Source: Candidatus Tectimicrobiota bacterium | Lineage (GTDB): Bacteria > JACPUC01 | Length of the DNA: 64,000 nucleotides | Direction of reading: 5' to 3' | Assembly (NCBI GenBank): GCA_016192455.1 | Contig: JACPUC010000021.1 | Location: forward strand, 1-64,000 | Shown here: positions 1 through 64,000 of the stretch, piece after piece | Numbering within the stretch: the first letter of the stretch is position 1 | How the letters are laid out: each line of letters begins with the position of its first letter | Made by a program: the position numbers and the translations under genes | The notes under the pieces: generated by a model | Database searches by the model: none | Seen by the model: the letters and a program-made list of their open reading frames with translations, nothing else | Told to the model about the DNA's origin: nothing

Positions 1-1
1 C

Positions 2-139
<138 letters not shown>

Positions 140-584
140 CGCCAAAGACAGTCGCTACGATCAGTCCCCGCGGGCGCGGTTGGGGAGAAGGTCCCCTCTC
201 AGGATTAGGTCATGGAACGTAGGGGACACAATACTAGGCTGAGGCGGCGCCGCGCCGGCGGGAGGGATCGAGGAGCCGCCATGGCTCTCCCTCCGTTACC
301 GAAGGGACGTGGCCGGCTCTCTCAGCGCCGGTGGGAAGGAGAGAACCTCGCTGGCCTGCGCCGGGGCGATGATCCCCTGCTCGGCGTGGGAGCGGGCGAA
401 CGCCTCAGGGGGGGTGCGAGTCGCCTCCAGGGAGGAAAGGCAGGCATCGTCCACGGCGGCGCTCGGCTCGTGGTCCCGGCACGCGAGGCCCACCTGGAGG
501 TTGGTCGCGCCGACCGGCTCTCCCCGCGAGTGCAAGGCGCTGGCGCGGCCGGGGCGCGGCGGACATGGTTCCCCGCACCCTCCC
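140..584. other. Intergenic region downstream of the IS110 tail
   Basis: No gene is called here. A leftward open frame at 296-535 (79 codons) and overlapping rightward frames exist, but none has a ribosome-binding site or a family I can name. The leftward product contains GEPVGATNLQVGLACRDHEP and QGIIAPAQAS, which reads more like real protein than most shadow frames. It could be a decayed fragment. The right end of the IS110 element should lie in the first part of this region. Confidence 0.3.
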
Positions 585-1523
585 TTACGCCTCCGGCCCG
601 ACGACCGGATTGGTCAGCGTGCCGATCTCCTCAATCTCCGCCCGCACCACGTCGCCCGGCTTCAGGAACTCCTTGCGCGGCGCGCCGACGCCGGCGGGCG
701 TGCCCGTCGAGACGACATCCCCCGGTTCCAGGGTGATGATCCGCGACAACCAGGTGACCTGATCGACGATGGAGAAGATCATCTGGTTCGTGTTGCTGTT
801 CTGCTTCAGAACATCGTTGACGAAGAGCTTGAGGCAGAGGTTCTGCGGATCGGCGATGGAGGACTTCAGCACCACCCACGGCCCCATCGGCGCGGCGGTG
901 TCGAAGCCTTTGCCGGAGAGCCAGTCCCAGGTGAAGGTGTGCCGGGGCCGGCGATGCTTCTCGCCGCGCACGGAGACATCGACGAGGATGGTGTAGCCCG
1001 CGACGGCCGCCATCGCCTCGTCCCGGCTGAGGTCCCGGCAGCGGCGGCCGATGACGACCGCGAGCTCGATCTCCCAGTCGATGCTGCTGGCGATCTTCGG
1101 CATGACGATCGGCGCGCCCGGCCCGATGATCGTCGTCGTCGGCGGTTTCAGGAAGAAGAACGGCTCCTCGGTCCTGGTATCGGGCGGCTGAGATCCCATC
1201 TCCTTCACGTGATCGTAGTAGTTGGCGCCGGCGCAGAAGAGCTTGCGCGGGTAAAGGAGGGGCGCCAGGAGACGCGTCGTCGCCAGGGGCAGGCTGAGGG
1301 AGCGCAGCTCGAAGCGGCCCTGCGCCAGGCCCGCCGCCAGGCGCTCGAGGTGCGGCTCGTGCGCCGGCGCGTCGCCCATCAGGTCGAGGAGCGACGCGGG
1401 CGGCGGCGGCGCCTTCGGGATGGTCGCGTAGGCGGCGGCCAGCGGCAGGATGCGCTCATTCCCCACCAGGCCCGGCATCGGCACGCCCTTCTGGTCGAAG
1501 GTGCAGAGATTCAGGCTCGGCAT
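585..1523 (-). CDS. Fumarylacetoacetate hydrolase family protein
   Basis: A 312-residue FAH-family enzyme, the fold of 2-oxohept-3-ene-1,7-dioate hydratase/isomerase, acylpyruvase and fumarylpyruvate hydrolase. Visible features are GANYYDHVKEMG (98-110) with the expected catalytic His105, the metal-binding acids Glu151 and Glu153 in DWEIELAVVIG, Asp182, the GKGFDTAAPMGPW segment, and STGTPAGVG (272-280). The start is well placed, with GGGAGGAG a few bases before ATG. Family members cleave or decarboxylate beta-keto acids late in aromatic or amino-acid breakdown, which suits the UbiD and ThDP enzymes nearby. The exact substrate cannot be read from the sequence. It is followed leftward by the intergenic region and IS tail, so it is probably monocistronic. 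Confidence 0.9.
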   Translation of the reverse strand: MPSLNLCTFDQKGVPMPGLVGNERILPLAAAYATIPKAPPPPASLLDLMGDAPAHEPHLERLAAGLAQGRFELRSLSLPLATTRLLAPLLYPRKLFCAGANYYDHVKEMGSQPPDTRTEEPFFFLKPPTTTIIGPGAPIVMPKIASSIDWEIELAVVIGRRCRDLSRDEAMAAVAGYTILVDVSVRGEKHRRPRHTFTWDWLSGKGFDTAAPMGPWVVLKSSIADPQNLCLKLFVNDVLKQNSNTNQMIFSIVDQVTWLSRIITLEPGDVVSTGTPAGVGAPRKEFLKPGDVVRAEIEEIGTLTNPVVGPEA

Positions 1524-1710
1524 CGCGTCTCCTCCCTCGAAGGAACCTCTCCATCACTGGCCGCAGCGTCCCGCCGCGCTGCAGGCTCGTAGCGTCTCTC
1601 CTACCTTCATGCACGACATCGCCGCCATCGTTGCCACGCCCAGACCAGCTCCGCGCGATGAAGCCTCAACCCTGTGGGGCAGGCATTGTGCCTGCTTCGA
1701 GAAGAGAACC

Positions 1711-1950
1711 TCGAAGTGGTTGATTTCACGTGATGGTGCGGCTGACGGTCATGCGGCTAGTCTCCTTCGCCTCTGCGCTCTCTGCGCCTCTGCGGTTCAA
1801 TAAATTGCACCGCGGAGACGCAGAGGACGCGGAGAAGGTAGGGGAAGGAATCACCGCTCGACACGGGTTCACACAAATATCAGTGTCCATCCGTGTTCAT
1901 CAGTGGTTCTTTGCCTCCCGCTGGTAGGGGCGGTTCGCGAACCGCCCCTA
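1711..1950 (+). repeat. Dispersed noncoding repeat, copy A (about 240 bp)
   Basis: This stretch recurs in inverted orientation at 19710-19949 with roughly 80% identity by eye over the full 240 bp. Inside it lies a strong hairpin: two 17-base arms (1780-1796 and 1809-1825, two mismatches) around the 12-base loop TCAATAAATTGC. Its right end is the GGGGCGGTTCGCGAACCGCCCC palindrome core. Short open frames through it (ending ISVSIRVHQWFFASRW) are conserved between copies only because the DNA is, so they should not be annotated as proteins. It sits between the FAH gene and HigBA, in a gap without genes. Confidence 0.85.
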
Positions 1951-1958
1951 CCAGCGGG
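1917..1958. repeat. Perfect 42-bp palindrome
   Basis: The two 21-base halves are exact reverse complements, meeting at the central CGCG of GGTTCGCGAACC. The 26-base core (1925-1950) recurs exactly at 19710-19735 at the end of repeat copy B. With no loop, the element would extrude as a cruciform, or fold as a long hairpin if transcribed. It has no U-tract, so it is not a standard intrinsic terminator. The flanking arm (CCCGCTGG/CCAGCGGG) is absent from copy B. Confidence 0.9.
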
Positions 1959-2055
1959 CATGGAAGCCTGCTGAGAAAGAAGTGTCCGCTTCTTTTCATG
2001 ACCTTGCGGGTGGGCCGAAGGCCCATGGGGGAACTGCCTCGAACCTGGGCGCGTA

Positions 2056-2090
2056 CGTGGTTGATTTCACGCCATGATGAGGCTCATTGT
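2056..2090 (+). repeat. Partial copy of the dispersed repeat (left end)
   Basis: GGTTGATTTCAC followed by CATGATGAGGCTCA matches the left end of copy A (1718-1750) and the reverse complement of copy B. Only about 35 bp is present, so this is a truncated third copy. The rest of 1951-2293, up to the HigBA promoter, contains no gene that I can support. Confidence 0.6.
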
Positions 2091-2293
2091 CCTGTCCTCT
2101 GTGCGACAGGCGGGATGCCTGTCCTCCCTGATGCCCATCCCGTAGGGCCATGCTAAAGCAACCGCCCCATCTTTTCCACCCCCGCGCCCCTGGCCGTTGC
2201 CTCCATGCCCGCGGTTATGGCGCCGAGGGACGGCGAGCCGCGCCAGGCCGGTTCCCGGAAGGGCCGCCGCGCGCCTGCGCGCTCCTATTCTCC

Positions 2294-2322
2294 TTGACAT
2301 GTTCCGGAACTCGGAATATATC
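2294..2322 (+). promoter_or_regulatory. HigBA promoter with embedded operator
   Basis: TTGACA (2294-2299) is followed by exactly 17 bases and TATATC (2317-2322). Between the boxes lies the interrupted palindrome TTCCG-N5-CGGAA (2302-2316), placed where a repressor would block RNA polymerase. HigA antitoxins normally repress their own operon through such sites. The ATG of higB begins only five bases after the -10 box and has no Shine-Dalgarno sequence, so the message may be leaderless. Confidence 0.7.
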
Positions 2323-2327
2323 GCAGC

Positions 2328-2606
2328 ATGATCACGAGTTTTCGCTGCGCCGAGACCGAGGCGCTCTTCCACGACCGTCCGAGCCGAAGATTCCGCTCTC
2401 TCGAACGGCTGGCACGGCGGAAGCTCGAGATGCTCAACGCCGCCGAGGTGTTGCGCGACCTTCGAGTTCCCCCGGGGAACCGCCTGGAGGCCCTGAAGGG
2501 CGACCGCGCCGGAGCGTACCGCATCCGCATCAATGACCGCTGGTGGATCTGCTTCCAGTGGAAACCGGGCGCGGCCTCCAACGTGGAGATTGTGGACTAC
2601 CACTGA
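2328..2606 (+). CDS. higB: HigB-type toxin (RelE superfamily)
   Basis: A 92-residue protein of the HigB/RelE mRNA-interferase family, which cleaves mRNA on the ribosome. The family signature is clear: ITSFRC at the start, LERLARRKLEMLNAAEVLRDLRVPPGN in two blocks (about 28-54), then LKGDRAGAYRIRIND and WWICF (58-79). Length and order match chromosomal HigB toxins. It precedes the antitoxin gene, the usual HigBA order. The frame ends 29 bases before the chosen higA start. There is no ribosome-binding site before the ATG, and the promoter is only five bases away, pointing to leaderless translation. All typical C-terminal residues are present, so the toxin looks intact. Confidence 0.9.
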   Translation: MITSFRCAETEALFHDRPSRRFRSLERLARRKLEMLNAAEVLRDLRVPPGNRLEALKGDRAGAYRIRINDRWWICFQWKPGAASNVEIVDYH

Positions 2607-2635
2607 GGCCGCTGCCCGAGATGAGGGTGAGGAGG

Positions 2636-2941
2636 ATGACCAGGAGTTTGGAACCGATCTCCCCTGGCGAGATTCTGCGGGAGGAGTTCATGACTCCCCT
2701 CGGCATCAGCCAGAACAAGCTCGCGCGGGACATCGATGTGCCGATCGCCCGCATCAACGACATCGTGCATGGCCGCCGGGGCATCTCGGCCGACACGGCG
2801 CTGCGCTTTTCCACCTACTTCGGCACCACGCCGGAGTTCTGGCTCAACCTGCAGGCGCGCTGTGACCTGAAGGTCGCCCGGCGCAGGACGAACTGGCCGC
2901 GGATCGAGAAGACCATCCGCCGCCTCGGGGCGACCAGCTAG
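2636..2941 (+). CDS. higA: HigA-type antitoxin, XRE family
   Basis: A 101-residue helix-turn-helix antitoxin. It opens with EPISPGEILREEFMTPLGIS, followed by the HTH block NKLARDIDVPIARINDIVHGR and the HigA signature FGTTPEFWLNLQ. It should bind and neutralise the preceding HigB and repress the operon through the palindrome at 2302-2316. The frame is open upstream to 2543, but the ATG at 2636 gives the normal family length and is preceded by GGTGAGGAGG. ATG 2621 is the alternative. Translational coupling with higB is plausible given the 29-base gap. The region 2942-3173 after it contains no gene. Confidence 0.9.
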   Translation: MTRSLEPISPGEILREEFMTPLGISQNKLARDIDVPIARINDIVHGRRGISADTALRFSTYFGTTPEFWLNLQARCDLKVARRRTNWPRIEKTIRRLGATS

Positions 2942-3173
2942 TCACCTTGCGTGGCGCGTGGTGGCTTCCCGTGCCGGCACAATGCCGCACCAGCATGGCG
3001 CGCGCCACCCCAACCGCCCCGGCACTCTGACAGCTCCTGAAGCTCCGGTTCTTCGTGCCGCCACCCCACTCGTACGTATGGACCTTCGCCGCCGTCCCCT
3101 GTGCCGTCGTAGGCCCTCGCTTCTTTTCCAACCCGCCCGCTTCCGCCGCGTTCCCTCCGTCAGGGGGCCCGCC

Positions 3174-4241
3174 TTACCTCTCCCCCCCATACCTCCCATA
3201 CGTGCGGGCGGCGTGGAGCATCGCCTCGAGGTTCTCGATGGGCGTCGCCGGGGGCAGCTCGCAGCTCGGCATCACCACGTAGCCGCGCGGCGCGTCCTTC
3301 GCCTTCTCGAGGGCGCGGCGGCACGCTTCCTCCACCTTTTCGGGGGTCTCCTGCATGAGGACGGCGGTGTTGATGTTGCCGGCGATGATGTGCTGTTTCC
3401 CCAGCACCTCCTTGGCGTAGGTCAGGTCGTTCTCGTCGCCGAGGCTGATGACCCCCGGGTTGCCGAACGGCACCTCGGCCCACATCGGCAGGTTGCGCAT
3501 GTGGTTGCCGCAGAGGTGCACGAACATCGAGCGGACGCCCATGTCGAGCACCTTCTGGTTCACCTCCCTGGCGTACGGGAAGGCGAACTCCCGGAATTGA
3601 TCGGGCGAGATGAGGGAGTTGGCGTCGAAGGTCGAGAAGAAACCCGCCGCCGCCCTGGCGCCGAACTCCTGGATGAAGGCCTCGGAGAGCGCCAGGCAGA
3701 AGTCGCTCGTCTTGCGCATCAGCGTGTGGACCACCTCGGGGCAGTCGATGAGCCAGAGCATGAAGGTCTCGGCGTACACGCAGTTGGCCGCCATGCTGAA
3801 GGGCGAGCCGCAGACGAAGTTGGCGGAGATGCCGTGCTCGACGCAGATGTGGCCGAACTCGTAGAGCAGCGGCATGATGCCGGCGGTGCGGGGGTCGGGC
3901 ATGGCGATGCGATCGACGTCCTGCGGCGTCTCGATGGGGTGGCGGCGGACGGTGGGCGACATGATGCGCTCATTCACTGGGAACTCGATCTCGCCGCCGA
4001 ACTCGTAGCCCCCGAAGCAGGCCATGCCGTACGTCGGGTTGCCGTCGTAGCCGAACTTCTTCGCCGCCTCCACCTGGGTGTCGAAGCAGAGCCGCATGTT
4101 CGTGTAGAACTCCAGGAGCGGCACCCCCATCGCCTTGGCCGTGAAGGACATCGCCATCGGGATGACCGGCACGCGGTCGGGCCGCTTGCCGATGAAAAGA
4201 GATTTCATGCGTTCGCGTGATGTCATGCTGTCGCTGCTCAT
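3174..4241 (-). CDS. UroD-family protein, MtaA/CmuA-like (zinc motif present)
   Basis: A 355-residue member of the uroporphyrinogen decarboxylase superfamily. It has the zinc pattern of corrinoid-dependent methyltransferases of the MtaA/CmuA type rather than haem-synthesis HemE: His242-x-Cys244 in VHLCGN, and Cys327 in MPSCELPP close to the C-terminus. Such enzymes move methyl groups between a methyl-corrinoid protein and a thiol. No corrinoid protein or CoM gene lies next to it, so the acceptor is unknown. The start has GGAG five bases before ATG. It is the last gene of a leftward set (regulator, UbiD, molybdoenzyme, this gene) with gaps of 113-280 bp, so co-transcription is possible but not certain. 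Confidence 0.82.
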   Translation of the reverse strand: MSSDSMTSRERMKSLFIGKRPDRVPVIPMAMSFTAKAMGVPLLEFYTNMRLCFDTQVEAAKKFGYDGNPTYGMACFGGYEFGGEIEFPVNERIMSPTVRRHPIETPQDVDRIAMPDPRTAGIMPLLYEFGHICVEHGISANFVCGSPFSMAANCVYAETFMLWLIDCPEVVHTLMRKTSDFCLALSEAFIQEFGARAAAGFFSTFDANSLISPDQFREFAFPYAREVNQKVLDMGVRSMFVHLCGNHMRNLPMWAEVPFGNPGVISLGDENDLTYAKEVLGKQHIIAGNINTAVLMQETPEKVEEACRRALEKAKDAPRGYVVMPSCELPPATPIENLEAMLHAARTYGRYGGER

Positions 4242-4467
4242 GTATACTCCTCTGCGGCCCGGCGCGGCGCGATGCTCCAGGGGGAGCGGGCCGTCCCCGT
4301 CTCGCCGCAGCTTGCCGTTTCACGGCCGTTCCAGAGGCTCACCGCTGGTGGCACGGCGACGCGGTCCTGCCCCCACGGTGCGGGGGTATCCTATCAAGCG
4401 ATAGCCACAAGGAAAAGCGCAGGGGGCGCCGTCGCCGCCGGCCCTCCGGCGTCCACGCCACGCCGGC

Positions 4468-6774
4468 CTAGCCGGGCGGCTCGGCGCGGCGCGTCTCGCG
4501 CAGGGCGCGCAGCACCCTCTCCGGCGTCAGCGGCAGATCGCGGAGGTGCACGCCGATGGCATCGGCCACGGCATTGACGACGGCGGGCGCCGTGGGGATG
4601 ACGGCCGCCTCGGCGATCCCTTTCACGCCGTACGGGCCGTCGCTCAGGAAGCCCTCGACAAGGATCGGTTGGACGCGCGGCATGTCGAGCGAGGTGAGCA
4701 CCTTGTACTCGTGCCAGCCGCCGTTCTGCAGCACGCCGCGCTCGTAGACGAGCTGCTCGGTGCAGGCGTAGCCGACTGCCTGGGAGATGCCCCCCTCGAT
4801 CTGCCCCTCGGTGGCGTTCGGGTTGATCGCCTTGCCGACATCGTGAGCGGCCACCACTTCGAGGACGGCGACGGCGCCGGTCTCGGGGTCCACCCGCACG
4901 CGCGCCGCCTGCGCCGCGATGCTCACCGCCGCCTGGCTGCCCCACATGAGGCCGCTCGTGCGTTGCCGGTCGAAGGGGACCGCCGGGCTCACGAGGCCGC
5001 CGGCGCCGACGAGGGGGCCGCCGCCGGGGCGGTTGTGCGCCGCCGCGGAGAGCTCGGCCAGGGTCTTCGCTTGCTGAGCCGCGCCGCGCACGTAGGCCCG
5101 CCCGTCTTCGTAGAGCACGTCCTCGAGGTCCGCCTCGAGCAGGCGCGCCGCCAGGGCGCGGGCCTTCTCGCGGCAGTCGATCGCCGCCCGCCGCACCGCG
5201 TCCCCCATGTTGTAGGTCACCCGCGTGCCGACGCTGCCGGCGTCGAAGGGAGCGGCGTCGGTATCCTTCCAGCTCACCACGACGCGCCGCGGGTCGATCC
5301 CCAGCTCCTCCGCCGCGATCTGCGCAAAGATGGTCTCCGACCCGGTGCCGAGGTCAATGGCGCCGCTCAGGACGCCCACGCTGCCGTCCTCGTTCAGCTT
5401 CACGACGGCCGCCGAGCCGCGCCCGGCGCTGCCCCACTCGGCGCAGGCGATTCCCACCCCCTCGTAGGGCGCGCGCGGGGCGCGCCAGCGGATGCGCTCG
5501 GCGGCGGTGCGCAGCATGGCCCCCAAGTCGATGCCGGTGTAGGTGGAGCCGGTGGGCGACGGGACGCCGTTAACCACGCCGTTGCGCAGACGCAGCTCGA
5601 GGGGATCGATCCCCAGGCGCCGGGCGATGAGGTCGAGCTGCGACTCCGACGCGAAGGTGGCATGGGAGGCGCCCGAGGCGCGGTAGGAGCCGCAGTTGCG
5701 GTTGTTCGTGTAGACGCTGAAGGTCTCCACCCTCAGGTTCGGCACCTGGTAGGGACCCAGGGCGCTGCGCGCCCCGACGGTGTTGGCGGTGGGGCCGGTG
5801 GCGCCGCTGTAAGCGCCGGTGTCGAAGGTGAGCGTCGCCTGCCGCGCCAGGATGGCGCCGTCGCGCCGCAGGCCGGTCTTCAGGCGGATGTGCGAGGACG
5901 GACGCGGGCGGGCCTGCGTCAGCTCCTCGTCGGGCGTCAGCATGAGGCGCACGGGGCGCCTGCTGGCCTGCGCCAGGAGCACGGCGAGCGGCTCGAGCGT
6001 GGGGTGGAGCTTCCCCCCGAAGCTGCCGCCGGTGTAAGGGGAGAGCACCCGCACCTGGCTGAGCGCCAAGTCGAAGAGCTCGGCCACTTGCGCGCGGACG
6101 TTGAAGGCTCCCTGCGTCGTCGTCCAGAGCGACACCCGGCCGCCGGCCTCGACGCGCGCCACCACCACGTGCGGTTCGAGGTAGCCCTGGTGGAGCTTCT
6201 GCGTCGTGAAGTCGTCCTCGTAGCAGACATCGGCCTGGGCGAAACCCCGCTCCAGGTCGCCGAAGGCAATCGTGCTGTGGACGCTGACGTTGCCCCAGCG
6301 CTGCACCTTCCAGACGGCGCCGTAGCTCGGCAGCTCCTCGTGGATGATCGGCGCCCCCTCGCGCAAGGCCGCCTCGGCCTCGAAGACGGCCGGCAGCTCC
6401 TCCAGCTCGACGCGGATCAGTTCGAGCGCCTCCTCGGCGGTCTCCTCGTCGCGCGCCGCCACGGCGGCCATGGGGTCGCCCACGCAGCGCACCTTGTGGC
6501 GCTCCAGCACCGGCTGGTCCTTAATGAATCCAAACCGCCGCGGCGGCGCGTCGGCGCCCGTCACCACGGCGTACACGCCCCTGAGCCGGCGGGCTCGCTC
6601 CGTGTCGAGGTGACGGATGCGGGCATGCGGCAGGGGGCTGGTGAGCAGCTTGCCGACGGCCATGCGCGGCAGCTTCACATCGACGCCGAAGACCGCCTCG
6701 CCGGTGCTCTTAGCGGCGGCATCCGGGCGGGGGAGGCTGGCGCCGATCACGCGGTAGGCAGCGTTCGCACCCAT
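4468..6774 (-). CDS. Xanthine dehydrogenase-family molybdopterin-binding subunit
   Basis: A 768-residue large subunit of the xanthine oxidase/aldehyde oxidase/CoxL family. The molybdopterin-cytosine-dinucleotide site GGSFGGK is at 249-255, and the catalytic base is Glu722 in VKGIAEA near the C-terminus. The position usually occupied by GQG reads GTG here (DLGTGSETIFAQ), and the segment usually ending YRGxGxPEA reads YRASGASHATFA, so the substrate pocket is atypical. The start is supported by GAGGTGA before ATG. Family members need a [2Fe-2S] subunit and an FAD subunit, and neither is encoded in the window. Neighbouring UbiD and UroD genes suggest hydroxylation of an aromatic or heterocyclic substrate, but the substrate cannot be deduced. 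Confidence 0.92.
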   Translation of the reverse strand: MGANAAYRVIGASLPRPDAAAKSTGEAVFGVDVKLPRMAVGKLLTSPLPHARIRHLDTERARRLRGVYAVVTGADAPPRRFGFIKDQPVLERHKVRCVGDPMAAVAARDEETAEEALELIRVELEELPAVFEAEAALREGAPIIHEELPSYGAVWKVQRWGNVSVHSTIAFGDLERGFAQADVCYEDDFTTQKLHQGYLEPHVVVARVEAGGRVSLWTTTQGAFNVRAQVAELFDLALSQVRVLSPYTGGSFGGKLHPTLEPLAVLLAQASRRPVRLMLTPDEELTQARPRPSSHIRLKTGLRRDGAILARQATLTFDTGAYSGATGPTANTVGARSALGPYQVPNLRVETFSVYTNNRNCGSYRASGASHATFASESQLDLIARRLGIDPLELRLRNGVVNGVPSPTGSTYTGIDLGAMLRTAAERIRWRAPRAPYEGVGIACAEWGSAGRGSAAVVKLNEDGSVGVLSGAIDLGTGSETIFAQIAAEELGIDPRRVVVSWKDTDAAPFDAGSVGTRVTYNMGDAVRRAAIDCREKARALAARLLEADLEDVLYEDGRAYVRGAAQQAKTLAELSAAAHNRPGGGPLVGAGGLVSPAVPFDRQRTSGLMWGSQAAVSIAAQAARVRVDPETGAVAVLEVVAAHDVGKAINPNATEGQIEGGISQAVGYACTEQLVYERGVLQNGGWHEYKVLTSLDMPRVQPILVEGFLSDGPYGVKGIAEAAVIPTAPAVVNAVADAIGVHLRDLPLTPERVLRALRETRRAEPPG

Positions 6775-7054
6775 GGGTCACCTCACAACTCTGGGCTGCG
6801 GGGAAAGGCTCATGTCGTGGCAGTATCTTAATTCGCGGTCGCGCCTGGAGCGAGGCTTTTCTTCCGCCGCGGCGAAGCCCCGCTGCCGACCCGGCGCGGT
6901 CCTTTGCATGCCCTCCAGCAACGGCATGGGCCGCGGGCTCCTGCCCACAGCCCATTGATCCCGCCGGCGCGGCGCGGCGCCCCACGCTCCCTCGCCCTGG
7001 CGCCGCCGCCCTTACGCACCGTGCCGTTGCGCCTCGCCACGGCCTTGCAAGGGC

Positions 7055-8479
7055 CTAGCGCTCAAACCCGTAGGACCCCCACTGCTTGCGCACCTTCTCC
7101 ATCTCTTCCGGAAGGGGATCGGTGAAGGCGGGGAACTTCTCACCGTCGCGCTCGTACCACTCGTGGGGGATGGTGGCGTCAATCCCCATCAAGGCCGACC
7201 AGCCCCGCATCGACGGCACCTGCGAGGGGTCCAGCCTGATCGACTTGCCGTTCTTGACGATCTCGACGTCGCGATCGGCCTGCACGCGTGTGGCGATGGC
7301 CCACTCGACGAGGAGCGGGTTCCAGGGGTCGATATCCTCGTCGACGACGATGCAGTGCTTGGCGAAGAGCGTCGGGTGCCCCCAGACGTGGCCGAAGATG
7401 TCCCGCACCTGGCCGTGGTAGATTTTCTTGATCGACACGACGCAGTGGAAGCCGGCGCAGCCCATCGGCGTGATGCTCACGTCCTTAATGCCCGGCAGGC
7501 CGGCGCGGCGCAGGTGCTCGAACATCGCCGCCGAGCGGCAGAGGCTGCGCACCGTGGTGCTCTCGCTCGGCGGCCGCCCCTCCAGCGTGCCCTGGAACAT
7601 CGGCTTCCGGCGGTGGGTGATCTTCTTGATCTTGATGTAGTGGCTCGGCTTCACGACGGTCCCCATGATGCCGGGGAACTCGCCGAACGGCCCCTCGATC
7701 GGCCAGAAGTCGTCGATCGGCATCTCGCCCTCGAGGATGATCTCCGCCCGCGCCGGCACCAACAGGTCGCTGAGGTCGGCCTTCACGACGTCGATGGGCG
7801 CCCCCTTCAGGCCGCCGGCGATGTCGTACTCATTGATCCCCAGCGGCACGGCGGAGGCGGAGGCCAGCGTGATGTAGGGGTCGAGGCCGAGGGCCACGCA
7901 GACCGGCATCGGCTCGCCGCGCTCCCGCCACTTGTAGAAGTGCAGGGCGTCATGACGATTCGGCAACACGTAGCAGCCGATGGTGTCCTTGTTGAAAATC
8001 TCGTTGCGGTAGGTGCCGACGTTGATCCAGCCTGATTCGGGGTCCAGCGTGATGACGGCGTGCAGGGTGCCGATCTCCGGGCCGCCGTCGAGGGGGTGCC
8101 ATTTCGGCACCGGGAAGGGCTCCCCGTAGAGGTCGATGTCGGTCAGCTCCACCTCCTTGCAGGGGGCATCCTTGCGGGCCACCACCTTGGGGGGGATGGG
8201 ATGGCGGTAGGCCTGGTTCCACTTCTCCGTGATGGCGGGGATGCTCGGCTCGATGTCCAGGGCCCGGGCGTAACGCTCGTTCGTGCCAAGGACGCCGGTC
8301 ACCAGCGGCGTCGTGTAGTCACCGACGGCCTCGAAGATGAGCGCCGGCCCGGCGCGGTCGAAGTTCTCCCGGCAGATGGCGCTCAGCTCGCCGTCCTTCT
8401 CGACGCGCTTGGTGATGCGGTGCAGCTCGCGGAACTCGTCGAGGCGAGCGATGAAACTCCGCAGGTCGTCGTAGATCAT
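7055..8479 (-). CDS. UbiD-family decarboxylase (prFMN-dependent), copy 1
   Basis: A 474-residue UbiD-family enzyme, which uses prenylated FMN for reversible decarboxylation of aromatic or alpha,beta-unsaturated acids. Visible signatures are NVGTYR (153-158) for cofactor and Mn/K binding, PMPVCVALGLDP (190-201), AEIILEGE (245-252), and the catalytic EGPFGE (262-267). The ATG follows AAGGAGGG. The gene lies 113 bp downstream of the FadR-type regulator on the same strand and is its most likely target. No ubiX flavin prenyltransferase is in the window. It is clearly paralogous to 27886-29313, but the middle portion differs (FNKDTIGCYVLPNRHD here against KGERRAGLGLHSFNHG), so the substrates probably differ. 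Confidence 0.93.
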   Translation of the reverse strand: MIYDDLRSFIARLDEFRELHRITKRVEKDGELSAICRENFDRAGPALIFEAVGDYTTPLVTGVLGTNERYARALDIEPSIPAITEKWNQAYRHPIPPKVVARKDAPCKEVELTDIDLYGEPFPVPKWHPLDGGPEIGTLHAVITLDPESGWINVGTYRNEIFNKDTIGCYVLPNRHDALHFYKWRERGEPMPVCVALGLDPYITLASASAVPLGINEYDIAGGLKGAPIDVVKADLSDLLVPARAEIILEGEMPIDDFWPIEGPFGEFPGIMGTVVKPSHYIKIKKITHRRKPMFQGTLEGRPPSESTTVRSLCRSAAMFEHLRRAGLPGIKDVSITPMGCAGFHCVVSIKKIYHGQVRDIFGHVWGHPTLFAKHCIVVDEDIDPWNPLLVEWAIATRVQADRDVEIVKNGKSIRLDPSQVPSMRGWSALMGIDATIPHEWYERDGEKFPAFTDPLPEEMEKVRKQWGSYGFER

Positions 8480-8592
8480 GGTGCCCTCCTTCGTTCACGT
8501 GTGGGGTCGCGCGCTGGGGCTCGCCCGACGCCGGAGCCTGCGCCCGGCGTCCCCGCGCTCCATGGCTGATCTCTCCTCGCGGCGCGCGAGGG

Positions 8593-9345
8593 TCAGGGTG
8601 ATCCGGCGGCGGCCTCCCCGTCGCTGCGTCGCGCGCGCAGCGCCTGCCAGCGCCGCGTCAGGCGTCGCTGCACGTGCTCGATGTGCCGGCGCATGATGCG
8701 CTCGGCGGCCTCGGCGTCGCGCTCCTCCAGGGCCCCCAGGAGCTCCTTGTGGAACGTCGTGTCGTGGGCGATGTCCTGGCGCTTGCGCACCGTCTGGTCC
8801 ACCAGCTCGATGAGGAGGTCGATGACGGCGTTGAGGGTGTCCTCGATGACGGGGTTCCTGGCGGCCTTGGCGAGAAGGCGATGGAAGTGGTAGTGGTGGA
8901 CGGGGCTGCCGCGCGCCAGCCCTTCGCGCTCTTCCCGGGCAATCGTCTCCGCCAGGAGGCTGAGGTCCTGGCGCTGGCAGCGCCGCGCGGCCAGCCGCGC
9001 CAGCATCGGCTCGATGATCAGGCGCGCCTCGGTGAGGTCGCGCATGCTGATGCGGCCGAGCTCGACGAGGGTGCTCAGCGAGGTGCGCACGAGGCCGTGG
9101 TCCGGCTCGCGGATGAAGGCCCCGCCGGAGGGTCCCTTGCGGATCGTCGCCAAGCCCGCCTGCTCGAGGGCGCGCAGGGCTTCGCGGACGGCGGTGCGGC
9201 TCACCGCTAGCCGCAGGGCCAGGTCGCGCTCCGGCGGCAGCTTGTCGCCGGGCTGCAGCTCGCCGGCGCTGATGAGGGCGCGGATCTGGCGCTCAACGCG
9301 CTCGGCGAGGCGCGCCGGCTTGATGGCGTGGAACTGCGGTGTCAT
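8593..9345 (-). CDS. FadR/GntR-family transcriptional regulator
   Basis: A 250-residue regulator with an N-terminal winged helix (about 18-76). It carries the GntR signature GELQPGDKLPPERDLA, the recognition helix SRTAVREALRALEQAG, and a GPSGGAFI wing. A helical FCD ligand-binding domain follows, with LIIEPMLARLAARR and a metal-ligand-like HHYHFHRLLA segment. FCD regulators sense carboxylates and usually repress adjacent catabolic genes; here those are UbiD, the molybdoenzyme and the UroD-like gene. No Shine-Dalgarno precedes the ATG, and the promoter -10 box ends nine bases upstream, so translation is probably leaderless. The -10 box overlaps a FadR-like operator, which implies autorepression. 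Confidence 0.92.
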   Translation of the reverse strand: MTPQFHAIKPARLAERVERQIRALISAGELQPGDKLPPERDLALRLAVSRTAVREALRALEQAGLATIRKGPSGGAFIREPDHGLVRTSLSTLVELGRISMRDLTEARLIIEPMLARLAARRCQRQDLSLLAETIAREEREGLARGSPVHHYHFHRLLAKAARNPVIEDTLNAVIDLLIELVDQTVRKRQDIAHDTTFHKELLGALEERDAEAAERIMRRHIEHVQRRLTRRWQALRARRSDGEAAAGSP

Positions 9346-9353
9346 GGTCTAAA

Positions 9354-9381
9354 GGTTATACCATTCATCCCTTCGTGTCAA
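9354..9381 (-). promoter_or_regulatory. Promoter and probable autoregulatory operator of the GntR gene
   Basis: Read leftward, TTGACA (9381-9376) and TATAAC (9360-9355) are separated by 15 bases. The short spacing suggests an activator or a shifted -35 box. Covering the -10 box is TGGTATAACCT (9363-9353 on the minus strand), one base away from the FadR-subfamily pattern TGGT-N3-ACCA. The ATG starts nine bases past the -10 box, giving an almost leaderless transcript. Confidence 0.6.
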
Positions 9382-9629
9382 GCCGTCCTGTGCGGGACCC
9401 CGGCTGCCGGCCGGGGCGACGGCGGCGGGCCGCGGCGGGCTGCCCGGTTCACGGCCTTCCTCGTCGGGGGGGGAGCTGCTGTGCTAGGGTGGCGTCGCAG
9501 CCGGGCGGCTGCGTCCCCCCGCCTGGGCGAGCCGGCGTTGCGAGGATCGGCGAGGCGGCTGAGCGCTCGCGCGACCGCCTCACGGGCGGTCTTCCCCTTC
9601 GCGCCTCTCCTGCTCGGTGACCTGGCTCC

Positions 9630-10493
9630 GTGCTCCCCGTGCTCCTCGCCTTCGCCTCGACGTTCTTCTTCGCCGGGCAGTCCCTGTGCGGCAAGCAGGG
9701 GCTCGCCGAGGAGAGCACGCCGTTCACCTGCACGGTCGTCAACATCAGCGCCAATGCGGTCTTCCTCTGGATCGCCGCCCTGCTGTGGGAGTCGCCGGAG
9801 CTGCTCAGGACGTCCTACGTCTGGCTGTTCGCCGGGCTCGGCATCCTGGTGCCCGGCCTGGCGCGGCACCTCTTCTTCATCGGCATGCACCATCTTGGGC
9901 CGTCCCGCGCGTCGGTGCTGGGCGGCGTGACTCCGCTGCTCTCCTCGTTTGCCGCCATCGTCTTCTTCGGCGAGCCCTTCCGCTTGCAGACCTCCCTGGG
10001 CACCATCGCCATCGTCGTCGGCATCATCCTGATCAGTTTCGAGCGCGACGCGCGCCTCACCTTCGAGAAACGCCACCTCCTCTTCCCCCTCGGCAGCGCC
10101 GCCTTGTGGGCCGTGCGCGATAACTTCGCGCGCCTGGGCCTGAAGGCCACGCAGAGCCCGTTGACCGCCGCCGCCGTCTCTGTCTCCAGCGCCGCGCTCC
10201 TCTTCCTGGCGCTCTCCCTGTGCTCCTCGCCCTCCACCCGCATCGCCCTGAACCGCCGCAGCTTCGGCTACTTTGCCCTGTCGGGATGGTTTGGCGCCCT
10301 GGCGTACATGCTCACCTACTTCGCCTTCAGCCTCGGCAACGTCATTCGAGCTGGCCCCGCCATCTACTCCACCGGTCTCGCCACGATCCTCCTCAGTCTC
10401 CTCTTCTTGCGCAAGCTCGAGATCATCACGCCGCGCGTCCTTGCCGCCGGGCTCGTCATCCTGGCGGGGGTGGCGCTCATCAGCCTCGATTGA
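9630..10493 (+). CDS. DMT-superfamily (EamA) transporter
   Basis: A 287-residue integral membrane protein made of two EamA repeats, about ten hydrophobic helices, ending ILAGVALISLD. Typical EamA landmarks are PLLSSFAAIVFFGEP in the first repeat and the corresponding GLATILLSLLFLRKLEI in the second. The start is GTG, with GGTGA about nine bases upstream. Members move amino acids, nucleosides or other small metabolites; the substrate is unknown. It is transcribed divergently from the GntR regulator with 284 bp between them, so it may be controlled by that regulator. The intervening sequence beyond the regulator's promoter shows no other gene. Confidence 0.88.
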   Translation: MLPVLLAFASTFFFAGQSLCGKQGLAEESTPFTCTVVNISANAVFLWIAALLWESPELLRTSYVWLFAGLGILVPGLARHLFFIGMHHLGPSRASVLGGVTPLLSSFAAIVFFGEPFRLQTSLGTIAIVVGIILISFERDARLTFEKRHLLFPLGSAALWAVRDNFARLGLKATQSPLTAAAVSVSSAALLFLALSLCSSPSTRIALNRRSFGYFALSGWFGALAYMLTYFAFSLGNVIRAGPAIYSTGLATILLSLLFLRKLEIITPRVLAAGLVILAGVALISLD

Positions 10494-10630
10494 GGAGGGT
10501 CGGCGCCGGCGGCGGGCGCGCCACGGCTGTGCGGCGCGCCTCGAAGCTGGGCGGCGGCGCGGCGGGAGGAGTGAGGCGGGGGAGGAGGAGGGCACGGGGC
10601 GATCGCCGCGGGGGGCGGCGGAGCCGCGCT

Positions 10631-11959
10631 TCAGGCCTTCGCCGGCTGGGTGCGGGGAGCCGGCGCCGCCGCCGGCCGCTGCTCCTGGATGGCGTAGGAG
10701 CAGACCGTCGCCGCAAAGGCGAGGAGCGCCGCGAGGAGGAACATGCCGCGGTAGCTGCCGTAGGCCTCGGCCCACCAGCCGGCCAGGGAGATGCTGACGC
10801 CGGCGCCGATCTGGTGGGCCAGGTAGATGAAGCCGGAGATGACGCCGAGGTTGCGCAGGCCGAAGTGGTCGCCGATAAGGCCGTACGTCATGGGGACGGT
10901 GGCCAGCCAGGCGAAGCCGATGAGGAAGGAGAAGACCATGACCGAGGCGAAGCTTGGGGAGAGGACGAGCATCAGGAGCGCCAGGCCGCGGATGAGGTAG
11001 ACCACCGCCAGGGGGACGGACTTGAGGCCCAGGCGATCGGAGAGGCCGCCCATCGTCAAGGTGCCGACGATGTTCATGCCGCCGATCACCGACAGGACGT
11101 AGCCGCCGAGCTCCTTCGAGAAGCCGAGATCGTCGAGGTAGGCGGCGATATGCGCCGACACCATGCCGACGGTCCAGCCGCAGACGAAGAAGCCGCCGCA
11201 GAGGAGCCAGAAGGGGAGGGTGGTGGAAGCCTCCCCCAGGGTGCACTCGCGCGACGGCGGGGTAATGATCGCGGCACGGACGGGAGTGCGGCCCGGCGGC
11301 TCGGAGCGGCTGGGGGGTGCTGCGTCGCGGGGAGACGCGGCGACGGCGCCGTCGGGGAACTGGCCCAGCACCTCGGGACGCTCCCGCACGAAGATGATCA
11401 GGATCGGCACGATGACGAGGAGAACAAGGAGGCCCGAGGCGAACAGGGTCGCGCGCCAGCCGTAGGCGATGAGGGCGAAGGCGAAGAGCGGCGCGACCAG
11501 GAACTGCCCCGCCGAGGCGCCGGCCGTGACGACCGACAGGGCGGTGCCGCGGTAGCGCTTGAACCAGCGCTGCACGAGGGCCGCCGAGGAGCCGATGGCG
11601 GAGCCGGCCACGCCGAGCGGGTAGAGGACGCCGAAGGTGGCGAAGAAGTGCCACGGCGCCTGCGTGAAGCTGATGAGGATGGTGACCACGGCCGTCAGGA
11701 GCGCGCCCGCGGCCATCGTCGGGCGGGCGCCCCAGCGGTCGAGCAGGCGGCCGGTGAACGGCTGGTAGAAGCCGATGAGCAGGTTGCTGAGGGCGAACCC
11801 CTGCGACACGAGGGAGCGGCTCCAGGTGAGCTCCACGCTCATGGGCTTCAGGAAGATGCCGGAGCTGAAGCGCACGCCGAGGATCAGGAGATTCGTGAAG
11901 GCGCAGACGCCGAGGATAATCCAGCCGTAGTAGAGTTTCCGCTGCGCACCCGCATCCAT
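10631..11959 (-). CDS. MFS transporter (OFA/monocarboxylate-like)
   Basis: A 442-residue, 12-helix major facilitator. The frame is open upstream to 12136, but ATG at 11959 is preceded by GGGAG and starts MDAGAQRKLYYGWIILG, the usual amino end of OFA/MCT-like carriers. Everything upstream is basic, non-membrane sequence. Motif A is visible twice: GRLLDRWGARP after helix 2, and GLSDRLGLK between helices 8 and 9. A basic/proline-rich loop (about 205-235, PSRSEPPGRTPVR) links the two halves. OFA-type carriers exchange oxalate, formate and other monocarboxylates, which would suit this acid-catabolising region. It converges on the DMT gene 137 bp away. Confidence 0.88.
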   Translation of the reverse strand: MDAGAQRKLYYGWIILGVCAFTNLLILGVRFSSGIFLKPMSVELTWSRSLVSQGFALSNLLIGFYQPFTGRLLDRWGARPTMAAGALLTAVVTILISFTQAPWHFFATFGVLYPLGVAGSAIGSSAALVQRWFKRYRGTALSVVTAGASAGQFLVAPLFAFALIAYGWRATLFASGLLVLLVIVPILIIFVRERPEVLGQFPDGAVAASPRDAAPPSRSEPPGRTPVRAAIITPPSRECTLGEASTTLPFWLLCGGFFVCGWTVGMVSAHIAAYLDDLGFSKELGGYVLSVIGGMNIVGTLTMGGLSDRLGLKSVPLAVVYLIRGLALLMLVLSPSFASVMVFSFLIGFAWLATVPMTYGLIGDHFGLRNLGVISGFIYLAHQIGAGVSISLAGWWAEAYGSYRGMFLLAALLAFAATVCSYAIQEQRPAAAPAPRTQPAKA

Positions 11960-12305
11960 GCCCTTGTGTCTCCCGCAGCCGTCGCGCCGCAACGCCGTCC
12001 CTCCCAGCCTGCTCCATCCTTGGCGCGTCACAGGCGGTGACGCTCCCCGGTTCGCCTCCCGCGGCCGTCGCGTCCTTTGCCTGCGGCGGCGAGCATCGCA
12101 TCTGGACGCGAAGAGAGTCGGCCCTCTCCGGACCAACTCTCTCTCGAACGCCTCCCCCCAGCCGGGCAGGACCGCTCATCCGAGGCCAGCGGCGTTCACG
12201 GCGGGGGAAGACCGACGCCGGCGGGGAGAGGACGCGCGGCACGCCTCGGCTGGCGCCGCCCAGCCGCGAGGCCGGCCCCGTTTGAGTGCGCCGCCGCCGC
12301 CGCGC
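11960..12305. other. Intergenic, GC-rich
   Basis: This lies between the MFS start and the end of the first cytochrome gene, both leftward. Apart from the GGGAG ribosome-binding site of the MFS gene, I see no promoter boxes, repeats or plausible coding sequence. The long open frames through it are by-products of high GC. Confidence 0.4.
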
Positions 12306-12971
12306 CTACTCGGTAGCCGGCTTCTTCTTCTCGGGCTGCTCAGTCGTTGTCTTTGTCTCCTTCTTGGTCACCTTCTTCTTGCTTGCCGGGGCCTTCGCCG
12401 GGATATTCTTCGGCACGGCGTTCTTCACGGCGGGCACGGTCCGCAGGTAGGCGTACATGGCGCGCAGGTCCTCATCGCGAATGCCGCGATAGGTCTCCCA
12501 CTCCATCTGCGTGTAGGCGTACTTCTTGCCCTGGGGATTGACGCCCTCCTTGAAAGCGCGCAGGAAGTCGGCCTCCGTCCAGGAGCCGATGCCCGTCTCT
12601 GGATCAGGGGTGATGTTCTTGGGATAGGCGCGCATGCCGGCGGGGCCTGGGAAGCCGACGTTCTGCGGCGGCCCTTGACGCCGCTTGACGTTCTTCGCCG
12701 GCACGCCGGAGAACTCCAGCCGGGCGATGCGCTGGCCCTTTGCGCCGATGGGCGAGTGGCATCCGATGCAGTGGGCAACGTTCACGGCCAGGTATTTGCC
12801 GCGCGCCACGAGGTTTTCCTGCGCTTGCGCCCCGCCGCCGCGCGGGGGAAACCCCACGGCAACGGCCAGGCTTACCGCGATGAAGAGGAGGAGGGAGGAG
12901 CGCCGCGGCGCCACGGAGAGGGAGCGACCCGCGGCGACGCGCAAGGTCTGAAACCTGGTGAACAGAGCCAT
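12306..12971 (-). CDS. Monohaem cytochrome c, exported
   Basis: A 221-residue secreted cytochrome c. ATG at 12971 was chosen because it follows AAAGAAAGGG and gives a clean leader: basic MALFTRFQTLR, then a hydrophobic LLLFIAVSLAVAVGF (about 27-41). The haem site is CIGCH (68-72). The body has the NITPDPETGIG, SWTEADFLRAFKEG and DLRAMYAYLRTVP segments of small cytochromes attached to alcohol, sugar or aldehyde dehydrogenases. A Met in TQMEW is a plausible sixth ligand. The C-terminus is a lysine-rich tail (KKKVTKKETK). It is paralogous to the next gene on the same strand, 153 bp upstream. No dehydrogenase partner is adjacent, so the electron donor is unknown. Confidence 0.88.
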   Translation of the reverse strand: MALFTRFQTLRVAAGRSLSVAPRRSSLLLFIAVSLAVAVGFPPRGGGAQAQENLVARGKYLAVNVAHCIGCHSPIGAKGQRIARLEFSGVPAKNVKRRQGPPQNVGFPGPAGMRAYPKNITPDPETGIGSWTEADFLRAFKEGVNPQGKKYAYTQMEWETYRGIRDEDLRAMYAYLRTVPAVKNAVPKNIPAKAPASKKKVTKKETKTTTEQPEKKKPATE

Positions 12972-13124
12972 ACGAAACCCTTTCTTTAGCGCAAAATTGC
13001 GAACGCTTGTTCCCTTGGCGAGACCGCGGCGAGGAGGAGGGCGCCGCCACCCCCACAACCAGCGGCGGGAGCTGGGGAAAGGAGCTCGCCGCCGCCCCGC
13101 CCCCGAGAATCGAGGCTGATGCCG

Positions 13125-13634
13125 TTATTTTTTCACGCGCATGGACGCCGGCGCCTTGTTCTTGATTGGGGCAATGGTGCGCAGATAGGCGTAGATCGCC
13201 TTCAAGTCGGCATCCGTCATGCCCTGGTAATCAGGCCAGGCCATGAAGGGATCGACGCGCTTGCCGTCCGGCCGCACGCCGGAGCGCATGAGGCGCATGA
13301 AATCCTGCTCGGTCCACTTCCCCAGCCCTGTCTCCTGATCGGGCGTCAGGTTGGACGCAAAGATGCGCCAGCCGCTGGGCTGCGCCCAGCCGGTGTTCTG
13401 CGGCGGACCTAGGCGGGGAGGCTGTTCCGGCGCGCCGGCGAGGAACTTCTCCTTGATCGGCCGCCCTTGCCGATCCAACTGGGTATGACAGCCGCAGCCA
13501 TTCAACGCCGTGACGATATACCTGCCGCGCTCCACCAGCGCCGCGTCGCTCTGCCCGTAGGCTGGGAGGCCAAACAGGAGCACCATCCCCAGCGCCAGGC
13601 ACGGTAAGAGAATGCCACCCCAACGACCCTTCAT
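13125..13634 (-). CDS. Cytochrome c-like protein with shortened haem motif (CGCH)
   Basis: A 169-residue exported protein with signal peptide (LLPCLALGMVLLFGLPAYG, 9-27), closely paralogous to 12306-12971. Shared segments are NLTPDQETGLGKWTEQDF, DLKAIYAYLRTI and FMAW as a possible Met ligand. Where CxxCH is expected, the DNA reads TGC GGC TGT CAT, giving Cys47-Gly-Cys49-His50, one residue short. The frame is otherwise intact, and the ATG follows GGAGAT. A CxCH site is not a normal substrate for cytochrome c maturation. Either haem is held by one thioether or not at all, or the assembly lost three bases. Its neighbour suggests the two arose by duplication and act together. Confidence 0.82.
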   Translation of the reverse strand: MKGRWGGILLPCLALGMVLLFGLPAYGQSDAALVERGRYIVTALNGCGCHTQLDRQGRPIKEKFLAGAPEQPPRLGPPQNTGWAQPSGWRIFASNLTPDQETGLGKWTEQDFMRLMRSGVRPDGKRVDPFMAWPDYQGMTDADLKAIYAYLRTIAPIKNKAPASMRVKK

Positions 13635-13973
13635 GCCGATCTCCTGAAGCAGTGTGCCGGAAAGCGCCGCGCCGGTTCAAGATGCGCCTCGCCCTGCCGG
13701 CATGGTGAGCCGCGCAAGGTCCTGTCTCCCTTCCCTCCCCACGCGTCCCAGGCGTTGGGAGGGGAGCAGCGGCGGGAAAGCCGGGACCCTGCGATCAGCA
13801 TTTCGACACGATGATCCAGATGTCGCCCACCATTTCATGCCTTTCCGGCACTTTCCGTCAAGCGAAAAATTTTGCGCCCGTCCGCCGCCCCGAGGGCAAC
13901 CGGCCGGTGGGAGGCCATCGTCCCGCGGCCCCGAACGGCGCCAGGCAAGCCGCCCGCCCCGCGCCGCCGGTCG

Positions 13974-14002
13974 TTGACACGCTGCGCTCCTTCCGTTACA
14001 AC
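13974..14002 (+). promoter_or_regulatory. Sigma70-type promoter candidate
   Basis: TTGACA (13974-13979), a 17-base spacer and TACAAC (13997-14002) fit a housekeeping promoter well. It points rightward into the HsdS-like remnant and, about 480 bp on, the amidohydrolase gene. It may be the surviving promoter of a lost gene rather than that of the amidohydrolase. The gap 13635-13973 before it holds nothing else that I recognise. Confidence 0.5.
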
Positions 14003-14069
14003 CTCCGTGTGGCTCCAGCTTGGCCGGTTTTCCGAAGGCGCCTCTCATGGCGCGGGTGGGTTCTCCCAA

Positions 14070-14150
14070 GAGCTTCAGGCCAGAGTGGTTACAGAGCTTG
14101 ATGCTATGCTTCCGGCGATACTGGACCGGGCATTCAAGAGGGCGTTGTAG
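14070..14150 (+). pseudogene. C-terminal remnant of a type I restriction specificity subunit (HsdS)
   Basis: The frame ending at TAG 14148-14150 reads ELQARVVTELDAMLPAILD then RAFKRAL. HsdS proteins of type I restriction-modification systems commonly end in a coiled-coil tail of the form LDALLPAILDRAFKGEL-stop. The stop is exactly where it would be in an intact gene. Upstream, the frame is proline/arginine-rich and has no target-recognition domain, and no hsdM or hsdR is present. This therefore looks like a scar left after deletion of a restriction locus. Codon use (GTG-GTT-ACA-GAG-CTT) is less GC-biased than the neighbours. The match is short, so confidence is moderate. Confidence 0.5.
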
Positions 14151-14480
14151 TTATGGAACGGCAGCCCCATGGGAGTCAGGTATCGAGCAGGGCCGTGGGG
14201 TCCCCAGTGGACGACAGTGACCTGTGAGATTGGATTATTCGGTCTCTCCGGGCCCAAGGCTTCCGCGTCCGAAAGGGGACCATTTTCCCTCCGCCGGGTG
14301 CGGTGCCGTCTTACTCCTTACCTGTTGCGTGGAAAGCTTGTAGCGATGCTGGCCGAGCTGGGAACGCGCTAGTCAAGGTCTGCCCCTCGCCACCTGCGCG
14401 CAGAGGCGCCGGGGCAGCCGAGGCTCCGCGTGCGACTGCGTGGGAGCGGTCTGACGAGTCCGCCCGTAATGGAGCGAACC
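14151..14480. other. Intergenic, slightly less GC-rich, no recognisable gene
   Basis: This sequence between the HsdS-like stop and the amidohydrolase start differs in composition from the surroundings, with several TTA, GGATTATTC and CATTTT stretches. It may belong to the same foreign remnant. No frame here has a ribosome-binding site or a family match that I recognise. Confidence 0.35.
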
Positions 14481-15332
14481 ATGATCCGCGCCATTGATAT
14501 CCACACCCATACGTCCGACCAGGCGCACAAGGAGTTCCTTGGCGAGTATGGGAGGTTCTACGAGAAGTACTTCGGCCGCCCGCAGCGCATCATCAGCGTG
14601 GATGAGCAGGCGGACATGTACCGTGGGTTGGGGATGATGTTCGTGCTCTTGGCGTTGGACGCCGAGACGAATACCGGCAACCCGCGGATCAGCAACGAGC
14701 AGGTGGCGGAGGCCGCGAAACGCCACGGCGACGTGCTCATCCCCTTCGGCAGCGTTGACCCCTGGAAAGGCAAGTACGCCGTGCGGGAGGTGGAGCGCTG
14801 CGTCAACGAGCTGGGCATGAAGGGGATGAAGTTCCAGCAGATTCTGCAAGGCTTCTTCCCCAACGATCAACGCTTCTACCCCCTGTGGGAGAAGTGCCAG
14901 GAGCTGCAGGTGCCGCTGCTCTTCCACATGGGGACGACCGGCATCGGCGCCGGAGCGCCGGGCGGCATGGGGATCAAGCTCAAGTACGCGCAGCCTATCC
15001 CCTACCTTGATGACGTGGCGGCTGATTTTCCGGAGCTGCGCATCATCGGCGCGCATCCCGCCTGGCCGTGGCAGGAGGAGATGCTTGCCGTCTGCCGGCA
15101 CAAGGCCAACGTCTACCTCGATCTCTCCGGCTGGTCGCCGAAGTACTTCTCCCCCTCCCTCATCCAGTACGCCAATACCTTGTTGCAGGATAAGATCCTC
15201 TTCGGCAGCGATTTCCCGGCCATCAGCCCGGAGCGCTGGCTGCAGGATTTCGAGCAGGCGCCCTTCCGCGACGAGGTGCGGCCGAAGATTCTGCTGGAGA
15301 ACGCCAAGCGCCTCCTGAAGCTGGACGTGTGA
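14481..15332 (+). CDS. Amidohydrolase-2 (ACMSD-like) family hydrolase/decarboxylase
   Basis: A 283-residue TIM-barrel metal enzyme. The metal motif HTH (His8, His10 in IDIHTH) opens the protein. Further ligands are the His in LLFHMGTTG, the His in IIGAHPAWPW and the Asp in FGSDFPA. This is the pattern of the amidohydrolase-2 branch, which holds ACMSD, gamma-resorcylate decarboxylase and 4-oxalomesaconate hydratase-like enzymes. The start was set at 14481 because GGAG lies seven bases before it; an in-frame ATG at 14469 overlaps that site. Enzymes of this branch decarboxylate or hydrolyse aromatic ring-cleavage acids, in keeping with the UbiD and FAH genes. HyuA follows 167 bp later on the same strand. 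Confidence 0.88.
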   Translation: MIRAIDIHTHTSDQAHKEFLGEYGRFYEKYFGRPQRIISVDEQADMYRGLGMMFVLLALDAETNTGNPRISNEQVAEAAKRHGDVLIPFGSVDPWKGKYAVREVERCVNELGMKGMKFQQILQGFFPNDQRFYPLWEKCQELQVPLLFHMGTTGIGAGAPGGMGIKLKYAQPIPYLDDVAADFPELRIIGAHPAWPWQEEMLAVCRHKANVYLDLSGWSPKYFSPSLIQYANTLLQDKILFGSDFPAISPERWLQDFEQAPFRDEVRPKILLENAKRLLKLDV

Positions 15333-15499
15333 GGGGGGCGAGGCAAGCTCCGCGGGCTGGCGGGAGTTCGCCCCGCGCCGGCCCCGCGTCATGGTCATAG
15401 GAAGAGAAGGAGCACCCCTGCCGCGCGTCCTTCAGGTGAGGAGACCGCCCTGGACGGCGGCGTGATTGGACCGTATCCAACGAGAAGGCGGCGCCGCAG

Positions 15500-17563
15500 A
15501 TGTACCGCATGGCTATCGACGTTGGTGGAACGTGCACGGACGGCGTGGTGGTGGACTCGGGGGGCGCCATGCACGTCGTCAAGGTGCCCTCGACCCCGGC
15601 GAACTTCGTGGAGGGCTTCGTCGCCTGCCTGGACCAGGCGGCGGAGGTTCTCCGTCTGAGTCTCGACGAGTTTCTCAGCCGGCTCGAGCTGTTGCTCCAT
15701 GGCACCACCATCACCACGAACGCCTTGCTCACAGGGGCGGTGGCGAAGACCGGCCTGATCACCACGAAGGGCTTCCGCGACATCCTGGAGTTGCGGCGCG
15801 GGGCGCGCTCCACCCTCTACAACTACCGGGTGACGTTCCCACCCATGCTGGCGCCGCGCCACCTGCGCCTCGAGGTGGAGGAGCGCGTGCTGAGCACGGG
15901 CGACATCATGACGCCGCTGCGCGAGGCGGACGTTTACCGGGCGGTGGAGCAGTTCAAGGCGGCCGGCGTGGAGGCCGTCGCGGTGTCGTTTCTCTTCTCC
16001 TTTCGGCATCCGGAGCACGAGCAGCGCGTGGCCAAGATTCTTGCCGCGGAGCTGCCGGAAGCGTATGTATCGATCTCCTCCGAGGTGTTGCCCCGGGTGG
16101 GAGAGTACGAGCGCACCAGCACCACGGTGGTGAACGCCGCGGTCGGCCCGCCGCTGCGGCGCTACCTCGACCACTTGGAGCACCTCCTGCGCCGGCACGG
16201 CTTCAAACGCGAGCCGCTCATCATGCAGTCGAACGGCGGCGTGCTGCCGGCGGGAGCCGCCTGGCGCCACGCCGTTGGCTCGCTCCTCTCGGGACCCTCC
16301 GCGGCCATTCCCGCCGCGCTCCTCTTCGCCGCGACGCTGGGGACGCGCAGCGTCATCTCCGTGGACATGGGAGGCACGAGCTTCGACGTCGCCTTGGTGA
16401 ATAACGGTCACATGCAGACCACGATGGAGAAATCGATCAACCACCAGCGTCTCGCCCTGCCCATGCTGGACATCCACACCATCGGCGCCGGCGGCGGCAG
16501 CATCGCCTGGGTGGATGCCGGCGGGCTGCTGCACGTCGGGCCGCACAGCGCCGGCGCCGATCCAGGCCCGGCGTGCTACGGCCGAGGCGGCGCCGACCCG
16601 ACGGTGACCGACGCCAATCTCGTGCTCGGCTACATCAATCAGGAGCACCTCCTGGGCGGCGCCATCCGCTGCGATCGCGCCGCGGCGGCGCAGGCGATCG
16701 GCGCGAAGGTCGCCGAGCCGCTGGGCATCAGCGTGAGCCAGGCGGCCCATGCCGTCGCTACTGTGGTCAACCACAACATGGCCGATGCCATTCGCCTCGT
16801 TTCGGTGCGGCGCGGCCATAACCCGAAGGAGTTCGTCCTCTGCGTTGCGGGCGGCGCCGGCCCGGCCCACGCCGCCGAGCTTGCCAAGGAGGTCGGGGTG
16901 CCGCGGGTGCTCATCCCCAAAACGGCCGCCGCCTACTCCGCACTCGGCATGCTGCACACCGACCTCATGCGCAGCTACGTCGAGACCTTCTTCACCCGCC
17001 TCGAGAACCTCTCCCTGCCGCGTCTCAATGAGCTCTTCGAGAGGCTGGAGCGGGAGGGGGTGAGAACCTTGCAGGAGGAGGGGACTCCCGACGTCGCCAT
17101 CGAGGTGGTGCGCTCCATGGACATGCGCTACCTGGGCCAGATTCACCAGGTGGAGGTGCCGGCGCCGCCGGGACGCCTCACGCAGGCGGAGGTGCGGCAG
17201 CTCGCCGAGGCCTTCCACCGCAAGCACCACCAAACCTACACCTTCTCCGATGCGCGCTCCGAGATGGAGATCGTCGATTGCCGCGTTCTGGTCATCGGCC
17301 GCCTCGCCAAGCCGCCGCTGCGGCCGGCGCCGCCGGCCGCGGGCCTCGAGGCGGCGCGGAAGCCGGCGCGACCGGCCTACTTCGCCGCCCTGGGCGGCTA
17401 CGTCGAGACCGCCATCTGCGACGGCGCGCTGCTCGGCGCCGGCAGCCTCATCACCGGTCCCGCCATCATCGAGGAGACGGCCATGAGTGTCGTCATCCCG
17501 CCGGACTTCCAGTGCACAGTTGATCGTTACGGCAACTACCTGCTGAGCGAGGTGCAAGCATGA
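15500..17563 (+). CDS. Hydantoinase/oxoprolinase subunit A
   Basis: A 687-residue HyuA-type subunit. It has the two phosphate loops of an actin-like ATPase, DVGGTCTDG (7-15) and SVDMGGTSFD (about 287-296), plus HGTTITTNALL near residue 70. Together with HyuB it forms ATP-dependent enzymes that open cyclic amides (N-methylhydantoinase, 5-oxoprolinase) or carboxylate ketones (acetone or acetophenone carboxylase). The stop overlaps the HyuB start in ATGA (17560-17563), so translation is coupled and a 1:1 complex is expected. Residues do not discriminate hydantoinase from carboxylase here. A dihydropyrimidinase-like gene and a cysteine hydrolase elsewhere in the window make cyclic amides plausible. 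Confidence 0.93.
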   Translation: MYRMAIDVGGTCTDGVVVDSGGAMHVVKVPSTPANFVEGFVACLDQAAEVLRLSLDEFLSRLELLLHGTTITTNALLTGAVAKTGLITTKGFRDILELRRGARSTLYNYRVTFPPMLAPRHLRLEVEERVLSTGDIMTPLREADVYRAVEQFKAAGVEAVAVSFLFSFRHPEHEQRVAKILAAELPEAYVSISSEVLPRVGEYERTSTTVVNAAVGPPLRRYLDHLEHLLRRHGFKREPLIMQSNGGVLPAGAAWRHAVGSLLSGPSAAIPAALLFAATLGTRSVISVDMGGTSFDVALVNNGHMQTTMEKSINHQRLALPMLDIHTIGAGGGSIAWVDAGGLLHVGPHSAGADPGPACYGRGGADPTVTDANLVLGYINQEHLLGGAIRCDRAAAAQAIGAKVAEPLGISVSQAAHAVATVVNHNMADAIRLVSVRRGHNPKEFVLCVAGGAGPAHAAELAKEVGVPRVLIPKTAAAYSALGMLHTDLMRSYVETFFTRLENLSLPRLNELFERLEREGVRTLQEEGTPDVAIEVVRSMDMRYLGQIHQVEVPAPPGRLTQAEVRQLAEAFHRKHHQTYTFSDARSEMEIVDCRVLVIGRLAKPPLRPAPPAAGLEAARKPARPAYFAALGGYVETAICDGALLGAGSLITGPAIIEETAMSVVIPPDFQCTVDRYGNYLLSEVQA

Positions 17564-19350
17564 CGGGCGAGACCCCGCGCGTCGATCCCTTGAGTGTGGC
17601 GGTGATCCAGAACCGGCTGCTCTCCATCACCGAGGAGATGGGGGTGGTCTTGCTGCGCACCACGCGCTCGCAGATTCTCAACGAATGCCACGACTTCTCC
17701 ACCGCGATCTTCAACCAGCATGGGGAGCTTCTGGCGCAGGCGGAGGATGTGCCGATCCACGTGGCGGGGAACCATTTCATGGCGCGCGCCATCCTGAAGA
17801 GCTTCTCCGCCGAGGAGATCGCCGCGGGCGATATCTACCTGATGAATGACCCTTACTCACATAACGCCGGGGCCCACCTGCAGGACTGGACGTTCTTCCG
17901 GCCCGTCTTCCACGAGGGCAAACCGGTCTTCTGGGTGATGTGCCGGGCGCACCAGATGGACGAGGGGGGCTCCATGCCGATGGGGTTCAACCCGCTCGCC
18001 TACGACATCATCGCCGAGGGGCTGCGCATCCCGCCGATCAAGCTGCACGAAAAGGACCAGCCCATCCGCTCCGTGGTCGATCTCATCCTGCAGAACGTGC
18101 GCTTCCCGGCGGAGCTGAGAGCTGACCTGCTGGCCTTCGCGGGCTGCCTGAAGCTGGGGGAGCAACGCCTCCATGAGGTCATCGAGAAGTACGGCTACCC
18201 GTTGCTGGCGGCCAGTGTTGACGCCGCCATGGAGAGCAGCGAGAAGGCCATGCGGGCCGAGATCGCGCGCATCCCGAACGGCGTCTATGAAGACGAGGTG
18301 TACGCCGACCACGATGGCGCCACCGACCAGACGGTGCGCGTGCGCTGCCGCATCACGGTCGAAGATGAGTCGATGTGCGTCGATTTCACCGGCAGCGAGG
18401 CGCAGCGCCGCTTCATCAACAGCCCGCTCCCCAACACCTACGCCGGCGCCTTCATCGGCATCTTCACCTCGGTGACCCCCGACATCATCCACAACGAGGG
18501 ATGCTACCGGCCGGTGACGATCGTGGCGCCGGAGGGGAGCGTCGTCAATCCCGTCTACCCGGCCACCACCGGCTGCTGCACGCTGGTCCTCGGCTGTCAC
18601 ATCATCGACGTGGTGATGAAGACCTTGGGGCAGGCGATTCCGCGGCAGGTCTCGGCCGGCTGGGCGAGCCACTTCACCATCAACCTCAGCGGCCGCCGAC
18701 CGGAGAGCGGCGAGCTCTACGCCAACGTCAACTTCTGCGGCAACGGCGGCAGCGGCGCCATCTGGGGCTACGACGGCTGGCCGCACATTGCGCCGGTGAA
18801 CTGCAGCGGCGGCATCATCAAGGCAAGCATCGAGATGCTGGAGATGCGCAATCCCTGGCAGGTGCGGGAGTACGCCCTGCGCACCGATTCCGCCGGCGCC
18901 GGCACCTACCGGGGTGGGCTTGGCGTGTCGCTGCGGTTCGTCAACCACGGCTACGACAGCCACTTCATCCTGCTGGGGGACGATCACTCCGCCGCGCCCC
19001 CCTTCGGGCAGGACGGGGGCAAGCCGGCCACGCGCTCGCGCTGCTGGATCGAGCGCGGCGACGAGCGGCTGCCGGTGCGCACCAAGCAGCACTACGTCGT
19101 CCAGCCCGGCGATCACATCGTCACCGAGACCACCGGCGGCGGCGGCGTCGGCGACCCGTTGGCGCGGCCCGCCGCGCTGGTGCGCGAGGATGTCGTCAAT
19201 GGCTACGTGTCGGTGGAGCGGGCGCGGAGCGACTACGGGGTGGCGCTCGATACCGCGACGCTCGCGCTCGATGAGGCCGCGACGGCGCGGCTGCGGGGCC
19301 GGGAGCGGGCGGGGGAGGCGCACGGAAGAGGCGAGGAGAAGAGCGCATGA
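17560..19350 (+). CDS. Hydantoinase/oxoprolinase subunit B
   Basis: A 596-residue HyuB-type subunit that begins inside the HyuA stop codon. Family landmarks are VIQNRLLSITEEMGVVLLRT at the amino end, FSTAIFNQHGELLAQAEDVP, YLMNDPYSHNAGAHLQDW, a CDFTGS-like VDFTGSEAQRR segment, and TETTGGGGVGDPLAR close to the carboxy end. Length is normal for HyuB, and no frameshift is visible. It works with HyuA in ATP-dependent cyclic-amide opening or ketone carboxylation. It is the last gene before the repeat-rich gap, so the amidohydrolase-HyuA-HyuB run probably ends here. The last 20 residues are Arg/Glu-rich and may be disordered. Confidence 0.93.
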   Translation: MTGETPRVDPLSVAVIQNRLLSITEEMGVVLLRTTRSQILNECHDFSTAIFNQHGELLAQAEDVPIHVAGNHFMARAILKSFSAEEIAAGDIYLMNDPYSHNAGAHLQDWTFFRPVFHEGKPVFWVMCRAHQMDEGGSMPMGFNPLAYDIIAEGLRIPPIKLHEKDQPIRSVVDLILQNVRFPAELRADLLAFAGCLKLGEQRLHEVIEKYGYPLLAASVDAAMESSEKAMRAEIARIPNGVYEDEVYADHDGATDQTVRVRCRITVEDESMCVDFTGSEAQRRFINSPLPNTYAGAFIGIFTSVTPDIIHNEGCYRPVTIVAPEGSVVNPVYPATTGCCTLVLGCHIIDVVMKTLGQAIPRQVSAGWASHFTINLSGRRPESGELYANVNFCGNGGSGAIWGYDGWPHIAPVNCSGGIIKASIEMLEMRNPWQVREYALRTDSAGAGTYRGGLGVSLRFVNHGYDSHFILLGDDHSAAPPFGQDGGKPATRSRCWIERGDERLPVRTKQHYVVQPGDHIVTETTGGGGVGDPLARPAALVREDVVNGYVSVERARSDYGVALDTATLALDEAATARLRGRERAGEAHGRGEEKSA

Positions 19351-19664
19351 GCGGAGCCCGCCCCTCCTGGCCGTCCATGCGGGCCAAGGAGCAGGCCTCC
19401 AGCGGCGCTCGGAGAAGGGAGTTTCCTCACGGTTGCCCATGGGCGCGCCGCCCGCCCGGGAAGGGATGAAAATGGGGTTTAGAAGGGGCAACCGTCTCTC
19501 ATGTCGAAGGGTTCGGCGCCCTGGCTGGGTGTAGGGGCGCCGCTTGCTGCGCCCCAGCGTCGCGGCTCATCGGGGGCGACTCGGAGGGCGGGGCAAGCCC
19601 CGCCCCTACAGTTCTGAATATCCCGTCCGCTGTGACCCGCACGCTGGCAAACCTGCAAGGTCGT

Positions 19665-19697
19665 GACATCAACCACGTAGACGCTTATTTTCGAGGC
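19665..19697. repeat. 33-bp direct repeat flanking repeat copy B (left)
   Basis: GACATCAACCACGTAGACGC plus TTATTTTCGAG closely matches 19935-19967 (AAATCAACCGCTTCGACGC plus TTATTTTCGAG). The pair brackets copy B, which is what a duplicated end or tandemly inserted element would give. Confidence 0.55.
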
Positions 19698-19709
19698 AGC
19701 AGGCACTCG

Positions 19710-19949
19710 TAGGGGCGGTTCGCGAACCGCCCCTACCATCGGGGTGCAAGGAACCACAGATGAACACGGATGGACACTGATATCTGTGTGCCTCCGTGTC
19801 CATCAGCGGTTCCTTCCCCTGCCTTCTCCGCGCCCTCTGCGTCTCCGCGGTGTAATTTATTGAACCGCGGAGACGTAGAGAGCGCCGAGCTGGAGGAGAC
19901 CGGCCGCATGCACGTCAGCCTCATCATCACGTAAAATCAACCGCTTCGA
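19710..19949 (-). repeat. Dispersed noncoding repeat, copy B (inverted relative to copy A)
   Basis: The reverse complement of this 240-bp segment aligns with 1711-1950 over its whole length. The hairpin is better preserved here: 17-base arms 19835-19851 and 19864-19880 with one mismatch, around GTAATTTATTGA. Compensating differences between the copies keep most pairs, which hints at selection on structure or recent spread. It starts with the 26-base palindrome core (19710-19735), identical to that in copy A. The two copies are about 18 kb apart in inverted orientation, so recombination between them would invert 2-20 kb. Confidence 0.85.
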
Positions 19950-19967
19950 CGCTTATTTTCGAGACGG
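19935..19967. repeat. 33-bp direct repeat flanking repeat copy B (right)
   Basis: This matches 19665-19697 in the same orientation, ending in the shared GACGCTTATTTTCGAG. It overlaps the end of copy B by about 15 bases. Confidence 0.55.
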
Positions 19968-20026
19968 GGGAGGAGCATGCGGCCCAGAGCCGCGCGGCGA
20001 ACGAACCGGCGGAGCGCGCCGCGTCA

Positions 20027-20791
20027 TCAGTACAGATCGGAGCCGCCGTTCACCGCGATCATCTGCCCCGTGATGAAGTCGCTGGCCGGAGAGGCCAGGA
20101 AGAGGATGGTGCCGACGACATCCGCCGGATACTGCGTCCGCCGCAGGCAGCGGCTGCGGACCGTGGGGTCCGCGGTTTCGTTGTACTCCGGCGGCGGTGG
20201 CGTGGTGTAGGTCAACCCCGGCGCCACCGAGTTGACGCAGATGCCGAACGGCCCCACCTCGCGCGCCAGGGCGCGGGTGAACGCCACCACGCCGCCTTTC
20301 GAGGTGGCGTAGTGCAGGAAGTTCGGCGGCTTGCCGGAGAAGAAGCTGTTCGAGGCGAAGTTGACGATCTTGCCCTTGCCCTGCCGCCGCATGTAGGGGA
20401 AGACCGCCTTCACGCACAGGAACGGCCCGCGCACGTTCACCGCCATGATGCGGTCCCACTCCGCCTCGTCAATCTCCCAGAAGGGCTTGCGGGCAAGCTG
20501 GGCGCCGACGATGCCGGCGATGTTGAGGAGGATATCGATGCGCCCGTAACGCGCGACGGTGGCCTCGGCCATCGCCTGGGTGCTCCGGCCCTGCGCGACG
20601 TCCGTGCGCAAGGGCAGCGCCTCGCCCCCCGCCGTGACGATCGCCTCGGCGGTGTCACCGCAGTCCAGGATGTCCGCCAGGGCGATCTTCACCCCCTCGC
20701 GGCTCAAGCGCAGCGCGCAGGCCCGGCCGATCCCCCGCGCCCCTCCCGTCACGATCGCCACCTTGCCAGCGAGACCGCCCACCATCGGCAT
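20027..20791 (-). CDS. Short-chain dehydrogenase/reductase (SDR)
   Basis: A 254-residue classical SDR. It has the nucleotide loop TGGARGIG (15-22), an Asp at the end of the second strand (ALAD) that favours NAD, NIAG (90-93), the active-site Ser in NFASNS (147 or 149), and the catalytic Tyr161-x3-Lys165 in YATSK. The C-terminus ITGQMIAVNGGSDLY is typical. The insertion TYTTPPPPEYNET in the substrate loop is unusual. Two ATGs (20791, 20785) are possible after AGGAAGA. Substrate class cannot be read; the LLM oxidoreductase lies 152 bp upstream on the same strand. Together they could oxidise and reduce an alcohol/ketone pair in the same pathway. Confidence 0.92.
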   Translation of the reverse strand: MPMVGGLAGKVAIVTGGARGIGRACALRLSREGVKIALADILDCGDTAEAIVTAGGEALPLRTDVAQGRSTQAMAEATVARYGRIDILLNIAGIVGAQLARKPFWEIDEAEWDRIMAVNVRGPFLCVKAVFPYMRRQGKGKIVNFASNSFFSGKPPNFLHYATSKGGVVAFTRALAREVGPFGICVNSVAPGLTYTTPPPPEYNETADPTVRSRCLRRTQYPADVVGTILFLASPASDFITGQMIAVNGGSDLY

Positions 20792-20943
20792 TCTTCCTGA
20801 TCATCCGCCTTGCGGTGCGGCCTGCGAACGGGAGCGCCTCGCGGCGCCGACGCGCCGACACGCTAGCACGGCCGCACCTGCGCGCGGGTGGTGAACCAGC
20901 ACCCCGCGCGCGACACGAGCGGCAGTGTTCCCCTGGCGCCGGC

Positions 20944-21909
20944 TCAGCCCGCGAAGCGCGGCATGAGCTCCCGCATGCAGAGCTTGAGCTGCGCGAACTG
21001 ATCCTTGGCGGCGAAGCGCACGATGACGCGCTTCACGCCCAGATCGATGTACTCCTGCAGCACCTTGGCGCACTCGTCGGGGGTGCCGAAGATGGTCACC
21101 TGCTGCGTGGCGATCATGTCGCGCGGCTGGTAGTAGTAGTTCTCCATGTACCGCCAGCCGTCCTCGCGCGCCGCCTCGCCGTTCGCGTTCAGGTTGAAGC
21201 TGGCGTAGAAGGTCGGCTCGATGGCCTCCCCGTCCCGGCCGATGGCAGCGGAGAAGGCGATGAGTTTGTCGCGGCAGATTTTGAAGACCTCCGAGGTGAT
21301 CGCGTTCGTCATCCAGGCATCCCCCAGGGCCGCCACCCGGCGCAAGCCGCTGTCGACGTTGTTGCTCGCCATGAGGATGGGGATGCCGGGCTTCTGGATC
21401 GGCTTCGGCAGGACGCCGATCTCCTCGAAGGAGTAGTACTTGCCGGAGTAGGCGACCTTCTCCTCGCGCCAGAGCATGCGGAGAATCTTGATCACCTCGT
21501 TCATGCGCCCCGCCTTCTGCTCGACGGGCACGCCGCAGGCGCGGAACTCGCGGTCGATGAGGGTCGTGCGGCGCGCCACCCCCATCCCCAGGATGATGCG
21601 GCCGCCGGAGAGCACGTCGAGATTGGCGGTGGCCTGCGCCAGCAGCACCGGGTTGCGCAGCGCGGGGAGAAGCACGGAGGTGCCGAGCTTCACCCGCCGG
21701 GTCTTCGCCGCCAGGGCGCCGAGCGTCGTCAGGCACTCCATGCGCGGCTTGGCGATGACGCTGTCGCCGATCCAGAGGTGCTGGAAGCCCAGCTCCTCGA
21801 CCGCGGCCGCCAAGTCCCACAGCTCGCCGACATTGGGGGCCTGCGGGTTCTCGAGGAGCAGACCCCGGGTGGGGAGCAAAAAGCCGAACTCGATCGCCTT
21901 CCTCGTCAT
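20944..21909 (-). CDS. LLM-class flavin/F420-dependent oxidoreductase
   Basis: A 321-residue luciferase-like TIM barrel. ATG 21909 was selected because AAGGGA lies just upstream; the frame is open further but reads as low-complexity sequence. Family segments: FGFLLPTRG at the start, LGFQHLWIGDS, RVKLGTSVLLPALRNP, ANLDVLSGGRIILGMGVA, and a PKPIQKPGIPILMASN strand. The sequence is closer to the F420-dependent reductase/monooxygenase branch than to bacterial luciferase, though cofactor choice is not certain. A second, diverged member is at 45797-46771. It is probably co-transcribed with the SDR downstream. Confidence 0.88.
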   Translation of the reverse strand: MTRKAIEFGFLLPTRGLLLENPQAPNVGELWDLAAAVEELGFQHLWIGDSVIAKPRMECLTTLGALAAKTRRVKLGTSVLLPALRNPVLLAQATANLDVLSGGRIILGMGVARRTTLIDREFRACGVPVEQKAGRMNEVIKILRMLWREEKVAYSGKYYSFEEIGVLPKPIQKPGIPILMASNNVDSGLRRVAALGDAWMTNAITSEVFKICRDKLIAFSAAIGRDGEAIEPTFYASFNLNANGEAAREDGWRYMENYYYQPRDMIATQQVTIFGTPDECAKVLQEYIDLGVKRVIVRFAAKDQFAQLKLCMRELMPRFAG

Positions 21910-22582
21910 GTGCGTTCCCTTCTGCGATGTTGGAGCAGGCTCGCGCCCGAGTTGATCCTGGTGGGTGCTCGTGTTCGGCGCTTCCTCCAGCCGCTCCGGC
22001 CGCCGAGCCCCGGGGTGGCGGCCGGCGCCCGCGGGCCCGATTCCTTGCCGCGTCCCCGCGCCGCCCAAACGCTCCTCCTCGCCGCGCAGAAGAATGCCTT
22101 CGAGAACGCCTCACCCCTCGAGGCGCCGGGCTTGAAAACGCTCCTCATCACCCTTGCGCAGATGGGCTTGACCAAGTACTCTGCTTCAAGGTAGTTTCCT
22201 CTGAGCGAGCGCGTTTATCAAGCTAAAAGCTGCACGGGTGGTGGGTTTGCCCACATGGCGCCTTGTCTTCCCGAGGCGCGGTGCGGAGGGGCGCCTCTCG
22301 GAAAGCGCTGTGTCAGCGCGGTCAACCCGCCGCAGCGCCACGGCCAAGCGCCGCGCAAGAGCGCTGGCGCAGTCTCAGGAAGCCCGACATCACGGGCCGG
22401 CGCCGAGGCGTCGGCCAGAGAGTTTGGGGCAAGGGGCCGTCCGCGGTGCGACGCGCGGCTCCAACGGAGAGGTCTCTGGCGCCTGCGGCTCGAGCCGGCG
22501 GTGAGGGGTTCGATGAACGCGGTGGAGGAGCAGCGGCAGCGACTCTCCGGCTGCTGTCACCAACTCGCAGGTGGGGGATGCC
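21910..22582. other. Divergent intergenic region
   Basis: This lies between the leftward LLM gene and the rightward solute-binding protein. A hairpin CCGAGGCGC...GCGCCTCtCGG (22271-22301) and a small GTGGG-TTTG-CCCAC hairpin (around 22239-22252) are visible. TTGACC at 22168 has no convincing -10 partner. No gene is supported. Confidence 0.4.
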
Positions 22583-23617
22583 ATGAGATGCAGGAAGAAC
22601 TTCGCGCAGCTACGGATCGTCCTTCTTGGGTTGGCGCTCCTCGTGGGCTTGCTCGGCGTCCTGCTGGCGGCGGCGAAGGTGAGCGCCGAAGCGGTGAAAA
22701 TCCGCCTCGGCCACGGCGAAGCACCCAATGACATCACCGCGATCGTCTTCCTCAACAAGCAGGTGCTGAAGCACGCGGGCACGTCCTACGTCGTCGACCC
22801 CATCCACTTCCGCGCTCCCCCCGCTACCTTCCCGGCGCTGGCGGCGAAAGAGCTGGACCTGACGTACATGTCCTTTCCAGGTTTCGCCTCGCTGGTCGGC
22901 AAGGCGAAGCTGGACGTGAAGATCGTCGCCGACATCATGGGCTATGCGGACGCGGAAGGGTCGCACTCCTGGGTGGTGCGCGAGGACTCGCCGATCAAGA
23001 AGCTTGAGGACCTGCGCGGCAAGACCCTCGGCACCAACGCCCTCGGCACCGGCATCGACTTCGCCGCCCGCAACCTCCTGCGCAAACACGGCCTCGAGTA
23101 CCCGAAAGATTACCAGTTCATCGAGGTCAATTTCCCAAACCAGGAGGTCATGGTGCGGGAGGGCAAGATCGACGTCGGCGTGTTGCTCATCCCCCTCTGG
23201 CATCGGGCCAAGGCCAAGGGAGGCCTGCGGCGGCTCTTCACCTCCTTTGACGGCACCGGCCGGACGCAGCAGCTCAGCCTCATCGCCCGCACGGAGTTCC
23301 TCACCCAGCACCGTCAGGCCATGCAGGACTTCATCGATGACTGGCTGCGCTCCGTGCGCTGGTATCTCGATCCCAAGAACCGCGACGAGGCCATCCGCAT
23401 CACCTCTCGGTTCACGAAGATCCCCGAGGCAGCCTTCAAGGCCTGGGCGTTCGGACCGGGTGATGTCTATCGCGACCCCGACGGCTTCCCCGACCTCCTG
23501 GCACTGCAAAAGAACCTCGATGATCTCTACAGCCTGGGGATGACGACGTTCCAGGTTGACGTCCTGAAGCACGTGGACCTGAGCTTCGTGCGCAGCGCGC
23601 GGATGAGACTGAAGTAA
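22583..23617 (+). CDS. Solute-binding protein of NitT/TauT (NMT1/THI5-like) type, orphan 1
   Basis: A 344-residue exported binding protein. The chosen ATG follows GGTGGGGG by five bases; a GTG four codons earlier is possible. The signal sequence is FAQLRIVLLGLALLVGLLGVLLAAA. The body shows LGHGEAPNDITAIVF, then a periplasmic-binding fold with LEDLRGKTLGTNALGTGIDFAARNLLRKHGL in two parts. GKIDVGVLLIPLWHRA is the equivalent of the usual AxxxPL hinge, and a long C-terminal helical region follows. These are normally partners of a permease and an ATPase, but neither gene is nearby. In this genome type, such orphans often serve catabolic islands or share transporters. A deacetylase gene follows 229 bp downstream. 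Confidence 0.85.
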   Translation: MRCRKNFAQLRIVLLGLALLVGLLGVLLAAAKVSAEAVKIRLGHGEAPNDITAIVFLNKQVLKHAGTSYVVDPIHFRAPPATFPALAAKELDLTYMSFPGFASLVGKAKLDVKIVADIMGYADAEGSHSWVVREDSPIKKLEDLRGKTLGTNALGTGIDFAARNLLRKHGLEYPKDYQFIEVNFPNQEVMVREGKIDVGVLLIPLWHRAKAKGGLRRLFTSFDGTGRTQQLSLIARTEFLTQHRQAMQDFIDDWLRSVRWYLDPKNRDEAIRITSRFTKIPEAAFKAWAFGPGDVYRDPDGFPDLLALQKNLDDLYSLGMTTFQVDVLKHVDLSFVRSARMRLK

Positions 23618-23846
23618 GTTTCTTCGTCCAGAGGCAGAGGGCAGGCAGGCCGGGGGCGTTCCATCCGCTCGCACCCATGAGGTCCGCCCCGCCCCGGGTT
23701 CTCTGCCTGGCGCTCGCCGGGCTCGCCTCGACCACGATCGCCTCACGGCCAGGTGCGACTGACTCCGCTTCGTCCGCCCTGCCATCCCCCGCCCTGCCGA
23801 GGGACTGGGCTGGAGGGGCACGGAATCGTTGTCGCGGAGGCGGGCG

Positions 23847-24728
23847 GTGCAGAACACGCGCTTCGACTATTCCCCGATCATCACCCGCCCGCCGCTCCGC
23901 TGGCCCGACGGCGCCCGCCTCGCTGTTTGGGTGGCGACGAATATCGAGTACTTTGAGGTCGATCAGCCGGCGGCCTCGCTGCGGCCCGTCCCCTACCTCC
24001 CGGATGTGGCGAACTATGCTTGGCGCGACTACGGCACGCGGGTCGGCATCTGGCGCATCATGGAGCTGCTGGACCGCTGCGCGGTGCGCAGCAGCGTCAT
24101 GTTGAACTCCCGCGTCTGCCACTCCTACCCGATCATCGTCGAGGAGGCCACAAGGCGCGGCTGGGAGTTCCTGGGGCACGGCATCACCAACTCCCGGCGC
24201 CTGGTGAAGCTGAGCGAGGACGAGGAGCGGGCGGTCATCCACGAGGTGGTGACGACCATTGCAGCGGCCACGGGCATGCCCCCAAAAGGTTGGTTGGGGC
24301 CAGCCATGGCCGAGACGTTCAACACCCCTGACCTCCTCGCCGAAGTGGGTATCGAGTATGTCTGCGACTGGTGCAACGACGATCAACCGTATCCGATGCG
24401 GGTGCGCGCCAATCGCTTGATCTCCGTCCCCTATACGAACGAGCTGAACGATTTGCCGGCCTTCCTCGGCATGGGGGTGTCGGGCGAGCAGTTCCTGCAG
24501 ATGATCCGCGATCAGTTCGACGTTCTCTACCGCGAGGGGGCGCGGAGCGGCCGCGTGCTGTGCCTCTCCCTGCATCCGTTCATCCTCGGTCGTCCCACGC
24601 GCATCAGGTACCTTGAGGAAGCCCTCGATTATATCCTGGGGCACGACGGCGTCTGGTGCACAACCAGCGGCGAGATTGCGGCCTGGTACTACGAGCACTA
24701 CTACGAGGCGCCGCGGCCGCTCGCCTGA
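23847..24728 (+). CDS. Polysaccharide-deacetylase-fold hydrolase (PuuE-like)
   Basis: A 293-residue NodB-fold protein of the allantoinase PuuE/chitin-deacetylase-like branch. GTG at 23847 is used because GGAGG lies six bases before it; ATG is absent at the N-terminus. Landmarks are RWPDGARLAVWVATNIEYFEV, WRDYGTRVGIWRIMELLD, VMLNSRVCHSYP, EFLGHGITNSRRL and the late LSLHPFILGRP. The canonical metal triad is altered (no TFDD; HGITNS in place of HxxxH), which fits the PuuE-like branch acting on cyclic amides or formamides rather than sugars. With HyuAB and the dihydropyrimidinase-like enzyme, a role in opening or clearing ureide-like compounds is plausible but unproven. Confidence 0.8.
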   Translation: MQNTRFDYSPIITRPPLRWPDGARLAVWVATNIEYFEVDQPAASLRPVPYLPDVANYAWRDYGTRVGIWRIMELLDRCAVRSSVMLNSRVCHSYPIIVEEATRRGWEFLGHGITNSRRLVKLSEDEERAVIHEVVTTIAAATGMPPKGWLGPAMAETFNTPDLLAEVGIEYVCDWCNDDQPYPMRVRANRLISVPYTNELNDLPAFLGMGVSGEQFLQMIRDQFDVLYREGARSGRVLCLSLHPFILGRPTRIRYLEEALDYILGHDGVWCTTSGEIAAWYYEHYYEAPRPLA

Positions 24729-24893
24729 CCGCACCTCAGATCGAGGCGGCTGCGGGTGCGGGGTGCGCCGTTGCTCAGTGTGGACTCTGTTCAAGCCGGT
24801 GATGCTGCGCCGCAACGTTCGCTCCGCCCCCCGCGCGGGGGAGGAGCGGGCGCGCGGATCGCCGGCGCAAGCCGCGAGGCGGGAGGACGCATC

Positions 24894-25913
24894 ATGGTGA
24901 GGGCGTGGTTAGGAAGCGGGAGGAGCGTACGGAGCGCGTGGCGGCCTGGTGCTCTTACACGCTGGCTGGGAGGGCTGGCGCTGCTCGGCCTGCTGCTCGG
25001 TCCGCAGGGATCGGCCCTGGCCCAGGCGGGCAAGGCGATCAGCGTCGCCTACATGCCCATTGCGAACTGCTTGCAGTTCTTCGTGGCGCTGGACAAAGGC
25101 TTCTTCACCGAGCAGGGCGTCGAGGCGAAGCGCAAGGTCCTCGCCGGCGGAGCCGTGATTGCGCCGGCCCTGGAAGCGGGCGACGTCCAGGTGGGGTACT
25201 CAAACTCCATCTCGATCATCGCGGCTCACGATCGGGGCTTTGATTTCCAGATCATCACCCCCGCGCCTCTGCATGAGGCGCCCAAGCATGTGTTCAACGG
25301 CTTGCTGGCCGGGGCGAACACCTCGATCACGACGCTGAAGGATCTGGAGGGCAAGCGCGTCGCCATTAACACCCTGGGAAATATCAATGACCTGAACATG
25401 AAGATGATCGCCGCGAAGTACGGCATCGACCTGGCGAAGGTGAAGCTCCTCGAGGTGGACTTCCCGAAGATGGAGCCGGCCCTGCGCAACAACCAGATCG
25501 ACGCGGCCATCCTGACGGAACCGTTCTACACCGTGGTGGCCAAGAATAAGGTGGGCCGCCCCGTGCTGGCGGATACCTTCAGCGCCATTGCGCCGCGCTT
25601 CCTGGTGGCCGTCTGGTTTGCGAAGAAGGCCTGGATGGAGCAGAACGCCGAGCTCGCCGGAAAATTCAGCACAGCCATGAACCGCGCCACCGACTACATC
25701 AATGGGCACATGGGGGAGATGCCCGAGCTGATCTCGCGCTACACGAAGTTAACCGCCGCGCTGGCCAAGGAGATCGGCTGGGCCGGGTTCAGCACGAGCA
25801 TCAAGAAGAGCGACCTGCAGGTCCTCATCGACAGCTCGCAGAAGTACGGGTTCATCAAGAAAACGTTCAACGCCGGAGACATCGTGTCGAAGTTCGTCCC
25901 CGTCACTGAGTAG
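24894..25913 (+). CDS. Solute-binding protein of NitT/TauT type, orphan 2
   Basis: A 339-residue exported binding protein with a well-placed start (GGGAGG seven bases before ATG). The long signal region runs to SALAQAGKAI, with a hydrophobic core LTRWLGGLALLGLLLG. The mature protein begins ISVAYMPIANCLQFFVALDKGFF, the usual opening of SsuA/THI5-like proteins. LKDLEGKRVAINTLGNINDL and NQIDAAILTEPF, the ligand-cleft strand, follow. Two-domain architecture and length are normal. No permease or ATPase gene lies adjacent; the next gene, 127 bp on, is a ThDP enzyme, so this may deliver that enzyme's precursor (inference). Confidence 0.9.
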   Translation: MVRAWLGSGRSVRSAWRPGALTRWLGGLALLGLLLGPQGSALAQAGKAISVAYMPIANCLQFFVALDKGFFTEQGVEAKRKVLAGGAVIAPALEAGDVQVGYSNSISIIAAHDRGFDFQIITPAPLHEAPKHVFNGLLAGANTSITTLKDLEGKRVAINTLGNINDLNMKMIAAKYGIDLAKVKLLEVDFPKMEPALRNNQIDAAILTEPFYTVVAKNKVGRPVLADTFSAIAPRFLVAVWFAKKAWMEQNAELAGKFSTAMNRATDYINGHMGEMPELISRYTKLTAALAKEIGWAGFSTSIKKSDLQVLIDSSQKYGFIKKTFNAGDIVSKFVPVTE

Positions 25914-26040
25914 GGACGCAGGCGGGCGCGCGACGTTGCGCCTGCTGGGGGCTCGATCCCCTGCGCCCCCGGTCGCCGCGACTGCCGCGCGGGCGCGGGG
26001 TGTCGAAGGTGAGTCGTGCCGCGAAGGAGGAAGCACCGCG

Positions 26041-27735
26041 ATGGCGGAGATGACAGGCGGCGAAGCCCTGATCGCGACCGTGAAGGCGGCGGGGGTCGAA
26101 TATCTCTTCGGCCTGCCGGGAAGCACCTGCATGCACATCCTCGATGCTGTGGTGCAGGAACCGTCATTAAAATTCATCCTGGCGCTGCACGAAGGCAGCC
26201 TCGTGTCGATGGCCGATGGCTACGCGCGCGCCAGCGGCAAGCCGGCGTTCGTCAACATCCACGCCCTGCCGGGAACGGCGAACTCGATCGGCCCGCTCTT
26301 CGACGCCTATCGGGACCGTTCCCCCCTCGTCGTGGTGGCGGGTCAGCAGGATCAGCGGGTGCTCGGCCGGGATTCGCACACCGAGGCGCAGGACCTCACC
26401 GAGCTGCCGCGGCAGTTCACCAAGTGGTCCTGGGAGGTGCCGCGCGCCGACCGCATCCCCGAGGCCCTGGCGCGGGCCTTCAAGGTGGCCACCACGCCGC
26501 CGACGGGCCCGGTCTACCTCTCCATCCCTTCTGACATGCTGGAGGCGCGGCAGGAATACACCATTCCCGACATGACCCGCTACCGCGTCAGCTCGCGGAT
26601 TCCCGGCGACGCCGCGCAGCTTGCCAAGGCGGCGCAGCTCCTCCTGGAGGCGAAGAGGCCGTTCATCGTCGCGGGCAGCGGCGTGCAGACGGAAGACGGC
26701 GTGGACGAGCTGGTGGAGCTGGCCGAGCTGCTCGGCGCGCCGGTGGTCTCGGAGCCCTGGAATTCCTTCCTCGGCTTCGAGCCGGAGCACCCCCTGTTCT
26801 TCGGTGAGTTCGCTCTCGACGCCGCCTACGACGGGCCGCCGGACCTTGTCCTCGGGGTGGCCTGCCGGATGTTCCTCGAGTTCAGCTACACGGCGCGCGC
26901 CAAGCTGCCGCCGGCCGCGCGGGCGATCCACCTCAACGTCGACGCCTGGGAGATCGGCAAAATCTATCCGGTGCAGGTGGGCGTCGTCGCCGACGCGAAG
27001 AGCGCGCTGAGCGCCTTGGTCCGCATCGTCAAGAGCACCATGACGGAGGCGCAGCGCGGCGCCTGCGCGGCCCGCCACGGCCAGGTCGAGCGGGCCTGCC
27101 GGGAGCAGCGCGCCCGACGCGCCGTCGAGCAGCAGGCGGAGCCGGACGCCGTGCCGATCCGTCCCTGGCGCTTGGTCCACGCCCTCAACGAGGTGCTGGG
27201 CGACGACGTCGTCATCGTCCGCGAAGCGCCGACAACCAAGTTCCACCTCATGACCTACTTCCAGTTCAAGCGGCGCGACTCCTTCTTCGGCCAATCGAGC
27301 GGCCATCTCGGCTGGGGCTTCCCGGCCTCCCTCGGCGTGCAGCTCGCGCGGCCGGAGCGCCCGGTTGTCGCCTTCGTCGGCGACGGCTGCTTCATGTTCA
27401 ACCTGCAGGGGTTGTGGACGATGGCGCGCTACCAGCTTCCCGTGCTGGTGATCGTCTGCAACAACCAGACCTACATGTCGGTGAAGTACTCGCTGCACTT
27501 CCGCGCCAAGGGGAAGGCCTCTCAGACGGGGGAGTACCACGGCGTCGATTTCGGCGTGCCGCGCATCGACTACGTGACGGTGGCGGCGGGCTTCGGCATC
27601 CATGCCGAGCGGGTGGAAGACCCCGGCGAGCTGGCGGCAACCGTGAAGCGGCTCGTGGACCTGCGGCGGCCGGCTCTCCTCGACGTGGTCATCGACCCGA
27701 AGGATACCGGCACCTACCGGCCGCGCCTGCCGTAA
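26041..27735 (+). CDS. ThDP-dependent enzyme, benzoylformate-decarboxylase-like, copy 1
   Basis: A 564-residue enzyme of the acetolactate synthase/benzoylformate decarboxylase superfamily. His50-Glu51 (ILALHEGSLVSMADGYA) carries the cofactor-activating Glu. The ThDP/Mg site is GDG at 447-449 running to NN at 474-475 (VGDGCFMFN to IVCNN). The His preceding the Glu favours the decarboxylase branch over acetolactate synthase, and there is no regulatory subunit gene. The ATG follows GAAGGAGG; the frame extends upstream but without a ribosome-binding site. Likely chemistry is decarboxylation or carboligation of a 2-keto acid. It is followed 150 bp later by a UbiD gene, and a paralogue lies convergently at 29350-31029. 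Confidence 0.92.
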   Translation: MAEMTGGEALIATVKAAGVEYLFGLPGSTCMHILDAVVQEPSLKFILALHEGSLVSMADGYARASGKPAFVNIHALPGTANSIGPLFDAYRDRSPLVVVAGQQDQRVLGRDSHTEAQDLTELPRQFTKWSWEVPRADRIPEALARAFKVATTPPTGPVYLSIPSDMLEARQEYTIPDMTRYRVSSRIPGDAAQLAKAAQLLLEAKRPFIVAGSGVQTEDGVDELVELAELLGAPVVSEPWNSFLGFEPEHPLFFGEFALDAAYDGPPDLVLGVACRMFLEFSYTARAKLPPAARAIHLNVDAWEIGKIYPVQVGVVADAKSALSALVRIVKSTMTEAQRGACAARHGQVERACREQRARRAVEQQAEPDAVPIRPWRLVHALNEVLGDDVVIVREAPTTKFHLMTYFQFKRRDSFFGQSSGHLGWGFPASLGVQLARPERPVVAFVGDGCFMFNLQGLWTMARYQLPVLVIVCNNQTYMSVKYSLHFRAKGKASQTGEYHGVDFGVPRIDYVTVAAGFGIHAERVEDPGELAATVKRLVDLRRPALLDVVIDPKDTGTYRPRLP

Positions 27736-27885
27736 GGGGAAGGACGGCAAGCAGTTCCCGGCGCCGAGCAGGTTCTGCCGCCTCCCGACGCCGTGGAGAT
27801 TTCCCTTGGAAGGCCGGCGCGAGCTGCCACGGCTTGGGGCGGCGAGGCGGCGTGAAGCGCAACACAGAGATGAGGGCGGCAAGCG

Positions 27886-29313
27886 ATGTTCGTCAGCCTA
27901 CGTGAGTTCTTGACAGCCCTGGAGAACGACGAGCGGATGCGCGGGCAGCTCTGCCGGGTGGCGACGCCGGTGGACAAGGCGTGGGAGATCGCGGCGGTGA
28001 CGCGCCTGGCGATCCAGCGCTTCCGACGCGAGTGGCGTCCCGCCCTCCTCTTCGAGCGGGTGCGGGGCTACGAGATGCCGGTCGTGGTGGGCGCTCTGTT
28101 CAACCCCACGAAGTACGCCTACGCCCTCGGCTGCTCGCCGGCGGAAATCCTCGAGCGCTGGCTGCAGGCGCTGCGGCGGCCGCTGCAACCTGTCCTCGTC
28201 AGCCAGGGGCCGTGTCAGGAGGTGGTGCGCCAAGGGACGGAGGCGAACTTCTTCGATCTGCCGATTCCGGTCTGGACGCCCGGTTACGACGCGGCCCCCT
28301 ACCTCACCGGGAACTGCGTCATCAGCCGCGACCCGGAGACCGGCGCGCGCAACGTCGGCACCTACCGCATGCAGGTGAAGGGGGAGCGCCGCGCCGGGCT
28401 GGGCCTGCATTCCTTCAACCACGGGCATCAGCACCTGCTGAAGTATGAGAAGCTCGGCCGGCCCATGCCGGTGGCGGTCGCCATCGGCTGCGACCCCAGC
28501 GTGGCCATGACCTCCGTCGCCAAGCTGGAGCTCGGCGACGATGAGCTGGCCCTCGCCGGCGGCTTGCGGGGAGCGCCGGTGGAGCTGGTCCGCTGCCGCA
28601 CCATCGACCTCGAGGCGCCGGCGCATGCCGAGATCATCCTCGAGGGGGAGGTGCCGGCCGGCGTGCGCGAGATCGAGGGACCGTTCGGCGAGATGTCGGG
28701 ATACGTCAGCCCGGCGGCGGAACGGCCCATCTTCGAGCTGAAGTGCATCACCTGCCGCAGCGCGCCCCTCCTGCAGGCCTACGGCAGCCAGAAACCACCG
28801 AGCGAGAGCGCCAACCTGCGCGGCATCGCCAATGCCGCCATGGTGTACCGGACGCTCGTGGAGACGGAGCGCCTGCCCGGCATCCTCGATGTCCACCTCG
28901 CCGACAGCACCTCGGCCCACGGCCACGTGCTCATCAAGATGCAGCCGCGCAGCCGCGACCACGTGCGCCAGGTGCTCGCGGCGGCGCGCCGCCTCGGCCC
29001 GCGCTACGGGAAAATCATCACCGTGGTGGACGAGGATATCGACATCCGCGACGCCGAGGAGGTGGACTGGGCGCACTCCTTCCGCATGCAGCCGGCGCGC
29101 GATGTCGCCATCATCGAGGAGCCGCTGTCCTTCCCGCAGGACCACTCGCTGGCGCCGCCCGGAACCCCTCCGGAGGAGCGGCCCGCAAGTTCGAAGATGA
29201 TCATCGACGCCACGAAGAAATGGCCCTACGAGCCGGTGTCGTTGCCCGAAGCCGAGGCGATGAAGCGCGCCGAGGAGCGCTGGCGGGAGTACGGCATCGG
29301 CGTGGAGGGCTGA
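27886..29313 (+). CDS. UbiD-family decarboxylase (prFMN-dependent), copy 2
   Basis: A 475-residue UbiD-family enzyme. Motifs are NVGTYRMQ (156-163), MPVAVAIGCDP (194-204), HAEIILEGEV (247-256) and the catalytic EGPFGEMSGY (264-273). The segment FNHGHQHLLKYEKLGRP follows the classical UbiD pattern more closely than copy 1, which has LPNRHD there. Substrates should be aromatic or unsaturated carboxylic acids. The gene is co-directional with the ThDP enzyme 150 bp upstream and ends 36 bp from the convergent second ThDP gene. No prFMN synthase (UbiX) is in the window, so the cofactor must be supplied from elsewhere in the genome. Confidence 0.93.
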   Translation: MFVSLREFLTALENDERMRGQLCRVATPVDKAWEIAAVTRLAIQRFRREWRPALLFERVRGYEMPVVVGALFNPTKYAYALGCSPAEILERWLQALRRPLQPVLVSQGPCQEVVRQGTEANFFDLPIPVWTPGYDAAPYLTGNCVISRDPETGARNVGTYRMQVKGERRAGLGLHSFNHGHQHLLKYEKLGRPMPVAVAIGCDPSVAMTSVAKLELGDDELALAGGLRGAPVELVRCRTIDLEAPAHAEIILEGEVPAGVREIEGPFGEMSGYVSPAAERPIFELKCITCRSAPLLQAYGSQKPPSESANLRGIANAAMVYRTLVETERLPGILDVHLADSTSAHGHVLIKMQPRSRDHVRQVLAAARRLGPRYGKIITVVDEDIDIRDAEEVDWAHSFRMQPARDVAIIEEPLSFPQDHSLAPPGTPPEERPASSKMIIDATKKWPYEPVSLPEAEAMKRAEERWREYGIGVEG

Positions 29314-29349
29314 GGAGCGCGGCGGACGGCGCCCCGCGCGCCTCGCGGC

Positions 29350-31029
29350 TCAATCCTGACACTGGTCGATGAGGACATCAACGAGCGCCGGGCCTTTCAC
29401 GGCAAGGGCGCGTTCCAGGGCGGGCCGGATCGCCTCGGGTTCCTCGACGCGCTCGCCGGGGATGTCGAAAGCCTGGGCCAGCCTGGCGAAGTTGATCCCT
29501 GTCTCGCCGAAATCGGTGCCAATGGAAGCAAGCTCCGGGGAGAGGTTGCCGCGTTGGCGGAGCTGGTTCTTCACCGCCATGTAGGCGTGGTTATTGAAGA
29601 CGATGATGAGCACCGGAAGCTGGTAGCGCTGCGCCGTCCACAGGGCCTGGTTGCTGAACATGAAGCTGCCGTCGCCGATGCAGGCGACGACCTTCTGCGT
29701 CGGGTGGGCGAGCTGCACGCCGAGGGCCGCGGGCAGGCCCCAGCCGAGGCAGCCGGCGGCCGAGCTGGCGAACCAGCGCTCCGGGTGGTGGATGCTGAAG
29801 TGCCGGGTGAGGAAGAGCTTCGAGGTGGGGCACTCATTGACGATGAAGACGTCCCGCGGCAGCGCGGCGCTCATCTCCCGCACCAGGCGCCAGGGCTTGA
29901 TCGGCGCCTCGCCCCAGCCCTGGCTCGCTTCCTTCTCGAGCTGCCCGTCGTACGCCGCGCGCGCCGCTTGCACGCGCTCGTAGCGCTTCTCGGCGCGGCG
30001 CGAGCGCTGCGGGGTCATCGCCGCCTGCACCGCGCTCCCCAGCGCCAGCAGGGCGCTCTTGGCGTCGGCGATGGCGGCGACATCGACGTGGAAGATCTTG
30101 CCAAGCTCCCAGGGCTCCTCGCTGAACTGGATGACCCTCGTCGCCGGGGTGATGGGGGGCGGCGCGTTGTGGCGGTACTCGCGCACCAGGCGGCAGCCGA
30201 CGCCGAGGACCACGTCCGGCGGGCCGTACTGCGGCAGGTCGTAGGAGAGGAGCCGATCCGGCAGGTTGAAGGCCATCGGGTGGGTGGTGGGGAAGGGGTG
30301 GTACGAGTTGCGCGGCTCGGTCACCACCGGGCACGCCACCAGGTCGGCCAGGGCGACGAGATCGCTGACGGCGCCGTCGCGCGCCACGTCCGAGCCGGCG
30401 ACGATGAGCGGGCGCTCGGCGTCGAGCATCAGTGTGGCCGCCCGCCGCGCCGCCTCGCTGTCGCAGCCGAGGGTGCGCGAGGTGACGCAGGGCTCGGCGG
30501 GGAAATGGTCGATCTCCACCTCCTCGCTCATCAGGTTCGAGGGGAGCGCCAGGTAGACCGGCCCCTGGGGCGGCGACGCCGCCACCTTCAGCGCCCGCCG
30601 CAGCGCTTCGGCGGCGCGCTCGGCGCGCGGCACCTCCCAGCACCACTTGGTGACCTGCCGGGCCAGCTCGATCATGTCCGAGGACGAGGTGTGGGGGTCG
30701 CGCCCCAGCAGGCGCGTGTCCTGCTGCGTCGACAGGACGATGAGCGGGGAGCGGTCGCGGTAGGCGTCGTAGAGGCTGCCGATGGCGTTGCAGGTGCCCG
30801 GCATGGTGCTGACGTAGGCGACGGCGGGGCGCTGGGTGGCGCGGGCGTAGCCGTCGGCCATCCCCGCGGCGCACGTCTCGTGCAGCGCAAGGATAAACGT
30901 CACCTGCTTTTGCTGCGCCAGCGCGGCCATCATGCCGAAGCCGCTCGTGCCGGGCAGGCCGAAGAGGTACTCGACGCCGGAGCTGATGAGGGTGCGGACG
31001 AGTGATTCCCCGGCGGTCATGGTCGGCAT
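29350..31029 (-). CDS. ThDP-dependent enzyme, benzoylformate-decarboxylase-like, copy 2
   Basis: A 559-residue paralogue of 26041-27735. His50-Glu51 (ILALHETCAAGMADGYA) and the ThDP/Mg site from GDG (452-454) to NN (479-480) are intact. The middle FAD-like domain has LMLDAERPLIVAGSDVARDG. ATG 31029 is supported by AAGGAG; the frame is open upstream to 31260, but that part overlaps the divergent promoter region and is not protein-like. Copy 2 faces the UbiD/ThDP pair and is transcribed divergently from the cysteine hydrolase. The duplicate may act on a related keto acid. A palindromic operator sits in its promoter. Confidence 0.92.
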   Translation of the reverse strand: MPTMTAGESLVRTLISSGVEYLFGLPGTSGFGMMAALAQQKQVTFILALHETCAAGMADGYARATQRPAVAYVSTMPGTCNAIGSLYDAYRDRSPLIVLSTQQDTRLLGRDPHTSSSDMIELARQVTKWCWEVPRAERAAEALRRALKVAASPPQGPVYLALPSNLMSEEVEIDHFPAEPCVTSRTLGCDSEAARRAATLMLDAERPLIVAGSDVARDGAVSDLVALADLVACPVVTEPRNSYHPFPTTHPMAFNLPDRLLSYDLPQYGPPDVVLGVGCRLVREYRHNAPPPITPATRVIQFSEEPWELGKIFHVDVAAIADAKSALLALGSAVQAAMTPQRSRRAEKRYERVQAARAAYDGQLEKEASQGWGEAPIKPWRLVREMSAALPRDVFIVNECPTSKLFLTRHFSIHHPERWFASSAAGCLGWGLPAALGVQLAHPTQKVVACIGDGSFMFSNQALWTAQRYQLPVLIIVFNNHAYMAVKNQLRQRGNLSPELASIGTDFGETGINFARLAQAFDIPGERVEEPEAIRPALERALAVKGPALVDVLIDQCQD

Positions 31030-31113
31030 ACGTGCTCCTTCCTTCGAGGCGATTCCCGTGCTTCGTTTCGGCGGAGACCGCCGTTGCGATTGCGCAGGAG
31101 GTCGGGGGGCGTC

Positions 31114-31131
31114 GTACCAAGTGGTACTATA
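31114..31131 (-). promoter_or_regulatory. Operator-like palindrome overlapping a -10 box
   Basis: GTACCA-AG-TGGTAC (31114-31127) is a perfect 6+6 palindrome. Read leftward, TATAGT (31131-31126) is a good -10 box whose last two bases lie inside the palindrome. The matching -35 position, 17 bases upstream, reads TTCGAC, which is weak. A repressor here would block the ThDP copy 2 promoter and could also affect the divergent hydrolase gene. Confidence 0.55.
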
Positions 31132-31237
31132 GCATGGCTCCGGGGCAGGTCGAAGCATGGGGGCCGGGACGATCCGCGCGGGGGGCTCCCGTAGCGCTCG
31201 TCCGTGAGCTTGGCCAGGACAGGAAAGGGAACACATC

Positions 31238-31885
31238 ATGACGAAACGAGCCGCGCTCACGCGGGCGGAGATGTTGGACCTAGCTCACACCGCCGTCATC
31301 GTCATCGACGTGCAGAACGATTTCTGCCACGCCGGCGGCGCCTTCGACACGATGGGGGCTGACCTGTCGGCGGCGCAGGCCATGCTTCCCGTCCTCGCCT
31401 CCTTCCTCACCGCGGCGCGGGCCGCCGGCGCCATGGTGGTGCACGTCACGACGCACCACTCCGAGATGACGAACTCCCCCGTCTGGGAGAGCAAGGCGCC
31501 GCCCGGCGTGACCGTGCTGGGGAGCTGGGGGGCGGAGATTTGCGACGGCTATCCGGAGCTGCTGCCGCGGCCGGGCGAACCGCTCGTCATCAAGCACCGC
31601 TACAGCCCCTTCTACAATACCGATCTCGATCTCATCCTGCGCGGCCGCGGCGTTCGCACCATCGCCCTGGCGGGGGTGGCGACGAATGTCTGCGTCGAGA
31701 CCGCCGCCCGGGACGGCATCGTGCGGGACTACTACGTCTTCGTCCTGCGCGACTGCACCGCGGCGTATGATCCGGCGCTGCACGAGAACTCCCTGAAGAA
31801 CGTCACGCAGCGCTTCGGCTATGTCATCTCCTCGGAGGAGGCGCTGAGTCTCTGGGGGAGCCGCGAGCGCCTGGCGGCCAGGTGA
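31238..31885 (+). CDS. Isochorismatase-like cysteine hydrolase
   Basis: A 215-residue member of the isochorismatase fold that includes nicotinamidase, N-carbamoylsarcosine amidase and ureidoacrylate hydrolase. The catalytic triad is visible as Asp24 (VIDVQNDF), Lys119 (VIKHRYSPF) and Cys152 (GVATNVCVETAARDG), so it is a true Cys hydrolase rather than a Cys-less isochorismatase. It lies 58 bp upstream of the dihydropyrimidinase-like gene. The pair would fit a two-step route in which the cyclic amide is opened and the resulting N-carbamoyl or amide product is hydrolysed (inference). The start has GGAAAGGGAA upstream. Confidence 0.9.
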   Translation: MTKRAALTRAEMLDLAHTAVIVIDVQNDFCHAGGAFDTMGADLSAAQAMLPVLASFLTAARAAGAMVVHVTTHHSEMTNSPVWESKAPPGVTVLGSWGAEICDGYPELLPRPGEPLVIKHRYSPFYNTDLDLILRGRGVRTIALAGVATNVCVETAARDGIVRDYYVFVLRDCTAAYDPALHENSLKNVTQRFGYVISSEEALSLWGSRERLAAR

Positions 31886-31943
31886 GGCGGCGGGCGGCGC
31901 GGTGGCGCGATGCCGGGGCGGACATGCTGAAGTGAGGTGACGC

Positions 31944-33314
31944 ATGCTGGACTGCTTCGATCTCCTCATCACGAACGGCATTCTCGTCAGCCCTGAACTG
32001 GGGATGCTGCGGGCGGAGGTCGCCATCGCGGGCGGCAAGATCGCCGCCATCGCGGAGCCGGGAGTCGTGACCGACGTCGGCCGGGTCATTGACGCGGGCG
32101 GCAACTACGTGCTCCCCGGCTTCATTGATCCGCACGTCCACTTCGGCAATCGCCGCCCTATCAGCGAGGAGATCGTCGAGACGAAGTCGGCCATCGCTGG
32201 CGGCATCACCACCCTGGGCGCCTACCTGCGCAATCGCGACGGCTCCTACTTCGACACCTTTCCCGAGGCGCTGGCGGCGGTGGAGAAGCTGGCTCACACG
32301 GACGTGCTGTTCCATTTCCAGATCTTCCACGAGCACCAGCTTCAGGAGATCACGCGCTATGCCCACGAGCTGGGTGTGACCTCCTTCAAGTTCTACATGT
32401 ACGGCGCGCCAAACATCTCGCGCTCCGTGGATGACGCCTTCCTGCTGCGCGCCTTCCGCCTCCTCGCCGAGCTGGGGCATCCGGCCATCGCCTGCGTGCA
32501 CGCGGAGAACGAGGCGATTGTCACCCACGCCACCGCGGCGGTGATGGGCCGCCCGCACGCCGACACCCTCGAGGAGTGGGAGGCAACCCACCCGGCGATC
32601 GCCGAGGAGGAGGCCGTGGCGCGCGCCGCCCTGCTGGCGGAGGCCGAGCAGGCGCGCCTTTACATCGTGCACCTCAGCAGCAAGGGGAGCGTCGTGCGGC
32701 TGCGCGCCATCCGCGACCGCTACCCGGAGGTGCACGTCGAGGTCACCTCGATCCACCTTTCTCTCACACAGTCCCACCCCTACGGGCTCTACCTCAAACG
32801 CCAGCCGCCGCACCGCGACGCCTCGCACCTGGAGGCCCTCTGGCAAGGGGTGCGCGACGGCGTCATCGACACGTTCGGCACCGATAACATCACCTCCCTG
32901 CGCAGCATGAACCAGCCCGAGAAGGGCCTGCTCGGCGCGCGCGCCGGCTTTCCGTCGCTGGCGACGCATGTGCCGATTCTGCTGACCGAAGGGTACCGCA
33001 AGCGCGGCATCCCGCTGCAGCGCATCGTGCAATGCGGCTCCACGCGACCGGCGCAGACCTTCGGCATCTACCCGCAAAAGGGTTCGCTGGTGATCGGGAG
33101 CGACGCCGATCTCGTCATCGTCGATGTCGAGCATGAAGCCCCGGTGACGATCGAACGTCTGCATAGTTGGGGCGACCACACGCCGTACGAAGGGGAGATG
33201 CTGACGGGCTGGCCGATCGTGACCATCAAGGGTGGCAAGGTGGCGTTCGAGAACAACCGCGTCACCTCCGAGGACGGCTGCGGGCGCTACCTGCGGCGCG
33301 CGGTGAGGCGCTGA
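31944..33314 (+). CDS. Dihydropyrimidinase/hydantoinase-type cyclic amidohydrolase
   Basis: A 456-residue cyclic amidohydrolase of the dihydropyrimidinase/allantoinase/dihydroorotase group. All binuclear-metal ligands can be placed: His64 and His66 (DPHVHF), the carbamylated Lys149 (TSFKFYMYG), His186 (CVHAEN), His243 (YIVHLSS) and Asp314 (FGTDN). The end, with VDVEHEAPVTIERLHSWGDH and TPYEG, is the standard C-terminal beta domain (S-x-x-D-Y-x-P-Y-E-G in hydantoinases, here SWGDHTPYEG). The start is preceded by GTGAGGTGAC. It forms a probable operon with the cysteine hydrolase before it and the CoA ligase after it. Hydantoin- or pyrimidine-like substrates are likely; the exact one is not readable. 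Confidence 0.92.
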   Translation: MLDCFDLLITNGILVSPELGMLRAEVAIAGGKIAAIAEPGVVTDVGRVIDAGGNYVLPGFIDPHVHFGNRRPISEEIVETKSAIAGGITTLGAYLRNRDGSYFDTFPEALAAVEKLAHTDVLFHFQIFHEHQLQEITRYAHELGVTSFKFYMYGAPNISRSVDDAFLLRAFRLLAELGHPAIACVHAENEAIVTHATAAVMGRPHADTLEEWEATHPAIAEEEAVARAALLAEAEQARLYIVHLSSKGSVVRLRAIRDRYPEVHVEVTSIHLSLTQSHPYGLYLKRQPPHRDASHLEALWQGVRDGVIDTFGTDNITSLRSMNQPEKGLLGARAGFPSLATHVPILLTEGYRKRGIPLQRIVQCGSTRPAQTFGIYPQKGSLVIGSDADLVIVDVEHEAPVTIERLHSWGDHTPYEGEMLTGWPIVTIKGGKVAFENNRVTSEDGCGRYLRRAVRR

Positions 33315-33416
33315 CGGCCCCTACCGGCGGGCGCGGTGGCGAGCGCGGCCGTCTCGCCGGCTCCTCCCCCGAGCCGACGCCCGACACCTTCATCGCCCCC
33401 TTCCAGGGACGCATTC

Positions 33417-34943
33417 ATGCAGCTTCCCACGATCCTCGATGACGCGGCCCGTCTGCATGGCGACCGCACGGCGCTGGTCATCTCCAGGGGCGGCGCCGCG
33501 GCGACGTTCCATGCCGTTCACCGGCGCGTCCGCCAGGCGGCTGCGGCGCTGCGGCGGCAAGGCTACGGCGCCGGCGAGCGGATCGCCCTGCTGCTGCCAA
33601 ACGGCGAGGCATTCCCCATCGTCTACTTCGCCGTCCTGCGGCTGGGGGCGATCGTGGTGCCGATCAACCCCCTGCTGAAGGCGATGGAGATTCGTCACAT
33701 CGTCTCGGACGCCGAATGCGCCGCCCTGGTGAGCAGCCCCGCCAAGCTGCCGGAGGCCGCCGCCGGCTGCCGCGAGGTCCCCGGCCTGCGGCAGCTCTTC
33801 CTCTACGGCGAAGAGGAGCCGCCGGGCGTCAATCTCCTTGCCCTCGCCGACGCCGAGACGCCGGATGCCGCCCCGGCCCCTGGGACCGAGGACGACACGG
33901 CGGTGATCATGTACACCTCCGGCACCACCGGCCGCCCGAAAGGGGCGATGCTGAGCCACCGCAACCTGCTCTCCAATGCCAGGAGCGGCGCCGCGCTCTT
34001 CGGGTTCGGAGCGGACGACCGCGTGTTGACCGCCCTGCCGCTGACGCACATCTACGGCCAGACCTGCACCCTGAACGCCCCCTGGCTGGCGGGCGCCTGC
34101 GTCGTCCTGCACGACCGCTTCGACGCCGCGGAGGTGCTCGAGTCGATCCAACGGCGCCGCGTCACGGCCTTCCTCGGCGTCCCCACCATGTTCTGGCACC
34201 TCAGGAACGCGCTCACCTCCGGTCCCCAGGCGGGCGCGGTCGATCTCCGCTCCATCCGCCTGCTCAACTCTGGCGGGGCGACCTTGCCGGTGGAGGTCCT
34301 GCACGCCGTCAATGCGCTCTTTGGGGTGTCCATGCTCGAAGGGTACGGGCTCTCCGAAACCTCCCCCATCGTCCTCTCGAACACCGTCACCGGGGTGAAG
34401 AAACCCGGTTCGGTGGGGGTGCCGATCCCCGCGGTGGAGGCGCGGGTGGTGAACGACCGGGACGAGCCGCTGCCGCCCCGCGAGGTGGGCGAGATCGTGG
34501 TGCGCGGCCCGAACGTCATGCAGGGGTACTTCAGGAACCCCGCGGCCACCGCCGAGGTCATGCGCGGCGGCTGGTTCCATAGCGGCGATCTCGCCTACGT
34601 CGACGAGGACGGCTACTTCTTTATCGTCGGCCGCAAGAAAGAGATCATCAACCGCGGCGGCTACAACGTCTACCCGCGCGAGGTGGAGGAGGTGCTTTAC
34701 TCCCATGCCAAGGTTCGCGAGGCCGCCGTCGTCGGCGTGCCCCACGTGGCGCGGGGGGAAGAGGTCAAGGCGTTCGTGGCGCTCCACGACGGCTGCAGCG
34801 CCACGGCCGAGGAGATCATCGCCTACTGCCGGGAGCGCATCGCCAGCTATAAATGCCCGTCTATCGTGGAGTTCCTCGATGCCCTTCCGAAAGGCACAAC
34901 AGGGAAAATCCTCAAGCGAGCCTTAACCGATCACGCCGACTAG
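33417..34943 (+). CDS. Class I acyl/aryl-CoA synthetase (AMP-forming)
   Basis: A 508-residue ANL-superfamily adenylating enzyme. The P-loop-like A3 motif is YTSGTTGRPKG (about 164-174). GYGLSETSP (about 310), the hinge GRKKEIINRGGYNVYP and the adenylation Lys in LPKGTTGKILKRAL near the end are all intact. ATG 33417 follows AGGGA by eight bases. It should activate a carboxylic acid as its CoA thioester before further breakdown, a sensible last step for the acids released by the UbiD, hydantoinase or FAH-type enzymes. It lies 102 bp after the dihydropyrimidinase-like gene on the same strand. Confidence 0.92.
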   Translation: MQLPTILDDAARLHGDRTALVISRGGAAATFHAVHRRVRQAAAALRRQGYGAGERIALLLPNGEAFPIVYFAVLRLGAIVVPINPLLKAMEIRHIVSDAECAALVSSPAKLPEAAAGCREVPGLRQLFLYGEEEPPGVNLLALADAETPDAAPAPGTEDDTAVIMYTSGTTGRPKGAMLSHRNLLSNARSGAALFGFGADDRVLTALPLTHIYGQTCTLNAPWLAGACVVLHDRFDAAEVLESIQRRRVTAFLGVPTMFWHLRNALTSGPQAGAVDLRSIRLLNSGGATLPVEVLHAVNALFGVSMLEGYGLSETSPIVLSNTVTGVKKPGSVGVPIPAVEARVVNDRDEPLPPREVGEIVVRGPNVMQGYFRNPAATAEVMRGGWFHSGDLAYVDEDGYFFIVGRKKEIINRGGYNVYPREVEEVLYSHAKVREAAVVGVPHVARGEEVKAFVALHDGCSATAEEIIAYCRERIASYKCPSIVEFLDALPKGTTGKILKRALTDHAD

Positions 34944-35527
34944 CCCGCCAATCGGGCGTGGCGGAGGAGAGATCGCCTTCGTTCTCGCCTGCATGCCGCC
35001 CGGGGCCGAGGGAATCCCCCTCGGACCCCGATCTTCCGAAAGGGAAGGGGTTGAGACCTGCCCGGCGCTGGGCAAACCGGTGCCGCGGGGCCGGCGGCCC
35101 CGCCTGCGAAGCCCTCGACAGAGGTCGCGGTGTTCCAGACCCAGGCGGTCGCCGGGGGCAGCTCTTCAAAGAACATTTTTGACCTCGTGGGCTTGACGGT
35201 TGCTTTCACGAAACCAATAATAACGACCATTGTGCATTAGAGAAGGGAATAGCTTAAGACAGGCGTTGCGGCGGGAGATGGGATTTCCAGCGCAGGGGTT
35301 TGTGAAGGTTTTTATGTTTCTTTTTGGAGTTAGAATTTCAAAGGTTTCGTCCTTCTGAAACCGACAGAAGTCGCGCCGCATGAGGCAGATGCTGGGCGGC
35401 AAGAGAGGCGTGGAGGCTCGTGCCAGAGGGGAGTTCTGCTCCGCACCCGTTCGAGGATGATGGCATGAGATGAGGAGCGTAGGTTGGGCGTGGCGCTCGG
35501 CGTGACCCACTAACTCTGGGGCCGACT
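34944..35527. other. Intergenic region and long leader of the respiratory operon
   Basis: The first half is GC-rich and featureless apart from CCGCCA...TGGCGG just after the ligase gene, with no U-tract. From about 35161 the sequence becomes clearly richer in A+T. It contains the promoter at 35193, a TAGAAT box (35331-35336) with a weak -35 partner, and the hairpin GGTTTC-N8-GAAACC (35343-35362). No coding frame is supported. Confidence 0.5.
35193..35221 (+). promoter_or_regulatory. Promoter of the respiratory-complex operon
   Basis: TTGACG (35193-35198), a 17-base spacer and AATAAT (35216-35221) match five of six consensus bases in each box. Transcription would start near 35228, leaving about 300 nucleotides of leader before the first gene. 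The terminator at 42350-42390 would close the unit. Confidence 0.6.
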
Positions 35528-36073
35528 ATGACGCGGAATGGAATTCTGGCGCTCCTGGTGTTCATTGTCCTCGTTGGTGCGCTGCTCATCGTCTGGAAAA
35601 CCTCCGCCCAACCCAGCATCCAGCAACCGATTGCCTACAACCACAAACGGCACATCAGCGAGGGTCTTGCCTGCAAGGACTGCCACAAGAGCGCCCTGAC
35701 GGGCGAAGCCGCCGGTCGGCCGAGCGAGCAGACGTGTCGCGACTGCCACGATCCCGGCGAGCTTGAGGAGGGTACGGAGGGGAAGAATCCTGAGATCGTC
35801 AAGCTCCTCACCTACCTCAAGGAGAAGGCGCAGATTCCCTGGCGCCGCATCTTCCAGCTTCCAGAGCATGTCTACTTTTCCCATGTTCGGCATGCGACAG
35901 TCGCCAAGGTGGCGTGTGAAACCTGCCATGGTCCGATGGCGGAAGCCGTGCGACCGCCGAGCGCCCCCTTGGTCTCCATCACGATGGACTTCTGCATCAA
36001 CTGCCACGTGCAGCAGCGGAGTGCGCGCGCGGGCGCAGCGACAACCCGCGACTGTAATGCCTGCCATAAATAG
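35528..36073 (+). CDS. Pentahaem cytochrome c, membrane-anchored (QrcA/ActA-like)
   Basis: A 181-residue multihaem cytochrome. An N-terminal helix (GILALLVFIVLVGALLIVW, 5-23) anchors or exports it. Five CxxCH motifs follow at 49-53, 70-74, 130-134, 156-160 and 176-180. Extra histidines in FSHVRH and YNHKRH are probable distal ligands, the class III/c7 arrangement. It heads a six-gene unit with molybdopterin, FeS and NrfD subunits, exactly as QrcA (six haems) and ActA (five haems) do in quinone-linked complexes. It probably wires the complex to soluble cytochromes. The ATG has GGGG six bases upstream. Confidence 0.9.
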   Translation: MTRNGILALLVFIVLVGALLIVWKTSAQPSIQQPIAYNHKRHISEGLACKDCHKSALTGEAAGRPSEQTCRDCHDPGELEEGTEGKNPEIVKLLTYLKEKAQIPWRRIFQLPEHVYFSHVRHATVAKVACETCHGPMAEAVRPPSAPLVSITMDFCINCHVQQRSARAGAATTRDCNACHK

Positions 36074-36142
36074 AGGCAGCCGAGCGGGCGCGGCACGGCT
36101 CCGGGGGAACCGCTGCGGGCGCTGCCCAGAGAAGGATGCGGC

Positions 36143-38626
36143 ATGAGGTACACGCGGCGCCATTTTCTCCAGACCCTGGGAGGCGCGGGCGTCGGGCTGG
36201 CGCTGAGCAGCTTCGGCTTCGCCGCGAGCGAGAAGCCGGAGGATCTTCACGATACGTGGCCCGATCGCCAGGAGACCTGGAGCATCTCCATCTGCCAGCA
36301 GTGCCCCGGCGGCTGCGGTATCCGGGTGCGGCAGGTGGGCGGGCGGCCGGTCAAGATCGAGGGCAACCCCGACCACCCGGTGAACCAGGGACGCCTCTGC
36401 CCCAAAGGGCAGAGCGCCCTGCACGCGCTCTATGATCCCGACCGCATCCGCACGCCGTTGCTGCGCACCGGCAAGCGCGGCGCCGGCGCCTGGAAGCCTC
36501 TCGGCTGGGACGAAGCGCTGGGGATGCTGCGGCAACGCCTAGCCGGGCTGCAGGCGCAGGGCGAGCCCCACCGCCTGGCGATCCTCGGCGGCCAGTACCG
36601 CGGCTTCATGGATCCCCTCTGGCGCCGCTTTGCCCATGCCTACGGAACGCCGAACTACATCCGCCTCAACTGCTTGCAAACGGATCAGGCGATGCTCGCG
36701 CACGTCCTCTCCCAGGGAGCCCAGGCGCCGCTCAGCTTCGATCTGCGCCATGCGCGCCTCATCCTCTCCTTCGGCTGCAACCTTCTGGAGACCTGGCAGT
36801 CCCCCGTGCACGTCGCCCGCGCCTATGCCGACACGGTGAGCGCCGCGGGCGGGCGCACCGCCAGATTGGTGCAGGTGGACCCCCGTTTCTCCCCCACCGC
36901 CGCCAAGGCGGACCAATGGGTTCCCATCGAACCGGGCAGGGACGGCGCCCTGGCGCTGGGGCTCGCCTACGTGCTGATTCGCGAGAACCTCTATGACGAC
37001 CAGTTCGTGCGCAACTTCACCTTCGGCTTCCATGATTGGGTCGATGACCACGGGGTGCGCCAGCGCGGTTACCGCAGCGTCGTCCTCGACACCTACGAGC
37101 CGAGCCACGTCGCCGAGATCACCGGGGTGCCGGTGGAGACCATCATCCAGTTGGCGCGCGAGTTCGGCGCCCGGAAGCCGGCCCTGGCCATCGGCAGCCG
37201 CGGCGTCTCCCAATACTCCAATGACAACCTGAGTCGTCTCGCGGTGCACAGCCTGAACGCGCTCGTCGGCAACATCGGCCAGAAGGGAGGGGTGCTGGGA
37301 CAGAACGTCCTCCCCTTCACTCCCTGGCCCTCCTTCGAGCTGGATGGGGCGGCGCGGCGCGGCGTCGCCATGCCACGCGTCGACGGCGCCGGTCAGGGCC
37401 GCTACCTCCTCAGCACCGATGCCTTCCAGGCGCTGCCGCAAAACCTCAAAGCGGACAAGCCCTACTCCATCGATACCCTGCTCATCTACGGCACGAACCC
37501 ACTCCTTTCCCATCCAAGCGGCGCCGGCTTCAGCGGCGTCCTCGATCATGTTGGCTTCGTGGTGAGCTTCTCGCCTTACTACGACGAGACGGCCATGATG
37601 GCCGACCTCGTGCTTCCCGACCACACGCCCCTCGAACGCTGGTTGGACGACCCCCTCACCCAGTTGGCCGGTTTCTCCGCCTTCAGCATCGCTCCGCCGG
37701 TGGTCTCCCCCCTCTTCGAGACGAGATCGACGGGTGACGTCGTGCTCAGGTTGGCCGCCATGCTGGGCGGCGTTCCAGCGCTCGCCCTCCCCTGGAAGAG
37801 CTACGAGGACCTCCTCCGCTTCAGCGCCCGCGGCCTCTTCGAGGCAGGGTTCGGCCATGTCATCTCGATTCCGGAACGCGAGGGATTCCGGCAGCTCCTA
37901 CGCCAGCGCGGGTACTGGAGGAGGGAGCTTGCGACCTTCGACGACTTCTGGAAGGCCCTGGTGAGCCGCGGCGCCTGGTGGGATGCCGAGGAGAACTACG
38001 GGGCGCTGGCGATGGTCCTGCACACCCCGTCGCGCCGCTACGAGTTCTACTCGCAGACCCTCCGCCGTCAGGTGGAGGAGGAAGCGCGCAAGCTTGCCGA
38101 GCGCGAGAAGGGGCTTGATGTCGGGGCTGCCGTGAAGCGCCTTGCCGGCGAGCTGCACCTCGGCCAGAACGAACAACTCTTCTACCTGCCGCACTATGAA
38201 GAGCCGAGCTTTCGTGGGGAGGATCGCAGTTACCCCCTGCACTTCGGGTCCTACAAACTCATGAGCCGCTATGGCGGCCGTACCGGCAATCAGCCATGGC
38301 TGCAGGAACACCCCGCGGCGTTCATCGAGAGTGACTGGGACCCCTGGGTCGAGATCAACCCGGTCACGGCGCGCCGACTCAACATCCAAGACGGCGAGTG
38401 GGTGTGGGTCGAATCAAGCAAGGGGCGGCTGCGGGCCAAGGCCCGCCTCTATCCGGGAACGCGGCCCAACATGGTGAATATGGCCACGGGGGCCGGCCAT
38501 ACCGCGATGGGCCGCTGGGCCCAGGGGGTCGGCGCCAACCCGAATGAGGTCATCCTGCCGGGAAGCGATGTGGTGCGCGGCTTTGGAACGCTGGGAGAGA
38601 CCCGGGTGCGGATCGTGAAACTCTAG
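36143..38626 (+). CDS. Molybdopterin oxidoreductase-family catalytic-type subunit (QrcB/ActB-like)
   Basis: An 827-residue periplasmic subunit with a twin-arginine signal (YTRRHFLQ, then a short hydrophobic stretch). The [4Fe-4S] site is Cys51-x2-Cys54-x3-Cys58-x27-Cys86. MopB-fold segments follow: ARLILSFGCNLLE, YGTNPLLSHP and the C-terminal NPVTARRLNIQDGEWVWVES. In active PsrA/PhsA-type enzymes a Cys about eight residues after GTPN coordinates Mo. Here the aligned segment is GTPNYIRLNCLQTD, with a Cys (177) two positions early and Gln179 at the usual place. Mo ligation is therefore doubtful, as reported for QrcB. It is separated from the FeS subunit gene, unlike fused ActB. Confidence 0.9.
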   Translation: MRYTRRHFLQTLGGAGVGLALSSFGFAASEKPEDLHDTWPDRQETWSISICQQCPGGCGIRVRQVGGRPVKIEGNPDHPVNQGRLCPKGQSALHALYDPDRIRTPLLRTGKRGAGAWKPLGWDEALGMLRQRLAGLQAQGEPHRLAILGGQYRGFMDPLWRRFAHAYGTPNYIRLNCLQTDQAMLAHVLSQGAQAPLSFDLRHARLILSFGCNLLETWQSPVHVARAYADTVSAAGGRTARLVQVDPRFSPTAAKADQWVPIEPGRDGALALGLAYVLIRENLYDDQFVRNFTFGFHDWVDDHGVRQRGYRSVVLDTYEPSHVAEITGVPVETIIQLAREFGARKPALAIGSRGVSQYSNDNLSRLAVHSLNALVGNIGQKGGVLGQNVLPFTPWPSFELDGAARRGVAMPRVDGAGQGRYLLSTDAFQALPQNLKADKPYSIDTLLIYGTNPLLSHPSGAGFSGVLDHVGFVVSFSPYYDETAMMADLVLPDHTPLERWLDDPLTQLAGFSAFSIAPPVVSPLFETRSTGDVVLRLAAMLGGVPALALPWKSYEDLLRFSARGLFEAGFGHVISIPEREGFRQLLRQRGYWRRELATFDDFWKALVSRGAWWDAEENYGALAMVLHTPSRRYEFYSQTLRRQVEEEARKLAEREKGLDVGAAVKRLAGELHLGQNEQLFYLPHYEEPSFRGEDRSYPLHFGSYKLMSRYGGRTGNQPWLQEHPAAFIESDWDPWVEINPVTARRLNIQDGEWVWVESSKGRLRAKARLYPGTRPNMVNMATGAGHTAMGRWAQGVGANPNEVILPGSDVVRGFGTLGETRVRIVKL

Positions 38627-38645
38627 CCTCGTGGAAGGGGACCAC

Positions 38646-39341
38646 GTGCCACGCTGGGCGATGGTGATTGATATCGATAAGTGCACCGGCTGCCAGGCCT
38701 GCGTGCTTGCCTGTAAAGCGGAGAACAACATCCCCGCCGTCAGCCGCGAGGAGAGCGCGCGCGGCCGCAGCATCAGTTGGATGCGCATCCTCCACGAAGT
38801 CGAGGGGGAGTACCCCGACGTGCGCCTGCGGTTCATCCCGCGCCCCTGCATGCACTGCGACAATCCGCCCTGCACGAAGGTCTGCCCCGTCATGGCCACC
38901 TACAAGGACCGCGACGGCATCGTGGCGCAAATCTACCCGCGCTGCATCGGCTGCCGCTTCTGCATGGCCGCCTGCCCCTACACCGTGAAGTACTTCAACT
39001 GGCACACCTACGAGATGCCGAACCTGCAGCAGCGCATGCACAATCCCGACGTCTCGGTGCGCACGAAAGGAGTGGTCGAGAAGTGCACCTTCTGCCACCA
39101 CCGCCTGCAACGCGCCCACGACGAGGCGCGCCGCCAGGGCCGACCCCTGGAGGCTGGCAGCTACACGACTGCCTGTTCACAGACGTGCCCGACGGGAGCC
39201 ATACGTTTCGGCGACCTCGATGATCGCGACAGCGAGGTGGCCCGCCTGGCGAAGAGCCCGCGGGCGTTCCGCCTGCTTGCAGAACTTGGCACGCAGCCGA
39301 AGGTCATCTACCTGACAGAACGGGACCGCCATGCGACCTGA
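38646..39341 (+). CDS. Four-cluster 4Fe-4S ferredoxin-type subunit (QrcC/PsrB/DmsB-like)
   Basis: A 231-residue electron-transfer subunit. GTG 38646 is preferred because AAGGGG precedes it by five bases and the product then starts (V)PRWAMVID, as homologues do. Sixteen cysteines form four cluster sites: CTGCQACVLAC at the start, CMHCDNPPCTKVCP, CIGCRFCMAACP and CTFC paired with CSQTCPTGA. It should pass electrons between the membrane subunit and the molybdopterin-like and multihaem subunits. The stop lies 10 bp inside the NrfD gene, and the preceding gene ends 19 bp upstream, so translation is tightly coupled. Confidence 0.93.
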   Translation: MPRWAMVIDIDKCTGCQACVLACKAENNIPAVSREESARGRSISWMRILHEVEGEYPDVRLRFIPRPCMHCDNPPCTKVCPVMATYKDRDGIVAQIYPRCIGCRFCMAACPYTVKYFNWHTYEMPNLQQRMHNPDVSVRTKGVVEKCTFCHHRLQRAHDEARRQGRPLEAGSYTTACSQTCPTGAIRFGDLDDRDSEVARLAKSPRAFRLLAELGTQPKVIYLTERDRHAT

Positions 39342-40677
39342 TGCACCCACCCTGGAGCTCGACCTCGCGCTCATCAACCCGATTGTGAAGACGAGCCGCA
39401 CCTTCTTCATCGCCGCGGCGTTCCTGCTCCTGGTGATTCTCTGGGCCAACTTGGCCTACCGCTCGCAGCTCGTGGAAGGGCTCGGCGTCACCGGCCTTAA
39501 CCAGCCGGTAAGCTGGGGCTTCTACATCACCAACTTCGTCTTTTTCATCGGCATCAGCCACGCCGGCACGCTCATCTCGGCTATCCTGCGCATCGCCCAG
39601 GCCGAGTGGCGCCGCCCCATCACGCGCATGGCCGAGGTCATCACCGTCGTCGTCCTCTTCCTGGGCGCCGTGAACATCATCTTTGACCTGGGCCGCCCCG
39701 ATCGCGCCCTCAATGTCATCTACTGGGGGCGCTACCAATCGCCCCTCCTGTGGGACGTTACGAGCATCACCACCTACCTGACAGCAAGTACCATCTACCT
39801 CTACCTTCCTCTCATCCCCGATGTCGCCATCCTGCGCGACCGGGTCAGCCGCTTCAACTGGCTCTACCGCATCCTCGCCCTGGGCTGGCGGGGCACCGAG
39901 CGCCAGGAGAAAGTGCTGCAGCGCGCCATCGCCATCATGGCCATCGTCGTCATCCCGGTCGCCGTGTCGGTGCACAGCGTCGTCTCCTTCGTCTTCTCCA
40001 TGACCCTGCAACCGATGTGGCACAGCACCATCTTCGGGCCGTACTTCGTGGTGGGAGCGATCTTCTCCGGCATCGCCGCGCTCATCATCGCCATGGTCGT
40101 GGTCCGCAAGGTCTACCACCTCGAAGCCTACATGAAGCCGATCCACTTCAACTACCTGAGCCTCCTCCTGCTCATCATGTCGCTGCTGTGGTTCTACTTC
40201 ACCTTCGCGGAGTACCTCACCGGCTACTACGGCGGGGAGCCGGAGGAGATGAAGGTCTTCTGGGCCAAGCTGACGGGGGATTTCGCGCCCTTCTTCTGGA
40301 GCATGGTGCTCTGTAACTTCTTCATTCCGGTCCTCATCCTGAGCTTCCGGCGCACGCGCACTATCCTCGGCGCCTTGCTCGCCTCGTCCACCGTGGTCAT
40401 CGGCATGTGGATCGAGCGCTTCATCATCATCGTGCCGACGCTGTCGCACCCGCGCCTGCCACACGCCGCGGCCATCTACCTGCCCAGCCTCGTCGAGTGG
40501 GCGATGTTCGCCGGCAGCATTGCCACCTTCATCCTGCTCTACATGGTCTTCACGAAGCTCTTCCCGATCATCTCGCTGTGGGAAATCCAGGAAGGTCGCG
40601 AGGTCGGCTTGCGGCACATGGAGGAACGGGTGCGCGCCTATCTCCCCTCGACACCCACGCCAAGCAGCCAGGTTTGA
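39331..40677 (+). CDS. NrfD/PsrC-family quinone-interacting membrane subunit
   Basis: A 448-residue polytopic protein of about ten helices, the length of PsrC, QrcD and ActC. Visible landmarks are GFYITNFVFFIGISHAGTLISAILR, which holds the conserved helix-2 His, IIFDLGRPDR, VHSVVSFVFS, and FWSMVLCNFFIPVLIL. NrfD subunits bind quinone at the periplasmic face and carry no metal themselves. The gene overlaps the FeS subunit by 11 bp, and the next small membrane gene begins 49 bp later. This is the membrane core of the complex. Confidence 0.92.
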   Translation: MRPDAPTLELDLALINPIVKTSRTFFIAAAFLLLVILWANLAYRSQLVEGLGVTGLNQPVSWGFYITNFVFFIGISHAGTLISAILRIAQAEWRRPITRMAEVITVVVLFLGAVNIIFDLGRPDRALNVIYWGRYQSPLLWDVTSITTYLTASTIYLYLPLIPDVAILRDRVSRFNWLYRILALGWRGTERQEKVLQRAIAIMAIVVIPVAVSVHSVVSFVFSMTLQPMWHSTIFGPYFVVGAIFSGIAALIIAMVVVRKVYHLEAYMKPIHFNYLSLLLLIMSLLWFYFTFAEYLTGYYGGEPEEMKVFWAKLTGDFAPFFWSMVLCNFFIPVLILSFRRTRTILGALLASSTVVIGMWIERFIIIVPTLSHPRLPHAAAIYLPSLVEWAMFAGSIATFILLYMVFTKLFPIISLWEIQEGREVGLRHMEERVRAYLPSTPTPSSQV

Positions 40678-40726
40678 GACCTGGCCGACGTTCCGCCGCA
40701 GCCCGGGTGCTGCGGGAGGGTCAAGG

Positions 40727-40975
40727 ATGCAACGCGATCCACGCTGGGTGTTGTACGTGCAGAACGCGGGGCTCTTCCTCTTCACCGTCTTCGTGTTCGG
40801 CGTCATCGGCTGGATCATTCGCCTCATCCGGCTCTCCTGGACGCTCGATGACAGTCCTTCCGGGTCGATCGCCATCTCGCTCATCGCCATCCCGGTTTTC
40901 CTCTTGCTCCTGGGCGTCGTCAACTACGTCTTCTGGGGCATCCGTGGCGCCGTCGAGAAGGAGGATTCGCAATGA
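40727..40975 (+). CDS. Small two-helix membrane subunit of the respiratory unit
   Basis: An 82-residue protein with two clear membrane helices (LYVQNAGLFLFTVFVFGVIGWII and AISLIAIPVFLLLLGVVNYVFWGI, in outline), joined by a short acidic hairpin (LSWTLDDSPSG). GGGAGG lies upstream of the ATG, and the stop overlaps the next start as ATGA, so it is surely translated with the operon. I do not recognise the family. Size and topology recall accessory subunits such as ActF/ActD-type or cytochrome-oxidase small subunits. It may stabilise the NrfD subunit or anchor the tetrahaem cytochrome. Confidence 0.85.
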   Translation: MQRDPRWVLYVQNAGLFLFTVFVFGVIGWIIRLIRLSWTLDDSPSGSIAISLIAIPVFLLLLGVVNYVFWGIRGAVEKEDSQ

Positions 40976-42216
40976 GGCAGCGCCTCGCCTCGCGCACCGT
41001 GATGGCCGTGGTCGTCGGCTGCGTCGTGTTCTTCGGCGTGGCGTTTCGCGCCGCGGCGTCTGACGAGAGGCTGTTACCCGATAACCCCCTGGCCGGGCAA
41101 GAGCTCTTCCTCTCGAAAGGTTGCGTCTCGTGCCATGCCGTCCTCGGCCATGGCGGCACCGCCGGGCCTGATTTCGGCAAGATCCAGCTCAGCAAGAGCA
41201 TTCTCGGCATCGCCGCCCTGATGTGGAACCACTCTCCCCGCATGACGGAGGAGTTCCTCAGACTGCAGCGCGCACGCCCTGAATTCAGCGCCGAGGAGAT
41301 GAGCAACCTGATCGGCTTCCTCTACCTCCTGAACTACTTCGATCCGCTGGGCGATCCCAAGACGGGGGCCGAGGTGTTCAAGTCGCACCTCTGCGAAAAC
41401 TGCCATGCCGTGGGAGGTGCGGGGGGAAAGGTGGCGCCGCCGCTCGATCGCCTGAAGAACTACTACACGCCGATCTACCTCGCCACCTCCATGTGGAACC
41501 ACGGCGCCAAGATGACCGAGTCGATGAAGCAGCGCAACGTGCCCCTGCCTCGCTTCCACGGCGCCGACGTGGCCGACCTGCTGGCGTTCATCCGCCAGAT
41601 GGCGCGCACCGACGTGGTGGAGCGCCACTACCTCGAACCGGGCAGCCCAGCGCGCGGCGCGCTGATTGTCCATACCAAGGGGTGCAGCCAGTGCCACGGC
41701 ATCCACAAGAGCAATGGCGGAACCGAAGCGGATGCCCGCCCGCCCTTCGCTACGCTTTTCCCGAACATGGAAGGACCGAACCTGGCGAAGTTGGGGTTGC
41801 GCACCAACTTCTCGCACATCGCCGGCATGCTCTGGACCCATGGCGATGGGGTGTGGGAAATCATGCAGCGAAACGGCGTCGAGGTCCCCACCTTCAGCCC
41901 GCAGGAGATGGCCGACCTGAGCATCTACCTCTACTTCCTCGGCTACGCGGACAGCCCGGGAAATGTTCAGGGAGGGCGCTCCGTGTTCGTGGAGAAAGGA
42001 TGCGTTCTCTGTCACAGCCCCCACGATGATGCCAAGAAGATCGGACCTGGGCTCGCAAAGATCGCCAAGAACGCCACTCCCTTCGAGATCGTGGCTGCCA
42101 TGTGGAACCATCTGCCGACCATGGAGAAACGGCTCAATGAACTGAAGTTCCCCTGGCCACGGTTCACGACGGCCGAGATGGGCGATCTCATCACCTACTT
42201 GCGGTCGATGGAGTGA
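40972..42216 (+). CDS. Tetrahaem cytochrome c made of four repeated domains
   Basis: A 414-residue exported protein (signal VMAVVVGCVVFFGVAFRAAAS). It consists of four class-I-like cytochrome domains of about 90-105 residues, each with one CxxCH: 51-55, 141-145, 238-242 and 344-348. Each domain repeats the same C-terminal pattern: M/L-W-[NT]-H about 30-50 residues after the haem (85-87, 175-177, 288-290, 378-380), a Met-rich helix, then PxF and a DL-x3-IYLY-like helix. The protein is therefore an internal fourfold duplication. It ends the operon, just before the terminator, and is probably the periplasmic electron wire or donor/acceptor of the Qrc/ACIII-like complex. Confidence 0.92.
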   Translation: MRQRLASRTVMAVVVGCVVFFGVAFRAAASDERLLPDNPLAGQELFLSKGCVSCHAVLGHGGTAGPDFGKIQLSKSILGIAALMWNHSPRMTEEFLRLQRARPEFSAEEMSNLIGFLYLLNYFDPLGDPKTGAEVFKSHLCENCHAVGGAGGKVAPPLDRLKNYYTPIYLATSMWNHGAKMTESMKQRNVPLPRFHGADVADLLAFIRQMARTDVVERHYLEPGSPARGALIVHTKGCSQCHGIHKSNGGTEADARPPFATLFPNMEGPNLAKLGLRTNFSHIAGMLWTHGDGVWEIMQRNGVEVPTFSPQEMADLSIYLYFLGYADSPGNVQGGRSVFVEKGCVLCHSPHDDAKKIGPGLAKIAKNATPFEIVAAMWNHLPTMEKRLNELKFPWPRFTTAEMGDLITYLRSME

Positions 42217-42349
42217 CGCGGCCGGCGGGGCGCCGGCAAGAACGGCCGGGGTTGTGGCGCACCAGGCTGAGCGTCGAGCCGAACCGTCGGCGCACAGCAA
42301 AGACGGGGCAAGGAGCGCGGTTCGAGGCCTACCAGCACGCAGCGTCAAG

Positions 42350-42390
42350 AGCCGCATCGCCCTGACGAGACGGGCGGGCGGCTTTTTTTT
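42350..42390 (+). terminator. Intrinsic terminator of the respiratory operon
   Basis: AGCCGC-at-CGCCC, a nine-base loop, then GGGCG-g-GCGGCT pair into an 11-bp GC stem immediately followed by eight T residues (42383-42390). It is the clearest intrinsic terminator in the window. It lies 134 bp after the tetrahaem cytochrome stop and closes the six-gene unit. Confidence 0.88.
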
Positions 42391-43218
42391 CGCTGCCCCC
42401 CGCACCGTCTCGCCGGCGTCCGCTCTCCTGGCGCATCCGAGAGGGACCCCTCCGTGGGTTTTGCGTCAGCGCGCGGCGTTGACGTGAGAACCGTCTCCAA
42501 GGCGGGGCGCAGCGGTATCAACGCACCTTCTCATTGCATGGAGATGTCATGGCGCGGAGCAGATCTGCGGGCATTCAACGATTGGAAATTCTCAACGACT
42601 AATTCGAGACTATCATCCCCGTCGAAGAGAGAACGAATCTTGCTTGGCGTGACGTTTGGCGGTTTTTCTTGTCTGTGAGCTGGCATAAAAAGATCAAGAA
42701 AACAGGCTCATCTGAAGCGCAAGAGTTTCCCCTCTTCCCCTCTCCGTACTTGAAGGTGACGTTTCGGGCGCATCGCGTCGTTTCATCGAGGTCCAAACAA
42801 CGATGAAACGCCTGTCCGAAGAGGCGATGAGAGATGAAGGGAAGATCGAGTACTGTTGAGGAAAATCTTCTCTTCAGGCACAGTCCGGTCGCCTCGCCTT
42901 CCAACTTCCCGAAGAGCGCGGCTTGCTGCACCGTCGCGAAATGATCTCTCCCCGCTCTCCTCGCCTGCGGCTCCCCGTGGGTCATCAGGGAGATCGTCGC
43001 GCTCCGCCGCCGAGGCGCACCTCCCCCCCGGCCGGCACTTGAAGAAGAACGGCGCGAAACGATAAGATAGAGATCGGGCACGCCGGCATCCCTTCACCCT
43101 TCCAGGCGAACCGCCGCGCGGCATTCCCTCGAGGCTGTCGCGCCACGGCCGGGGCTAAGCTGCGGGAAGCCGCAAGCCCCTGCGCGCAACCCGAAACACC
43201 GGCGAATGAGAAGCGACG
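42391..43218. other. Long A+T-richer noncoding stretch before the PqqD-like gene
   Basis: No recognised gene. From about 42580 to 42860 the base composition drops well below the neighbourhood. It contains two near-identical GTGACGTTT words (42650 and 42757), a perfect hairpin (42779-42810) and an 18-codon frame starting inside the hairpin (42803). Both strands have longer open frames (for example minus 42599-43081), but these are not protein-like and lack ribosome-binding sites. A transcribed leader, a small RNA or foreign DNA are all possible. Confidence 0.45.
42779..42810. repeat. 10-bp stem hairpin
   Basis: CGTTTCATCG and CGATGAAACG are perfect reverse complements around a 12-base loop, AGGTCCAAACAA. 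There is no U-tract, so it is not a terminator. The ATG of an 18-codon frame lies in the right arm. Confidence 0.7.
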
Positions 43219-43488
43219 ATGAACCCAACCCGCCGCGCCGATATCCTGGTTCGCCCGTTGGGTGAGGGGCTGGTGCTCTATGACCCCCTCAGCATGACCA
43301 CCCACACGCTCAATCAAACGGCGGGTTTCATTTGGGCGCAGTGCGACGGCAAAACGTCCACCCCCTCGATAGCGGCGGCGCTCACCCGCACGTTCGACGT
43401 CGACGCCGGAGCGGCCGCCGCGGACGTCGAGGAAGTCATCCGGCAGCTTGCGGAGCTGGGGCTCCTCGTCGTTGAAGGCACAGCGTAA
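43219..43488 (+). CDS. PqqD-family protein (RiPP recognition element fold), orphan
   Basis: An 89-residue PqqD-like protein: VRPLGEGLVLYDPLSMTTHTLNQTAGFIWAQCDG is split over the beta strands, followed by the helical SIAAALTRTFDVD and VIRQLAELGLLV. PqqD proteins bind leader peptides and hand them to a radical-SAM or other modifying enzyme. No radical-SAM peptide maturase, PqqA or other recognised precursor is nearby, and lipoyl synthase at 51630 is unrelated. Only a weak GAGAAG precedes the ATG. It could instead be one of the many free-standing PqqD-like proteins of unknown role. It faces OsmC 101 bp away. Confidence 0.85.
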   Translation: MNPTRRADILVRPLGEGLVLYDPLSMTTHTLNQTAGFIWAQCDGKTSTPSIAAALTRTFDVDAGAAAADVEEVIRQLAELGLLVVEGTA

Positions 43489-43589
43489 GGTTGCCGCTCT
43501 CTGCCGCATGGCCTGTGGTGCATGCCCTTCGGGCCGCACCCATGGCGCGGCGCGGAGCCGCCGCCGTGGTGCAGCGGCCTCCGCCCTTC

Positions 43590-44039
43590 CTAGCCCGCGC
43601 CTTCCTCCACGCACAGCTCCTCGCTGATCGCCACCGCCCTCGCCACCGTGCGGTAGAGCGGACAGCGCTGCCGAAACCCCTCCGTGAGGCGCTCCGCCTC
43701 CTCCTGCCGCGGTCCGCGCACCTCATAGCGAAAACGGATGGTCTGGAGAATCGGATCGACCTCCTCTCCTTGCACCCCGCGGGGATCGAAGTCGCCCTCC
43801 ACGAAGGCCCGCACCTCCTCAAGCCGGACGCCCATCTCCTGGGCCAGGTGCTCTATGAACATCACCCCGCAGGCGGCAAGCGGCGCGAGGAACATCTCCA
43901 CCGTGTTGATGGCCTCGTTCCGACCGCCGATGAGCGGCGGCGCGTCCACGACCAGATGGTGGTTCCGCGCCGCAATGATGACCCGTCCTTTGACGGCGCC
44001 GCGCACTGCCGACACTTTCACCGTCGCCAATTGAGCCAT
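43590..44039 (-). CDS. OsmC-family protein (thiol peroxidase fold)
   Basis: A 149-residue OsmC/Ohr-fold protein. The two cysteines expected for a peroxidatic/resolving pair are Cys57 (LAACGVMFIEHLA) and Cys126 (RQRCPLYRTV). The N-terminal swapped strand VIIAARNHHLVVDAPPLIGG and the central EGDFDPRGV segment are typical. The start was placed at 44039 after GGAG. Such proteins reduce organic or lipoyl-linked peroxides. It follows the NtrC-like regulator on the same strand (115 bp gap). Expression under that regulator is plausible. Lipoyl synthase is in the window, but not adjacent. Confidence 0.9.
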   Translation of the reverse strand: MAQLATVKVSAVRGAVKGRVIIAARNHHLVVDAPPLIGGRNEAINTVEMFLAPLAACGVMFIEHLAQEMGVRLEEVRAFVEGDFDPRGVQGEEVDPILQTIRFRYEVRGPRQEEAERLTEGFRQRCPLYRTVARAVAISEELCVEEGAG

Positions 44040-44154
44040 GGCGTCATGCTCCTGCGTGCGCGAGATGCGTGGCGGGCGCGGCAGCGCCGTTCCCGCCAAG
44101 GGCGTCTCCCGCTCTTGCACCCTGCCGGGGTAGCCTGGCGGCGAGGGGGGTGAA

Positions 44155-45549
44155 TCAGGACCCGACGCGCAGGCCGAGCCGTTTCAGCTTGCGGTGCAGG
44201 CCGGCCCGGTCGAGGCCCAGGAAACGAGCCGCTTCGGAGAGGTTGCCGCGCGTTGAGGCCAGCACAAGGCTCAACGCCTCCCGTTCAGCCCGCGCCACCG
44301 TCTCCTTCAGGATCGTAGGCGACAACGGCGCCGCCTCGGAGTGTCCCGTGTCGGGGGGACCAGCCCCCAGGGCCTGCAGCGCCTGCCGGTCCAGCACAGC
44401 CCGGTCGCTCTCGATGACGAAGCGCTGCATGAGGTCCTCGATCTCCCGCACGTGGCTCGTGTACTCCCGGTACTGGAGGCGGCGCATGGCGCTCGCATGC
44501 GGCCGCACGGGCCGCCCCGCCAGGGCGCCATAGCGGGCGCAGAAGTGCTCGACGAGCTGCGGGATGTCCTGGCGCCGGCGTTGCAGCGGGGGCATGGCGA
44601 GGTGCACCAAGCTGACGCGCCGCAGCAAGTCGGGGTCTACTTCGGGCAGCCCGGCGATGGCCTCCGGGGGCTTGCGGGATAACGCGAGGAGGCGCCAGGC
44701 CGGAGCGCCGCCAGGGTGCGCCTCGTCGAGGTGGCGCACGAGGCAGCGCTGCAAGACCGCCGGCATCCCTTCGAAGCTCTTCAAGATGAGGGTGCCGGCC
44801 GGCCCCGTCGCCGCCTCGAGGAGGTGGAGGAGATCCTCGGTCGCCGCCGCATCCAGCCGCTCGACATGCACCACGCGGCAGCATGAGGCCGGCAGGCCGC
44901 TGGCTCGATGGATCACCATCGCCAAAAGTGTCTTCCCCGACCCGGCCGGTCCGCTGATGAAGGCGGGAAGGCGCGTGCGCGCCAGGCGCGCGGCCTTCTC
45001 CCTGAGGGCGCGCATCTCGGCGCTCGAGCCGATGAGCGCGGCGTCAAACTCCCAGCTCAGCGCCGGCCCGGCAGGCTCCTCGGTCGGCGCCGCGCCGTCC
45101 GCGCCGGCGCCTGCGCCGGCGGCCGCCCTCCCGCCTCTCGGCGGTTCTCCCAGCTCAACCTTTCCGAAGAGGTGAGAGAACGCCTGGAAGCACGTTGCCA
45201 GGCTCACGTGCACGAGCTGCCCGTCACTCGCCTCGCGGAAGATGGGAAACTCCGGCGGCGGATCGAGGCTCAGCAGCTCCATGATCGGCATCTGGGCAGC
45301 GAGCACCGAGGCGGGTTCGAGATGCTTCATCGTCGGGCGAAGGTAGTCTTGCCGATCGGTGGCGCAGAGTTGCAGGAACGTCCGGCGCGTCAGCCGCCAC
45401 ACCTGGCCGTCGCGCTGCAGCCGCACCGGCAGCGCCTGCAGCGCCTCGTGGTTCTCGAACAGTCGCAGCGCCGTCTGGCGCGGCACCTGGGCGGTCAGGA
45501 TCGGCAATTGAATGCCCGCAAGATCACGTAGTTTTGCCTGTGGGTCCAT
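44155..45549 (-). CDS. NtrC-like AAA+/Fis regulator lacking sigma54-activation features
   Basis: A 464-residue protein with the outline of an enhancer-binding regulator. The N-terminal region (1-130) includes a CBS-like stretch, followed by an Ala/Gly-rich linker. The AAA+ domain has Walker A GPAGSGKT (200-207), the sensor/lid block MPPLQRRRQDIPQLVEHF, and a Fis HTH at the end (GNLSEAARFLGLDRAGLHRKLKRLGL in outline, about 436-461). The GAFTGA loop that touches sigma54 is missing, and the Walker B site reads GTLILKSFEG (252-261), where GTLFLDE is expected. ATP hydrolysis and sigma54 activation are thus unlikely. It may act as a plain DNA-binding regulator of the downstream OsmC gene. Confidence 0.85.
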   Translation of the reverse strand: MDPQAKLRDLAGIQLPILTAQVPRQTALRLFENHEALQALPVRLQRDGQVWRLTRRTFLQLCATDRQDYLRPTMKHLEPASVLAAQMPIMELLSLDPPPEFPIFREASDGQLVHVSLATCFQAFSHLFGKVELGEPPRGGRAAAGAGAGADGAAPTEEPAGPALSWEFDAALIGSSAEMRALREKAARLARTRLPAFISGPAGSGKTLLAMVIHRASGLPASCCRVVHVERLDAAATEDLLHLLEAATGPAGTLILKSFEGMPAVLQRCLVRHLDEAHPGGAPAWRLLALSRKPPEAIAGLPEVDPDLLRRVSLVHLAMPPLQRRRQDIPQLVEHFCARYGALAGRPVRPHASAMRRLQYREYTSHVREIEDLMQRFVIESDRAVLDRQALQALGAGPPDTGHSEAAPLSPTILKETVARAEREALSLVLASTRGNLSEAARFLGLDRAGLHRKLKRLGLRVGS

Positions 45550-45653
45550 GAGCCTTGCCGCTCTGTGGGAAAGTTGTAGATTCCTGTCAATATCCTACCC
45601 ATTCTAGTGCCGCCCCGCAAGGCCGCGGGTCAAGCGGCGCGGCGGGCGGTCTG

Positions 45654-45681
45654 TTGGAAGATGCGGCAGGCATGGTATGAT
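45654..45681 (+). promoter_or_regulatory. Promoter candidate for the LLM oxidoreductase
   Basis: TTGGAA (45654-45659), a 16-base spacer and TATGAT (45676-45681) form a reasonable sigma70-type promoter pointing at the gene starting at 45797. The leftward side of this divergent gap has TTGACA (about 45585, minus strand) without a good -10 partner. Confidence 0.45.
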
Positions 45682-45796
45682 CCGGGGGATTTCCTGATTC
45701 GCCCCAGGCTGCCAAGGTGGCGCGGCGGACGTGCCCGGCGGCGCGGTCTCGAACGCTGCCGGGCTGATCTCCCATTCCTCTTCTCGGGAAGCGTGC

Positions 45797-46771
45797 ATGA
45801 CGCCCCCCAACGCTGCCCCTCCCCAGGTTGCCGTCTCCCGGCCCACGGTCGGCGCGGCCTTTCACATGGCCCCCGGCGAGGAGCTCTTCCGGCTGGCCGA
45901 GCGCCTGGAACGCGCCGGCTATGATGCGCTCTGGGTGGGAGACCACATGGCGGTGCATGGGCCGGTGCTGGAGCCGTTCATCCTCCTGGCCGCCCTGGCC
46001 AGCCGCACCCAGCGCATCAGGCTGGGGACGAGCGTCTACGTCCTCCCCCTGCGCCACCCCGCGGTGGTGGCAAAGCTGGCCGCCTCCCTCGATTTCCTCA
46101 GCAATGGCCGGCTCATCCTCGGGGTGGGGGTGGGCGGTGAGTTCCCCAAAGAGTTTGAGCTCTGCGGCGTGCCGCTGCGGCAGCGGGGCCGGCGCGCGGC
46201 GGAGGCCCTCGCCGTGCTGCGGGCGCTCTGGCGCGACGGCGAGAGCAGCTTCCATGGCGAGTTCGCCGCCTTCGACGGCGTCACCATGCTGCCGAAACCG
46301 CTGCAGCCAGGCGGCGTGCCGCTTTGGGGCGGCGGCCGCTCCGAGGCGGCGCTGCGCCGCGCCGCCCGTCACTGCGACGGCTGGCTCTCGTATGCGATGG
46401 CGCCGGACCGCCTTGCCGAAAGCCTGCGGCGCATCCAGGCCTACGCCGAGGAAGCGGGCCGGGCGCTGGATCAGTTCACCGTCGCGCACCAGGTCTGGCT
46501 CTTCGTCGATGGCGATGAGGAGCGCGCCTTCCGCATCGCCAACGAGAACCTCTCCCATCGCTTCGCCCAGCCGTTCGCGGCGCGAACCCGCAAGCTGAGC
46601 GTGCTGGGGCCACCGGAGGCCTGCCGGGAGAAGCTGGCGGCGTACCATGCGGCCGGCGTGCGCCACTTCATCATCGACCCGGTCTGTCCCGAAGCGCTGG
46701 CGGACGAGCAGCTCGAGCGCTTCGCCGAGGAGCTGGCGCCGCGCCTGCGTGAGTTCGGGGCCGCGGCCTGA
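45797..46771 (+). CDS. LLM-class F420-dependent oxidoreductase (second member)
   Basis: A 324-residue luciferase-like protein. The start at 45797 follows GGGAAG; the upstream open frame contains the promoter and is not coding. Segments seen are AERLERAGYDALWVGDHMA, RIRLGTSVYVLPLRHP, LDFLSNGRLILGVGVGGE, RAAEALAVLRALW and MLPKPLQPGGVPLWGGG. The GVGVGGE and DHMA motifs fit F420-dependent members such as Mer/FGD-like enzymes. It is only distantly similar to 20944-21909. A TolB-like gene follows 155 bp on, but a functional link is not apparent. Confidence 0.88.
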   Translation: MTPPNAAPPQVAVSRPTVGAAFHMAPGEELFRLAERLERAGYDALWVGDHMAVHGPVLEPFILLAALASRTQRIRLGTSVYVLPLRHPAVVAKLAASLDFLSNGRLILGVGVGGEFPKEFELCGVPLRQRGRRAAEALAVLRALWRDGESSFHGEFAAFDGVTMLPKPLQPGGVPLWGGGRSEAALRRAARHCDGWLSYAMAPDRLAESLRRIQAYAEEAGRALDQFTVAHQVWLFVDGDEERAFRIANENLSHRFAQPFAARTRKLSVLGPPEACREKLAAYHAAGVRHFIIDPVCPEALADEQLERFAEELAPRLREFGAAA

Positions 46772-46926
46772 GACGAGGGCGGTGTTGCGCCGCCATGGCG
46801 AGGTGTGCTCGCCGTGGAAGCAGACCGCCCCCCCTCCCGCGCCTCCGCGCCAGGCATGACGACATTTCCGCGGACCCGCTGCTGCCGGGACCCTCCGAGC
46901 GCGGGCCTGCGCCGCTGAGGAACTCC

Positions 46927-48075
46927 ATGATGCACGCCACCCGCACCATCAGCCGCGGGGTCTCTCCCCGCGCCGTCCCGCGCCGGCTCCTGCCGACGCT
47001 GGCGTTCCTCGTCGCCCTGCTGTCGCCGACTGCGCCCATGGCGCAGCGCCCGGCCGGAAGCGGTGGGGAGCAGACGCGCCAGCCTCTGCCAACGCCGCCC
47101 GGCTCCACCCAGCCCGCCGTCCGGCAGCTCACCTTCGTGGGCGACAACGGCGAGGGTTACTTCTCCCCCGACGGCACGAAGATCATCTTCCAAGCGAAGC
47201 AGCGGCCGGAGCACTGGGCCACGCAGATTTACCTCCTCGATCTCGCCACCGGCCAGGAGCGGCGCATCTCCCGCAACAGCGGCGACGACACCTGCTCGTA
47301 CTTCCAGCCCAGCCCGGCCGGCGGGGGCGCGGCGCCGCGGCGCATCATCTACGCCTCGACGTTCGACGAGATCGCCGAGAACCCGCAGATGGCGGCCTTC
47401 AAGCCGGAGGCGCGCCGCGCCAAGGAGGAGGCCGAGCGCCAAGCCGGCCGGCGCCGCAGCTACTCCTGGGAGTTCCTTCCCTACGAGGTCTACAGCGCCA
47501 ACCTCGACGGTTCCGAGGTGCGGCGGCTCACCTTCTCGCCTGGCTATGACGCCGAAGGCACCTTCTCGCCGGACGGCTCGAAGATCATCTTCACCTCGAA
47601 CCGGGATGGCGACCTCGAGCTCTACACGATGAACCCCGACGGTTCGCAGCAGCGCCGCATCACCCACGCCAAGGGCTACGACGGCGGCGCCTTCTTCTCG
47701 CCGGACGGCCGCTCCATCGTCTGGCGCGCCTTCCGCGGCGACGGGCGCCACGCTCAGGTCTTTGTGGCCGACGCCGACGGCAGCCACGAGCGCCAGCTCA
47801 CCCACGACCCCGCCATCAACTGGGCGCCGTTCTACCATCCCGATGGCACGAAGATTCTCTACTCCTCCAATCGCGACGACCCGCGCAACTTCGAGCTCTA
47901 CCTCATCGACATCGCGGGGAGTTGCATCAAGCGCCTCACCTACCATGAGGGAGCTGATATCCTGCCGGTCTTTTCGCCGGACGGCAGGACGATCCTCTGG
48001 ACGTCGAATCGCAGCGGCACGAACCAGCTCCACCTCATGGACTTCCAGGAGCCGTCAACGTGCATCAACCGGTAA
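46927..48075 (+). CDS. TolB-like beta-propeller protein (PD40 repeats)
   Basis: A 382-residue exported protein. ATG 46927 follows GAGGA; a twin-Arg-poor Sec leader (LLPTLAFLVALLSPTAPMA) precedes the mature part. At least five PD40/WD40-like blades are visible from the recurring F-S-P-D-G-x-x-I-x-F/W motif: YFSPDGTKIIF, TFSPDGSKIIFTSNRDG, FFSPDGRSIVW, YHPDGTKILYSSNRD and VFSPDGRTILWTSNR. Such propellers mediate protein-protein contacts in the periplasm or flank peptidases. Its stop overlaps the M28 peptidase start by 16 bp, so the two are co-translated and probably work as a pair. Confidence 0.9.
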   Translation: MMHATRTISRGVSPRAVPRRLLPTLAFLVALLSPTAPMAQRPAGSGGEQTRQPLPTPPGSTQPAVRQLTFVGDNGEGYFSPDGTKIIFQAKQRPEHWATQIYLLDLATGQERRISRNSGDDTCSYFQPSPAGGGAAPRRIIYASTFDEIAENPQMAAFKPEARRAKEEAERQAGRRRSYSWEFLPYEVYSANLDGSEVRRLTFSPGYDAEGTFSPDGSKIIFTSNRDGDLELYTMNPDGSQQRRITHAKGYDGGAFFSPDGRSIVWRAFRGDGRHAQVFVADADGSHERQLTHDPAINWAPFYHPDGTKILYSSNRDDPRNFELYLIDIAGSCIKRLTYHEGADILPVFSPDGRTILWTSNRSGTNQLHLMDFQEPSTCINR

Positions 48076-50180
48076 CCCAGGGTGTATGCCGCACCCCACA
48101 GGCGGGCGCCGCCGAGTCGCTTCCGCCCTGGGCGCCGGCGCGGCAAGCCCGGCCGCGCGGCGGGGCGATCACCGCCATTGGCTTCCTGCTCCTCGCGCTG
48201 CTGGTCGGCGGGTCACTCCGGCCGGGGTCAGGGCGGGCCCAGGAGGCTGCTCCCGACCATGCCGGGCAGTCCAGCCCGGCGCTGCAGAGCGGCGTCTCGG
48301 GGGGCGGCGCCCCTACCGGCACGGCCGTTGCGGCCCCGCCCGCGCGCGCCTCACGCTTCAGCCCCGAGAGGCTCTTCGAGGACGTGGCGACGCTCGCCGA
48401 TGACCGCATGGAGGGCCGCGGCATCGGCACCGCCGGCCTCGAGCGGGCGGCTGCCTACATCGCGGCGCAGTTCGCCGCCGCGGGGCTGACGCCGGCCGGC
48501 GACAACGGCGCCTACTTCCAGAGCTTCCGCGTTCCCACCGGCGTGCGCCTGCTGGCGGGGAACCACCTCCGCGTCAACGGCAGGGAGCTGCGCCTCGAGG
48601 ACGATTTCGTGCCGCTCAACTTTGCCGCAAATGGCGCCGCCGGCGGCGGCCTCGTCTTCGCCGGCTTCGGCATCACGGCGCCGGAGATCGGCTATGACGA
48701 TTACGCCGGGATCGACGTGGCGGGCAAGATCGTCATGGTGCTCCGCCGCGAGCCGCGCGAACGCGATCAGCAGAGCCCGTTCCGCGATCCGCGCGCCTAT
48801 CGCTACTCCGAGGTGCGCTACAAGCTCCACAACGCGCGGCAGCACGGCGCCGCCGGCGTCCTGGTCGTGGACCTCCCCGATCCGCCAGCTCCGGCGAAGC
48901 CGTCCGCCGCGCCGCGCGCCACAGCGGGGAAGCCTCCGCAGCCTGGCGACGGCGCAGCGCGCCGGCCGCTCCGCTTCGACGAGCGCACCGGCGGGGCTTC
49001 CGCCGGCATCCTCGCGGTCTACCTGCACCACGAGGTTGCGACGCGGCTGCTGCGCGATGCCGGCGCTTCCCTCGAGGAGCGCAAGGCTTCGATTGACGCC
49101 ACGTTGCAGCCCGCCTCGCTGGAGGCGCCCGGGGTGAGCGTCGAGCTCGTTGTGGCGCTGGAGAAGGTCTTCGGCAGTGTCCGCAACGTCGTCGGCTGGC
49201 TCCCCGGGCAGGATGCGACGCCGCGCCGGGAGGTCGTCGTCATCGGCGCCCACTACGATCACCTTGGCTACGGGGATGGGAACTCCCTGGCCGCGAGCCC
49301 GGGGCGCGCAGTCCACAACGGCGCCGATGACAACGCCTCCGGGGTGGCCGGGGTGCTGGCGCTGGCGCGGTCCTTCGCCGCCCGACGCGGCACGGAGGCC
49401 GGCGCCCCACGCAGCCTGCTCTTCGCCGCCTTCGCCGCGGAGGAGCTCGGGGTGCTCGGCTCCACCTACTTCGTGAAGCATCCGCCCGGCCCGCTGGCGC
49501 CGCCGCAGGGCATCGGCGACGTGGCCGCCATGCTCAACCTCGACATGATCGGGCGCCTGCGGCAGCGCACCCTGCACGTGCAGGGGGTGGACTCGGCGGC
49601 AGGCTTCCGCAGCCTCGCGCAGGAGATCGCCGCGCCGCTTGGCCTGCAGCTCAAGTTCCTCGGCGAGGGGTACGGGCCGTCAGACCACACACCCTTCTAT
49701 GCCGCGAAGGTTCCCGTGCTCTTCTTCTTCACGGGGCCGCACAGCGACTACCACAAGCCGAGTGACGACGCGACCAAGATCAATGCCGCCGGCATGGCCG
49801 AGGTGGTGGAGCTGGTGGCACGCGTCGCCGAGCGCCTCGCCGCCTCGCCGCGACCGCAGTACGTCGCGGCGAAGACACCGCCGGCACGGCGCGCGGCGGG
49901 TTCCGGCGGAGGTTACGGGCCGCGCTTCGGCATCGTGCCGGATTTCTCCGAGTTCGAGGGCGGCGTGCTCATCAGCGGCGTCGGGCCGGGGACTCCGGCG
50001 GACAGCATTGGGCTGCGCACCGGCGACGTCATCACGCGGTTCGCCGGCGTCCCGGTGTACAACCTCTATGACTTCACGTACGTGCTGCGCTCGAAACGGG
50101 CTGGCGATGAGGTCGAGGTAACATTCCGGAGAGACGGCGGCACCTTCACCAAGCGGGTGACCTTGGAGCGCCGGCGCTAG
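48060..50180 (+). CDS. M28-family zinc aminopeptidase with PA and PDZ domains
   Basis: A 706-residue exported metallopeptidase. The GTG start is backed by AGGAG eight bases upstream. A membrane-spanning leader (AITAIGFLLLALLVGGSL, 36-53) precedes a PA-like domain (about 195-275). The M28 zinc ligands are His398 and Asp400 (GAHYDHLG), Asp423 (GADDNASG), Glu461-Glu462 (FAAEELG), Asp495 (NLDMIG) and His565 (SDYHKPSDD). A PDZ domain (about 620-706, ISGVGPGTPADSIGLRTGDV) closes the protein. It probably trims peptides in the periplasm. It overlaps the TolB-like gene by 16 bp, which suggests a complex of propeller and peptidase. Confidence 0.94.
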   Translation: MHQPVTQGVCRTPQAGAAESLPPWAPARQARPRGGAITAIGFLLLALLVGGSLRPGSGRAQEAAPDHAGQSSPALQSGVSGGGAPTGTAVAAPPARASRFSPERLFEDVATLADDRMEGRGIGTAGLERAAAYIAAQFAAAGLTPAGDNGAYFQSFRVPTGVRLLAGNHLRVNGRELRLEDDFVPLNFAANGAAGGGLVFAGFGITAPEIGYDDYAGIDVAGKIVMVLRREPRERDQQSPFRDPRAYRYSEVRYKLHNARQHGAAGVLVVDLPDPPAPAKPSAAPRATAGKPPQPGDGAARRPLRFDERTGGASAGILAVYLHHEVATRLLRDAGASLEERKASIDATLQPASLEAPGVSVELVVALEKVFGSVRNVVGWLPGQDATPRREVVVIGAHYDHLGYGDGNSLAASPGRAVHNGADDNASGVAGVLALARSFAARRGTEAGAPRSLLFAAFAAEELGVLGSTYFVKHPPGPLAPPQGIGDVAAMLNLDMIGRLRQRTLHVQGVDSAAGFRSLAQEIAAPLGLQLKFLGEGYGPSDHTPFYAAKVPVLFFFTGPHSDYHKPSDDATKINAAGMAEVVELVARVAERLAASPRPQYVAAKTPPARRAAGSGGGYGPRFGIVPDFSEFEGGVLISGVGPGTPADSIGLRTGDVITRFAGVPVYNLYDFTYVLRSKRAGDEVEVTFRRDGGTFTKRVTLERRR

Positions 50181-50601
50181 GCGGTGCGGTCGAAGCCTCG
50201 CCGCGCGCCGCCCGCAGAGTGGCGAGGCGAAGGGCCGAGGGGAGCGCCGCGGGTCGCCGCTGCCGCGAAGCCCCAAGCGCTCCCGCCCGCCGGCACGCTG
50301 GTCAGCGGAGAGAGGGAAGCTCGGTCCAGTTCGCGGGCAGGCTGGAGCATGGTAGAATAACCGCACTCCACTACATACCGCGGCGCGCGTTAGGGTCTGC
50401 GCGCAGGGAGGGGTGCGGAGCTGCGCGGCCGGCAGACGGCGAGGATGGCGTCATGCAGGAGCGTGGCGGGCCGTCCGCGCCATGCCAGCAGCGGGGCTCA
50501 GCTCCACTCCTCGGCGGCGGCCACTTCGCGGGCTGGTTCTTCGCCACGCGGAGCATGAGGTCGCCGGCGGGAGGGGGGGCTGTCACATGGGAGGAACAGG
50601 C
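50181..50601. other. Intergenic region upstream of solute-binding protein 3
   Basis: GC-rich sequence. TAGAAT (50353-50358) with TTCGCG seventeen bases before it is a weak promoter candidate for the next gene. GGGGGGGG at 50571-50578 precedes an alternative start. No gene is supported. Confidence 0.4.
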
Positions 50602-51588
50602 ATGCGGCACGTGCTGACTTCGGCGGTCGGATTGGTGATGGCGCTGGTGGTGCTGGTGGGCTTGACGCCGGCGGCGCCTGCTCAAGGGGTGATCAAGGTG
50701 GGCATCCTGCCCCTCATCTCTTACGCGCCCATCTTTGTGGCTATTGAGAAAGGGTTCTTCAAGGAAGAGGGGCTGGAGGTCGAGCTCATCCGCTTTGCCT
50801 CGGGCGCCAAGATGATGGCCCCCCTGGCGACCGGGGAAATCCAGGTGGCTTCAGGCTCGGCCAGCGCCGGCCTCTTCAACTCCATCGCCAAGGGGGCTGA
50901 CTTCCGCATCGTGGCGGACAAGGGACAGATTCGGCCAGGCTATGGGTTCGTGCAACTGATCGTGCGCAAAGACCTCCTCGACTCCGGCGCCGTGAAGAGC
51001 GTCAAAGACCTCGAGGGCCGGACCCTTGCCAACCATGCCAGGGGCATCATCAACGACTATATCCTCTACGCGATTGCGAAGGAGCGCGGACTTGATCGCA
51101 GCAAGTTGAACGTGGTCTACATGGAGCCGCCGAAAATCTACGCGGCGCTGAAATCAAAGGCGATTGATGCGGCGCTGACGGTGGAGCCGTGGACCGTCCG
51201 CGCCGAGATGGAAGGGCTCGCCGTCCGCTACATCTACGCCGACCAGCTTGCGCTGGTGCGGGAGATGCAGATTGCCGAAATCTTCTACTCCGGCAAGTTC
51301 ATTCGCGAGCAGGAAGCGGCCGCCCGCAAGTTCATGAAGGTCTACCTGCGCGGCATTCGGTACTTCAACGAGCGCGGCATGAAGAACGATGAGATCGTCA
51401 CCATCATCGAGAAGTACACCAAGGTGCCGCGGAACATGATCAGCGCCTCGACGCCGTTCTACCTCGACAACGACGGCAAGGTGCTCGTGGAGTCGATCGA
51501 AAAGCTGCAGGATTTCTTTTACGAAGAACGGCTCGTCAAACAGAAGCTGCCGATGGACAAGGTGGTGGACCTGCGCTTCCTGAAGTAG
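50602..51588 (+). CDS. Solute-binding protein of NitT/TauT type, orphan 3
   Basis: A 328-residue exported binding protein. ATG 50602 has GGGAGG seven bases upstream; ATG 50587 is an alternative. After the signal (LTSAVGLVMALVVLVGLTPAAPA) comes IKVGILPLISYAPIFVAIEKGFFKEEGLEVE, the classical opening of SsuA/NMT1-like proteins. LATGEIQVASGS, LEGRTLANHARGIINDYILY and KAIDAALTVEPW are all in the expected order. No permease or ATPase gene is near; lipA converges on it 41 bp away. It is diverged from orphans 1 and 2, so the ligands probably differ. Confidence 0.9.
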   Translation: MRHVLTSAVGLVMALVVLVGLTPAAPAQGVIKVGILPLISYAPIFVAIEKGFFKEEGLEVELIRFASGAKMMAPLATGEIQVASGSASAGLFNSIAKGADFRIVADKGQIRPGYGFVQLIVRKDLLDSGAVKSVKDLEGRTLANHARGIINDYILYAIAKERGLDRSKLNVVYMEPPKIYAALKSKAIDAALTVEPWTVRAEMEGLAVRYIYADQLALVREMQIAEIFYSGKFIREQEAAARKFMKVYLRGIRYFNERGMKNDEIVTIIEKYTKVPRNMISASTPFYLDNDGKVLVESIEKLQDFFYEERLVKQKLPMDKVVDLRFLK

Positions 51589-51629
51589 GCGCGGCGCGGG
51601 CGAGCCGGGCAACCGAGGCGGCGGTCGCG

Positions 51630-52526
51630 TCAGCCGCGCGCCTCCTGCCGCGCCGCCTGCCGGGCCTGCTCCTCGGCGTGGTAGGAGCTGCGCACCAGGG
51701 GGCCGGCTTCCACGTGGCGGAAGCCGAGGGCAAGGGCTTCCCGGCGCAGCGTGGCGAACTCGCCGGGATGCCAGAAGCGCTCGACCCGCAGGTGGCGGGG
51801 CGAGGGTTGCAGGTACTGGCCGAGGTTGACGATCCCGCAGCCCACCCCGCGGAGGTCGCGGAGCACCTGCCGGACCTCGTCGATCTCCTCTCCCAAGCCC
51901 AGCATGAGGCCGCTCTTCGTGCGCGCGCCATGCTCGCCGGCGCGGCGCAAGAGCTCGAGGGTGCGGCCATACTTGGCCTGGGGCCGCACCCGCCGGTAGA
52001 GGCGCGGCACCGTCTCGGTGTTGTGGGCCAGGATGTCCGGCGCCGCGTCGAGGAGGGTGAGGAGATCGCGCCGCGAGCCCTGGAAGTCGGGCGCCAGCGC
52101 CTCGATCGTGCACCGTGGGCTGAGCCGGCGCACGGCGCGGATCGTCGCGGCCCAGATGCCCGCGCCGCCATCGGCAAGCTCGTCGCGGTTCACCGAGGTG
52201 AGGACGGCGTGGCGCAACCCCAAGGCGCGCACGGCGCGGGCCACCCGTAGAGGCTCCTCCAGGTCAAGCCCCTGCGGCCGCCCCGTGGTCACCTCGCAAA
52301 ACCCGCAGCTCCTCGTACACACCTCCCCCAACAGCATGAACGTGGCGGTGCCGCGTCCCCAGCAGTCGCCGAGGTTCGGACAGCGCGCGCTCTCGCACAC
52401 GGTGTGCAGCCGCTCTCGACGCACGAGGTCCTTCAGCGCCAGGTAGGTGGCGCCCATGGGAAGCCGCACCTTCAGCCACGGCGGCTTGCGCGCCGGGCGC
52501 TCGGAGATGACCCTCAACTCCGCCAT
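51630..52526 (-). CDS. lipA: Lipoyl synthase
   Basis: A 298-residue radical-SAM enzyme that inserts two sulfurs into octanoyl-protein to make lipoyl groups. Both cluster sites are complete: the auxiliary Cys44-x4-Cys49-x5-Cys55 (CESARCPNLGDC) and the radical-SAM Cys70-x3-Cys74-x2-Cys77 (CTRSCGFC). The C-terminal RSSYHAEE supplies the Ser ligand of the auxiliary cluster. KSGLMLGLGE and NLGQYLQPSPRH are also typical. ATG 52526 follows GAGGA; the frame is open further upstream but not protein-like. No lipB or lipoate-dependent dehydrogenase gene is adjacent. Confidence 0.97.
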   Translation of the reverse strand: MAELRVISERPARKPPWLKVRLPMGATYLALKDLVRRERLHTVCESARCPNLGDCWGRGTATFMLLGEVCTRSCGFCEVTTGRPQGLDLEEPLRVARAVRALGLRHAVLTSVNRDELADGGAGIWAATIRAVRRLSPRCTIEALAPDFQGSRRDLLTLLDAAPDILAHNTETVPRLYRRVRPQAKYGRTLELLRRAGEHGARTKSGLMLGLGEEIDEVRQVLRDLRGVGCGIVNLGQYLQPSPRHLRVERFWHPGEFATLRREALALGFRHVEAGPLVRSSYHAEEQARQAARQEARG

Positions 52527-52768
52527 CCCGCGGTCCTCGTCCTCTCTGCGGGCGCCGGCTGCGTCTCCTGCTCGGCATGGCACGGGGCACCTCATCCCAG
52601 CAGGGGCCGCGCAGCCCTGCCTGCCACGGGTGGCCGACCAGGGAGGGGCGCGCGGCGCGGCGGCTCCAGCTTCCTCCCATCGCATCGCCTGAGAACCAGC
52701 CCGGCTTGCCTTTGCTCTTCTGATTCCCTACACATGGTACGTTTCGCCTCCGCGCTTTGCCAGGGGGA

Positions 52769-54349
52769 ATGCTGGTGACCACGCAGGAGAGCAGTCGGAG
52801 CCACTCGGGCAGCACCTTCGCCACTGCCGGCGTCATGCTGGTGGTGTTCCTCTTCGCCATCGACGCGACCATCGTCAGCAGCGCCATGCCCACCGTGGTG
52901 GCGAAGCTGGGGGACCTCGATCTCTATAGCTGGGTCTTCTCGATCTACATGCTCGCCTCCGCCCTGGCCACGCCGATCTTCGGCAAGCTCTCCGACCTCT
53001 TCAGTCGTCGTCGCCTCATCCTCTTTGCCATCGGCCTCTTCATGCTCGGCTCGGTCCTCTGCGGCTTGGCCCAGAGCATGCTCCAGCTCATCGTCTTTCG
53101 CGGTCTGCAAGGCATCGGCGGCGGCGCCATCTACTCCCTCTCCTTCATCCTCGTCGGGGTTGTCTTCCCGCCGCACAAGCGCGCCGCCATGCAGGGGCTG
53201 ATCGCCTCGGTCTGGGGGGTAGCGTCGGTGCTCGGTCCCCTGGCGGGCGGCCTCATCACCCAGTACTGGAACTGGCACTGGATCTTCTTCATCAACCTGC
53301 CGAGCGGCATCGTGGCGGCGGCGCTCATCGCGGTCGGCCTCCATGAGCCTGCCTTGCGGCAGCGGCGACCGGAGCTCGACGTGCGCGGCGCCGGCACCCT
53401 CCTCGTTGGTCTTCTCGCGCTCCTCTACGCCCTCCTGCGCAGCGGCAAGTCGGCCAACCCCTTGGACCCCGTCACCCTGGGACTGTTCGCCGTTGCACTC
53501 GCCACCTTGGGACTCTTCACCGTTCTGGAGCGGCGCGCCAGCGAGCCGCTGATCCCCCTCGGCCTGTTTCGCTGGGGCCTCTTCCGCACCGGGGTGCTGC
53601 TGGCGATGCTGGCCGCCGTGGCGGTCTTCGGCATCATCGGCTACCTGCCGCTCTACGTGCAGGGTGTCCTGGCGGGAAGCGCCTCCAAGGCCGGCGTGGT
53701 GCTCCTGCCGGTGAGCGTCGGCTGGACGCTTGGCAGCCTCATCGCTGGGCGCACGATGAATCGGCTCGGCTACCGCGCGGTCTGCCTCAGTGGCGCAACC
53801 TTGATGGCAGGCGGCTATGCCTTCCTCCTTGGCTCGGGGATGCAGAGCGGCCTCTGGGCGGCCCTGGTGGGGACATTCTTCATCGGCATCGGCACCGGCA
53901 TGATCATTGTCACCTCCCTCGTGGCGGCGCAGTCGGCGGTGCCTTTCCAGAACATCGGGGTGGCCACCTCCACGCTGATGCTCATCCGCACCTTCGGCGG
54001 CGCGCTCGGCATCAGCATCATGGGGAGCGTCCTCTTCTCCAGCATGCACAGGCAATTGCTTCAGCTCAGCGCCGGGAGCGGCGTCCCCCTCGCGCCCGCG
54101 GTGCTGGAGAAGCTCTCCAACCCGCAGACGCTCCTCGATCCGGCCAGCCGCGCGCTGCTGCCCGCGCATTTCCTCCCGGCCCTCACCCAGGCGCTCAGCT
54201 CCTCGCTGTGGTATGCCTTCACCACCGGTCTTGTTGCCGTGGTCATTGGGGTCGTGCTGAGCGCCACCATGTCGAAGCTCACGCCGGCCTCGATGCGCCG
54301 CCCCAGCAGCCCCGCGCCGGGCCGCCCTGCCGCGCGCCCGCACGTCTGA
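52769..54349 (+). CDS. MFS drug exporter, DHA2 family (14 helices)
   Basis: A 526-residue EmrB/QacA-type exporter. Motif A is GKLSDLFSRRRLIL, an R-G-L-Q-G-I-G-G-G-A segment follows helix 4, and the antiporter motif C is visible as GVASVLGPLAGGLI. ATIVSSAMPTV in helix 1 is the DHA2 signature. The start is uncertain: ATG 52769 lies directly after GGGGG, so GTG 52775 with that sequence six to seven bases away may be used. TTGCCT-17-TACACA (from about 52709) is a weak promoter. Members expel drugs, dyes and metabolites by proton antiport. No TetR/MarR regulator is adjacent. Confidence 0.92.
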   Translation: MLVTTQESSRSHSGSTFATAGVMLVVFLFAIDATIVSSAMPTVVAKLGDLDLYSWVFSIYMLASALATPIFGKLSDLFSRRRLILFAIGLFMLGSVLCGLAQSMLQLIVFRGLQGIGGGAIYSLSFILVGVVFPPHKRAAMQGLIASVWGVASVLGPLAGGLITQYWNWHWIFFINLPSGIVAAALIAVGLHEPALRQRRPELDVRGAGTLLVGLLALLYALLRSGKSANPLDPVTLGLFAVALATLGLFTVLERRASEPLIPLGLFRWGLFRTGVLLAMLAAVAVFGIIGYLPLYVQGVLAGSASKAGVVLLPVSVGWTLGSLIAGRTMNRLGYRAVCLSGATLMAGGYAFLLGSGMQSGLWAALVGTFFIGIGTGMIIVTSLVAAQSAVPFQNIGVATSTLMLIRTFGGALGISIMGSVLFSSMHRQLLQLSAGSGVPLAPAVLEKLSNPQTLLDPASRALLPAHFLPALTQALSSSLWYAFTTGLVAVVIGVVLSATMSKLTPASMRRPSSPAPGRPAARPHV

Positions 54350-54896
54350 GGGGTCTGAGCCTTTCCCTCCCGTTCAACCACGCGCCGGCGCGCCCCCCTT
54401 CGCTCCTGCCACCGAGGCGCCTCGCGGCCGCTGCGGCGCCACGCCGCACTCGCGCTCGCTCCCGTCGGCTCGCCTAGCCGCGTGGCTGCCGCGAGTCGGC
54501 CAACCGGTCCCGGAACGGCAGCCGCCATGAAAGAAAGATGAACCCGTTTCGGCTCTGCTGCGTCTAATTGAACAGAGTTGGCCGACGCTAACCGAGACGC
54601 GTGTCTCCTCACAAACAGCCGTGGTGCGAGCGCGAGGGGCGGCATGATCTCCCGTCGCGGCGCAGCGGGAGCTCGGCCGCGCGCTCGGAGACTCCCGCTC
54701 CGAACTTTCCAACGAGTGATGCTTGATTGCTCACCCGGCGCGTTCCATGTGTCTGCTGCGAGGGCTCCCTGCGCGACAGATTCAGCACGCTTCCGAGGGA
54801 AGAGTCATCGCGGCGGGCAGGGCGGACGTGTGCCGCGCGTCCTCCCGCGGCAGGGGCAGGTAAGCTTTCGCGGCTACTTTCCAGGAGGATGCGAAG
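54350..54896. other. Intergenic region upstream of the HtrA gene
   Basis: This lies between two rightward genes. The second half is less GC-rich. CGAACTT near 54701 recalls a sigmaE -35 box, but a matching -10 (TCTRA) is not at the right distance. No small gene with a ribosome-binding site is visible. Confidence 0.4.
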
Positions 54897-56366
54897 ATGG
54901 ATCATCACTCATCGCCAGCAGAGGCGCGTTTCGGCAAAAAATCTCTGCTCCTCACGGCGGTCGTCGCCCTCCTTCTTGGCGTTGGGCTCGCTACCTTGGC
55001 TGGAGTATCTCACCACGGAGCCGAGGTTTACGCCCAGGCAGCGAGCGCGCCCGGCACCGTCGCCGCGGCGCCGAACTTCTCAGAGCTGGCGGCGCGACTG
55101 AGCCCCTCGGTGGTCAATGTCGACACCGTCCTCACCGTGCGCCCGGAGTGGCCTGGCGGCAAGTCGCCGTTCGCCCCGCCGTTCGGTGAAGAGTTTTTCG
55201 AGCGCTTCTTCGGCATGCGTCCGCCGCAGCAACAGCGTCGCGGCAAGGGCTCGGGGGTGATCTTCAGTCAGGACGGCTACATCCTGACGAACAACCACGT
55301 CGTCGAGGGAGCTGATCAGGTCACCGTCACCCTGGCCGATGGCACGAAGTACCCGGCCCGCGTGGTGGGGAGGGATGACAAGACGGACCTCGGGCTGCTG
55401 AAGATTGATAAAGAGGTGAAGCTCACCGCCGCCCGTCTTGGCGATTCCGACACCCTGAAGGTGGGCGAATGGGTGATGGCCATCGGCAATCCCTTTGGCC
55501 TCGGGCACACCGTGACCGTGGGGATCGTCAGCGCCAAGGGACGCATCATCGGCTCCGGGCCGTACGACGACTTCATCCAGACGGATGCGTCGATCAACCC
55601 CGGCAACAGCGGTGGTCCTCTCTTCAACACCGCCGGCGAGGTCATCGGCATCAACACGGCCATCATCGCCCAGGGGCAGGGCATCGGCTTCGCCATTCCC
55701 GTCAACATGGCGAAGGACCTCCTTCCCGGGCTGCGGCAGGGGAGGGTCGTGCGTGGCTGGCTGGGCGTCTCCATCCAGACGGTGACGCCGGAGCTCGCCG
55801 AAGCGTTGCAGTTGAAAGCGCGCAAGGGCGCGCTGGTGGCCGAGGTGCTGTCCGGCAGCCCGGCGGCTCAAGCTGGGGTGCGGCGTGGGGATGTCATCGT
55901 GCGCTTCGCCGGGGAGGAGGTCGACGACTCCCACACGCTGCCGCGGCTGGTGGCGCGCGTCGCGGCGGGCAAGAGCGTGAGCCTTGAGGTGATCCGCGAC
56001 GGCAAGCGTCTGCAGCTTTCCACCACCATTCGGGTGCTGTCGGAGGAGCCGGCGGCAGGCGGGCAAGCCCCGCAAGAGCCTTCGTCGCAGCTCGGCTTGC
56101 GCCTTCAGGAGCTGACGCCGGAGCTGGCGGCGCGGTTCGGAGTGGAGAGCCGCGCGGGGTTGATCGTGGTTGAGCTGGAGCCGGGGAGCGCCGCCGAGCG
56201 TGCCGGCGTGCAGCGGGGCGATGTCCTCCTCGAGGCCAATCACAAGCCGCTGCGAAGCGTCCGCGACCTACGTGAGGCCCTGCGGAACGTGCCGAAGGGG
56301 AGGGCGCTCCTTGTGGTCCTGGAGCGCAACGGCAGGAGCCTCTTCACGGCCATTCCGGTCGGCTGA
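54897..56366 (+). CDS. Periplasmic serine protease, HtrA/DegP family
   Basis: A 489-residue Do-type protease/chaperone. AGGAGG lies seven bases before the ATG. An N-terminal helix (KSLLLTAVVALLLGVGLATLA, 15-35) exports or anchors it. The catalytic triad is complete: His134 (TNNHVVEGA), Asp164 (DDKTDLGLLKID) and Ser238 (NPGNSGGP). Two PDZ domains follow (about 275-370 and 385-485), with GWLGVSIQ and LGLRLQEL as their carboxylate-binding loops. It degrades or refolds damaged envelope proteins. No sensor kinase gene accompanies it. The second PDZ is less canonical. Confidence 0.95.
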   Translation: MDHHSSPAEARFGKKSLLLTAVVALLLGVGLATLAGVSHHGAEVYAQAASAPGTVAAAPNFSELAARLSPSVVNVDTVLTVRPEWPGGKSPFAPPFGEEFFERFFGMRPPQQQRRGKGSGVIFSQDGYILTNNHVVEGADQVTVTLADGTKYPARVVGRDDKTDLGLLKIDKEVKLTAARLGDSDTLKVGEWVMAIGNPFGLGHTVTVGIVSAKGRIIGSGPYDDFIQTDASINPGNSGGPLFNTAGEVIGINTAIIAQGQGIGFAIPVNMAKDLLPGLRQGRVVRGWLGVSIQTVTPELAEALQLKARKGALVAEVLSGSPAAQAGVRRGDVIVRFAGEEVDDSHTLPRLVARVAAGKSVSLEVIRDGKRLQLSTTIRVLSEEPAAGGQAPQEPSSQLGLRLQELTPELAARFGVESRAGLIVVELEPGSAAERAGVQRGDVLLEANHKPLRSVRDLREALRNVPKGRALLVVLERNGRSLFTAIPVG

Positions 56367-56521
56367 GCAGGCGCGCCGGGCGTCCGGGAGCGGCATCGCT
56401 CGGGTTCACCCGCGGCGGCGCAGGCGTCACGGTGACACCGAGGGCGGGGCGCTGGAGGAGATGCCGCAGCCGCTCCGCCCTTCCACCCCACCGCCAAGGG
56501 CGAGTGCTACCCGACGCCGCG

Positions 56522-56977
56522 TCAGGGGATGCCCGCAAAGGCATTGAAGCGAAATCCGGACAGGAGGCGAAAGAGGAAGAAGTAGCGCAGGGGATGGCCG
56601 CCGTAGCTGAGCTGATCGATGAGCAAGTGGGCCAGAAGGCCCAGCGCGGCGCCCGCGGCCAGCCATCGCCACCTGCGGCAGCGCCAGGCGAGGAGAGCGA
56701 GGCCGATCACCCATTCGTAACCATGGAACACCAGCAGCGAGAAGGCATGTCCGGCTTGATACTGCGGCGCCTGCAGGAACTCGAGGAGGTCGAAGCGGCG
56801 GAACTGCGTCAGGAGGAGGTAGTCGAGGAGATGGTCCAGATCAACCAGGAGGCTGACGGAGAAGCAGAGGACGGCCGCCTGGCATGAGCGAGCGCGCCAC
56901 CTGAGAAGCGCGGCCAGGCCCGCCGCCACCAGAGTATGGAGCAGCTCATGGAAGAGAAGGAACAGCAGTCTTCCCAC
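56522..56977 (-). CDS. Small membrane protein with metal-hydrolase-like His/Asp motifs (DUF457/YdjM-like)
   Basis: A 151-residue protein with about four hydrophobic helices. Conserved-looking polar residues sit in or near the helices: HELLHT, DLDHLLDY, HGYEW and AHLLIDQ. This is the pattern of the YdjM/DUF457 membrane-bound putative metal-dependent hydrolases, though I am not certain of the family. The start is a GTG (56977) with GGAGA rather far upstream, so it could be shorter. It is convergent with HtrA and divergent from metH, with 395 bp to the chosen metH start. No functional partner is obvious. Confidence 0.65.
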   Translation of the reverse strand: MGRLLFLLFHELLHTLVAAGLAALLRWRARSCQAAVLCFSVSLLVDLDHLLDYLLLTQFRRFDLLEFLQAPQYQAGHAFSLLVFHGYEWVIGLALLAWRCRRWRWLAAGAALGLLAHLLIDQLSYGGHPLRYFFLFRLLSGFRFNAFAGIP

Positions 56978-57372
56978 CGCCGAGGGGGTCTCCTGGGCAA
57001 CGCATGATGCAAGCGGAAGGGGGCGGACGGCGCGCCGCCGGGCGCTCCCCCTGGCGCCTGCATCGTACGCATCCGCGCCTGCCGCAGCAAGGTCGCCTCG
57101 CTCACCCCGCTGGTTTCATGCCTCGGCAGCCATGCCGGCCGCGGCGCGGCCGGGCGCGGGCCTCTCCCGCACCACAAGGACGTTGCATCCCGGAGGTGAT
57201 CCTCCTATTGTGGGGAGAGCGCCGCTGGCGAAGGTGCGGGGCGCCGCGCCAGCGGTGGAGCGCCGGCCTGGTCCCGCCAGGGCCAAGCGGAGCGCGACCG
57301 GGCGGCTTGGCGTGGAGAGGGCGCGCAGTCACGCAACCCTCTCCGTCGTATCGGCAAAGGATGGGGTCTCCG
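56978..57372. other. Leader region of metH
   Basis: GC-rich and without a recognisable riboswitch: no cobalamin B12-box (GCCACTG) and no SAM-I core could be found by eye. The extended Shine-Dalgarno hairpin at 57192-57205 is the main feature. From GTG 57210 a 56-codon frame runs to TGA 57378-57380, overlapping the metH start. Confidence 0.5.
57192..57205 (+). promoter_or_regulatory. Extended Shine-Dalgarno in a small hairpin
   Basis: GGAGGTGATCC (57192-57202) is an eleven-base perfect complement to the universal 3' end of 16S rRNA (GGATCACCTCC). GGAGG-TGAT-CCTCC can fold on itself and hide the site. Downstream starts are TTG 57208 (in frame with metH) and GTG 57210 (a 56-codon frame ending over the metH ATG). 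Confidence 0.55.
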
Positions 57373-60864
<3,492 letters not shown>

Positions 60865-60877
60865 GAGGCATGCCGCC

Positions 60878-60899
60878 GGGGAAGCGCGGGGCGTTCCCC
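60878..60899. terminator. Hairpin between convergent metH and MTHFR genes
   Basis: GGGGAA-g-CGC and GCG-TTCCCC pair into a nine-bp stem with one bulge and a GGG loop, 13 bases after the metH stop. There is no U-tract on either strand, so intrinsic termination is uncertain; a bidirectional RNA-stabilising role is possible. Confidence 0.35.
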
Positions 60900-60960
60900 C
60901 CCTGCCGTCATGGGGATCGTTCCTGGCCGCGGCGGCTTCCTGGCGCGGCTCTCCCCGCCG

Positions 60961-62781
60961 TTACCCCGCAAGAATCTCGCCGATAACCCTGTGGTTGCCG
61001 AACGGCGCGATCAGGTACACCCCCGGCGATTGCCGGCGGATGCGCTCGTAGAGCGAGCGCGCCATCGCCAGGCCCACCCGGCGTTCCTCCTCGAGGGTGC
61101 GCGCCTCAGCCAGCCGCTGCATGATCGCATCCGTGATGCGCAGGCCGGGGACGTTGTCGCGCAGGAAGCGCGCATTGCGCAGACTGCGCAGCGGCATGAG
61201 GCCCGGCAGGATCGGGATGTCGAACCCCTTCGTCTCGCCCAGCATGGCCTCGAGAACCTCCTCATCGTAGATCGGCTGCGTCAGGCAGAAGCGCGCCCCC
61301 GCGGCGATCTTCTGCCTCAGGTAGTCGACCTGGTACTTCAGGTTGAGGTTGGGGTTGAGCGCGCAGCCGACGGCGAATCTCGTCGGCTGGGCGAGGGGAT
61401 TGCCGTGGTGATCAACTCCCCGGTTCAGGCGGCTGGTGACGAGGCCGATGAGCCCCGTCGAGGAGAGGTTGTGCACCGCCACGGCATCGGGGTTGTCGCC
61501 GCCCGAGGGATGGTCGCCGGTCAACGCCAGCAGCGTGTCGATCCCCAGCGCCGCCGCTCCGAGGAGGTCCGATTGCATCGCCAGCAGATTGCGGTGCCGG
61601 CAGGTGTAGTGCATGATCGCCGGCAGCCCGGTCTGTTGCTGCACCTGGCTGGCGAGGACGAGCGAGCAGACGGTCAGGTTGCCGAGGGAGTTATCGGTGA
61701 CATTGATGGCGTCGGCCCCCGCCTGCCCAAGCTCTGACGCGGCTTCGAGGTAGGGTCCGACCTCCGCCCCCCTGGGAGGGCGCAGCTCGACGGTGACCGC
61801 GAAACGCTGCGCCAGGGCGCCGAGGAAGCGGCTGGCCGGCTGCGCCGCGGCGGCTTGCTCCTGCACCTCGACGAGGAGGCGCGCCGTCCTGGCCGGGCGC
61901 CGCGGCCGCGGCCCGGGGGTCACGGTTTTGAGCGCCTCGTTCATGGCTCGGATGTGCTCCGGGGTGGTGCCGCAACAACCGCCGATCAGGCGCGCTCCCA
62001 GCGCCGCGTACTCCCGCGCGTACTCCGCCACGTACTCCGGCGTGGCATGGTAGTGGACCCTGCCCTGCACCTCCTCGGGAGGTCCGGCGTTCGGCTGCGC
62101 GATCAGATCGAAGAAGCCGCTCTCGGCAATATCCTCCAGCGCCTCCTTCAGGTGGTAGGGAGCGTTGCAGTTCACCCCCAGAACTTCAACGCCGTGGTTG
62201 CGCAGCGTCCGCAGCACGCTGCCGGTGTCGCGCTCGTTGCCCAGCTTGCCGTCGGGAAAACCCCGGAACATGCAGATCGGGGGGGCTCCCAGCACCCGCT
62301 TCACGGCTTTGATCGCCAGCACCATCTCGCGCAGGTCGAGGAAGGTTTCCAGGGAGACCATGGCGACGCCTCCCTCGGCCAACCCCTCGACCTGTTCGGT
62401 GAAGACCTGGAGAATGTCGTCGTCGCTGAGGTTCTCTTCGAAGCGGCGGAATCCGAGGGGACCCACCGAGCCGGAGACGGTCGCCAGCGGGCCGGCGGTC
62501 TTGCAGGCCAGGCGGGCCGCCGCCTCGTTGATGGGGCGCACCTTGTCCTCCAAGCCGTACAGCTCCAGCTTCAGAGCATTGGCGCCGAAGCTGTTCGTGT
62601 GCAGCAGCCGCGCCCCGGCCTCGAGGTAGGAGCGGTGCACGAGCTGGATCAGGTGGGCATCGCTGAGATTGAGCTGCTCCTTGCAGAGGCCGAACTTGCC
62701 GTAGCCGACCTCCAGCATGGTGCCCATGGCGCCGTCGCAGAGCACCACGTCATCCGCGAGGAGGTCTCGCACGTTCACCAT
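60961..62781 (-). CDS. Bifunctional homocysteine S-methyltransferase / methylenetetrahydrofolate reductase (YitJ type)
   Basis: A 606-residue fusion. The N-terminal half (about 1-300) is a homocysteine methyltransferase domain with CDGAMGTML at the start and zinc cysteines in GVNCNAP and GGCCGTTPEH. The C-terminal half (about 330-606) is a MetF-like flavin reductase with LTGDHPSGGD and TQPIYDEE. It lacks cobalamin and reactivation domains, so it could use methyl donors other than methylcobalamin or feed methyl-folate to the neighbouring MetH. ATG 62781 is supported by AAGGTGA and lies about 55 bases after the predicted transcription start. The same fusion occurs in Bacillus YitJ. Confidence 0.95.
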   Translation of the reverse strand: MVNVRDLLADDVVLCDGAMGTMLEVGYGKFGLCKEQLNLSDAHLIQLVHRSYLEAGARLLHTNSFGANALKLELYGLEDKVRPINEAAARLACKTAGPLATVSGSVGPLGFRRFEENLSDDDILQVFTEQVEGLAEGGVAMVSLETFLDLREMVLAIKAVKRVLGAPPICMFRGFPDGKLGNERDTGSVLRTLRNHGVEVLGVNCNAPYHLKEALEDIAESGFFDLIAQPNAGPPEEVQGRVHYHATPEYVAEYAREYAALGARLIGGCCGTTPEHIRAMNEALKTVTPGPRPRRPARTARLLVEVQEQAAAAQPASRFLGALAQRFAVTVELRPPRGAEVGPYLEAASELGQAGADAINVTDNSLGNLTVCSLVLASQVQQQTGLPAIMHYTCRHRNLLAMQSDLLGAAALGIDTLLALTGDHPSGGDNPDAVAVHNLSSTGLIGLVTSRLNRGVDHHGNPLAQPTRFAVGCALNPNLNLKYQVDYLRQKIAAGARFCLTQPIYDEEVLEAMLGETKGFDIPILPGLMPLRSLRNARFLRDNVPGLRITDAIMQRLAEARTLEEERRVGLAMARSLYERIRRQSPGVYLIAPFGNHRVIGEILAG

Positions 62782-62842
62782 GCGCTCACCTTCTTGAAGA
62801 CCGGGAGAGAGCAAAAGCGGCTGGTTGGAAGGAGCTGCCTTC

Positions 62843-62871
62843 AATATCATGAAGTTCCGCCGCCCTGTCAA
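62843..62871 (-). promoter_or_regulatory. Promoter of the Hcy methyltransferase/MTHFR gene
   Basis: Read leftward, TTGACA (62871-62866), a 17-base spacer and GATATT (62848-62843) form a good sigma70-type promoter, with a leader of about 55 nucleotides to the ATG at 62781. No SAM-responsive riboswitch fits in so short a leader. Confidence 0.65.
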
Positions 62872-63235
62872 GAATCGTGGCGGCGGCGGGTGGCCCAGCC
62901 CGGCGCCGTGACAGCGCGGCACATCCACGCGGCCCCCGCGGCGCGCCTGCCCGGTTCCCCGCGCCGACGCTGAGGAGAAATACCCTGGCGTCGGCGCCGC
63001 GGCAGGGAGCCGTACCGGCGGCGGGCGTGCAGGGCCATGGCCGCGGGGTGCGTTTCAGCACGGAGTCGGGTATCCTGCGGAGGGGCAGTGGAGGGGCGCC
63101 AGCCGCATCGCAGCCTCGCCGCGCTCCCGGCTCGGCAGGCGCGCAGCGTCACCGGGTCCTCGGCGCGGGCGAGGTGCGGGTTCAGAGCGCTGCCTCTCCG
63201 CCACCATGACGCCGCAGACCGTGCGAGGCATGATC
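62872..63235. other. Divergent intergenic region
   Basis: GC-rich sequence between the MTHFR promoter and the methyltransferase-like gene. I see no second promoter of good quality for the rightward gene and no small coding sequence. Confidence 0.4.
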
Positions 63236-63928
63236 ATGAAAGCCTGGGAGGCCTTGGCGTTCGCCAGTGAGGAGGAGCGACGGCAGTACTATGCGAACTT
63301 CCCCCTGCCCCCTGGGCACTCGGTGGCAGCCTTTTGGCAGGACCCCGTCTTCAAGCGGCAGCTCTTCGCCCGTGCGCACCTGCGGCCCGGCACCTCGCTC
63401 CTCCTCATCAGCGAGGCGAACGAGCGCTGCGGCCTCAGCGCCCTGGCGCGCGACGCCGTGGGCGAGCAGGGAAGGCTCGTCGAGCACGACGTCATCCGGG
63501 AAGGACGCACCCTGCACGAGTGGAACATCTACGAGCGCCTCTGCCGGCCGTATGCTCCCGCCACCTTCGACGCCGCCATCGCCACCACCACGCACCACAT
63601 GCAGCAGCTCGACCGCGAGATGGGCGAGCTCATCCGGGTGGTAAAACCGGGGGGCTGGCTCGTCGTCGCCGACAACGGGCCGGGCAAGCTTTTCTTCGAG
63701 CTGGCGAAGCAGGACGCGCACCTGGAGTTCGCCGCCGATCTCCTCATCTACGCGATGGCCGTCTGGCTGAACTTCGGCGACTCGGTCGATGAAGCCTACG
63801 CGAACCTCAAGCGCTGGGGATGCAAGTACGACGAAGAGGACCTGCTGCGCGCCATGCGGCCCGCGCTCGAGGAGGTCGGCGCGTTCGCCTGGAAGGGGCT
63901 GTGGCTGGTGGCCGGACGGAAGCGCTGA
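63236..63928 (+). CDS. Class I methyltransferase-fold protein with degenerate SAM motif
   Basis: A 230-residue protein with the layout of a UbiE-like methyltransferase. The post-I strand is GRLVEHDV, the motif II region is FDAAIATTTHHMQQLDREMGELIRVVKPGG in outline, and WLVVAD is motif III. The glycine-rich motif I is not canonical: GTSLLLISEANERCGLSALA stands where a D-x-G-x-G-x-G loop is expected. SAM binding may therefore be weak, or the protein may act differently. Start 63236 is chosen because GAGG lies seven bases before it; ATG 63206 and 63230 are in frame. It sits next to the methionine-cycle genes, but no direct link can be shown. The remaining 72 bp to the window edge hold nothing recognisable. 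Confidence 0.7.
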   Translation: MKAWEALAFASEEERRQYYANFPLPPGHSVAAFWQDPVFKRQLFARAHLRPGTSLLLISEANERCGLSALARDAVGEQGRLVEHDVIREGRTLHEWNIYERLCRPYAPATFDAAIATTTHHMQQLDREMGELIRVVKPGGWLVVADNGPGKLFFELAKQDAHLEFAADLLIYAMAVWLNFGDSVDEAYANLKRWGCKYDEEDLLRAMRPALEEVGAFAWKGLWLVAGRKR

Positions 63929-64000
63929 TCGCCGGGGCCGAGGGCGCAACGCCGCAGCCTTGCTCCGCCTTGCCCGGCAGGGGAGTGGGGCGGCGCCGGC

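Follow-up and report, generated by a model that had tools for sequence, protein, structure and literature searches.

Gene cluster and surroundings

The window analysed here is a stretch of 64,000 nucleotides from a Candidatus Tectimicrobiota genome (GCA_016192455.1, contig JACPUC010000021.1, positions 1 to 64,000). Inspection of its open reading frames identified six co-directional, close-set genes on the forward strand (35528-42216), and all six products named in a first-pass annotation of this DNA were recovered. Subunit A (35528..36073) is a pentahaem c7-type cytochrome of the ActA/QrcA-like kind with an N-terminal membrane helix (five CxxCH; Cytochrome_C7, 5.8e-13). After a 69 bp gap follows subunit B1 (36143..38626), a MopB protein with a Tat signal, a [4Fe-4S] Cys tetrad (51/54/58/86), Cys177, Asp246 and Asp267, assigned from Pfam, alignment and AlphaFold modelling. 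Subunit B2 (38631..39341), separated from it by 4 bp, is an Fe-S protein containing all 16 Cys expected for four [4Fe-4S] clusters. Its gene overlaps by 11 bp that of subunit C (39331..40677), an NrfD/ActC-like membrane protein with a putative quinone site (Asp119, Ser137, Asp142) and a putative gate residue, Arg363. A gap of 49 bp precedes a gene for a small protein of 82 aa with two hydrophobic stretches and the motif SxSIxISxVAIPVF...YVFxG (40727..40975), which overlaps by 4 bp the last gene (40972..42216), encoding a tetrahaem cytochrome with a Sec-type signal peptide and four class I mono-haem c domains (four CxxCH; Cytochrom_C, 1.7e-27). The haem counts of five and four given earlier were thus confirmed, as was the four-cluster Fe-S protein. 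Pfam domains detected in the products were Cytochrome_C7 (A), Molybdop_Fe4S4, Molybdopterin and Molydop_binding (B1), Fer4_11 (B2), NrfD (C) and Cytochrom_C (tetrahaem cytochrome); the small protein had no family.

An intrinsic-terminator-like hairpin followed by T8 (42347..42390, forward strand; -24.7 kcal/mol, z -3.59) starts about 130 bp 3' of the last operon stop codon. Folding of a longer stretch 3' of the operon returned the same hairpin and nothing further, and the terminator placed here by the first-pass annotation is plausible. The promoter that it placed at 35193..35221 on the forward strand is unsupported, as the two sigma-70-like sites found compare with 1.2 from shuffled sequence. 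No sigma-54 site was found upstream of the operon, and the window as a whole has 19 matches to the sigma-54 motif against 24.6 expected. Upstream lie genes for an amidohydrolase and an AMP-binding ligase; downstream lie PqqD-like and OsmC genes and then, on the other strand, a sigma-54 activator. The PqqD-like gene (43219-43488, forward strand) is an orphan peptide-chaperone gene between operon and regulator. The activator (44155-45549, reverse strand) is without an obvious receiver domain, and NtrC-type regulators also adjoin the cluster in 18 relatives.

Subunit assignment by profile and structure searches

All four NCBIfam Qrc cut-offs were missed (observed/cut-off bits: QrcA 83.8/180, QrcB 298.7/440, QrcC 306.2/400, QrcD 43.6/570); by these scores QrcC is the nearest family model to B2. 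Models of known molybdoenzymes also scored below cut-off against the window MopB (ArrA 315.9/1600, PhsA 284.9/694, TtrA 83/1750 bits). In searches against the PDB, subunit A matched ActA of alternative complex III (ACIII; 6btm_A, 4.5e-21), the NrfD protein matched ActC of all solved ACIII structures (best about 5e-74; 6btm_C, 5.1e-74), and the best sequence match of MopB was ArrA (2.5e-91). The AlphaFold model of the window MopB (pLDDT 81.5, pTM 0.84) likewise had ArrA as its nearest solved fold (Z 41.9, 721 residues, 2.6 A), with ActB further away (Z 27.4).

The tetrahaem cytochrome, whose gene is present as a single copy in the window genome, had generic cytochrome c relatives only. No Pfam or PDB match was found for the small protein, although the motif ISxVAIPVF...YVFxG is kept among its relatives, and its identification as a shortened ActD was rejected (hhalign against ActD, probability 0.7%). 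No second NrfD gene was found in the operon. Haem count was dropped as a family discriminator, since a true Qrc locus also gives five CxxCH by plain count.

Conservation of the cluster

A profile scan started from three NrfD sequences retrieved at least 495 relatives. The best 80 of these have 60-70% identity and come from many phyla, among them Rokubacteria, NC10, Myxococcota/Deltaproteobacteria, Ignavibacteria, Acidobacteria, KSB1, Nitrospinota and Planctomycetota, with many others. Gene content was counted in the 47 relatives with enough flanking sequence. Subunit A, MopB, the Fe-S protein and NrfD were each present at 47/47 loci, the tetrahaem cytochrome at 44/47 and the small protein at 35/47 (missing from 12); all six genes occurred together at 33/47, and 22/47 loci had two or more tetrahaem genes. 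The recurrent order is A-MopB-FeS-NrfD-(small)-(tetrahaem), with the small-protein and tetrahaem genes placed in front of A in some Ignavibacteria. Because this order recurs across many phyla, the cluster is far beyond chance. The last two genes are conserved with the others, and the set, which had been presented as non-standard, is not private to this genome. From this co-conservation we infer that the six products assemble jointly; the small two-helix protein would be a subunit peculiar to the family. One Rokubacteria genome has two copies of the operon (L033, L036; MGBV01000177.1, MGBV01000178.1), both with Cys177, Asp246 and Asp267.

These loci had been picked by NrfD similarity to the window, which partly builds in the conservation among them, and the NrfD search was therefore repeated in 386 genomes drawn domain-wide, independently of similarity-based choice. 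Sixteen hits scored high (665-899 bits) and an ActC cloud lay at 383 bits or below, with just three hits between them (471, 455 and a partial hit at 418 bits). Eight new high scorers were opened, and all eight had the quinone-site code Asp/Val-or-Ile described below, a split MopB and a pentahaem cytochrome; the tetrahaem cytochrome was present in seven and the small protein in six. All 11 lower-scoring ActC cases opened had His/Asp at the same positions, and in 10 of them ActB was fused and another NrfD was present. In the remaining case (L195) ActB was split and the residues were those of ACIII, so that splitting of ActB does not define the family. The window genome has one family member and no close ActC.

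NrfD phylogeny and residues that define the family

In the NrfD tree the six-gene family together with one further locus (L155) forms a clade (support 99/96) adjoined by ActC plus ActF (100/95). The window NrfD falls within neither the ActC nor the QrcD clade, and QrcD, the NrfD type of genome G056 and that of locus L193 branch outside both the family and ACIII. Three separate split-ActB loci with His/Asp (L154, L156, L195) group with ACIII. The first-pass annotation had read the operon as a mixture of ACIII and Qrc features; its NrfD belongs instead to a sister clade of ACIII.

The quinone site of R. marinus ActC comprises His139, Ser164, Asp169 and Asp253, with Arg395 as the proposed gate (PMC8076601). 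At these five positions all family rows (85/85) show Asp, Ser, Asp, Val/Ile and Arg, and ActC rows have His, Ser, Asp, Asp and Arg in 9/9. The family thus keeps the Ser of the quinone site and the gate Arg, and His/Asp occurs in 0/85 of its rows. The window NrfD has Asp119 in place of His139 and Val221 in place of Asp253. Its Asp142 is equivalent to ActC Asp169, which QrcD lacks; Asp at the His position is also the QrcD state. Locus L193 (G336 contig 88), an FeS-NrfD-MopB cluster with no penta- or tetrahaem gene detected nearby, has an NrfD on a deeper branch than either ACIII or the six-gene family; its quinone-site pair is Asp/Ile, a hint that the state seen in the family is the ancestral one.

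A third separating position lies in B2. All 16 cluster Cys are present in 77/78 family rows, the remaining row having Ser at another position. Cys108 is found in 78/78 family rows, in contrast to Thr in 9/9 ActB rows, as expected for the [3Fe-4S] cluster of ACIII. Family B2 proteins would accordingly carry four [4Fe-4S] clusters instead of the three plus one [3Fe-4S] of ACIII. Asp for His, Val/Ile for Asp253 and Cys for Thr together set the family apart from every ActC and ActB compared, and the domain-wide sample reproduced the first two.

Molybdenum-site residues of MopB

According to published descriptions, QrcB and ActB-B1 lack a cofactor (PMC13059093, PMC6303296). In a MopB tree that contained no TtrA row, the family, ActB and QrcB formed one clade (support 99) adjoining ArrA-like proteins, with the six-gene MopBs paraphyletic to ActB and QrcB at modest inner support (84-89). 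Neither MopB nor NrfD sits inside the Psr, Ttr or Arr families.

Retention of residues typical of Mo enzymes was scored over 44 columns conserved in 17 rows of Mo-enzyme type. Values were 0.95 for the Mo-enzyme rows, 0.93 for the window subclade, 0.84 for the rest of the family, 0.70 for ActB and 0.73 for QrcB. The difference is mostly due to two Asp, Asp246 (VDPR) and Asp267 (PGTD), which we take to contact the guanine dinucleotides of the cofactor. Most family MopBs are without Mo-site residues, like ActB and QrcB; the window subclade retains both Asp and a Cys in the metal loop. Cys177 was found in 16 family rows, with Asp267 in 16/16 of these and in three or four of the roughly 65 family rows lacking Cys177. 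On a tree built without the Mo-site columns, the Cys177 rows fall within one 14-row clade (support 99). Nested in this window clade is a pair of loci (L034 and L186) that has lost Cys177, Asp246 and Asp267, and another member (L024) has lost Cys177 alone. In the pair (L034:170-2602; L186, G137 contig 1) the operon is intact despite the triple loss, making these loci a natural control for the cofactor question.

Cys177 is offset by two residues from the register of the ArrA ligand and so may not be a Mo ligand. The Fe4S4 Cys tetrad was dropped as evidence for Mo, since ActB rows keep it too. On the residues retained, binding of Mo or W by the window MopB is slightly favoured. The wider proposal is more tentative, and we hold it a little below even: that the window subclade would be an ACIII/Qrc-type complex with a working Mo/W-bisPGD site, a living intermediate between Arr-like molybdoenzymes and the cofactor-less ACIII/Qrc scaffolds, combining the chemistry of quinone, cytochrome and molybdenum in one complex. 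The more interesting feature of the operon, which the first-pass annotation overlooked, is that these Mo-site residues seem intact. Genome G056 has several A-MopB-FeS-NrfD units (L021:455-5754, L023:1-5821), two of them in tandem on one contig. Their MopB retains the two Asp and has a Cys close to the register of ArrA, and their NrfD lies outside ACIII and the six-gene family.

Comparison with known systems

The window has all features of the six-gene family: Asp119 with Val or Ile at 221, split B1/B2, a 16-Cys B2, pentahaem A, a tetrahaem cytochrome and the small protein. With ACIII (ActABCDEF; structures from Rhodothermus, Flavobacterium and Roseiflexus) it shares a pentahaem A encoded first, a MopB-like B1, an Fe-S B2 and an NrfD subunit, and the likeness extends to the quinone-site Ser, the Asp169 equivalent and the gate Arg kept throughout the family. 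Unlike ACIII, it has unfused B1 and B2, no ActF, no ActD and a tetrahaem cytochrome for mono-haem ActE; the family differs further in the residues at His139 and Asp253 and in the predicted cluster content of B2, and the window subclade in keeping Mo-site residues. With Qrc (QrcABCD, Desulfovibrio) it shares the unfused A-B-C-D order, a multihaem A, a QrcC-like Fe-S protein and the quinone-site Asp, but it differs in an NrfD outside the QrcD clade, in the Asp169 equivalent and in two extra conserved genes. Among solved structures and among relatives that contain Mo, ArrA and PsrA come nearest to the window MopB, which differs from them in belonging to the ActB/QrcB clade and in having partner subunits of a cytochrome-linked complex.

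A split ActB or a missing ActF has been reported in ACIII before (PMC4643136, PMC12342949). In Candidatus Deferrimicrobium borealis SHF-111 (MBNT15), cluster 4, 'ACIII-like (2)', comprises ActABCD and a four-haem ActE-like protein and is flanked by counter-oriented FeS/NrfD operons; it was published in 2022 from a single genome, and the account gives no phylogeny or residue analysis and defines no family (PMC9386147). Compared by description, this cluster very probably belongs to the six-gene family, because three relatives with exactly its layout (L079, L080, L104) do. If it matches L080, its MopB would fall in the part of the family without Mo-site residues. Another published six-gene cluster (PMC10732223) is not of the same family, as it has ActD and a second quinone-binding subunit. 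A literature search of limited scope found no family definition and no mention of the Mo-site residues. The six-gene family is thus a real, widespread and hardly described sister family of ACIII, with the window in a possibly Mo-bearing branch.

In ACIII and Qrc the large molybdoenzyme-like subunit binds no molybdenum, and its purpose is an open question. The contrast between a branch that apparently keeps the Mo-site residues and the rest of the family, which loses them and keeps the operon, makes it possible to study the course and timing of active-site loss, and also what the MopB scaffold does. The residue code Asp/Val-Ile/Cys versus His/Asp/Thr can serve for annotation in uncultured phyla, where hundreds of such clusters occur and some have been labelled ACIII.

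Proposed function and alternative readings

Taken on sequence evidence, the operon very likely encodes a complex of the quinone:cytochrome c oxidoreductase type. The fuller description is likely as well, if held a little less firmly: a membrane complex facing the periplasm, placed within the ACIII/Qrc superfamily in its own clade as sister to ACIII, with the electron path proposed below and a probable Mo/W site in the window subclade. The first-pass proposal, a Qrc/ACIII-group complex acting as a variant quinone:cytochrome oxidoreductase, has good support, given the position of NrfD and MopB outside the known reductase families and the conservation of the last two genes.

Quinol would be oxidised at a P-side site in NrfD formed by Asp119, Ser137 and Asp142, and electrons would pass through the four predicted [4Fe-4S] clusters of B2 to pentahaem A and on to the tetrahaem cytochrome, which would feed periplasmic acceptors. 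Half-channels in NrfD, with Arg363, may conserve energy; energy conservation by Qrc has been shown (PMC6303296). The small two-helix protein would stand where ACIII has ActD. B1 of the window subclade probably still binds Mo/W-bisPGD plus a [4Fe-4S] cluster, and the molybdenum site could be a second redox exit or entry. Because of the kinship of NrfD with ActC we tentatively favour the quinol-oxidising direction, but the quinone-site Asp is the QrcD state.

The reverse, Qrc-like direction, in which quinone would be reduced by periplasmic cytochromes such as the tetrahaem protein and protons would be taken up from the cytoplasm, is the most credible of three alternatives, and we still regard it as unlikely. 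Asp119 in place of the ActC His and the nearness of B2 to QrcC speak for it, and ACIII clusters of iron oxidisers have been proposed to reduce quinone (PMC4643136). Against this, the NrfD protein is sister to ActC and not to QrcD, and it has Asp142, whose equivalent is absent from QrcD; the multihaem or porin-cytochrome neighbours seen in some relatives fit either direction. A complex that is simply ACIII minus ActD, ActF and the ActB fusion seems the least probable. Such a reading could appeal to the published split-ActB and ActF-less ACIII (PMC12342949, PMC4643136) and to the member named ACIII-like (PMC9386147). However, separate split-ActB loci with His/Asp group with ACIII, and the family forms a clade by itself and has a small protein of its own, which is not related to ActD.

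A dedicated Arr/Psr-like molybdoenzyme, acting as reductase or dehydrogenase with its chemistry at MopB and the cytochromes as accessory carriers, is improbable too, falling between those two. The window MopB does retain Mo-site residues, and ArrA is its best match in both sequence and structure. Yet every family model scored far below its cut-off (ArrA, 316 against 1600 bits), in the tree MopB falls with ActB and QrcB and not in the ArrA clade, the same operon persists where the Mo site is lost, and ArrABC as described is without penta- and tetrahaem subunits.

For the favoured quinol:cytochrome oxidoreductase, the genes found near the clusters of relatives, namely multihaem cytochromes (37 loci), cytochrome b (20), NtrC (18), Rieske proteins (16) and histidine kinases (16), point to electron exchange in the periplasm or outside the cell, not to one fixed partner oxidase. 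Two relatives in the window subclade have an MtrB/PioB porin nearby; a search of the window genome for this outer-membrane porin gave no match. Two genes for haem-copper oxidases and five for cytochrome b were counted in that genome, so electrons can pass from quinol to cytochrome c by other routes than this operon. Among the genomes compared, its lineage stands without a relative below the rank of domain. At least 22 MopB-type matches were counted in its 4.46 Mb, which points to a respiratory generalist.
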